The translations under genes were made by a program, and so were the position numbers. 36,782 nucleotides of DNA, taken from IMG/VR virus record IMGVR_UViG_3300044825_002951, positions 1 to 36,782 of that record; one strand, 5' to 3'. Positions 1 to 36,782 of the stretch are shown one piece after another (position 1 is the first letter of the stretch; each line of letters begins with the position of its first letter). This DNA is from a virus. The notes under the pieces are model-generated. The model was not told the DNA's origin. It saw nothing but the letters and a program-made list of their open reading frames with translations, and did not search any database.

Positions 1-127
1 CTTACCCCTGGCCTGGCGCTTTGGGCATTGCGGCCCAAACGACAATTTACCCCGGTGGCGTGATCGCTATAGCTGACCGTTTGCCCGCCGCGGCTATCGG
101 CGGGATCGCTTTTGCGCTGGATCGTAC
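1..127. repeat. Left copy of 127-bp terminal overlap
   Basis: Positions 1-127 are identical to 36656-36782. An exact overlap of 127 bases, a common maximum assembly k-mer, indicates a circular molecule of about 36,655 bp cut at an arbitrary point. It lies inside a coding gene, which argues against a biological terminal repeat. Confidence 0.9.
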
Positions 128-191
128 ATTGATCCGGTAGGGCGGCGGCTTGGGTTTCCCTCATTTGGGTAATGTCGGCTTGGGTAAGCAT
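1..191 (-). CDS. Head-closure / head-tail joining protein, N-terminal part
   Basis: This is the 5' portion of a gene that crosses the window ends. It starts at the ATG at 189-191, three bases after the TAG stop of the repeat-rich gene and in the same frame. It runs leftward through position 1 and continues at 36655. Read on the circle the protein is 126 residues. It begins MLTQADITQMRETQAAALPD, then a TIQR segment, a variable loop and NCRLG. I associate this layout with small siphovirus head-completion proteins that plug the connector below the portal. Its place between the connector-type protein and the gp10-like tail-completion protein fits. The family name is from memory of such proteins, not a search. 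Confidence 0.75.
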   Translation of the reverse strand, partial: MLTQADITQMRETQAAALPDQCTIQRKSDPADSRGGQTVSYSDHATGVNCRLGRNAQSARPGV

Positions 192-194
192 AGG

Positions 195-605
195 CTATTT
201 TTTGCTCTTCTTTGGGGCAACGGCGGCGGGTTGGGGCGCTGGCTCTTGCTGGCCATCGGTGCCATCCTGGCCGCTTTCCTGGCCCTCTTGCTGGCCATCG
301 GTGCCATCCTGGCCGCTTTCCTGGCCCTCTTGCTGGCCATCGGTGCCATCCTGGCCGCTTTCCTGGCCCTCTTGCTGGCCCTGGCTGCCATCCTGGCCGC
401 TTTCCTGGCCCTCTTGCTGGCCCTGGCTGCCATCCTGGCCGCTTTCCTGGCCCTCTTGCTGGCCATCGGTGGCAGCTTCGACGGTGGCGGGCTTGGGCGC
501 TGTTTGTTCTCGCCAGCCCGCCGCAACTAAGATCCGGTATTTTACGGCTTCGCTTTCCCGGATCTGCATAGTGCGGCCTGATTTACCGTGTATCATTGTG
601 ATCAT
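195..605 (-). CDS. Head-module protein with five 14-residue Gln/Gly/Glu repeats
   Basis: The protein has 136 residues. The start is the ATG at 603-605, which overlaps the TGA of the preceding gene (ATGA). The N-terminal third, with RESEAVKYRILVAAGWRE, resembles a short domain I associate with head-tail module proteins of siphoviruses. It is followed by five tandem copies of GQQEGQESGQDG plus two variable residues (SQ or TD), then a Pro/Ala stretch and a basic tail ending KKSKK. The repeat part is low-complexity and probably disordered. It sits between the connector-type protein and the head-closure gene. The function is not recognised beyond a structural or assembly role by position. The repeats probably grew by slippage or unequal recombination. 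Confidence 0.7.
   Translation of the reverse strand: MITMIHGKSGRTMQIRESEAVKYRILVAAGWREQTAPKPATVEAATDGQQEGQESGQDGSQGQQEGQESGQDGSQGQQEGQESGQDGTDGQQEGQESGQDGTDGQQEGQESGQDGTDGQQEPAPQPAAVAPKKSKK
255..464 (-). repeat. Five tandem 42-bp repeats
   Basis: Five in-frame 42-bp units encode a 14-residue Gln/Gly-rich repeat. The two units nearest the protein N-terminus end in codons for SQ and the other three in TD, which suggests stepwise duplication. Units contain GGCCAGGAAAGC-like and CCAGG motifs. Confidence 0.9.
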
Positions 606-1036
606 AATGGATCCTGTTCTGGCAGATTGCCGATCCACAACTGATCAGTAGCGCGGAACGGCCCCGCCGCCTTTTGAGTAACGGAACGGGCGCCCCGGCC
701 CTGGCCCAAGCGCCGGGAATTCACGCGCATTGTATCGGCCATTTGCTTATACTGATCATAAAGTTGGGATCGCTTAAAACTGGCATCATCCGCGGAAAAG
801 TCGAACGTACCGCCCGCATTAAGCAAGGCGGCGGCCTTTTCTGTCCAAATTTGCGAAGCCGCCAGGAAAAGATCATAGGTGGCGGCCCACGCGTCATCGG
901 TTGGATCGTTGCCGTCAACGTCGGGAATGGGGTAACCCTCGACAATCGCGCTTAATGCTTCGTCGTCGTATGTTCCTTCCGTTGGTTCAGCCGCCAGGCG
1001 GCGGGCGGTGGCGAGATCTTCCGCGGATGCTGCCAT
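602..1036 (-). CDS. Head-tail connector-type protein
   Basis: This 144-residue, mostly helical, acidic protein contains AATYDLFLAASQIWTEKAAA and a second helix with SQLYDQYKQMADTMR. I associate this pattern with small connector or adaptor proteins that form a ring under the portal in siphoviruses. A Shine-Dalgarno site (GAGGAG) lies 8 bases before the ATG. The gene follows the two head-surface genes and overlaps the repeat-rich gene by four bases, so the four are probably translated together. The role is inferred from position and helix pattern. Confidence 0.65.
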   Translation of the reverse strand: MAASAEDLATARRLAAEPTEGTYDDEALSAIVEGYPIPDVDGNDPTDDAWAATYDLFLAASQIWTEKAAALLNAGGTFDFSADDASFKRSQLYDQYKQMADTMRVNSRRLGQGRGARSVTQKAAGPFRATDQLWIGNLPEQDPL

Positions 1037-1041
1037 AGTTT

Positions 1042-1425
1042 TTACTCCTCAGCCGTGCGGTAGTACTCGATATAGGCATAGGCCACCAATCCGGCCAATG
1101 TGGCGCTAGCCGTGATTGTCAAGTATTGCGACGTGCCCCAAACTTGGCGGCTTTTGCCGTTGCTGCCCTTGTCGGTGATATTGTCAACGGCGCCGGTAGC
1201 CGCTACGCTGACCCCATCGATCAGGTTGTCGGCGCTGGTTGTGGCGTTGGCAGCAATGCCAGCGTCAACGGTGGCGGCCCCGTCGCTGGCATCTTCGACA
1301 TACAACGTAAGACGGGTAACGATCAAGGGCTGGGCCTCTGGATTAGCCAGGGCCAGGGCGCCGCCGCCGCTTGTGCTGGTTGTGGCGGTAATTGCGGCGC
1401 GATAGGCGCCGTATTGTTGCGACAT
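1042..1425 (-). CDS. Head-surface (decoration-like) structural protein
   Basis: This 127-residue, Ala/Thr/Gly-rich beta-type protein contains VTRLTLYVEDASDGAATVD, DNLIDGVSV and GKSRQVWGTSQYLTIT. Proteins of this pattern are common just downstream of HK97-type capsid genes and are probably capsid fibres or decoration proteins (known association, recalled). The ribosome site AGGGAG lies 8 bases upstream of the ATG. It shares general composition with the gene before it (1483-2097). No enzymatic motif is visible. Confidence 0.6.
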   Translation of the reverse strand: MSQQYGAYRAAITATTSTSGGGALALANPEAQPLIVTRLTLYVEDASDGAATVDAGIAANATTSADNLIDGVSVAATGAVDNITDKGSNGKSRQVWGTSQYLTITASATLAGLVAYAYIEYYRTAEE

Positions 1426-1482
1426 GGTTAAATCTCCCTATTTGTGAATCTACGATCGCAGAATCACGGTTAAAGGCTTGGC

Positions 1483-2097
1483 TTAGACAAGATAGTAAAT
1501 CGCCACCTCAGAACCATCCAAGGCGGAATTAAGATCGACGGTGTTAGACTCCAACGCGCTGGCGCTGGCTGTCACGGTTGGGGCCGTTGCCTCTTTTGTG
1601 CCCCCAAGGCTGGCCAGCAAAACGGTATTCGTTGGCAGCTTATCAGGTAGCCCAAGCTTATCGCCCCATCCAATGGCGGTTGTGGCGCCGGTGCCATCAT
1701 GCGCCGGGATCAGGATCGATGTAACCGTTTTGAACGCTTTGTTACCTTGTACGATCCCGGTTGTATTGACGGTAAAGGCGGGCAAGGTTTCGGTGATTAC
1801 TTCATCGGCGTAATTTGTGCCGGTGATTACCACTTGGATCGCTTTTACGTCGCCACTTGTACCGCCCGCCGTCGCGGTAATGTTGCGCGGTGTCGCTGGA
1901 TTTGTGATCCCGGTTGTGACCGTCTGATCGCTGCCGTTATCGGTAACCGCCGCGTGGATCCCGGTGGCGCTGGCTGCCACGGCGGCGGCGGCGGCGATCA
2001 CAAGTTTGGAAACAAAACAAGCCGCGACGTTTACGCCTGGCGTGTCGGTTTGCTGCAACTGGCCCAAATTTGGGTTATGTGGATAGAACCCGCTCAT
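1483..2097 (-). CDS. Head-surface structural protein downstream of capsid
   Basis: This 204-residue beta-rich protein contains DEVITETLPAFTVNTTG, QGNKAFKTVTSILIPAHDG and IGWGDKLGLP. I recognise this signature from phage structural proteins encoded next to the major capsid gene. The N-terminus (PHNPNLGQLQQTDTPGV) is polar, and there is a small Ala-rich hydrophobic stretch at residues 31-45. AGGGGG lies 7 bases before the ATG. It is a likely virion protein (fibre or decoration), but the exact function is unknown. Confidence 0.6.
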   Translation of the reverse strand: MSGFYPHNPNLGQLQQTDTPGVNVAACFVSKLVIAAAAAVAASATGIHAAVTDNGSDQTVTTGITNPATPRNITATAGGTSGDVKAIQVVITGTNYADEVITETLPAFTVNTTGIVQGNKAFKTVTSILIPAHDGTGATTAIGWGDKLGLPDKLPTNTVLLASLGGTKEATAPTVTASASALESNTVDLNSALDGSEVAIYYLV

Positions 2098-2160
2098 AAT
2101 TTCCCCCTGATTACTGGCTATTCTTCACTCTCAAAAAACTGATCAAAAGTAAAGCGCCGG

Positions 2161-3105
2161 TTACTCTGGCAGTAAAACGCTAAACGGGTAGCGGGTTGAC
2201 GCGTTGGTGTTAACCGCGTTGATCGGGTTGGGTAGCGCCCAACCAAGCCGGATCACGGCGCGCAGTGCAACCATATCTTGCTGGGCCAGGTTGTAAACGA
2301 TTGCGCCGCTGCCATCCTGGATCACCGCCTGATCAAGCAACTTATAAGTAACATCCTGACGAAGCGAAAAGACAAGTTGCATGAAATCACCCGAAAAGAG
2401 TAACGCATCAGCCGGGATGATCGAACCGTTCAGCGGAAAATCGATCGGGGCGCCGTCCAACTCGTAAGCCGTGCGCGCTTGGGCTACCCGGTTAAAGATC
2501 GGGTTACCGTTGGCATCGCGCAGCCCGCGCAGTTTGGAGCGAAGCGAAAGGGCGCCCATATGCCCGTTTACGAGAAAACCATCTTCCTCGACCTTGGCAA
2601 TTACGCCCGCTTCACCCAAGATATCATCATAGATATCGTTGCCGGTGCCCAAGGTGATCGCGTGCCCCGCGGCGGTGGCGCCGGTTAGCAAGTCATCGGG
2701 CCAGCTTGACGGCGCGTTAACGCCATAGCCCACCGCTTGATCAAAAGCCAATCCAAAGGCTTCCATCATGCGCGGTTGCACTTCGCCCCAAATATCATAA
2801 TCCGCGTCGCTCAACACGGCTTCGGGAATGGGCACGATTACGGCCAACTCTTCGGCCTCAATGAAAACATCGTCCCAACTCACGTTACTGGTTGTCTTGC
2901 GGCCCGTGTCACCGTTGACAAATGACGCGGTGATTAGCCCGCTCAAAACCGGTAAGCGGCGCTGTTTGCGGCTCATGTTGGGCAACTGGCGCCCAAGGCG
3001 CATGATTGCGCTGTTCTGCGGTACATTTTGAATGATCTCCCGGCTAACATCTTCAGGGATCAGGGCTTCGGCCCCGCTTCGATCAATGATGTTTGTGTAA
3101 GACAT
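2161..3105 (-). CDS. Major capsid protein, HK97 fold
   Basis: The 314-residue protein forms the icosahedral shell. Characteristic segments are SREIIQNVPQNSAIMRLG near the N-terminus, WDDVFIEAEELAVIVPIPEAVLSDADYD (E-loop/P-domain transition), LAFDQAVGYGVN, and a C-terminal QQDMVALRAVIRLGWALPNP, all typical of HK97-type capsids. The length is normal for a version without a fused protease or long delta domain, which fits the separate scaffold gene upstream. AAGGAG lies 8 bases before the ATG. It is co-transcribed with the scaffold (12-base gap). Confidence 0.9.
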   Translation of the reverse strand: MSYTNIIDRSGAEALIPEDVSREIIQNVPQNSAIMRLGRQLPNMSRKQRRLPVLSGLITASFVNGDTGRKTTSNVSWDDVFIEAEELAVIVPIPEAVLSDADYDIWGEVQPRMMEAFGLAFDQAVGYGVNAPSSWPDDLLTGATAAGHAITLGTGNDIYDDILGEAGVIAKVEEDGFLVNGHMGALSLRSKLRGLRDANGNPIFNRVAQARTAYELDGAPIDFPLNGSIIPADALLFSGDFMQLVFSLRQDVTYKLLDQAVIQDGSGAIVYNLAQQDMVALRAVIRLGWALPNPINAVNTNASTRYPFSVLLPE

Positions 3106-3117
3106 TTTCGGATCTCC

Positions 3118-3792
3118 TTAACCGCCCCGTTGCGCGGCGCGGCGTATAAATGCGTTCATGTTTGGTACGCCCTGATTACCGCCCTGGCCCTGGCCCTGGC
3201 CGCCGTTGGCGGGCGGTGGCGCTGGCTTGCGGCTGAAAAGCTCAGGAAAAGCCGAACGCATGGCGGGCCAATCGACGGCGCCCGTTTTGGCGTTAATGTG
3301 CCCGGCTTCGCTGGCTGCCAGGTATGCCAAGCGCGGGTTAGACAGATCGCCGGGCGCCGCTTCGTAGAATGCTGTTTTTTGGTTCAGCGTTTCTAACTGG
3401 CTATGCAAGGCGGTTAGTTGCGTTTCTAATTCGCTACCCTTTTCGGCTTTTCCCTTCATTTCTGCGATTTGTCTATTAAGGGCTTTTCTGTCGTTCCGCT
3501 CACTCTCCAACGCTGATCGTAGCCCGCTTATGTGCCCATCGATCAGCCCTTTCAATTCGGCCCCCTGGCCAGCGTACCAAGCTTCAAAGGTTGCGCCCTG
3601 GCTGCCATCCTGGCCGCCCTGGCCGTTTTGCTGGCCGTTCTGGCCCTGGCCCTGGCCCTGGCTGCCATCCTGGCCGCCTTGCCCGCCCTGGCCGTTTTGC
3701 TGGCCGCTGTTTTGGTTGCTTTGGCCCTGGCCCTGGCCCTGGCCGTTTTGCTGGCTATTGTTGGGCGTCCCGCCCTGGTTGATCGGTGGCAT
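3118..3792 (-). CDS. Capsid scaffolding protein
   Basis: The protein has 224 residues. The start is the ATG at 3790-3792, preceded by AAAGGGAAAG; an upstream in-frame extension would run into the leader hairpin. Residues about 1-70 are Gly/Gln tracts (GQGQGQ, GGQDGSQGQ) encoded by CCCTGG-type repeats. Next comes a long coiled coil (ESERNDRKALNRQIAEMKGK onward to LETLNQK), then NPRLAYLAASEAGHI and VDWPAMRSAFPELFS. It ends MNAFIRRAAQRGG, the end pattern typical of siphovirus scaffolds. It lies directly upstream of the major capsid gene, the usual place. No protease motif is seen. The Gly/Gln head is unusual and its DNA repeat is shared with unrelated genes. Confidence 0.85.
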   Translation of the reverse strand: MPPINQGGTPNNSQQNGQGQGQGQSNQNSGQQNGQGGQGGQDGSQGQGQGQNGQQNGQGGQDGSQGATFEAWYAGQGAELKGLIDGHISGLRSALESERNDRKALNRQIAEMKGKAEKGSELETQLTALHSQLETLNQKTAFYEAAPGDLSNPRLAYLAASEAGHINAKTGAVDWPAMRSAFPELFSRKPAPPPANGGQGQGQGGNQGVPNMNAFIRRAAQRGG

Positions 3793-3825
3793 TGTCTTTC
3801 CCTTTCGATTATCCCAATCGAATTT

Positions 3826-3878
3826 AAAAAAAAACGGCGCATAGCCGCCACGGGATCCCCGTGCCAACTATGCGCCGT
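3826..3878 (-). terminator. Strong intrinsic terminator in the capsid-operon leader
   Basis: On the minus strand an 11-bp perfect stem (ACGGCGCATAG at 3878-3868, partner at 3844-3834) encloses a second 6-bp hairpin (CACGGG/CCCGTG), followed at once by nine U residues. It lies 34 bases before the scaffold start codon and about 45 bases after the predicted transcription start. Confidence 0.85.
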
Positions 3879-3921
3879 GTGTCGTCGTTCCTGGCGTCTC
3901 GCCTATGGGCTACATTCGATT
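3826..3921 (-). ncRNA. Candidate leader / short RNA ahead of capsid operon
   Basis: A promoter at 3928-3956 followed by a terminator ending near 3826 predicts a roughly 95-nt RNA. It would contain a small GGCG-AGA-CGCC hairpin and the two-storey terminator hairpin. It could be an attenuated leader (read-through gives scaffold and capsid mRNA), an antitermination recognition RNA, or a free regulatory RNA. This is inference from signals only; no protein is encoded in it that I can support. Confidence 0.45.
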
Positions 3922-3927
3922 AATTAG

Positions 3928-3956
3928 ACTATAGCAGAAATGTAAGTTTACATCAA
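3928..3956 (-). promoter_or_regulatory. Sigma70-like promoter for scaffold-capsid operon
   Basis: Minus-strand -35 TTGATG (3956-3951), 17-base spacer, -10 TATAGT (3933-3928). The spacer holds a perfect inverted repeat, ATGTAAGTTTACAT (3940-3953), overlapping the -35 box. It is a plausible operator with the same half-site (ATGTAA) as the inverted repeat in the repressor control region at 10821-10839. Confidence 0.7.
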
Positions 3957-3960
3957 GGTG

Positions 3961-4140
3961 TTATTGTAATAAATCACTGGCGGGCGCTTGGGCCTTGGGG
4001 CGGGCCTTGGCTAGCCGCCGCCCATCATGGTAAACGTGTAGGGTAATTACATACTCGCCAGGCTGCAACCCCATGATCAGCCGCAAGATATCTAGCGCCC
4101 ACTTTGGCACGCGCACGCGTTGGGCTTTCTCTGCGATCAT
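3961..4140 (-). CDS. Small conserved-looking head-module protein
   Basis: This 59-residue protein starts at the ATG at 4138-4140, overlapping the TGA of the MuF-like gene (ATGA). It contains VPKWALDILRLIMGLQPGEYVITLHVYHDGRRL: a helix followed by a two-strand beta hairpin, then an Ala/Lys/Pro-rich tail. Composition and coupling support a real gene. The function is not recognised. It is the last gene before the capsid-operon promoter. Confidence 0.65.
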   Translation of the reverse strand: MIAEKAQRVRVPKWALDILRLIMGLQPGEYVITLHVYHDGRRLAKARPKAQAPASDLLQ

Positions 4141-5138
4141 GGTGCCCCCCCTTCGATCAGCGCCCGTAACGATCTTACGGTTGTGGGCACTAGCGCCCCG
4201 CCCCAATCGGGATGATCGACGCGGGTAACCATAGCGGCCAGATCCACGGATCCGCCCTGCCACAATTCAAAGCGTTTAGGCCCAAGTATAAAGCGCTGCC
4301 GATCCTTACTCTGTTTATTGAACCATTCCGGGCCGCTGCCAATCGGTAGCGTGTAGCCCTTCACAATCGGGATAATTGCACATCTGCAATTAGGGTGTTG
4401 ATCAAAATCCGAAGTCAAGTTGTAGATCTCCCCATCTGCCATCAAGCAAGCGATACAAGTATTTGTATCTCTGGCGCTTAGGCGCTGGTAACCGGTTACA
4501 ACGTTACTTTCTCGGTATTGCGTAAGCGATGTGTAGCGATAGGCCCGTAAAACTTCGGTACGATAGATCGTGGCGGTTTGCGTAAAGGTTTTCCCCAAGC
4601 CCTCCCGGATCGCCCGCCTGGCCAATACCACGGGATTTACACCAAGCGCCACCCCGTTTATAAGTTGCTGGGTTAGGGCTTCGGCGCCGGTTTCGGCGGC
4701 CCTGGCCAACACGGGCGCCAAAGGGGATCCGTTGCCAGCCTGGCCAATAATGGCGTTAACGGCTTCGATGGGCAGCCGGTTGAAATCAACCCCGATCCCG
4801 GCTTCGGCGGCGGCGGCCTGGATCAAACTGGCGCTATCGGCCAGGGCCGCCCCGATTACGGCCCCCTGATCGGCGCTGATCGCCTGGCTGGCATAATGGC
4901 GGAACTCTGCCACCTGGGCGTCAATCTGTTGTTTCAATCTCACCCAACGCGCAGATCGCCAAATTTGCGTACGCGTTGGTTCATCCATCGCGGCGATCTC
5001 CAATGCTAGGGCTTCCATTTGGTCATATAGCCCGCGCTCAATCGCCAGCCACCGCCGCGATAATTCTTGGATCGCCGCATCTTCGCGATTGCGCAAGGCG
5101 GCCCGCTGCCGGTCAATCGCGTCAAGGATGGCAGACAT
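4137..5138 (-). CDS. Minor head protein, phage Mu F-like
   Basis: The protein has 333 residues. The start is the ATG at 5136-5138, one base after the portal TAA; a TTG 21 bases upstream is possible but weaker. The N-terminal half is helical. The C-terminal half holds the diagnostic MuF core: RTEVLRAYRYTSLTQYRE, then ARDTNTCIACLMADGEIY with a Cys pair, and HPNCRCAIIPI. In other phages MuF-type proteins sit at the portal vertex and are ejected or needed for assembly (known). Position directly after the portal is canonical. No toxin or peptidase domain is visible at the C-terminus. Confidence 0.85.
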   Translation of the reverse strand: MSAILDAIDRQRAALRNREDAAIQELSRRWLAIERGLYDQMEALALEIAAMDEPTRTQIWRSARWVRLKQQIDAQVAEFRHYASQAISADQGAVIGAALADSASLIQAAAAEAGIGVDFNRLPIEAVNAIIGQAGNGSPLAPVLARAAETGAEALTQQLINGVALGVNPVVLARRAIREGLGKTFTQTATIYRTEVLRAYRYTSLTQYRESNVVTGYQRLSARDTNTCIACLMADGEIYNLTSDFDQHPNCRCAIIPIVKGYTLPIGSGPEWFNKQSKDRQRFILGPKRFELWQGGSVDLAAMVTRVDHPDWGGALVPTTVRSLRALIEGGAP

Positions 5139-5139
5139 T

Positions 5140-6486
5140 TTAGGCGATCCCCTGATCAAATTTGCGTTGGGCGGCGCCTAACGCGGCGTTGGCATAGTTG
5201 GCAGTGTCGGCGGCCTCATCTGCTAGATCCTGGCGTAACTCATCAAGATCGCTTTCTGTCCAGCCCTCATCACGCAAGATTGTAACAAGCGGGATCCCGC
5301 TTTGGCGGTTGGTTTTGCGGATCTCAGCTTGCGTCTTTGGCTGGATCGTCTCTGGCTTATCGTAGTTAATGTAGATCTCTTGCGGGCGGGCCGCCACCCC
5401 TTGCAAGCTCAATAGAAAGGCGGCTAGGCGCTGCCAGGTTGGGATCAGTGTGTTGATCAGCCGCTGGGTTTTCTTGTTCAAGGGCGCTTCAAGGGCTACC
5501 AATGCCTCGCCACTTGGATCGCCGCCTTGGGCGTAAAAATAATGGCGCGGTGTGCGCGTAATGATCCCGATCCCCATCGCTAGTTTGTCCATTGCATCTA
5601 GATAGTTGTCTAGGCTGGTTGCGTCAAACTGGCCAACTTGGGTTGGCTGCTCATCACCCTGGCCGCCTGGAATATCCCAAATTTCGTTAGGGCTATTCTT
5701 TAGTTTGTTCTTACCGATCCCGGCCTGGCTGATAACATAGCGCTGGCGAAATGCGCCAAATTCCGCCGCTACCATTACATCAGAGAAAAGCTTATTGATC
5801 GCGTCTTGCGGCTCGATTGCGTTGGTTAACTGGCTGGCGGGCTTGCGCCGGTTGGATCGAAAATGGAAGATCGGGATCTGGCCCTGGCCGTTTTCGGCGC
5901 TGGGCACGTTGGGATCTGGCTCAAAAGCGGCGGCGCTGATCGTGCCCTTCGATTTTACACTTTCCCGCGTGCGGTAGTACTCAAAGCGATCCGGGTAGTA
6001 TAGTGTAAGGTAGATCCGGTTATTTTCGCCCCGCCACCATTTAGCGCCAAAGCGGGCTAGGCGCGGGTTAGCCTGGCTATACTCGACATGGATCAGCCGG
6101 GCGTCATTATGATAGGCTTCGATCTCTTCGGTGGCGGGATCGGGCCAGGCTATCACGAAACTTTCACCCACCACGGCGATCTCTTCGTGGATCGTGTCAA
6201 TTTCATCACTAAGCCCCGACCCGGCCCAAACTTGGGCTAGGGCGGCGGCCCGTGTCTTATCCTGGCTGATCGTTGCCCCAAGGATCGAAAGCCGATCCAA
6301 TACGCTATCGGCCACAACCGCGCACCAATTGAGCGTGAAACGGGCGTCAAGCCCGTGAAAGATCTGGCGTAACTTTTCGTTGTTATAAATTAACGGCTGA
6401 TCGCCGTCGTAATATTTCCAAAGCTTTGTATAGTCCAAAGCTTTCTCGCTTAGCGCTGTTACTGCAATCTCTAGATCTGCATTCAT
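5140..6486 (-). CDS. Portal protein, SPP1 gp6-like
   Basis: This 448-residue protein forms the dodecameric DNA gate at the packaging vertex. The start is the ATG at 6484-6486 with AAGGGG six bases upstream; an upstream in-frame extension overlaps the terminase and lacks a better site. Characteristic parts are LWKYYDGDQPLIY, CAVVADSVLDRLSILG, AVVGESFVIAWPDPATEEIE, RLIHVEYSQANPRLARFGAKWW, and PNEIWDIPGGQGDEQPTQVGQF (wing/stem transition), followed by the GIGIITRTPRHYF and LVALEAPLNKKTQRL helices. The C-terminal helical region ends in an Ala-rich tail. Gene order terminase-portal-MuF supports the call. Confidence 0.9.
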   Translation of the reverse strand: MNADLEIAVTALSEKALDYTKLWKYYDGDQPLIYNNEKLRQIFHGLDARFTLNWCAVVADSVLDRLSILGATISQDKTRAAALAQVWAGSGLSDEIDTIHEEIAVVGESFVIAWPDPATEEIEAYHNDARLIHVEYSQANPRLARFGAKWWRGENNRIYLTLYYPDRFEYYRTRESVKSKGTISAAAFEPDPNVPSAENGQGQIPIFHFRSNRRKPASQLTNAIEPQDAINKLFSDVMVAAEFGAFRQRYVISQAGIGKNKLKNSPNEIWDIPGGQGDEQPTQVGQFDATSLDNYLDAMDKLAMGIGIITRTPRHYFYAQGGDPSGEALVALEAPLNKKTQRLINTLIPTWQRLAAFLLSLQGVAARPQEIYINYDKPETIQPKTQAEIRKTNRQSGIPLVTILRDEGWTESDLDELRQDLADEAADTANYANAALGAAQRKFDQGIA

Positions 6487-6496
6487 GTGTAGCCCC

Positions 6497-7810
6497 TTAG
6501 CCTTGCTGGCTGCTTGCTTCGCGGCGCTTTCTGCCGTCAAAGTACATAACCCCATATCGTAACGCGTCCATCCCGTGATTGTCTTTGTCTTCCGGTAGCT
6601 CTTTGACGGGCTTTCCCGTCAAGCCGGGCGGGTAGACATAGCCCGCGAATTCCTGTTCTGTGCATGTTGGGCGGTAAACGGCGGCCAGATCGGGATCGGT
6701 TTCGTGCAAGCTATCCCGCATTACGTAAAGCCGCGGGCGCCCATCGCCCGCCCGCTTCAACCGCTCTTCTATGCGCTCAATTCCAACCGTGATCCGTTTA
6801 TCCGCCGCTATCGTTTGGATCCCGTTTTCGGCCATCGTTGCCCGATCTTCGGCATCATGATCGGCTATGGTCGCTTCGATCCTTTCCCCTTCGGATAGGC
6901 GCTTGATCAGCGTGCAATGTGTCTTTACCGTGCGTTTGGTGAAATACAATTCACGGTAGAGATACAGGCGGCCATCGGGATCCGCTGCCAGCCACAAGCA
7001 AACGAACGGGTTAGTATAGCCAAAGTCAATCACTCGGATCCGGCGCCAGCTTGCGGGCGGATCGAAATGGTTGACAAGATGAACCGCCGGATCGAACTCG
7101 TATACTTGCCCTTCCGCCGCCACCCATAGCCCAAGGCGGCCCCGTTTGTAGCGTAGCCCGGTCAAGCTATCCAAAATTGAGATCGTGCGCTGGCCCTGCT
7201 TTGTCCACTCCTTAGCCTGATCGTCATAAAGCCGCGGGTTGTCTTCGTGGCGCGTCTCTAATAACAAAAGCTGCTTTCTACTCTTGATCCAATGGCTTGG
7301 CGGCCCTGGGTTGCAATCGGCCAACACTTGGGTATAAGGGGCGTTACCGGCCCGCCCGGTAGCCCGCCCGATCACCTTTTCCCAATCATCAAGGGCCAAC
7401 TCTTCGGCCTGATTTATATAGATGAAATCATATTCAGCCGATAGAACCTTATCGGGATTATCTAGCCCGCCACATATCAAAAGCGATCCGTTGGGGTAGC
7501 GGTATAGTTCGGGCCTAATCCCGCCAAATTTGCGGATCGGGCTTCGCTCACTGTCGGGCGGTATGCTTAGAACCTTTGTTTCATAGGTGACAATGGCGCT
7601 ATTGACCAAACTTTTGTAGGTTTTGCGCGCCATAAGGGCGCGGGCCTTGGGGAATAGGCATAATAGCAAGTGCAATTTGTAAAGCGTGCCAAAGGTTTTC
7701 CCGGTTTCGTAGCCGCCCGATAGCATGATCTCAAAGTCGGTACTTTCCACCATGCGCGCTACATTATTGCGAAATGTGGGCGCCTGATCGCTTACGGCTA
7801 TATAGCTCAT
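6497..7810 (-). CDS. terL: Terminase large subunit
   Basis: This 437-residue DNA-packaging motor has an N-terminal ATPase with Walker A GGYETGKT (residues 32-39) and Walker B region IYINQAEE (about 130-137), with the usual NQAEE catalytic Glu. The C-terminal RNase H-like nuclease has the first acidic residue in VIDFGYTNPF (D261), a mid acidic motif TIADHDAEDRATM, and the closing DNHGMDALRYGVMYF. It belongs to the PBSX/Terminase_3-6C group by pattern. Overlap with the small subunit gene is four bases (ATGA). Confidence 0.93.
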   Translation of the reverse strand: MSYIAVSDQAPTFRNNVARMVESTDFEIMLSGGYETGKTFGTLYKLHLLLCLFPKARALMARKTYKSLVNSAIVTYETKVLSIPPDSERSPIRKFGGIRPELYRYPNGSLLICGGLDNPDKVLSAEYDFIYINQAEELALDDWEKVIGRATGRAGNAPYTQVLADCNPGPPSHWIKSRKQLLLLETRHEDNPRLYDDQAKEWTKQGQRTISILDSLTGLRYKRGRLGLWVAAEGQVYEFDPAVHLVNHFDPPASWRRIRVIDFGYTNPFVCLWLAADPDGRLYLYRELYFTKRTVKTHCTLIKRLSEGERIEATIADHDAEDRATMAENGIQTIAADKRITVGIERIEERLKRAGDGRPRLYVMRDSLHETDPDLAAVYRPTCTEQEFAGYVYPPGLTGKPVKELPEDKDNHGMDALRYGVMYFDGRKRREASSQQG

Positions 7811-8376
7811 TTGGGCTTCAACTTATCGATCAGCCCTGGCGGCGCCGTGACTATCGGGATCTCGCCCTCCAAGGCGGTTGACGATTTGATCGCCGTTTCC
7901 ATCCCGGCCCGGTCTAATATGCCAAAAGCCGCCTTTAGCGCTACCGCGTCATCTTTCGATTGCATAAGCTCAACCGCACGCGCTACCGCCGCCGGGCTGG
8001 ATAACTGCATAGTGGCAGCCGCCCCGGCCATCGCTGCCAGGGCCGCCCGATCCCTGGCGGGCCTAACCAATGATTCGATAGTCTCCAAGGCGCTGGCGAT
8101 AACCGGATCCTTACTCCATTTTTTATACCAAGTGTCACGGCTAACCGTGCCCGGCTGGCGAAAAACTGACGCGTCACTCTCACCCGCGATCCGGGCGTCG
8201 ATCAGCCGGGTAACGGTAAATCTCTTTTTGTTTCGCTCAGGCGGTTGGATCCGGTCAAGCTCACTTATGGCCATTTCCAGCCACCACGGATCGCCCTGGC
8301 CCTGGCCCTGGCCCTGGCCCTGGCTGCCATCGGTGGCAGCTTCGCCAGGCGGGCGGCTCTTCTTTTTTCTCGCCAT
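7807..8376 (-). CDS. terS: Terminase small subunit
   Basis: The 189-residue protein recognises phage DNA for packaging. A basic N-terminus (MARKKKSRPPGE) is followed by a GSQGQGQGQGQGD tract encoded by CCCTGG repeats. Next comes a helix-turn-helix-like region (FTVTRLIDARIAGESDASVF, then SRDTWYKKW) and a helical oligomerisation part. It overlaps terL by four bases. No Shine-Dalgarno site is visible; two 11-bp direct repeats occupy the region just upstream instead. The identity rests on position and domain pattern. Confidence 0.8.
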   Translation of the reverse strand: MARKKKSRPPGEAATDGSQGQGQGQGQGDPWWLEMAISELDRIQPPERNKKRFTVTRLIDARIAGESDASVFRQPGTVSRDTWYKKWSKDPVIASALETIESLVRPARDRAALAAMAGAAATMQLSSPAAVARAVELMQSKDDAVALKAAFGILDRAGMETAIKSSTALEGEIPIVTAPPGLIDKLKPK

Positions 8377-8380
8377 AAAA

Positions 8381-8402
8381 TCAGTAGGTTTTCAGTAGGT
8401 TT
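8381..8402. repeat. Two 11-bp direct repeats upstream of terS
   Basis: TCAGTAGGTTT occurs twice in tandem (8381-8391, 8392-8402), followed by a further TCA. It ends five bases before the terS start codon, in the position where a ribosome site would be. It is a candidate small-terminase binding (pac-like) or autoregulatory site. Confidence 0.5.
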
Positions 8403-8492
8403 TCAATCATGCTTATCGAAAAGGCGGCGGCGCCAGCCGCCCGCCTGGCAGCCGTTGAAAATCTTCGTTGCTATACGCAAATATAAAGCCCG

Positions 8493-8702
8493 CTACCGTT
8501 TGGCAGCTTGGGCCATCGCTTGGCGGATCCGGTTGGGCGTGCGGCCAATGTGCCACCAATCGCAAAATGGGCACTTATACGGCCATATCGTTGGGTTGTT
8601 TGTGCGGCGCCTGGCCCGGTATGCAACCGCCCTAGCGGCCTTTTCATCGTAGGGGCGTTTGTTGGTGCAACTTCGGCGCCGTAATCGTCGTTTACTGGCC
8701 AT
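8493..8702 (-). CDS. Small zinc-ribbon protein
   Basis: The protein has 69 residues and starts at the ATG at 8700-8702. A very basic N-terminus (MASKRRLRRRSCTNKRPYDEKAARAVAYRARRR) is followed by YKCPFCDWWHIGRTP, a Cys-X2-Cys plus His zinc-knuckle pattern seen in many small phage proteins near terminase or regulatory genes. It probably binds nucleic acid. It overlaps the preceding gene by 11 bases in the late operon. The exact role is unknown. Confidence 0.65.
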   Translation of the reverse strand: MASKRRLRRRSCTNKRPYDEKAARAVAYRARRRTNNPTIWPYKCPFCDWWHIGRTPNRIRQAMAQAAKR

Positions 8703-9246
8703 CTGTGCCCCCACGTGATTCTATAGCCCTGGCCATTTCACGGATCCGCCCTGGCCGCTGCCACCGCCAGATCGGGCGGTGCCAGAGTAACGCCCACGCG
8801 ATAACGGCCAGGGCCAGGGCGGATCCGTGAAACGCCAGGCGGCGGGTTAATGGTTGGGAACGTTGGAAATGTGATTCACCTGGATCCGTGATTCTGCCGG
8901 CCCGCTGGACCGTACCGCCAGATCTGGCGGTAGTGGCCGCCCTCGCCAGATCTGGCGGTAGGTGCCGGCTTTTACCGCCGGATCTGGCGGTACTCGATAC
9001 TGTTTGCGTGCGGTGGCTGGCAGCCAGGGCCGCCGCTGGGCGTTTTGCTGGCAGCCGGGCCAACATACTGGCCCAACGCGCAAACGGCCCACGGCGGGCC
9101 GCTGGCGGCGGTGGCGGATAATGAAAGGCTGGCAGCCCGGCCCGGTCAAACCACGCGGCCCACGCTTCGCGGGAGGTGCAACCGCTAGCGACGCGGTAAC
9201 GTTCTATACTGGCAAGTAATTCGCTTTTCGTTTGCTTTTCGTTCAT
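8692..9246 (-). CDS. Repeat-bearing protein with C-terminal membrane segment
   Basis: The protein has 184 residues and starts at the ATG at 9244-9246 with AGGA nine bases upstream. The first 40 residues (NEKQTKSELLASIERYRVASGCTSREAWAAWFDR) look like a normal folded helical segment. Residues from about 45 to 120 are encoded by the dispersed repeat module (9006-9127) and three copies of the 20-bp palindrome (8913-8992), giving TARSGG and PPDLA motifs. The end has a hydrophobic helix (AFHGSALALAVIAWALLW) and a basic tail. It is probably an original small gene invaded by repeats that stayed in frame. The function is not recognised. Confidence 0.55.
   Translation of the reverse strand: MNEKQTKSELLASIERYRVASGCTSREAWAAWFDRAGLPAFHYPPPPPAARRGPFARWASMLARLPAKRPAAALAASHRTQTVSSTARSGGKSRHLPPDLARAATTARSGGTVQRAGRITDPGESHFQRSQPLTRRLAFHGSALALAVIAWALLWHRPIWRWQRPGRIREMARAIESRGGTDGQ
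8913..8992. repeat. Three palindromic elements in a row
   Basis: TACCGCCAGATCTGGCGGTA (8913-8932), CGCCAGATCTGGCGGTA (8944-8960) and TACCGCCGGATCTGGCGGTA (8973-8992) follow each other inside the coding sequence of the leftward gene 8692-9246. The same trio spacing recurs at 14551-14628. Confidence 0.85.
9006..9127. repeat. Dispersed mosaic repeat, copy A
   Basis: This is a copy of a GC-rich block that begins GCGTGCGGTGGCTGGCAGCC and ends GTGGCGGATAATGAAAGG. Related copies lie at 14643-14766, 26646-26738 and 27575-27669. It is the only copy fully inside a gene (8692-9246) and the most diverged in the middle. Confidence 0.8.
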
Positions 9247-9265
9247 GCTTGCGATCCTGTAATCC

Positions 9266-9317
9266 ATTATACCGAAAAAGCCCATTGTCGGGCCATTAAT
9301 TTTAGAGTATCCTAAAA
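9266..9317. promoter_or_regulatory. Divergent control region with inverted repeat
   Basis: On the minus strand TATAAT (9271-9266) lies 20 bases before the start of the first leftward late gene. A perfect inverted repeat TTTTAG-6-CTAAAA (9300-9317) lies upstream, between the two divergent genes, and is a candidate operator. A clear -35 box is not visible, so an activator may be needed. Confidence 0.5.
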
Positions 9318-9353
9318 TCTCCAAACGTTGCGTAAATCTATTAAGGAATGGTT

Positions 9354-9599
9354 ATGCACCCACTTCTACCGGGCGCCGCCGCCATTGTACCCATCGTTAC
9401 CAATCACGCGCTGTATGCTCCGGCTTCAATCGCCATGTTAGAGATCTTGCGCCGATCTGTTTTTCCGGGCCTGGCCAGGCTGCAAACGGTAGGGCAAGAA
9501 AGCGAACTTGCAGAATTACGCTTTCATTTGCTGCAACTCCAATTTATGTTGGCCCAAATTGCCGACGTAGAACGCAATCAAAAAGGCGGCCAGGAATAG
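9354..9599 (+). CDS. Small protein of unknown function
   Basis: The protein has 81 residues. The start is the second ATG (9354), six bases after AAGGA; the ATG at 9348 is too close to that site. It has a hydrophobic N-terminal stretch (LLPGAAAIVPIVTNHALYAPASIAMLEILRR) and a C-terminal amphipathic helix (ESELAELRFHLLQLQFMLAQIADVER) likely to form a coiled coil. It is isolated, divergent from the late operon and convergent with the repressor operon. The function is not recognised. Confidence 0.6.
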   Translation: MHPLLPGAAAIVPIVTNHALYAPASIAMLEILRRSVFPGLARLQTVGQESELAELRFHLLQLQFMLAQIADVERNQKGGQE

Positions 9600-9625
9600 A
9601 TCTTATCTCTATCCCTGGCCGCCTT
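9579..9625 (-). terminator. Terminator at convergent gene ends
   Basis: A perfect 12-bp stem (AAGGCGGCCAGG at 9583-9594 with 9614-9625) is followed on the minus strand by a run of U. It ends the leftward repressor operon (stop at 9654) and overlaps the stop codon of the rightward gene. On the plus strand there is no U-run. Confidence 0.75.
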
Positions 9626-9653
9626 GCAAAACACTTACACAATAGTAAGCGGG

Positions 9654-9869
9654 CTACTGTAGTTTTTTGATCTTGCGCTGGCTGGCTGCCAGCCGGGCGC
9701 GCAAAATGCCAACGAAGCCGGGCCAGCCGGGATCGTTGGGGCGCTGGGCTATGTTGGCCCGTTCCGCCGCGGTTAATAGATGGGCGGCGGCGGCGGCCTG
9801 GATTGTGTCATACTGTGCGCGCTCTTCGGGCGTCATCATGGCCAAAAGATCGGCTAATTCATTCGCCAT
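9654..9869 (-). CDS. Small protein, last gene of repressor operon
   Basis: The protein has 71 residues and starts at the ATG at 9867-9869 after AGGGGGG. It is helical: MANELADLLAMMTPEERAQYDTI, then an Ala-rich helix and a basic C-terminus (LRARLAASQRKIKKLQ). It overlaps the preceding gene by 11 bases. No family is recognised. The net pattern suggests a small soluble protein that may bind nucleic acid through its basic tail. Confidence 0.6.
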   Translation of the reverse strand: MANELADLLAMMTPEERAQYDTIQAAAAAHLLTAAERANIAQRPNDPGWPGFVGILRARLAASQRKIKKLQ

Positions 9870-10173
9870 CTTGCCCCCCTTCGATCCGGTCAATAAGACC
9901 TTTGAAACGTTCTATAGTGGCCTCCAACGTGCCAAGCGCCAGGATCCGCGGCTTGGGCGTTTCCCACTCCCATTGTACGGGCGGATCGTCATCGGTTGGA
10001 TCACGATCCTGCAATAACGGCCCAACCGGGAACGGGCGCCAAACGCGCATAGCCCCGATCACCTCTTGCTTATCGGCCAGCCCTGCATAAGCGGCGGCGA
10101 TCCCTTCGTCAAGCTGGCGGGCGTATTCTGCCAGCAAAAGCCCCAAGTACTTATCATTTAGGGGATCTCTCAT
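9859..10173 (-). CDS. Protein of unknown function in repressor operon
   Basis: The protein has 104 residues. The start is the ATG at 10171-10173 with a strong AGGAGGGG site five bases upstream; the in-frame upstream extension has no site and reads through other genes. It is acidic, with a helical N-terminus (LLLAEYARQLDEGIAAAYAGL), a Trp/Pro-rich middle (RVWRPFPVGPLL, VQWEWETPKPR) and a C-terminal helix. It overlaps the previous gene by four bases (ATGA). The function is not recognised. Confidence 0.65.
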   Translation of the reverse strand: MRDPLNDKYLGLLLAEYARQLDEGIAAAYAGLADKQEVIGAMRVWRPFPVGPLLQDRDPTDDDPPVQWEWETPKPRILALGTLEATIERFKGLIDRIEGGQDGE

Positions 10174-10511
10174 TGCGGCCCCTCCTTTATTCCGCCGGCG
10201 CCATCGCCAGATCTGACGGTGGCGCCAAAATCCATATCTAGATCGGGATCGTAATCTGGCGGCGGCCCGATCTTTGGTGCCACCGCCCAACCGCCCAAAA
10301 GCCAACCGCCGTAAAATTCATCGACATGATCGATTACAAGCTTATGCAATTCATTGTGATCGACCTGGCCCGATCCGTCATCGCTACAGTTAAAGATCAG
10401 CGTAATCGGCTTCGTCTCTATTCCGCCGTGCGTGCGGCGGCGCCCTTTCCTATGGCGCTGGCGGCTGATCATGGCGTTAACCACAACCGGGATCGTTTTG
10501 TTCTCTTCCAT
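10170..10511 (-). CDS. Protein of unknown function in repressor operon
   Basis: The protein has 113 residues and starts at an ATG after AGGGG. An N-terminal beta segment (KTIPVVVNAMIS) is followed by a basic loop (RQRHRKGRRR), then ITLIFNCSDDGSGQVDHNELHKLVIDHVDEF. The DDGSGQVDHNELHKL stretch resembles an EF-hand-like acidic loop, though I would not call calcium binding from this alone. The last 15 residues include VRSGDGAGG, encoded by a variant of the dispersed palindrome (10204-10221), so the C-terminus was probably modified by it. Confidence 0.6.
   Translation of the reverse strand: MEENKTIPVVVNAMISRQRHRKGRRRTHGGIETKPITLIFNCSDDGSGQVDHNELHKLVIDHVDEFYGGWLLGGWAVAPKIGPPPDYDPDLDMDFGATVRSGDGAGGIKEGPQ
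10204..10221. repeat. Palindromic element, one-base variant
   Basis: ATCGCCAGATCTGACGGT, a copy of the dispersed palindrome with one changed arm base, lies in frame near the 3' end of gene 10170-10511. Its left flank (CCGCCGGCG) is shared with the copies at 14551 and 36417. Confidence 0.7.
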
Positions 10512-10514
10512 CTT

Positions 10515-10754
10515 TCACCCCTCTTGCTCTTCCATCTTTGCTATTTCGCTTTCTTGTATCTCGACTAACAGATCCGCCGCTTGGCAGCCCAACGCACGGG
10601 CCAGGCGGTTAACCGTTTCCAAGCTCATGCTTTCCCTTCCATTCAATCGGTATACATAGCCGTGCCCCAAGCCCGCCGCCTTGCCGAAACTTTCCAAGCT
10701 GCCACCCGCTAGGGCCGCTTTGGCCTTGGCTTGGCGCCCGCTGAAAACTAACAT
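10515..10754 (-). CDS. Cro/CI-type helix-turn-helix repressor
   Basis: The protein has 79 residues. The start is the ATG at 10752-10754 with AGGGGG nine bases upstream. It is a single HTH_XRE-like domain: SGRQAKAKAALAGGSLESFGKAAGLGHGYVYRL holds the helix-turn-helix, and LETVNRLARALGCQAADLLV is the classic closing helix pair. It is too short for a CI cleavage or dimerisation domain, so it is Cro-like or a minimal repressor. It faces an AT-rich region with an inverted repeat (10821-10839) and divergent early genes. It probably controls its own promoter and the rightward early genes, and possibly the capsid promoter, which has the same half-site. Confidence 0.8.
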   Translation of the reverse strand: MLVFSGRQAKAKAALAGGSLESFGKAAGLGHGYVYRLNGRESMSLETVNRLARALGCQAADLLVEIQESEIAKMEEQEG

Positions 10755-10785
10755 TGCAATCACCCCCTTTCTATATGATGCAATT

Positions 10786-10814
10786 AGGATAATGCAAACA
10801 TGATTATAATTCAA
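10786..10814 (-). promoter_or_regulatory. Promoter of the repressor operon
   Basis: Minus-strand -35 TTGAAT (10814-10809), 17-base spacer, -10 TATCCT (10791-10786). It lies about 30 bases before the repressor start and next to the candidate operator at 10821-10839. Confidence 0.6.
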
Positions 10815-10820
10815 TACTTT

Positions 10821-10839
10821 TATGTAACTACATTACATA
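10821..10839. promoter_or_regulatory. Candidate repressor operator
   Basis: This is a perfect 7-5-7 inverted repeat, TATGTAA-CTACA-TTACATA. A further ATGTAA half-site starts at 10861 and a TGTAAC at 10852. It sits between divergent transcription units. A candidate rightward -10 (TATGCT, 10874-10879) lies beyond it, without a convincing -35. Confidence 0.6.
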
Positions 10840-10923
10840 TTGAAAGCATTCTGTAACAACATGTAACTATAAGTATGCTAGAATTACGCCATAAGTTAAT
10901 TTTTTGGGATTCAAGGGGATTTT

Positions 10924-11136
10924 ATGACAACTAAGTCAATCTTTGAAGTAATTGATCGCAACACGGGTAAAAGCGTGATCCGCCGTGAACCAATTCCGTG
11001 TGTAGACTGGTTATATTTGGCCGCCTGTATGGTTATTCATGCGAACGGGATCGCCCCGGTGCCAACCGACGGCGGGCGCCGTTACACGGTAGAAAGCGAA
11101 GATCAAACGATTCACATCTACCGGATCGATACATAA
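10924..11136 (+). CDS. First rightward early gene, unknown function
   Basis: The 70-residue protein has AAGGGG seven bases before the ATG. It has mixed alpha/beta character: SIFEVIDRNTGKSVIRREPI, a hydrophobic helix with Cys (CVDWLYLAACMVIHANGIAPV), then two strands (RRYTVESEDQTIHIYRI). It is the gene directly to the right of the repressor operator, the place of cro-like or early modulators, but no DNA-binding motif is visible. The function is not recognised. Confidence 0.65.
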   Translation: MTTKSIFEVIDRNTGKSVIRREPIPCVDWLYLAACMVIHANGIAPVPTDGGRRYTVESEDQTIHIYRIDT

Positions 11137-11143
11137 TTAAGCC

Positions 11144-11169
11144 GGGCCAGCCCTCTGGCCCTTTCGTTT
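11144..11169 (+). terminator. Short intrinsic terminator / attenuator
   Basis: A 7-bp stem GGGCCAG-CCCT-CTGGCCC (11144-11161) is followed by TTTCGTTTC. It lies between the first and second rightward early genes and may limit early read-through. Confidence 0.6.
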
Positions 11170-11204
11170 CAATCATCTGTCATTCATTCAAAAAGGATCC
11201 TACA

Positions 11205-11666
11205 ATGCAAAACGCAACTTTTAACGCCATCCAAACCGGTGCCCACGTTGCCGATCTATTACTCAACGTTGGCCAGCCTGGCGATCTGGTTTCGGCCCTG
11301 CCCTATAACGAAGCGTTGGAACTGGCCCGCAACATTATCGCCAATGGTGGCGCTAGCGCTGGCCTTAGCGCCCTCAAATTTGCGGTAAAAAATGATATTT
11401 ACGAACTTTTGGAAAACGGCGAACAATACGAAGTACGCGTAACCTACCGCAACCCGACGGTTACCACGATCACGCGTCGCTACTCTAATTTCCTTATGGC
11501 GCTGGCGGAACTCCAACGCCAATATCATGAGGCTATCGGCTGGGTTAACGGGCTGGATCCGGCTTTCGTGTGCGAAAACGATCACCAATGGAATGGGCGC
11601 CGGGATCGCCAGGAAAATGAGATCCGGTTATGCGCCGATCTCGATAGCACATTAATTCGTTTTTGA
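11205..11666 (+). CDS. Early protein of unknown function
   Basis: The protein has 153 residues. The start is the ATG at 11205 after AAGGA; the frame is open further upstream but has no site there. It is helical with a Gly/Ala-rich middle (ANGGASAGLSALKFAVKNDIYELL), then EQYEVRVTYRNPTVTTITRRYSNFLMALAELQRQYHEAI. It has a polar C-terminus. No family is recognised. It is in a rightward early group of four genes. Confidence 0.65.
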   Translation: MQNATFNAIQTGAHVADLLLNVGQPGDLVSALPYNEALELARNIIANGGASAGLSALKFAVKNDIYELLENGEQYEVRVTYRNPTVTTITRRYSNFLMALAELQRQYHEAIGWVNGLDPAFVCENDHQWNGRRDRQENEIRLCADLDSTLIRF

Positions 11667-11670
11667 TCTC

Positions 11671-11692
11671 TCCAATTCCTATCCAATTCCTA
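11671..11692. repeat. Two 11-bp tandem repeats between early genes
   Basis: TCCAATTCCTA is repeated exactly twice in tandem just before the ribosome site of gene 11717-12079. No function is evident. Confidence 0.6.
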
Positions 11693-11716
11693 TCAACTTT
11701 CTCTAAGGGGTGACAT

Positions 11717-12079
11717 ATGGCTAGCATTTACGATGTTTACGAATTTTACTTGGAACCGCACGATCTACAGGGCCGCTCTCACGTTGTAACGATTGAAAGC
11801 GCCGTTGTTCGTGAGATTTTCAGCCCGATCAAGCGGGCCAATGAACCGGTGATCGTTGTTCGCTTTGTGGGCAAGAAAAAGGTAATGACCCTCAATAAGA
11901 CCCAAGCGGGCGCCATTGCAGAAGTTTGCAAAACTGATAATTTTGAAAAATGGGCGGGCAATAAGATCATGATTACGCCCGCGGATATCAAAGTAGGGCG
12001 CGAACAAAAGCAAACCATTGCAATCACGGCGCCCGAAACCGGCCCGGCCCCGACCGTAGATCAACCAACTGGCAAGTAA
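11717..12079 (+). CDS. Conserved phage early protein (ssDNA/replication-region type)
   Basis: The protein has 120 residues; AAGGGG lies seven bases before the ATG. It contains HVVTIESAVVREIF, then VIVVRFVGKKKVMTLNKTQAGAIAEV, KWAGNKIMITPADIKVG and KQTIAITAP. The order of strands plus the LNKTxA...I and W.GK.I..P motifs match a small all-beta protein common in phage replication or early regions. Its exact activity is not established, to my knowledge. The C-terminal 15 residues are Pro/Thr-rich and disordered. A GC hairpin lies right after the stop (12084-12109). Confidence 0.6.
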   Translation: MASIYDVYEFYLEPHDLQGRSHVVTIESAVVREIFSPIKRANEPVIVVRFVGKKKVMTLNKTQAGAIAEVCKTDNFEKWAGNKIMITPADIKVGREQKQTIAITAPETGPAPTVDQPTGK

Positions 12080-12083
12080 ACAA

Positions 12084-12109
12084 AACGGGCGCCCGCTTGG
12101 GTGCCCGTT
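12084..12109 (+). terminator. GC hairpin after early gene, weak terminator
   Basis: AACGGGCGCCC-GCTT-GGGTGCCCGTT forms an 11-bp stem with one G-U pair. It is followed by CCTATTTC rather than a clean U-run, so termination would be partial. Confidence 0.45.
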
Positions 12110-12136
12110 CCTATTTCACACGAAAGGATCTAACCT

Positions 12137-12685
12137 ATGATGTACAAAAATTATGCAATCGTTGTTCATAGCGGGCTTTTGGGCTGGTATTGTCGTTACT
12201 GGCGGATTGACAAAGTTGATCCCAATAGCGGGATCCCGCTTATGGAATATCAAACGCCCGTTGGGCGCGAAATTCGCCAACTTGCCATCAATGACGCGGT
12301 GTCCGCCGTCGATTTTATTATCCGTAATGAAAACCAAGCGGGCCAGGCTAGCCCGGATCCGCTAGATGTCGCGTACAATCGCCTATCCGCTGACCAATTC
12401 GACGAAGGATCGGCCCTGGCCCTTTATGATATCGCTTGCTCATTGCGCAGAATGACCCGGCTTACCGCGGTGGCTGGCAGCCAGGGCCAGGGCGGCCCCG
12501 TGCGCAATCCGCCGCCGGGCGCCGTTGTAATCGCCAGGCTTTTGGACGATATCACACGGGCGCTTACTGGAATGGAAAGCCACGAATTAGCCAGCGATCT
12601 GGCCTTTCAAGTTGACAGTTATAAGGCGCTGATAACGGCGGCTATCGTGCCCAAGCTACGGGAAATTTTAGAATCTCTCAAATAA
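12137..12685 (+). CDS. Last rightward early gene, unknown function
   Basis: The protein has 182 residues and starts with tandem ATG codons after AAGGA. It has an N-terminal beta segment (NYAIVVHSGLLGWYCRYWRIDKV) and then helices. A low-complexity insert AVAGSQGQGGPVRNPPPG (about residues 112-129) is encoded by the TGGCTGGCAGCCAGGG motif that also occurs in the dispersed mosaic repeat. C-terminal helices follow (VVIARLLDDITRALTGM). The stop codon lies inside the terminator stem. The function is not recognised. Confidence 0.65.
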   Translation: MMYKNYAIVVHSGLLGWYCRYWRIDKVDPNSGIPLMEYQTPVGREIRQLAINDAVSAVDFIIRNENQAGQASPDPLDVAYNRLSADQFDEGSALALYDIACSLRRMTRLTAVAGSQGQGGPVRNPPPGAVVIARLLDDITRALTGMESHELASDLAFQVDSYKALITAAIVPKLREILESLK

Positions 12686-12724
12686 GAAAGCCCGATCCGG
12701 TATACCCGGATCGGGCTTTCTTAT
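12682..12724. terminator. Bidirectional terminator
   Basis: A perfect 19-bp stem (12682-12700 with 12706-12724, five-base loop) has AAGAAAG/CTTTCTT at its base, giving U-rich tails in both directions. It ends the rightward early genes and the leftward lysis cassette. Confidence 0.9.
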
Positions 12725-12761
12725 GCAACTCCCTAATTACCATTTCGGGCGGAATGTAGCG

Positions 12762-12788
12762 GCGCCAGCGTTTAAGGCTGGCGCTTTT
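12762..12788 (+). terminator. Second, back-up rightward terminator
   Basis: An 8-bp stem GCGCCAGC/GCTGGCGC with a seven-base loop is followed by TTTTGCTT. It is in tandem with the terminator at 12682-12724. Confidence 0.7.
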
Positions 12789-12975
12789 GCTTGTATTTTG
12801 CCGGTGTATACTGGCCTGCATCCAGATTCCCAAGCGCCACCCGCATAAGAGGATCCCCAAGATAGGGCACTAGCCCCGGCTAATTATGCTAGCTTATGCA
12901 ATCCCGCCTATATGATGTGCTGGCCCTTCCATTATGCCACCGCCCCAAGCCACCCGCAAGTTATCCAATGAAACG

Positions 12976-13524
12976 TTAAAGCGTCTGATCGCCGTCGCTG
13001 GCCGCCTTGGGCCGCCTGGCCCGCTTGGCTGGCCCTGGCGGAAGATCGACGGCGGTAACGGGTTTACCAACGAAACCCGCGTAACGCATAGCGTCAACCG
13101 CGTCAATCATGGGCGCCGCGGCTGGCGTTGGCGTTGGCGCTGGCCCTGGCTCTGGCTCTGGCGTTGGGCCTGGCCCGGCTGGCCCGTCATCGCCGCCCGT
13201 GTCGCCATCCTCAAGCCAGGGCCGCCACCGCGTTTCGTTTAGGGTATAAACGGCCAGATTGATCAACTCAATCAAAAGCTTTTCCGGGATCCAGCGAAGG
13301 ATCCCCGCCTCTCTACAACGCAAGATCACCCAATCTAGTTTGGCTTTGCCCGCGTCACTGCCTAACATCTCTTCGGCGTCATAGATCAGCGATAGGATCA
13401 GATCGCGGAACTCTGCCAGCTTAGCGGGATCATTACCGTAGATCCATCGCTTGAACGCATAGACAAACGCCAGAAAGACCCCTACAAAAAGAAACGAAAT
13501 AACGATTGTCTGAATATCTGCCAT
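12976..13524 (-). CDS. Holin, LL-H type
   Basis: The protein has 182 residues. One N-terminal membrane helix (IQTIVISFLFVGVFLAFVYAF) is followed by the LL-H holin-like body: LAEFRDLILSLIYDAEEMLG, GKAKLDWVILRCREAG and IPEKLLIELINLAVYTLNE. A Pro/Gly/Glu-rich linker (TPEPEPGPAPTPTP) and a basic tail follow. The order membrane helix, GKxKxD helix and closing helix is typical of Holin_LLH, which makes inner-membrane lesions at lysis. It overlaps the next membrane gene by 43 bases. The long tail is unusual for the family. Confidence 0.75.
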   Translation of the reverse strand: MADIQTIVISFLFVGVFLAFVYAFKRWIYGNDPAKLAEFRDLILSLIYDAEEMLGSDAGKAKLDWVILRCREAGILRWIPEKLLIELINLAVYTLNETRWRPWLEDGDTGGDDGPAGPGPTPEPEPGPAPTPTPAAAPMIDAVDAMRYAGFVGKPVTAVDLPPGPAKRARRPKAASDGDQTL

Positions 13525-13886
13525 GTGGTCACCCCTTCATGAATTGTCAAAAAACGATAGATAGCCATTACATGGGCCGCCGTTGCCAAAAATAAAATAG
13601 CGCCCATCATGGCCCGCAATACTGCGATAGAATCCCGGTACTGATCGATAGACAAGGGCGGATTAACGCCCGTTGACCGGGCCAGCAAATAAACGATCAG
13701 GGCTTCGTTAAACCCAAGCGCCCAATCAAGCCCGATCAGCGCCTGGATCCAAAACGACATAGCACGCGGCATTAGAACAAGTTTTCTACGCACGATAAAC
13801 CAATAAGCCGCCTTGGCGAGTAGATAGCCCGTGAATAACGCGACGTTGGCGGGATAGATCAGATCTAACCATTCTAAATTTGTCAC
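13482..13886 (-). CDS. Membrane protein of lysis cassette
   Basis: The 134-residue protein has three or four hydrophobic segments: LIYPANVALFTGYLLAKAAYW, IQALIGLDWALGFNEALIVY, VLRAMMGAILFLATAAHVMA and possibly a last short one (WQIFRQSLFRFFL). It lies between and overlaps the other two membrane genes of the cassette. It could be a second holin or antiholin; no catalytic motif is seen. Confidence 0.65.
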   Translation of the reverse strand: MTNLEWLDLIYPANVALFTGYLLAKAAYWFIVRRKLVLMPRAMSFWIQALIGLDWALGFNEALIVYLLARSTGVNPPLSIDQYRDSIAVLRAMMGAILFLATAAHVMAIYRFLTIHEGVTTWQIFRQSLFRFFL

Positions 13887-14341
13887 AAGCCGCCGCCCCT
13901 ACCCAACCAAAGGATCAGAAATACCGCCGGGATCGCCAGGAATAAAAGACCCACAACCGCCAGGAAAACCCATTTGTCAATCGAAACATTATTACGCGTA
14001 TAACTAATTAACAGTGCTTCCATGTTGGCTATTCTCGCATCAAGGGCCGCCGCAAATTCAACTTCCTTTTCGATCCGCCTGATATCGGCCTTTAGATCCT
14101 TGACCTGTATTGTTAATCCCGGCTCACCAAGTTGGGATCCGCCTATGTATTGTTCAATTGTGCGGATCCGTTGCTTAGCGTCGCTTAATTCATCTAAGAT
14201 CCGTTGGGTTAAGTTATCACCCGGATCCTTACCTACCTCGATCTTCGTCAAGTCGCCGCCCGAAATATCCCCAATTTTGATCGGGCTATTCCTGATCGTG
14301 GATCTTCCGCTAGCTATTTCAATTTCTACTCCATCGCTCAC
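13883..14341 (-). CDS. Coiled-coil protein with C-terminal membrane anchor (XhlA-like)
   Basis: The protein has 152 residues. The start is GTG (14339-14341) with AAAGGGG five bases upstream. A polar N-terminus is followed by a coiled coil (QRILDELSDAKQRIRTIEQYI and VKDLKADIRRIEKEVEFAAAL), and one C-terminal membrane helix (WVFLAVVGLLFLAIPAVFLILWLG). This coiled-coil-then-anchor layout resembles hemolysin XhlA-type lysis proteins (family knowledge). It is the first gene of the membrane cassette. Confidence 0.65.
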   Translation of the reverse strand: MSDGVEIEIASGRSTIRNSPIKIGDISGGDLTKIEVGKDPGDNLTQRILDELSDAKQRIRTIEQYIGGSQLGEPGLTIQVKDLKADIRRIEKEVEFAAALDARIANMEALLISYTRNNVSIDKWVFLAVVGLLFLAIPAVFLILWLGRGGGL

Positions 14342-14403
14342 AATAGCCCCTTTCTCTATTTTTCAATTGTAAACAATCCGTTAGGAAAAATAAAGAAAAG
14401 ATA

Positions 14404-14449
14404 GGCGGCCCGATCTGTGAATCACCGGTGATTCACAGATCGGGCCGCC
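14404..14449. repeat. 46-bp perfect palindrome (left)
   Basis: All 46 bases are self-complementary around ACCGGT. The core arm is GATCTGTGAATCACC with GC-rich outer arms. Its core is almost identical to that of the palindrome at 14763-14808. There is no U-run, so a simple intrinsic terminator is unlikely. Confidence 0.9.
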
Positions 14450-14642
14450 AGGGCGTTGGCCATGTGCGCAGCTCAATCACAGCTCCCACCGCCGGATCTG
14501 GCGATACTCGATACTAGCGCCCTGGGTGATTCACAGATCCGCCGGCGTCATCGCCGGATCTGGCGGTAGTGGCCGCCCTCGCCACATATGGCGGTAGGTG
14601 CCGGCTTTTACCGCCATATGTGGCGGTATAGGACCGCGGCGG
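14450..14642. repeat. Non-coding repeat cluster with four palindromic elements
   Basis: I see no gene in 14342-14820. This part holds copies of the short palindrome at 14488-14505, 14551-14567, 14580-14596 and 14609-14628. The last two carry an ATATG centre (CGCCACATATGGCGG and CCGCCATATGTGGCGG), each still palindromic and mirror images of each other. The first 55 bases are shared with 27419-27479. Confidence 0.8.
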
Positions 14643-14766
14643 GCGTGCGGTGGCTGGCAGCCAGGGCCGCCGCTGGGCGCGTTTTGGTGGCAGCCGGGCC
14701 AACACACGGGCCAGGGCCAGAAAACCCCACGGCGGCCCGCTGGCGGCGGTGGCGGATAATGAAAGG
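14643..14766. repeat. Dispersed mosaic repeat, copy B
   Basis: This is the longest copy of the block beginning GCGTGCGGTGGCTGGCAGCC and ending GTGGCGGATAATGAAAGG. It abuts the right 46-bp palindrome and lies between genes. Confidence 0.85.
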
Positions 14767-14808
14767 GGCGGATCTGTGAATCATCGATGATTCACAGATC
14801 CGCCCCTT
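14763..14808. repeat. 46-bp perfect palindrome (right)
   Basis: This is a second perfect 46-bp palindrome centred on ATCGAT. It has the same GATCTGTGAATCA arm as the left one but different outer arms (AAGGGGCG). It lies 12 bases downstream of the last codon of the leftward early operon. Confidence 0.9.
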
Positions 14809-14820
14809 GGGCCTGGCCGC

Positions 14821-15145
14821 CTATAGCAATATGGCGGCCAGGATTGCCGGATCGTTTGTTTGGGCCTGGCAGCCGCTAGCCAGGATCGGCGCGATCCCTT
14901 CGTCAAAGTCGCGTAACACTTCGTCAACGTCAACCCCAAAGCGGGCGGCCAGGGCGCTGGCGATCTTCGCTTGCATATCGGGCGGGATCGCTTGTACATC
15001 CAACATATAGGCTAAGGAATTCGGGCGGCCTGGAAAGTTACAGAGTACCGGGATTAAGCTTTTGATCGGTAGCGTAGCCGTACCAATGGCGCCCTCCCAA
15101 AACTGCTTACGCGTTGGATCCTGGATCGTGATCGTTGGTTGTCAT
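14821..15145 (-). pseudogene. Small phage protein gene broken by a 7-bp duplication
   Basis: The frame from 15141 to 14821 is open and encodes TRKQFWEGAIGTATLPIKSL, VLCNFPGRPNSLAYMLDVQA, then a helix with ALAARFGVDVDEVLRDF. This is the pattern of a small soluble phage protein I have seen in many genomes, but there is no good start codon. Two tandem TGGATCC/TGGATC units (15115-15127) precede it. Removing one 7-bp unit joins it in frame to MTTNDHDP from the ATG at 15145, giving a sensible start. The remaining in-frame ATG at 15006 lacks a ribosome site and would omit about 45 conserved-looking residues. It is either a real frameshift or an assembly error. Confidence 0.6.
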
Positions 15146-15631
15146 TGTCCGCATCTGTTGATTAACCATTGTTTTCGTTCTGAAATCCCGAAAAACGGCT
15201 AGCAAGGTTTCGATCATTTCAGGATCGGCGCCAATGTGATCCCCTAGAAACATAGTGAAAAACGCATCATGGATCGCCGCTTCGGCGGCCACGATCATGT
15301 TAACGGCCAACGCTTTGGCAGCTTCGGCGGGCACTCTAACGGGATCGCTGCTTTTGCCGTTTTCGATCACGCTAAATTCTACATAGGGCCGCTTTGTTAG
15401 CGTATTAAAACCCGCCCCCAACATAAACGTTACTTCTACCTTTTCGCCCTCTGGATCCTGGCCGCCACCTTGGGCCGCCTGGCCGTTTCCCCCGCTTTCT
15501 GGCCCTGGCTCTGGGCGCCGCTTTGGGCCGCCGCCGTTGCGCTGGGCGCCGCCGTCAAGAAAGGGGCGCCCATTCCCGCCACCTGGCCGCTTTGGGCCGC
15601 CTGGCCCTCTATGTGTCGTCACTGTCGCCAT
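15107..15631 (-). CDS. Early protein with Gly/Pro-rich N-terminus
   Basis: The protein has 174 residues. The start is the ATG at 15629-15631 after AGGGGG. Residues 1-65 are Gly/Pro/Arg-rich and disordered. A compact domain follows (KVEVTFMLGAGFNTLTKRPY, VEFSVIENGKSSDPVRVPAE, then helices ALAVNMIVAAEAAIHDAFF and MIETLLAVFRDFR). The final residues (MTTNDHDPGSNA) are in the shifted frame caused by the 7-bp duplication and may really be the start of the next gene. The function is not recognised. Confidence 0.6.
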   Translation of the reverse strand: MATVTTHRGPGGPKRPGGGNGRPFLDGGAQRNGGGPKRRPEPGPESGGNGQAAQGGGQDPEGEKVEVTFMLGAGFNTLTKRPYVEFSVIENGKSSDPVRVPAEAAKALAVNMIVAAEAAIHDAFFTMFLGDHIGADPEMIETLLAVFRDFRTKTMVNQQMRTMTTNDHDPGSNA

Positions 15632-15914
15632 AATTCCCCCTAATATGCTCAATCTGCTTACCAAGATTATCGACATTATCCGCCGCGTCAAAGGCTTGAA
15701 CGGCGGCCCGCAATAGTGCAAATGTTGTTTGCGCCAAAATTACTTGGCCGTTGGCCAATTCGATCCGGGCGGTAACTGCACTTTTACCGCCCTCCGTGCC
15801 GTTGGGCAGCCTGGCTAGGCCCACAAAAGCGCCCTCGACAAAACCCCTTTCTTTGAGATCTGGCCAACAATTATCACCATTCAAGACAATTGTAAGCGGT
15901 GTTAATACTCGCAT
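15609..15914 (-). CDS. Small early protein of unknown function
   Basis: The protein has 101 residues; AAAGGGG lies five bases before the ATG. A beta-rich first half (ITARIELANGQVILAQTTF-type strands, FVEGAFVGLARL) is followed by an alpha-helical second half (LLRAAVQAFDAADNVDNLGKQIEHI) and an acidic end. It overlaps genes on both sides by 13-23 bases. It is encoded just after the first C5-methyltransferase. The function is not recognised. Confidence 0.6.
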   Translation of the reverse strand: MRVLTPLTIVLNGDNCWPDLKERGFVEGAFVGLARLPNGTEGGKSAVTARIELANGQVILAQTTFALLRAAVQAFDAADNVDNLGKQIEHIRGNYGDSDDT

Positions 15915-17011
15915 TTATCCCCTTTCACCAAATGAGTTAATAGATTATCAGAAAGCCAACGCACCAAGGGCACGATCACCCCGTCCCCAAGCAAGTGATA
16001 GGCCGCCCCATAGTTTGCGGGCAAATGATAGCGATCATCAACGCCCATCAAGCGGGCCAACTCTCGCGCAGTAAATAGCCGCGAACGCACGGCGCCCGCT
16101 TCGATGTGTAACAGAAACTGCTTACTAGATCCGCCGTTGCCCGTGCGCAAACATCCCGCCAGCCCATCTAAGCGTATTTCGGCGCGCTGGCCCTCTTTGC
16201 GCGTGCGGCGGTAAACGGTGGCTACCGTCGGGCGCTGGCTGGCGCTGGCTTCGCTTATTTGCTGGCGGTGGCGCTTGCTCATGATTCCGAGTAGGCCCGC
16301 CGTTTGGCTGCCACTATGCCAGGCGGCGGGATCCGGCTCTAGCAGATCGGCCAGCGTGTTGGCCATCGGCGGCGGCGGTGGCAGCCGCCACCATACCCAA
16401 CGCTCACGGGCCGCCGCTGGCAGCCGCCACCACGCGCCAATTAGCCGCTTTGTTGCCCCAAATAGATCGCCAGGGCCAGGGCTGATCAACGCGGCAACGG
16501 CGGCCAGGGCTGCCACCACAAAGATCCGCGGGCGGGATTGCGGAACGAAAGCCGATCCGTTAATCTCCAACGCTCCCACCGCATAGCCAGCGCGGGCCAA
16601 CAAAGCGATCAGGGCGTTAAAATCCTGGCCGCCCTTTGATGATAATAGGCCCGTGACATTTTCCAGCACAATCACGGGCGGCGGCTGGCCAGCGTCGATC
16701 CGGGCTTGGGCCAGCCGCCAAAAGCCGGTAAACGCCCCGCTTTGGCTGCCAGCCAGCCCGCCACCTGGCCCGGCTACGCTGAGATTTTGACAAGGGAATG
16801 ACGCCCACCATAGATCCGCCGGGCCTGGCAGATCGGCGGCGGTTAGCTCGAAAACATCCCCTAGCCGAAATTCAGCCGGGCCAAAATTCTGGACATAGGC
16901 GGCGCCCTTTTCCGGGCTTATGTCGTTTGCGAACTGGCAGATCCAGCCCGGCCCCAATCCAAGCCGCACCAAGCCACCACCACAAAAGAACTCGTAAAAG
17001 GTTGGTTTCAT
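15902..17011 (-). CDS. C5-cytosine DNA methyltransferase
   Basis: The 369-residue protein transfers methyl from SAM to cytosine C5 in a specific site. Motif I is FFCGGGLVRLGLG (8-20), motif IV FPCQNLSVAG with catalytic Cys74, motif VI ENVTGLL (117-123) and motif VIII QSRPRIFVV (about 155). The target-recognition region (about 200-300) and a motif X-like end (HLLGDGVIVPLVRWL) complete it, so it appears intact. The target is unknown; CCWGG-, GGCC- and GATC-containing sites are abundant in this genome. It starts with an ATGA overlap in the early operon with two more methyltransferases. It probably protects the phage from host restriction; regulation of own sites is possible. Confidence 0.9.
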   Translation of the reverse strand: MKPTFYEFFCGGGLVRLGLGPGWICQFANDISPEKGAAYVQNFGPAEFRLGDVFELTAADLPGPADLWWASFPCQNLSVAGPGGGLAGSQSGAFTGFWRLAQARIDAGQPPPVIVLENVTGLLSSKGGQDFNALIALLARAGYAVGALEINGSAFVPQSRPRIFVVAALAAVAALISPGPGDLFGATKRLIGAWWRLPAAARERWVWWRLPPPPPMANTLADLLEPDPAAWHSGSQTAGLLGIMSKRHRQQISEASASQRPTVATVYRRTRKEGQRAEIRLDGLAGCLRTGNGGSSKQFLLHIEAGAVRSRLFTARELARLMGVDDRYHLPANYGAAYHLLGDGVIVPLVRWLSDNLLTHLVKGDKCEY

Positions 17012-17439
17012 GGTTGCGTTACCCGCTCCACTTTGGCCCGCCCTTCATAGATTGCGGTCATCATATCGCGCCAGGTATCAAAACCTTGGGCCTGGGCCTT
17101 TTCATCATAGCGATCCACCGCCGCCGCTTTGGTCGCTGGCTGGCGGGCCGATTTTACGAAATCGATCTCCAGTATGAAAAGATCACAGTAACGGCCAATC
17201 GGTGATGGATAGTAGCCCGCCGCTATCGGTGGCGCGTCATCACGCGCGGTAAAGCCTTGTTTGCTGGCCCCGTTGCGTGTGACTAACGATAGTTTGAATT
17301 TTGCCAATGTGGCGGCCACCTTTTTTCGTTTATGCTCTGACCATTGCCAATTTTCACCCTTTAGGCCCGTAACCACCGATTGCAGATCGTCAATATACGA
17401 TCCGATCACTTTTACAAGGGCGCTTCTATCTTTATTCAT
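17008..17439 (-). CDS. Small protein between two methyltransferases
   Basis: The protein has 143 residues. The start is the ATG at 17437-17439 with AGGA eight bases upstream. An N-terminal helical part (LVKVIGSYIDDLQSVVTGLKG) is followed by a basic stretch (SEHKRKKVAATLAKFK), a beta part (YCDLFILEIDFVKSAR) and helices (FDTWRDMMTAIYEGRAKVERV). It is located between two C5-methyltransferase genes and overlaps the first by four bases. It may assist modification, but no family is recognised. Confidence 0.6.
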   Translation of the reverse strand: MNKDRSALVKVIGSYIDDLQSVVTGLKGENWQWSEHKRKKVAATLAKFKLSLVTRNGASKQGFTARDDAPPIAAGYYPSPIGRYCDLFILEIDFVKSARQPATKAAAVDRYDEKAQAQGFDTWRDMMTAIYEGRAKVERVTQP

Positions 17440-17467
17440 GTTTCGATCCTTTCTGTTATGCGTGAAA

Positions 17468-18271
17468 TTACCCGGACTGATCTCGCCTGGCCGTTTCACG
17501 CTTTTTCTGTAAACGCGTTCTACATGCGGCGGTGGCGGCCTTTTGATCGCCCCGGCCCGCTAGTTGGCGCCCACAACCGCACGCGCACAACCGCCCGCCG
17601 GTTTCGCCCGCCAGGGCTGCCCGGATCGCCCTGGCCATCATTTCGCCCATCGGGATGGGCACGCCATTTCCTACCGCCGCATAACGGGCCGCCGTTCTCA
17701 TCCCTGGCAGCCGAAAGCCCGGATCCAGCCCCTGCAATGCGCAGAAATCGCCCCAATTGCGCCGATCTACGCGGCGGCCCTCTGTCGCTAAGCAAGCGGG
17801 CGCCAGGGCGGCCCCGGCTGGCGCTGGCTGCCGTTGCGGTGCCAACTGCAACCCGGCCAGGCTGCCAAACTGAAAATGACGTAACCGGGATTGTGTCAGC
17901 CCGCAATTTTTAGCGTTTAGATCCAGCCGTTGAACCGTGTAGCCGTCAATCTTGATATCGGGCACGCGATCCACGTTTTCACATAGCCACCAAGCCGGGC
18001 GGGCTTCGATCACAATCCGCTTAAACTCTTCCAACATGGCCAGCCCGTAACCGGTTGGTGGCGCCCGCCTGGCCCGGCTAAAATCCTGGCAAGGCGGGCC
18101 GCCAATAATGCCATCAAAGCGCCCGGTTGGAACATGAAAGCCGCGTATATCTTGCCCCCATAGCAGATCCGGCCCACGTACCACACAAAACCCGGCCAAC
18201 TCAAAACCCCGGCCCAATAGGCCAATGCCGGGGAAAATTTCAAGGATCAGATCGGTTAACTGGAAACTCAT
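17468..18271 (-). CDS. Second C5-cytosine DNA methyltransferase, compact, with zinc tail
   Basis: The protein has 267 residues, small for the family. Motif I is LEIFPGIGLLGRGFELAG (10-27), motif IV GGPPCQDFSRAR with catalytic Cys61, motif VI CENV (97-100), motif VIII QSRLRHFQFG and motif X AVGNGVPIPMGE (199-210). The C-terminal 40 residues, with CACGCG at 229-234 and Cys250, form a short Cys-rich basic extension that I know from other phage methyltransferases. The target-recognition part is short. AGGGGA precedes the ATG. It differs from the first enzyme enough to suggest a different target. Confidence 0.88.
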   Translation of the reverse strand: MSFQLTDLILEIFPGIGLLGRGFELAGFCVVRGPDLLWGQDIRGFHVPTGRFDGIIGGPPCQDFSRARRAPPTGYGLAMLEEFKRIVIEARPAWWLCENVDRVPDIKIDGYTVQRLDLNAKNCGLTQSRLRHFQFGSLAGLQLAPQRQPAPAGAALAPACLATEGRRVDRRNWGDFCALQGLDPGFRLPGMRTAARYAAVGNGVPIPMGEMMARAIRAALAGETGGRLCACGCGRQLAGRGDQKAATAACRTRLQKKRETARRDQSG

Positions 18272-18803
18272 AAAACAGATCCCCTATCCCCAAGGCTTCG
18301 ATCACCGCTCGAACCGTGTAATCATAGGCGCCGTCAAACTGTCGCCCGGTGCCATCGCGGGCGGTAATTTCCCGCAAACGATCCGCCACCCGCTTAAGCT
18401 TTTTAGAATCCCTTTTGGTGGCATAGCGGAACCGTTGCGCCGTGTCACTCTTCGACGATACCGCCGGATCTGGCGGTGGTGCAGCTTGGCTGGCCAGGGC
18501 GCTGGCTTGGCTGTCTTCTTTTGCCCGACGGGCCAGCGCCATAGATTCAGATTCTGATCGCAATGTTTCCGCCACAAAACGATCATCAACAAACCTTTGC
18601 AATAGCCTATCGATCAAGCTGGGATCTGTATCTGCATTGTACTGTTGCCATTTATCCCAACCGTTAACCCTTTCACTGGCCACCGTCAACGCGAAGATCA
18701 GCATACGAAATTCATCTTGATTTACTCTAAACAAACGTTCCAAATTTGCGGCCCGCGTTGGCCGCGCTTCGCGCTCAATACTGGCATTAAACAAACGTTC
18801 CAT
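18240..18803 (-). CDS. Early protein of unknown function
   Basis: The protein has 187 residues; AGGGGG precedes the ATG. It is helical, with an Arg/Glu-rich N-terminus (MERLFNASIEREARPTRAA), a core FRMLIFALTVASERVNGWDKW and a middle Ala/Ser/Pro linker. The linker PPPDPAV is encoded by an in-frame copy of the dispersed palindrome (18459-18478), between residues likely to be separate domains. The C-terminal part (LKRVADRLREITARDGTG, then a helix) may bind nucleic acid. The function is not recognised. It lies between the adenine and cytosine methyltransferases. Confidence 0.6.
   Translation of the reverse strand: MERLFNASIEREARPTRAANLERLFRVNQDEFRMLIFALTVASERVNGWDKWQQYNADTDPSLIDRLLQRFVDDRFVAETLRSESESMALARRAKEDSQASALASQAAPPPDPAVSSKSDTAQRFRYATKRDSKKLKRVADRLREITARDGTGRQFDGAYDYTVRAVIEALGIGDLFYEFPVNRSDP
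18459..18478. repeat. Palindromic element inside gene 18240-18803
   Basis: TACCGCCGGATCTGGCGGTG is read as a Pro-rich linker. The frame differs from that used in the methyltransferase copy at 19367. Confidence 0.85.
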
Positions 18804-19592
18804 TTAGCCCCCTAACCCGCTTTCCTGAATTGCGGCCAATACTGCCAGCCGTTCTAATCGTTCCATCCTGGCCCAACCCGCCGCCCATCGGCGCTTACGC
18901 TTGCGGATCCGCTCGCGTTGGCGGTAGTCATCGCCCAAATAGCGATAATCATGTAACTGATCGGGCGGATCGTAATTCATCCAAACGAACTCAATTGCGG
19001 GCGTGCCCCCACGCGTGATCGTGCGCGTGCTATCTTTGCGCCAGCCGGGTAACAACTTGTCATACAGATCGCTTTGGTAGCCGCTGATCATCACCTTGCA
19101 CGGTAGCCCGACCAAAACGGCCAATAGCGCCCGGTGATCGGCTTCGCTGTATTCGTGTGCATAGATGGGCGCTTGCTGCTTGCGCGTGTAAAGAAGATAG
19201 GGCGGATCGGAGTAAACGAACTCGCCGCCCTTCCAATCAACGGTTTGCAACCATTTGACAGAATCACAACAAAGGAAACGATAGCGGGCGCCACTGGCCC
19301 CGGTGATCTCGCTGCCAGGTAACTGGCCCTGCCTGGCAGCCGCCCAATCTGCAAGCCGCCCTCCAGTACCGCCAGATCTGGCGGTATGGTCCACTGGCAG
19401 CCCTGGCCCTATTTCGTGGCGCCAGTCGTCGATCACGGTTTCATCCAGATCGATCCCAATGTTGATCCGGGCGGGCCGCTTGTAGCGCATGATTGCGCAT
19501 TGTCCTAAATGTGTGCTGATAAAAACATCATGGGGCGGGATCTGGTTAATTAGCCATTGATAAACCGCCCCTTTACCGCCTGGATAGCTCAT
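18804..19592 (-). CDS. Dam-like N6-adenine DNA methyltransferase (D12 class)
   Basis: The 262-residue protein methylates adenine in a short site, commonly GATC in this family. The N-terminus SYPGGKG (2-8) and motif IV YSDPPYLL (DPPY 129-132) are intact, with YQSDLYD and GTPAIEFVWMNY later. The glycine loop usually reading EPFxGGGA appears as STHLGQCA (26-33), with glycines replaced. This may weaken SAM binding or reflect a subgroup. A palindromic element (19367-19386) encodes TARSGG (70-75) in a loop between motifs. Overlaps with both neighbours are ATGA-type or adjacent. The genome is rich in GATC. Confidence 0.85.
   Translation of the reverse strand: MSYPGGKGAVYQWLINQIPPHDVFISTHLGQCAIMRYKRPARINIGIDLDETVIDDWRHEIGPGLPVDHTARSGGTGGRLADWAAARQGQLPGSEITGASGARYRFLCCDSVKWLQTVDWKGGEFVYSDPPYLLYTRKQQAPIYAHEYSEADHRALLAVLVGLPCKVMISGYQSDLYDKLLPGWRKDSTRTITRGGTPAIEFVWMNYDPPDQLHDYRYLGDDYRQRERIRKRKRRWAAGWARMERLERLAVLAAIQESGLGG
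19367..19386. repeat. Palindromic element inside the Dam-like gene
   Basis: This is a perfect 20-bp copy, TACCGCCAGATCTGGCGGTA, in frame. Its right flank TGGTCCACTGG is shared with the copy at 36376, which shows that more than the palindrome itself was copied. Confidence 0.9.
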
Positions 19593-19822
19593 AGTTTCCC
19601 CACCTGGCCAGATTCATGGGCGGCCAGTAGATCCGCCAATCGGGCCGCCAAAATTTTGTACTTTGCAGACTCTTCACGCGCTGATCTTTCGGTTGCTTTG
19701 TACGTCGTCATATCCGCCAGATCGGCCAACCGGTTAGCCCGATAATCTGCCGCTTGGGCTAAAAAAGTTACTTCGGAGTAAGTCAAAACCAATGTAATCG
19801 TCTCTTCTTTCTCTTCGCTCAT
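19589..19822 (-). CDS. Small helical early protein
   Basis: The 77-residue protein starts at the ATG at 19820-19822, sharing a base with the TGA of the WGR gene (TGATG). It is acidic at the N-terminus (MSEEKEETITLVLTYSEV), then one long Ala-rich helix. It overlaps the methyltransferase gene by four bases. The function is not recognised. Confidence 0.6.
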   Translation of the reverse strand: MSEEKEETITLVLTYSEVTFLAQAADYRANRLADLADMTTYKATERSAREESAKYKILAARLADLLAAHESGQVGKL

Positions 19823-20061
19823 CACTCTAATTCCTTTACAACGTAGCCCCGTTTTAACTTCGATCTGATTATCTTACTTGCTGCTTTTTCCGCTGCCACG
19901 GGATCGACAAAGGGCATAGGCTCCAACTGGCGGGCCTTGCCCCCAAGGCGGCCCCAAGTGCGGGTAAGGCATATTTCATCAAATAAGGTGGATTCAACCG
20001 CCACCCGATAGAACCGCCTACAGTTTTTCTTGGGATTAACCTTGCACAGTAACGTTACCAT
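19822..20061 (-). CDS. Stand-alone WGR-domain protein
   Basis: The protein has 79 residues. The start is the ATG at 20059-20061 after a G-rich site. Almost the whole protein matches a WGR domain: NCRRFYRVAVESTLFDEICL, the hallmark RTWGRLGGKARQ, then VAAEKAASKIIRSKLKRGYVV. WGR domains occur in PARPs and in proteins linked to DNA modification, and bind nucleic acid. Alone and next to methyltransferases, a DNA-binding or modification-helper role is plausible (inference). N-terminal Cys residues are present but do not form a clear zinc site. Confidence 0.75.
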   Translation of the reverse strand: MVTLLCKVNPKKNCRRFYRVAVESTLFDEICLTRTWGRLGGKARQLEPMPFVDPVAAEKAASKIIRSKLKRGYVVKELE

Positions 20062-20293
20062 CTGGCCCCCAATCGCTATGAAAAGCGTTACAAAACCCAC
20101 AATAGCGTAACTCGATATCCTGATCGTTATAACTCGTAAGCCCACAACAAAAGCAAGTAATGACCGGCTGATCGTGCTTTTCTGCTAACTCAAACGTGCC
20201 ACAACCCGCCGCCACCAAAGCGGCCCGCCGCCTGGCCGCCCTGGCCCGATAATTGATCACCGCTGGCCTATCGCCAAACTTCGGTAAAATCAT
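20036..20293 (-). CDS. Small zinc-ribbon protein
   Basis: The protein has 85 residues; a strong AGGAGGGG site lies five bases before the ATG. A basic N-terminus (NYRARAARRRAALVAAG) is followed by ITCFCCGLTSYNDQDIELRY and CGFCNAFH, a Cys4-type zinc ribbon found in small phage and bacterial proteins. It overlaps the WGR gene by 26 bases. It probably binds DNA or RNA. A hairpin overlaps its ribosome site (20304-20321). Confidence 0.7.
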   Translation of the reverse strand: MILPKFGDRPAVINYRARAARRRAALVAAGCGTFELAEKHDQPVITCFCCGLTSYNDQDIELRYCGFCNAFHSDWGPDGNVTVQG

Positions 20294-20298
20294 GATCG

Positions 20299-20321
20299 CC
20301 CCTCCTGTACTCGTTTACAGG
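20299..20321 (-). promoter_or_regulatory. Hairpin overlapping the ribosome site of the zinc-ribbon gene
   Basis: In the mRNA, CCTGTA-6-TACAGG (20321-20304) forms a 6-bp stem. Its 3' arm merges with the AGGAGGGG ribosome site. It may modulate translation. Confidence 0.4.
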
Positions 20322-20391
20322 CGGCCCGCCCGGCCCACTCTCCGCGTATATAACCGCGTAGCGTACCGGTACGGGCCATCTGATCAACGCG

Positions 20392-20931
20392 TCATTTCTT
20401 CGCCTTTCGCTTTTCTTTTCTCCGTTCATAGCGGGCCGTTTCACTCTCCCTAAACGCGTGTGATTGCTTATCCCATTCCCGCATTGTGATCGGGTAGGTT
20501 TTCAGATAATCGGCGGCCAGGGCGGCGGAACTGTAGATCCGGGCGTTTAAGTACCAAAAACGATCCGAAAACAGGAAAAGCGCCTGATCTGGGTTGCGTT
20601 TGCAACGTGCCATCAAGATCCAACGCATTAAGCGGGCTTCGGTGGATCGTAGCTTCCAAATGTGATAGCCGCTATCACCCCACGGAACCGGGATCAAGAT
20701 CTTGTATGTGCGGCTGTCAACGTTGACCGGGATGTAGTCAACCGTTTCATATAGGGCGGCGGCCAGCTTGAACAGGGCTTCGTTTACCACGGCTAGCGCC
20801 CCTTCGACGCGGGCCTTATTCGATAAATTATCGGCGCTGACCTGGATCCGCTGGCGGATGTAAGGGCCAGGCGCCTGGCCGTTACGAATGGTTTGGATCG
20901 TCTGCAATGTTTCCTCAACAAAATCGGCCAT
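20392..20931 (-). CDS. Early protein of unknown function with basic tail
   Basis: The 179-residue protein has an N-terminal acidic helix (MADFVEETLQTIQTIRNG), a central helical and beta mixture with YETVDYIPVNVDSRTYKILI and GYHIWKLRSTEARLMRWIL, and RFWYLNARIYSSAALAADYL. The tail is strongly basic (ARYERRKEKRKAKK). It resembles no family I can name. The KIL/HIWKLR section could be a DNA-contacting beta sheet. It lies between small membrane proteins and the zinc-ribbon gene in the early operon. Confidence 0.6.
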   Translation of the reverse strand: MADFVEETLQTIQTIRNGQAPGPYIRQRIQVSADNLSNKARVEGALAVVNEALFKLAAALYETVDYIPVNVDSRTYKILIPVPWGDSGYHIWKLRSTEARLMRWILMARCKRNPDQALFLFSDRFWYLNARIYSSAALAADYLKTYPITMREWDKQSHAFRESETARYERRKEKRKAKK

Positions 20932-20934
20932 AGC

Positions 20935-21111
20935 TTACCCCCGATAGAAAACGTAAAACGTCAAGACCAACGAAACAACTGATAAGGCGGCTTCGTTTTG
21001 TTCGGTTTCGCTGCCCGTCGGGTAGAGATTGCGCCCGACCATTGCACCCAAAACCCATATCAAAACGACCATGATCACGGCTAGCCAATGATACTTAATC
21101 CATTTAATCAT
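20935..21111 (-). CDS. 58-residue membrane protein
   Basis: The start is the ATG at 21109-21111 and the stop is at 20935. Two membrane helices are visible: WLAVIMVVLIWVLGAMVG and ALSVVSLVLTFYVFY, joined by a polar loop with ETEQNE. It overlaps the preceding membrane gene by 8 bases, which supports translation. It belongs to the cluster of small membrane proteins around the FtsK-like protein. The function is unknown. Confidence 0.6.
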   Translation of the reverse strand: MIKWIKYHWLAVIMVVLIWVLGAMVGRNLYPTGSETEQNEAALSVVSLVLTFYVFYRG

Positions 21112-21643
21112 GGTTGCCCCCCTTGCCGGTCACAATCCGCAAAGCAACGATCCACCACGGCGGCCCGGCCTGGCGCCCGTAATGCTGCCACCGCTGGCGC
21201 TGTTCGTAGCGCAAGATCGCCCACTTTTGGCGGGCCTCATAATGGGCGGTGCCCTCTGGCGAAATGGCCAACGTATAGCCATAGCTGATCATCTCAACCA
21301 ACGCAAAGGTAACGATCAGCAAAACGATCCCGGTGATTAAGTTGATCCCGGTGGCGAGAATTGCCACCAACGTAAGCCCAAGCGAAAAGAAAAACGTACG
21401 CGGGATGCTGCTAATCAGATAGCCCCACGCCCGATCTTGGGCGCTTGTCCTCATCTCGACATAGCTTGTAGCGTTGGGCGCTATGCTCATATCGGTTACC
21501 AAGTCGGGATGGGCCAGGGCGCTGGCGGCTGGCTGCCTGGCTGGCCCATCCGCCGCCACGGTGGCAGCTTTGGCGGGCGGATATTGTACGCGACGGATCC
21601 CTAATTCCCGTTGCTCTTCAACGGTTACCGTTTTTGTTTTCAC
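21104..21643 (-). CDS. Two-helix membrane protein next to FtsK-like protein
   Basis: The protein has 179 residues. The start is GTG (21641-21643) with AAGGAG eight bases upstream. A cytoplasmic-type N-terminus is followed by two adjacent membrane helices (TFFFSLGLTLVAILATGINL and GIVLLIVTFALVEMISYGYT), then an Arg/Gln-rich helix (HYEARQKWAILRYEQRQRW). It overlaps the FtsK-like gene by 26 bases, suggesting a membrane partner of it. Confidence 0.65.
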   Translation of the reverse strand: MKTKTVTVEEQRELGIRRVQYPPAKAATVAADGPARQPAASALAHPDLVTDMSIAPNATSYVEMRTSAQDRAWGYLISSIPRTFFFSLGLTLVAILATGINLITGIVLLIVTFALVEMISYGYTLAISPEGTAHYEARQKWAILRYEQRQRWQHYGRQAGPPWWIVALRIVTGKGGNHD

Positions 21644-28131: not shown

Positions 28132-29496
28132 TTAGCGCCACGGGCTAGGCGTGCCCCGTGTGCGGATCGTATACTGGCCGCTGGCGGCTTCGTATTCGCT
28201 TTCTTCCACATAGAACCGGTTAGCGTTGGCCAACTGGCCGATCATGCGCTTACCGATATCTCGACAATAGCCTAAGATAAATTCGCCAGGCTGCAACGGG
28301 TAGCCGTTGGCCCGGTAGAATCGATTGTTTGAGAAAATGTATTGATCTTCACTGCGGTAAACCTTTTCGTAGCGGAAAACGCCAATTTGCGGGATCACCA
28401 TGCGCCGGGTATCGCCGTCTTGATCGGCTATGGCCAAAAGGGCCGCCAGCTTATCATATGCGTTGACCGGCTCCGTATACGGGTTACTTTCAATCGTGTT
28501 ATCGTCTTTGATATCGATCACGTTGATACATTCCATCAGGCTGGCCACCTGGCCCACCTGATCGGCTATTGTGGCGTTGGTTGTGCTGCTTTCGTCAAAG
28601 ACCCGCCACCCCGCGCTATGGATCCACCCTTTACACAAAAGCCGGGCGCTTACCCCTTGCCCTTCGTCAAACCGCGTTTCTGACTGGATGGCAGCCAGAT
28701 CCGCCACAATCCGATCCCGCAAGGCTTCGGCCTGATCGGCGCTGGCGTCTCCGTAAACGTACAATAATTCATGATAGCCATAGCGCGCTACGCTTTCGCC
28801 ATCGGTGGCGGGCGTAGTATAGGCGGCGGTGGCGGTTGTAGATCCTTCGGCCAATTCATTGTAGGCAACGATCACGCGATTTGCAAGCCCATCAAGCGTT
28901 ATGGACAAAATAAGATCGTCGATCTGCACTTCGATCCCGTTTACGAAGCCCGACCAAACATCGGTTTTAATCGGGTTGTAAATCGATACGGGCATTCTTG
29001 GCAACTCTGGCAGCCAGTTGATAATACTGTTTAGCTGGCCCTCTACCGCTATTTCGGCTTCGTTGCTGACCCCTAGATCCTGCCAACTCCAACGAATGGG
29101 CCGCATGATAAAGGGCGGGTTAACGATGGGCAAAAAGTCAAACGCTGTCAAGGTGGCGGTAAAATCGGCCAGGCTGGCCAATGTGGGCGGGTTGGGTTGC
29201 GGTGGCGCGATCTCAACGTAAACGCCCGTTTTGGTGGCTTGTAGCGTGCCGCGCAACTCGACATAGGCGCCGACCTGGGTAACCCGTTCCGTAGGTTGCA
29301 ACTCAACGTATACGCCCGCTTGCGTAACACGATCCATTGTGTTGGTAAGCTCGACATAAACGCCCGCTTTGGTGACCTGATCCTCTATTGCCGTCGGTAG
29401 CTGTAACTCAACATAAACGCCCGTTTTGGTGTCGTGTAGGTTGGCCCCGCCCTCTTCGACATAAACGCCCGCTTTGGTGACCCGCTCGTTAGCCAT
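28132..29496 (-). CDS. Tail-tip / hub-like protein with N-terminal VYVEL repeats
   Basis: The protein has 454 residues. The first 95 residues hold six copies of a roughly 11-16-residue repeat with core VTKAGVYVEL (variants DTKTGVYVEL, RVTQVGAYVEL), a repeat I know from phage virion proteins. The remaining part (FLPIVNPPFIMRPIRWSWQD, MPVSIYNPIKTDVWSGFVNG, SITLDGLANRVIVAYNELAE, FSNNRFYRANGYPLQPGEFI) resembles the strand-rich body of tail hub or baseplate proteins. It is located after the tail-tip and LamG-like genes. It is possibly the tail-tip protein that contacts the receptor. Confidence 0.6.
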   Translation of the reverse strand: MANERVTKAGVYVEEGGANLHDTKTGVYVELQLPTAIEDQVTKAGVYVELTNTMDRVTQAGVYVELQPTERVTQVGAYVELRGTLQATKTGVYVEIAPPQPNPPTLASLADFTATLTAFDFLPIVNPPFIMRPIRWSWQDLGVSNEAEIAVEGQLNSIINWLPELPRMPVSIYNPIKTDVWSGFVNGIEVQIDDLILSITLDGLANRVIVAYNELAEGSTTATAAYTTPATDGESVARYGYHELLYVYGDASADQAEALRDRIVADLAAIQSETRFDEGQGVSARLLCKGWIHSAGWRVFDESSTTNATIADQVGQVASLMECINVIDIKDDNTIESNPYTEPVNAYDKLAALLAIADQDGDTRRMVIPQIGVFRYEKVYRSEDQYIFSNNRFYRANGYPLQPGEFILGYCRDIGKRMIGQLANANRFYVEESEYEAASGQYTIRTRGTPSPWR

Positions 29497-29499
29497 AGG

Positions 29500-30537
29500 T
29501 TAGAAACTTCCCGCGCTCTTGATAATTACTTCGGCGCTATTTACATCGCTTTCGCTCCAACTTCCGCCGCCGGGCTTCGTGGTTTGTCGCTCCATAACCG
29601 GGCCGTAACTGGTTGTTAGTGCCTGGCTGGATCCTAAGCTGTCTGTACTCGAAAGGCGGCTACCAAGAATCAACCGGCTATCGGTGCCCGCGTCGCTTTT
29701 CTTTGCCCACGCTACAGGAATCACGGCGCCCACCACATAGCCCACGGGTAGGGTAAAGCTGGCCATTGCGTAATAGTCCAAAAGGTTAGCCGCCGCCGCT
29801 GAAACATACGTGCTATCGTCATCGGGCGCGCCATCATCCACCGCCGCATAGTTGGATCCCGCGCTGGGCGTCCAACCCGCCGCGTGACCGGCCCCGTTTA
29901 CAATCTTAAAATCGAACCGGTAAGAGTTAACAGGCGCGATAGTCTCGCCTACTGTGCTTTCAACGTAGAAATCATCAAAATAACAGTAGTTGCCCCAACC
30001 GTTTGTACTGTTGCGCCCGCCAAAATATACCGCCGTGATCCCGGTGCCGGTGTCACCGCTATAGGTTAGGATCTCAACGCCATCTAGATAGACCTTGATC
30101 GTACCGCTGGCGTTGGAATAGACATGGATCCCAACGTGGAACCATGTGTCCGTTGTAGAAAAACCAACGCTAGCGGCGCCAACGCTGGCCACCTTTGAGG
30201 CGCCTACATACAATTCAAGATCGCCGGTATCGCCTTTCCATTGTAGCGTAATGCTGGTTGCTCCGCTCACGGCCAAACGGAATATGATCGCCTGGCTGGC
30301 GCTGGTTGCGGTGGCTAGGCCCGCATGATTGAGAAAAACCCCGGCCCTGGCTTGATTCACGCTTGAAAAGGCTTTCCCGCGCGGATAGCTGGCGGCGCCA
30401 TAGCGAAAAGAATAGGATCCCGTTTTGGCTTTTGTGTTACTGATCGCACAGCTTGACGCGCCAAGGCTGGAAAGCTCTTCACATTCGTTTATATGTTGCA
30501 TTTCGGCGCCAGATTGCCAGATTCTAGTTACTGTCAT
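29500..30537 (-). CDS. LamG/concanavalin-like tail protein
   Basis: The protein has 345 residues; a G-rich site precedes the ATG. Residues about 35-195 form a jelly-roll lectin-like domain: TGSYSFRYG, TWFHVGIHVYSNASGTIKVY, LDGVEILTYSG and CYFDDFYVES. A second beta domain follows (FTLPVGYVVGAVIPVAWAKK). This is typical of host-binding or structural tail proteins. It lies between the tail-tip and hub-like genes. The ligand is unknown. Confidence 0.65.
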   Translation of the reverse strand: MTVTRIWQSGAEMQHINECEELSSLGASSCAISNTKAKTGSYSFRYGAASYPRGKAFSSVNQARAGVFLNHAGLATATSASQAIIFRLAVSGATSITLQWKGDTGDLELYVGASKVASVGAASVGFSTTDTWFHVGIHVYSNASGTIKVYLDGVEILTYSGDTGTGITAVYFGGRNSTNGWGNYCYFDDFYVESTVGETIAPVNSYRFDFKIVNGAGHAAGWTPSAGSNYAAVDDGAPDDDSTYVSAAAANLLDYYAMASFTLPVGYVVGAVIPVAWAKKSDAGTDSRLILGSRLSSTDSLGSSQALTTSYGPVMERQTTKPGGGSWSESDVNSAEVIIKSAGSF

Positions 30538-30547
30538 TATGCCCCCC

Positions 30548-31882
30548 TTAGACGGTTAACCTACGCGGTTTATAGGTTGCCGTTACATCGAAAATTTGAT
30601 TGATATCTGCCCCATCGGCCCGGTTATCGTGCGCAAAGGTAATAAACTGGTTAGCCCGGCCCGGTACAATTCCGGGATGCTGGCCGATCTCTTGATAGTC
30701 TATGAACTGTTGATCGTCGCTTTCGACGTAGACCCGGCCAATGTAGCCGTCAAAAATAACGGCGGCCACTTCAAACGCATTGTAAAGAGAAACGGCGGTA
30801 GCCTGTAGAAAGCTATCCGCCGGGCAAAGAATCACAAAGTCAATCCCTAGACTATCGGCGGCCTCACTCCGCAAATTAATCGCCAGGCTTAGGGCGGGCG
30901 GCTTCGCTACCATTCCAACCGGTGGCAACTGGATCGCCCCAAGATCTAGGAACCGAAAGCCCAAGCCGGTGTAAGCGTTTACATAAATTTCGGATTGTGG
31001 CGCTTGCGGGCTTCCGGCCCCGCTTGGGTAGTCTAATTGTACGCTGGCGTATAGATCTTCCGCGGGCGGGCTGCCAATCCTGGCGATCACGCGATACCAC
31101 CGCCCGCCAAAGCTGGCTACCAGATCAGCCGAAAGATCCCAAGCGAACTTTTCAGCGTCGATTGACGTTCCCCACGTTACAAGGCGGTAGTAGTCGCCTA
31201 GTGAATCCGTGTCAAGTGTATCGGATCCGCCTAGCGTACTGTCTTCACCCTCCAATAAATGCACTTTAGAATAGGCGTCAAACGTGCTGTAAGCATTATG
31301 AAATAGGTAAAAGCTGTCAATCGGGATCGGGCTTGGGCTATTGTAGGGCGCCACCGTCAAGCGGATCGGCGTTGGGATCTGGCCATCGCCAGCCATCGCC
31401 GGATCGATGAAAAGGGGCGTAAACTGGTTGGTAACAGTAAGGGCCGTTTCTACAAACGGCCCGCTAGGATTGCCCGAAAGCCCAAGCGGGATCTCTGGCC
31501 ATTCCCAAAAATTGAGGCGGGTTAGTTGGATCTCGTATCTTTCGGTTAACTGGCTATGATCGTTCAATGACAAGCTTTTTAAGACCCCGCCCAAGATAGG
31601 CGATACGCGCCAATCGGTTTCACTTGGGCGCTTAAAGCGTAGCCAGATTTTAGACTCGTTAACCGCCGGGCTTAACTCCGCGGCCAGGGCTAGCCAGTTA
31701 TTGATCTCGTCTTTAACTGTTTGCTGGTCGTCGATATCGGCGGCGGCGATCACAATCTCTATACTATCTTCCACTTTTTTAGCCGTGCGCGGCTTCACCC
31801 CTGGATTGTAATCGGTGATCGTGATCCCGTGTACCCCGAAATCATAGTGATTTGTACCATCGGAAAATTGCAACTTGATCAT
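30548..31882 (-). CDS. Tail-tip (distal tail-like) protein
   Basis: The 444-residue protein directly follows the tape measure; its ATG overlaps the tape measure TAA (TAATG). It has an N-terminal beta region (MIKLQFSDGTNHYDFGVHGI, EDSIEIVIAAADI) and WLRFKRPSETDWRVSPILGG. A jelly-roll-like central part (EIQLTRLNFWEWPEIPLGLS onward) and a C-terminal region with QFITFAHDNRADG follow. By position it is the distal tail or first baseplate protein. Homology is not asserted beyond that. Confidence 0.6.
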   Translation of the reverse strand: MIKLQFSDGTNHYDFGVHGITITDYNPGVKPRTAKKVEDSIEIVIAAADIDDQQTVKDEINNWLALAAELSPAVNESKIWLRFKRPSETDWRVSPILGGVLKSLSLNDHSQLTERYEIQLTRLNFWEWPEIPLGLSGNPSGPFVETALTVTNQFTPLFIDPAMAGDGQIPTPIRLTVAPYNSPSPIPIDSFYLFHNAYSTFDAYSKVHLLEGEDSTLGGSDTLDTDSLGDYYRLVTWGTSIDAEKFAWDLSADLVASFGGRWYRVIARIGSPPAEDLYASVQLDYPSGAGSPQAPQSEIYVNAYTGLGFRFLDLGAIQLPPVGMVAKPPALSLAINLRSEAADSLGIDFVILCPADSFLQATAVSLYNAFEVAAVIFDGYIGRVYVESDDQQFIDYQEIGQHPGIVPGRANQFITFAHDNRADGADINQIFDVTATYKPRRLTV

Positions 31883-34089
31883 TACGAAGCCCTTCGATTA
31901 AGAATTTCCCCAACCTTGCGCGCCATTTGGTAACTTACCGCCGTTGCGGCTGGATCGCCCGCAACGTTAACCACGAACTCAGCGCGCACCACGGGCGGCC
32001 CGCTGGCCAGGGCGCGCACGATTGCGGCGGCCAGGGCGTCAACGTCGAACCCGGCCCCGGCTGGCGCTGCCAATGTCAGGGCGGATCCCTTCTCAATCGT
32101 CCCGGCCCGGCTTCGTCCATCGCCACCGCCCACATAACCGGTAAGCCAATCGGGCAACTTCAACATAGAAAACAGATCCGGGATCCGCAACGTACCAAGC
32201 CAGGAAACGAAATTTGCAAGCGTAGTTTTTGCGTTGGTGATCGCGGTTGGGATTGCCGAAATAGCCGTAACGATAGCCTGAAACGGGTTAGAGAAAGTAA
32301 GCCCGCCTAGCGCGTCTTTGAATGAATTCAGGGCGCTTTGGAGCTTATCTGTTAGCCAGTTTTGAACGTCGCGAAAGGTAGCGATCACGGTGTCGAACTT
32401 TGACACGATACTGTTTTTAATAGACTCAAAGCCGCTTTCTGTGTTAGTGCCCAACCCGGTGATCGACGTTGGCAGCGTCGCATCAAGCCAGGTTTTCATA
32501 CTGTTGAAATGGCCCTTGATCGCTTCCCATTTCGTATTAGTCGCGGTTTGGATATTTTCCCAACCGCTCGACCATTTGGTGTGAAGATCGCTTACTGCGT
32601 TGGGTAGGGTAACGGTTAGCCAGGTTGAAACGGTACGCCAAACGCTAGAAATTGCATTCCAAATTGTTTCTAACGTGCGCTGCATTAATTGCCAATTATC
32701 CCGCCAACTATCGGCCAGCCCGGCTAAGCCATCCGGGAACGTTTGTTCTAGCCAGGCTTGGATCGTGTCAAAGATCCCTTGACAAAATTCCCAAACCGCG
32801 GCGGTTTTTTCCTGAATCCCGCCCCAATCGTTTTCCCAAGCCGTGCGCAAAAGTGTAACGGCGGCCAACACGGCGGCGGCGGTGGCGATAATCGGCGCCA
32901 TTGTCACCACAACCGATATAAGCGCCGGGATCACAACCGCCGCAATCGCGATCCCAAGGGCGGTTAATACATCCTGAAACGTGACAAATTGCGCAACCGC
33001 ATCAAAGATCGGCTTAACAAAAGCCACCACGGCGGCGATCCCATCATAGATCGCCAGGGCCATAGTAACGATCTTATCTGCAACGTCAACGGCGGATCCA
33101 GATAGGCCAAAGTTTGACGTTGTAAGCTCTTCGCCCTCTAAAATTGCATCAAGGATCGCTATACTGGCAGCCGAAAGAATTTGTATAAAATTAGCGAAGC
33201 CGCCCACAACCGACGTTAGAACCCCATCAAGGGGCGGAAAATGATCGGCTAGGATCTCGATTGCGTTGGAAATGGCAATCCCGATCACGTTGGCCATTTG
33301 GGTTAGTAGCGGCTCATTTGCCGATAGCCAGGAATTGACCGATCCTAAGCCCGCCGAAAAGCTATCAAAAAGCGGTTTCGTTACAGTCGCTGCCACCCCG
33401 GTAAGCGTATCCATAAACGTAGACCATCGCCCGTCGGCGGTTTCGGCCAGGTTGGATACAAGATCGGTATCAAAACCCATTTCTTGCATAGCCCGCCCGA
33501 CGATCTCAAGGTTGGGAACGCCCTCCTCTTTGAGCTTATTTATAAATTGCCGCGGCAAATTGAACCGCTCGATAATGCTGGTAAAGTCGCCGCTAACCGC
33601 TTCGCGCAGGGCAAAGGCGGCCCCCTCTAGCCCTTGGGCGGGATTACTGGCGGCTAAGATCTCCGCCTTTTCTATTAAGCTTTCTAGCCCTTCGCCGCTG
33701 GCTTTGGATGCTGGCAATAGACCCGCGGTCGCTTTGGCCATCTCATTAAATTCAAAGGGCGTTTTGGCGGCCCGCTCGCGGATCATCTCCAAAATTTCGG
33801 CGCTTTTGGCCCCGTCTTTTGTAAAGGCATTTAGCTGGGCGGTAACGTTTTCCATGCTCTTATTCATGGAAAAGCCCGTAACCGCCGCCGCCGCCATTCC
33901 GCCACCAATCGCCAGCAAACCGCCGCCGGTTACCGCTAGCGCCGTTTTACCTATGCTCTGTAGGGTGCCAAGCGCGCTATTTCCTGAATCGACATAGCGT
34001 CGATTCTGATCAGTGGCGTGTGCATAGCCCGCGTCAAGGCTGGAAGTATCCGCCCCAAAGCGGGCTAATAACTCGGTTACTGTAACCAT
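31882..34089 (-). CDS. Tape measure protein
   Basis: The 735-residue protein sets tail length and is ejected into the host. An N-terminal MVTVTELLARFGADTSSLDA is followed by a Gly/Ala membrane-like stretch (LAVTGGGLLAIGGGMAAAAV). Then comes the conserved tape-measure domain (KSMENVTAQLNAFTKDGAKS, ERAAKTPFEFNEMAKATAGL, LEGAAFALREAVSGDFTSII). Several hydrophobic helices (about 330-420) and Trp-containing repeats (WEFCQGIFDTIQAWLEQTFP, IWNAISSVWRTVSTWL) follow. The tail would be short to moderate, about 110 nm if 1.5 angstrom per residue holds. It is preceded by the frameshifted chaperone. Confidence 0.92.
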   Translation of the reverse strand: MVTVTELLARFGADTSSLDAGYAHATDQNRRYVDSGNSALGTLQSIGKTALAVTGGGLLAIGGGMAAAAVTGFSMNKSMENVTAQLNAFTKDGAKSAEILEMIRERAAKTPFEFNEMAKATAGLLPASKASGEGLESLIEKAEILAASNPAQGLEGAAFALREAVSGDFTSIIERFNLPRQFINKLKEEGVPNLEIVGRAMQEMGFDTDLVSNLAETADGRWSTFMDTLTGVAATVTKPLFDSFSAGLGSVNSWLSANEPLLTQMANVIGIAISNAIEILADHFPPLDGVLTSVVGGFANFIQILSAASIAILDAILEGEELTTSNFGLSGSAVDVADKIVTMALAIYDGIAAVVAFVKPIFDAVAQFVTFQDVLTALGIAIAAVVIPALISVVVTMAPIIATAAAVLAAVTLLRTAWENDWGGIQEKTAAVWEFCQGIFDTIQAWLEQTFPDGLAGLADSWRDNWQLMQRTLETIWNAISSVWRTVSTWLTVTLPNAVSDLHTKWSSGWENIQTATNTKWEAIKGHFNSMKTWLDATLPTSITGLGTNTESGFESIKNSIVSKFDTVIATFRDVQNWLTDKLQSALNSFKDALGGLTFSNPFQAIVTAISAIPTAITNAKTTLANFVSWLGTLRIPDLFSMLKLPDWLTGYVGGGDGRSRAGTIEKGSALTLAAPAGAGFDVDALAAAIVRALASGPPVVRAEFVVNVAGDPAATAVSYQMARKVGEILNRRAS

Positions 34090-34598
34090 TTATGTTACCT
34101 TGTGATAATGGTTGGCGGCGCTGGCTTCGGCGTTGCGGGCGGCTAAGCCCATTTCAAACCATATGATCGGCTGGGTAACCAGATCCCACGGCTTGACCTG
34201 CATATACTTAGCCACCGCGATCAGCGTATACCATTCTGGCGAGTAGCCAACGATCCCGCCGGTTGCGATCCACCTGGCAAGCTGTTGGCTTTCGTAGGGT
34301 TTAGCCTTGATTCCTTTAGAATCATTTCCAAAATTGCGTTAACGAAGTCAATCGGCAAAAGCCGCACGGCGGCCAACTCTAACGGGTAGACCTGGCCCGC
34401 GTCATCAACCAGATCCCATGATTCAACCAGATCCACCAATAACCGGGCCAACGTTTCGCCAGGATTGATCATTGCTTGCTCTTTGCGATCAACCAATTCC
34501 AGCGTTACCGCTTGCGGTTTGTAGACAATGTTTAACTTTTCATCCCCAAAGGGGATCGCCAACGTTTCGCGCTGGGATGTAATTTTGGATAGTTGCAT
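34090..34598 (-). CDS. Tail-assembly chaperone, -1 frameshift (GT) product
   Basis: At 34302-34296 the mRNA reads A AAC CCT, a XXXYYYZ slippery heptamer. A -1 shift after Pro101 continues as YESQQLARWIATGG, then VGYSPEWYTLIAVAKYMQVK, IIWFEMGLAARN and a stop at 34090-34092. The fused protein has 169 residues. The downstream frame has no start of its own, is open upstream of the heptamer and ends one codon before the tape measure ATG. Programmed frameshifting here is conserved in siphoviruses (G/GT in lambda). Confidence 0.75.
34221..34598 (-). CDS. Tail-assembly chaperone, short (G) product
   Basis: The protein has 125 residues, with start ATG at 34596-34598. It contains ETLAIPFGDEKLNIVYKPQA and TLARLLVDLVESWDLVDDAG. 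Then AVRLLPIDFVNAILEMILKE is typical of the chaperone that coats the tape measure protein before tail assembly. The last 24 residues (after residue 101) are translated only if no frameshift occurs. It lies between the tail tube and tape measure genes, the canonical position. Confidence 0.8.
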   Translation of the reverse strand: MQLSKITSQRETLAIPFGDEKLNIVYKPQAVTLELVDRKEQAMINPGETLARLLVDLVESWDLVDDAGQVYPLELAAVRLLPIDFVNAILEMILKESRLNPTKANSLPGGSQPAGSLATRQNGIR

Positions 34599-34617
34599 GA
34601 TTGTGCTTTCCTTTCGA

Positions 34618-35598
34618 TCATAGGCCCGTTAGGGCGTTTTTCACTGCAAAGTAAAACGCTTTACCCCATGTTTCATCATACTTGACATTGAATGTCCATT
34701 CGATAGCGTAAACCCCTTGTTCGTCGCGGAACTCGCCAATGTCCGCCACCGTTGCACAAACATCATGTTGAAACAGGTAGTTTTCGCCGGTGTCAATTTC
34801 GGCCCCGGTGGCTTCGACGCGAAAAAACAACTTTGTACCAACACGGGCGTTATTTAAAAAATCCATTCCTTGGGCGTTGGCAGCCGTCAAAAGTTTAAAG
34901 ACGGCTTTCGGCTCGGTTTCGACATGGGCCGCGAAATTGTCAAGGGCACAATCGACGGGCCAAACCGCCCCAAAGCGGGCGCCGTTTTCAAAGTCGATAT
35001 TGAAAACACGGGTTAGCTTTGTCGTACCAAGATCGGCGCTATCCTCATCACAATAGATACAGACCTGATCGGGCGCTACCGGTACACTTTCGATCTCGGT
35101 TGGGGTAGCCGTCATGGTGATCCCGTCGGTTAGGCGGTTACCAATGGCCGATCCGCGGATCTTGCATTCATCGCGGGTTATGGTGTAACCAAACATGTTG
35201 ATCAGCGTGTAGGCGTTTTTGTGGGCGCGCACGCTGGATCCCTGTTCGGTTGTGTATGTCTTGATTGTGTCTTCGGCGCTTTGGGCGCTTTCATGCTCCC
35301 AAAGATAGGCGGCGGTAGATCCTTGCTGATCAGGCGCTGCATAGGCAACGTTACCGGCCAGCAAATAAACCAGATCGGTATATGACATTTGGCCCTCGAT
35401 GCGGCCTTCTGTCCACTCCTTACCGTAAACCGCCAACGTTGCATACTTGCCGCCCACGGGTTTAAAGTCTTTGATCGAAACTTTGATCCCTGGCGTGATC
35501 GATGTCGCTAGCAACTTTCTGTTAGCCGCTACCGCCGTCCCTGGCGTAACTTCCACGCCAATTTGCACGGCTTGGGCTATGGTCGCAATCTCTGCCAT
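34618..35598 (-). CDS. Major tail (tube) protein
   Basis: The protein has 326 residues; AGGAG precedes the ATG. AVQIGVEVTPGTAVAANRKL, then KEWTEGRIEGQMSYTDLVYL, a central beta domain (LINMFGYTITRDECKIRGSA, GNRLTDGITMTATPTEIESV), FNIDFENGARFGAVWPVD and a C-terminal IEWTFNVKYDETWGKAF are typical of siphovirus tail-tube proteins. The length is on the large side, suggesting an extra surface domain. It lies between the tail terminator and the chaperone. Confidence 0.85.
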   Translation of the reverse strand: MAEIATIAQAVQIGVEVTPGTAVAANRKLLATSITPGIKVSIKDFKPVGGKYATLAVYGKEWTEGRIEGQMSYTDLVYLLAGNVAYAAPDQQGSTAAYLWEHESAQSAEDTIKTYTTEQGSSVRAHKNAYTLINMFGYTITRDECKIRGSAIGNRLTDGITMTATPTEIESVPVAPDQVCIYCDEDSADLGTTKLTRVFNIDFENGARFGAVWPVDCALDNFAAHVETEPKAVFKLLTAANAQGMDFLNNARVGTKLFFRVEATGAEIDTGENYLFQHDVCATVADIGEFRDEQGVYAIEWTFNVKYDETWGKAFYFAVKNALTGL

Positions 35599-35601
35599 TT
35601 G

Positions 35602-36018
35602 CTATAACTCCTGTGTGATTATTCGATACAACCCGCCAACATGGCGGAATTGTATAGTGTCTACGGCTTCAACATACATGATCGGTTGCTCACGGTTGGC
35701 GCCTAAGATCAAGCCGTCATCGGCGGCCCCGCTGGCAGCCTGTAAGAGATCATCGATCCGATCTGCAATTTCAGCCGGGCCGCTGTAACTCTGCGTTTCC
35801 GCCACCGCCTTAACCAGATATAGCCCGCTATTTAGCACTCGGGCCGCCCCCACCACAACCGTATCGGCGCCGGCCTGAAAGTTGTAAATAACATAGGGAA
35901 AGGCGGCCCCCTCCGGTGCAATCCCATCATAGATCCGGTCATCAACTAGCCCCGCCAATGTGGCATCATTCGCTAACTTTTCGTAGATCCACAATAGACC
36001 CCGCGCAACTTCGATCAT
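35602..36018 (-). CDS. Tail terminator / tail completion protein
   Basis: The protein has 138 residues; the start overlaps the preceding stop (ATGA). EVARGLLWIYEKLANDATLA, DRIYDGIAPEGAAFPYVIYN and YLVKAVAETQSYSGPAEIAD, with a closing RHVGGLYRIITQEL, match the DUF3168-like tail terminator pattern. This protein caps the tail tube and joins it to the head. Position just before the tail tube gene supports this. Confidence 0.8.
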   Translation of the reverse strand: MIEVARGLLWIYEKLANDATLAGLVDDRIYDGIAPEGAAFPYVIYNFQAGADTVVVGAARVLNSGLYLVKAVAETQSYSGPAEIADRIDDLLQAASGAADDGLILGANREQPIMYVEAVDTIQFRHVGGLYRIITQEL

Positions 36019-36359
36019 TTGCTGGCTACCTCACTAATTACGCTGTTCATCTGGCCAACATAGCGCGGCCTAACGCTTTCGATTGCGGGCACAAAATACG
36101 GATGGGCGGGTATTAACGTAGTACCGAACTCTAAAAAGATCCCATATTCCGCCCCGACCTTGACGATCCAAATTAGATAACTTTCTGGCCCGGCCTGGAT
36201 CGATGATCGCAGATACCCGGTATCTATAGGCGCCAAAAACTTGGCTAGGGCTTCCACCTGTAGGGCGGTAGCTTCGACAATTTCCGCAATCCTGGCGCGG
36301 GTTTCGGCGGGTAAGCTTGGGGTGATATCGTAAACCAATTCAATGTGACAATTCAGCAT
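36015..36359 (-). CDS. HK97 gp10-like tail-completion protein
   Basis: The protein has 114 residues. The start is the ATG at 36357-36359 with AGGTGAG close upstream. A helix (ETRARIAEIVEATALQVEAL) is followed by the hallmark AKFLAPIDTGYLRSSI, then EYGIFLEFGTTLIPAHPYFV and PAIESVR. This family links head-closure and tail-terminator proteins during head-tail joining. The region between it and the head-closure gene (36360-36465) is filled with palindromic repeats. Confidence 0.85.
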   Translation of the reverse strand: MLNCHIELVYDITPSLPAETRARIAEIVEATALQVEALAKFLAPIDTGYLRSSIQAGPESYLIWIVKVGAEYGIFLEFGTTLIPAHPYFVPAIESVRPRYVGQMNSVISEVASK

Positions 36360-36375
36360 GATCTCACCTGGCGCC

Positions 36376-36485
36376 ACCGCCGGATCTGGCGGTATGGTCC
36401 ACTGGCCGCCGGCGTCATCGCCAGATCTGGCGGTGCTGGAGAAATGGCCAGGCGCGATCTGTGAATCACCGGATAATCACAGATC
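36376..36485. repeat. Repeat cluster between head-closure and gp10-like genes
   Basis: It has two short palindromes (36376-36393 and 36417-36434) and a degenerate copy of the long inverted repeat, GATCTGTGAATCACC-GGATAATCACAGATC (36456-36485). The latter covers the stop codon of the head-closure gene. Flanks match the copies at 19367 and 14551. Confidence 0.85.
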
Positions 36486-36782
36486 CGGCCCGCTCGATAC
36501 ATTTGACGCGTAACGCGGTCATCCAATCGGTATGGGCTTCCACGCTCATAACTTCAAATGTGCGGCTATCGATCACGATCCGATCTGTCATCTGCACATC
36601 TTGATTGTAGGCAAAGGTTACAACCCACGGGATCGGCGTCTCTGTCCTGTCACCTCTTACCCCTGGCCTGGCGCTTTGGGCATTGCGGCCCAAACGACAA
36701 TTTACCCCGGTGGCGTGATCGCTATAGCTGACCGTTTGCCCGCCGCGGCTATCGGCGGGATCGCTTTTGCGCTGGATCGTAC
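36466..36782 (-). CDS. Head-closure / head-tail joining protein, C-terminal part
   Basis: This is the continuation of the gene that starts at 191. The segment encodes a conserved-looking strand pattern, WVVTFAYNQDVQMTDRIVI then SRTFEVMSVEAHTDW and MTALRVKCIER. This is the beta-rich half typical of small head-completion proteins (known family trait, my assignment). The last residues (about RAGSVIIR) and the stop lie inside a degenerate copy of the GATCTGTGAATCACC inverted repeat at 36456-36485, so the C-terminus may have been rewritten by that element. Annotating the linear window alone would give a falsely short 75-residue protein from a TTG at 36693. Confidence 0.75.
   Translation of the reverse strand, partial: TIQRKSDPADSRGGQTVSYSDHATGVNCRLGRNAQSARPGVRGDRTETPIPWVVTFAYNQDVQMTDRIVIDSRTFEVMSVEAHTDWMTALRVKCIERAGSVIIR
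36656..36782. repeat. Right copy of 127-bp terminal overlap
   Basis: Identical to positions 1-127. It joins the end of the window to its beginning and restores the reading frame of the head-closure gene that is otherwise cut in two. Confidence 0.9.

Follow-up and report, generated by a model that had tools for sequence, protein, structure and literature searches.

Corndog, a tailed phage of the Cluster O mycobacteriophages, carries a dispersed 17-bp palindrome that forms one family with invariant arms at 34 sites, as described in PMC4351075. The regulatory-looking repeats known from other phages include the stoperators of Cluster A, which are asymmetric and 13 bp long, and the inverted repeats called ESAS of Cluster K, which are tied to start codons (PMC4351075, PMC3203893). 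REP, BIME and REPIN sequences are short palindromes, mostly extragenic, that occur in inverted pairs and mosaic clusters, and some of their families are perfect palindromes (PMC3116915, PMC8266576). Their described features include a conserved GTAG-type tetranucleotide before the palindrome (PMC8266576). Rickettsia palindromic elements (RPEs), about 150 bp long and mostly located in genes, can lie in frame inside protein genes, according to a review (PMC10969869). At the level of the records listed, our literature search found no REP- or RPE-like elements that multiply within a phage genome.

Here, we describe dispersed hairpin repeats in IMG/VR record IMGVR_UViG_3300044825_002951, the whole 36,782-bp sequence of which was analysed and is referred to below as the window. 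Phages have compact genomes, from which long perfect palindromes usually disappear; the 10 long hairpins and 15 short palindromes retained here are therefore unusual.

A temperate tailed phage with clustered DNA methyltransferase genes

The record is a temperate tailed phage that encodes a portal, a large terminase, a tape measure, a major head protein, a head morphogenesis protein and a tyrosine integrase. Its 127-bp direct terminal repeat indicates a circular assembly. Three genes for DNA methyltransferases, of which two are C5 and one is D12 adenine type, cluster at 15902-19592; one C5 protein is apparently partial (267 aa, matching part of its family only). The D12 enzyme is Dam-type. GATC is abundant across the genome (563 sites, 15.3 per kb), while CGATCG is found twice and GCGATCGC never. 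Because this density is genome-wide, GATC within palindrome arms is not special, and we set aside high GATC content as a cause of the palindromes.

Further repeats include CTGGCC-rich 42-bp tandem repeats at 243-471, within the minus-strand gene 195-569, and a 32-nt repeat at 29200-29487, present in six diverged copies spaced 45-57 bp apart at the start of the minus-strand gene 28132-29496. A 13-bp inverted repeat at 24965-24997 (CTTGGGGATAACT/AGTTATCCCCAAG) stands immediately before the integrase gene and is a possible attachment-site arm or operator. A small protein with an LPD29 domain is encoded at 25951-26517, and a 126-codon gene with homologues in L104 and L111 spans the circular junction (36466-36782 plus 1-194).

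Two perfect 46-bp palindromes with mirrored differences

The first-pass annotation had reported two perfect 46-bp palindromes bracketing a non-coding region. Both are present, with 23-bp arms, no loop and 100% complementarity:

14404-14449, minus strand: P1, perfect 46-bp palindrome with a tail rich in T on the minus strand, TATCTTTTCTTTATTTTT; the next minus-strand gene (13883-14341) lies 62 bp further on
14763-14808, minus strand: P2, perfect 46-bp palindrome with the tail TTTCATT, 12 bp past the stop codon of the minus-strand ORF 14821-15006

Among 30 first-order Markov versions of the window, the maximum arm length of perfect palindromes ranged from 7 to 10 bp. As RNA, P1 is predicted to fold at -43.8 kcal/mol (z -10.0) and P2 reaches a z of -7.5. 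The stretch from 14404 to 14808 is indeed non-coding: a gene caller based on codon usage gives a single weak ORF there, with a score of 9.4, compared with 25.5 for the neighbouring 14821-15006 and 29.8 for 13883-14341.

An arm common to both palindromes, GATCTGTGAATCA, had also been noted and was recovered in each. It occurs exactly seven times in the window (14412+, 14429-, 14527-, 14771+, 14788-, 27379- and 36456+), and allowing up to 3 mismatches raises the count to 23 sites, against 5.0 (sd 2.35, largest 12) in 100 shuffles. The outer arms differ between P1 and P2 and are each self-complementary, as had been claimed: 6 of 23 arm positions differ, and all six differences are mirrored in the opposite arm. 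When 12 changes were placed at random 200,000 times in a crude simulation, the outcome was never fully mirrored. The mirrored differences thus support the earlier proposal that the palindromes are kept and have a role.

Mosaic non-coding stretches made from hairpin repeats

P1 and P2 are the best-preserved members of a palindromic set scattered through the genome. The degenerate and half copies named in the first-pass annotation are real (36451-36490, 27375-27398 and 14526-14543), and weaker copies of the P-type arms occur elsewhere in the window. The third perfect palindrome listed below, at 27847-27890, and a numerous 18-bp family are additions to that annotation. The partial copies outside the 405-bp stretch and the other long hairpins are as follows, with the strand given where a feature has one:

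36451-36490, minus strand: degenerate P copy, 88% identical to P1 ungapped, holding the stop codon (36466) of the minus-strand gene that crosses the circular junction
27375-27398, plus strand: half copy of P1 (centre and right arm), 7 bp past the stop codon of the plus-strand gene 27089-27367
8736-8832: related long hairpin with 21-bp perfect arms, TTTCACGGATCCGCCCTGGCC, and an 18-mer-like palindrome (8763) inside; RNA fold z -6.9
27847-27890: third perfect palindrome, with 22-bp arms, flanked by A and T tracts as two-way terminators typically are, ahead of convergent minus-strand genes
12682-12724: hairpin with a 19-bp perfect stem, between the convergent genes 12137-12685 (plus) and 12976-13524 (minus)

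The two half copies, at 27375 and 14526, end near the palindrome centre. The protein of the junction-crossing gene has 126 residues, and two homologues stop at about residue 118. All 10 hairpins with a net stem score of at least 14 lie outside genes or at gene edges, and each of 10 simulated genomes contained none.

The 405-bp stretch from P1 to P2 is one of several mosaic non-coding stretches made from hairpin repeats, pieces of which recur at about 8.7-9.1, 26.6, 27.4-27.7 and 36.4 kb. Three kinds of block are involved, namely the P-type arms, the 18-bp palindrome ACCGCCAGATCTGGCGGT and a GC-rich 94-nt repeat present in four copies:

14450-14762: mosaic interior of the 405-bp stretch, with the P half copy 14526-14543, 18-bp palindromes at 14488, 14550 and 14610, the hairpin 14580-14625 and the 94-nt repeat 14644-14737
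8906-9128: mosaic module with 18-mers at 8914, 8942 and 8974 and the 94-nt repeat 9005-9098; 8916-9128 is 86% identical to 14.55-14.77 kb
27401-27670: mosaic module with a half copy, 18-mers at 27463 and 27542 and the 94-nt repeat 27573-27666; it matches part of the 14.4-kb stretch at 77% identity
26645-26738: lone 94-nt repeat touching the stop codon of the minus-strand ORF 26738-27013

The match of the last of these to the interior (26646-26738) is 97% identical. The whole 405-bp unit has no second copy anywhere in the window, and the other sites carry parts of it with different borders. These several repeat families are nearly absent from genes. Folded as DNA, the 405-bp stretch (z -12.75), its interior (z -4.46), 8700-9130 (z -7.31) and 27368-27680 (z -3.94) were each more stable than all of 100 shuffles. 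The 94-nt repeat alone folded no better as RNA than its shuffles did (z -1.56, -0.99, 0.09 and -2.55).

An 18-bp palindrome family inside and outside genes

The 18-mer ACCGCCAGATCTGGCGGT is a dyad in which the half-sites ACCGCC/GGCGGT flank a variable centre. We found 15 copies at up to 3 mismatches, where 0.04 were expected. Only 3 of the 15 lie in confident genes, although such genes cover 85% of the window (P = 3e-8), and the other 12 lie outside. The most informative single sites are these:

36370-36441: paired inverted 18-mers (36376 and 36417), the most REPIN-like copy, sharing 31 nt with the copy in the methyltransferase gene and 30 nt with that in the 10.2-kb gene
27031-27048: isolated perfect 18-mer between the divergent HTH genes 26738-27013 (minus) and 27089-27367 (plus), the best-placed candidate operator
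19367-19386, minus strand: 18-mer palindrome in a 20-bp perfect form, read in frame in the D12 adenine methyltransferase gene 18804-19592
18460-18477, minus strand: 18-mer within gene 18240-18803, at frame offset 2
10197-10226, minus strand: 18-mer with its own self-complementary outer arms, within gene 10170-10511, at frame offset 0

Reading frames through the three gene-internal copies have offsets 0, 2 and 0, which leaves no conserved peptide motif; since two different frames are used, it is the DNA that recurs rather than the peptide. The shared run extends beyond the 18-mer both between the methyltransferase copy and the intergenic 36376-36406 (31 nt, 97%) and between the copy in gene 10170-10511 and 36406-36435 (30 nt, 93%). 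The GIDxD and DPPY motifs bracket the methyltransferase copy, and the segment between them has 83 residues here and 46-63 in the 77 of 82 homologues for which it was measured, so that this loop is at least 20 residues longer than in all 77. The other five homologues (L129, L130, L131, L132 and L175) escaped the motif used by the script and received no loop length. One of them, L131, has by eye a long, unrelated loop at the same site, which marks the loop as a variable place. Insertion of the 18-mer into the methyltransferase gene would be a good but not exclusive reading of these sequences. For one of the other two genes that bear an 18-mer (18240-18803 and 10170-10511), no phage homologue was found.

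Inverted 18-mers are paired at 8912-8993, 14580-14625 and 36375-36435. Neighbouring 18-mers were not more complementary to each other than any two copies (12-17 of 18 positions, against a mean of 15.5 over all pairs). The copies at 14580 and 14610 are each imperfect alone and perfectly complementary to each other (17/17).

Searches for relatives

Protein searches gave 11 portal loci, the best 80 of 596 capsid loci and the best 80 of 135 methyltransferase loci (another search with the methyltransferase gave none); for the tail protein 29500-30537 no relatives were found by protein search. No palindrome with an arm above 10 bp occurs in the 11 portal loci or in the 80 capsid loci (891 kb, best 80 of 596). 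One portal relative is in a genome contig labelled uncultured Spirochaetia, and among 100 genomes of its phylum a single weak 32-bp match was seen. Because no relatives bearing the repeats were found, movement of the repeats was never observed directly.

Nucleotide searches covered several collections. The palindrome and 94-nt repeat patterns had no match in viral_contigs, nor did the 28-mer in genome_contigs. The 18-mer pattern gave 10 single matches in viral_contigs, on contigs that lack both long palindromes and a high GATC content, and we regard these as chance or unrelated. The 405-bp stretch matched nothing among plasmids, and the surrounding 701-bp stretch matched nothing among phages. 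Queried against 36 whole records, the 405-bp stretch gave weak matches in 8, comprising 13 pieces of 14-30 bp, and the 27.85-kb palindrome matched none of the same 36. The best match to the 405-bp stretch, in G103, is attributed to chance, as that record shares only the methyltransferase and lacks long palindromes. Rfam returned seven weak matches (E 0.14-3.1), all under the curated scores and none convincing, and a search of the methyltransferase against the PDB found none.

Arm changes, message ends and a proposed origin

The concerted change seen between P1 and P2 recurs in other hairpins. Those at 8944 and 14580 have an identical 12-nt loop, pair at 16/17 and 17/17 positions, and differ at three pairs that all stay paired (read by eye, two are changed on both sides and one goes from G-T to A-T). 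At 27542 the outer arms of the copy pair with one another; the homologous copy at 14610 has just the right flank in common with it. Repeat copies thus have a common inner core and copy-specific outer arms that are always self-complementary. These arm patterns and the half copies fit fold-back copying or a break at the hairpin tip, and would look the same whether arms were gained or lost.

Positions relative to genes bear on function. Stop codons precede P2 by 12 bp and the 27375 half copy by 7 bp, and another lies within the 36451 copy. P1 and P2 have the GC-rich stem followed by a U-tract that characterizes an intrinsic terminator, with tails that are T-rich rather than pure T, and they top the minus-strand list of terminator-like sites, which numbers 44 against 26.0 (sd 5.0) in shuffles. 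Given the sites at or after stop codons and the T-rich tails of P1 and P2, we propose long RNA stem-loops at message ends. Textbook termination is uncertain because the P1 tail begins 4 nt past the stem and the P2 tail is weak. A message-end role cannot cover all copies, since P1 is not directly after any gene and the hairpins at 8.7-9.1 kb, located between divergent genes, follow none either.

We lean towards the reading that this temperate phage carries a dispersed set of REP/BIME-like hairpin repeats, the 46-bp members of which are terminator-like or 3'-end hairpins, with arms kept by fold-back template switching, selection or both; on the evidence assembled here, we regard it as somewhat probable. 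Fold-back copying at the hairpin, an intra-strand template switch, would create new arms or repair old ones, and selection may further keep them perfect. The repeats would spread within the genome through copying of modules, possibly by a host enzyme acting in trans, and the 46-bp members would form long RNA stem-loops at transcript ends, where they could be terminator-like or protect the 3' end. Both the mechanism of spread and the function are what we infer from the repeats. Template switching makes and mends perfect stems (PMC8794818), and an origin of the kind described there is expected to leave perfect stems and mirrored changes of several bases, as between P1 and P2; that source concerns RNA genes, and its extension to phage palindromes is ours.

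A bolder form of this reading, which we offer as speculation, is that phage-borne hairpin elements multiply in the genome, enter genes in frame and grow copy-specific self-complementary outer arms by repeated template switching, making the phage a breeder and carrier of REPIN- or RPE-like elements. If movement is confirmed, the phage would be a vehicle for REP-like elements. The mirrored differences between copies also offer a clean, small system in which to set template switching against selection in the upkeep of hairpins.

Alternative explanations

The main rival sees in the 18-bp palindrome, and possibly also in the 46-bp palindrome, the site of a putative phage regulator, scattered over the genome so as to silence prophage transcription as in Cluster A mycobacteriophages. 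The dyad with its half-sites and variable centre suits such an operator, as do the 15 copies, mostly intergenic with some in genes, and the perfect copy at 27031-27048, which sits between divergent HTH genes beside a promoter-like TTGACA-17-TATTCT. Corndog provides a precedent for a dispersed palindrome partly located in genes (PMC4351075). However, a regulator site does not require arms of 23 bp whose outer parts change yet always remain complementary, nor does it account for the flank beyond the dyad that gene-internal copies share with intergenic ones, or for the copies at 14580 and 14610, imperfect singly yet fully complementary to each other. We consider this explanation possible but rather unlikely; regulator binding stays a live rival, mainly for the 18-bp family. 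Less probable still is that P1 and P2 are ordinary intrinsic terminators with unusually long perfect stems, their shared arm reflecting duplication of one of them. Their T-rich tails point this way, together with the perfect-stem hairpins with A/T tracts at 12682 (between convergent genes) and 27847 (towards minus-strand genes), but the 18-mer family, the gene-internal copies, the mosaic modules and the hairpins between divergent genes are left unexplained.

The first-pass annotation had also suggested that the palindromes might be the ends of a miniature element. Parts of the 405-bp stretch do recur, as a miniature transposon with palindromes at both ends would lead one to expect, but the whole unit is single, and its other copies are partial with differing borders. 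A full palindrome, and not a single terminal inverted repeat, stands at each end, and no direct target duplication flanking 14404-14808 was seen by eye, all of which makes such a transposon very unlikely. Long perfect palindromes are also the targets of protelomerases and are present in some origins, which gives a replication origin, a telomere-resolution site or a recombination site some initial appeal. The suggested resolution site found no support: the phage has a tyrosine integrase and several copies of the palindrome, and no ResT/TelK-type domain was found, the search with PF16684 (telomere resolvase) giving 0 matches in the phage and a signal in only 1 of 14 controls. GC skew drifts in a constant direction through the window without turning at 14.4 kb, and we regard this whole group of readings as most improbable. 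Finally, the record is metagenomic, and fold-back chimeras can yield perfect palindromes. Here, though, the two palindromes are not the same and have unique flanks, their differences are mirrored and decayed copies exist, and an assembly artefact is barely credible because the flanks are particular to each copy and the 127-bp direct terminal repeat fits a circular assembly.

Comparison with known systems

Returning to the reading as a dispersed hairpin-repeat set, the repeats can be compared with REP, BIME and REPIN sequences, with which they share short palindromes, mosaic clusters and a mostly extragenic placement (PMC3116915, PMC8266576), the last evident in the 12 of 15 copies outside confident genes. 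In contrast to REP and REPIN families with their RAYT transposases, there are only about 15-20 copies, in a phage, and no RAYT domain was found there (PF01797, Y1/RAYT transposase: 0 matches in the phage, with 5 of 14 controls giving a signal). By analogy, the set may work like a REPIN, the likeness lying in the repeats and their extragenic placement; we do not claim identity as a REPIN. The in-frame position of palindromes inside protein genes recalls the Rickettsia palindromic elements (PMC10969869), which are far longer than the 18-mer and reside mostly in genes, in contrast to 3 of 15 copies here. Stoperators and ESAS resemble the repeats in being regulatory-looking and spread across phage genomes; unlike the asymmetric stoperators and the start-codon-linked ESAS (PMC4351075, PMC3203893), the 46-bp family tends to stop codons.

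The feature is real and unusual, a variant of dispersed phage palindromes with a REP-like organization, and its distribution is closest to that of the 17-bp repeats of Corndog. Both are tailed phages with short dispersed palindromes, many of them intergenic, and about one third of the Corndog copies are in genes (PMC4351075). Where Corndog is described as having one family with invariant arms, this phage has several families, changing self-complementary outer arms, perfect 46-bp forms, mosaic modules and longer shared flanks.
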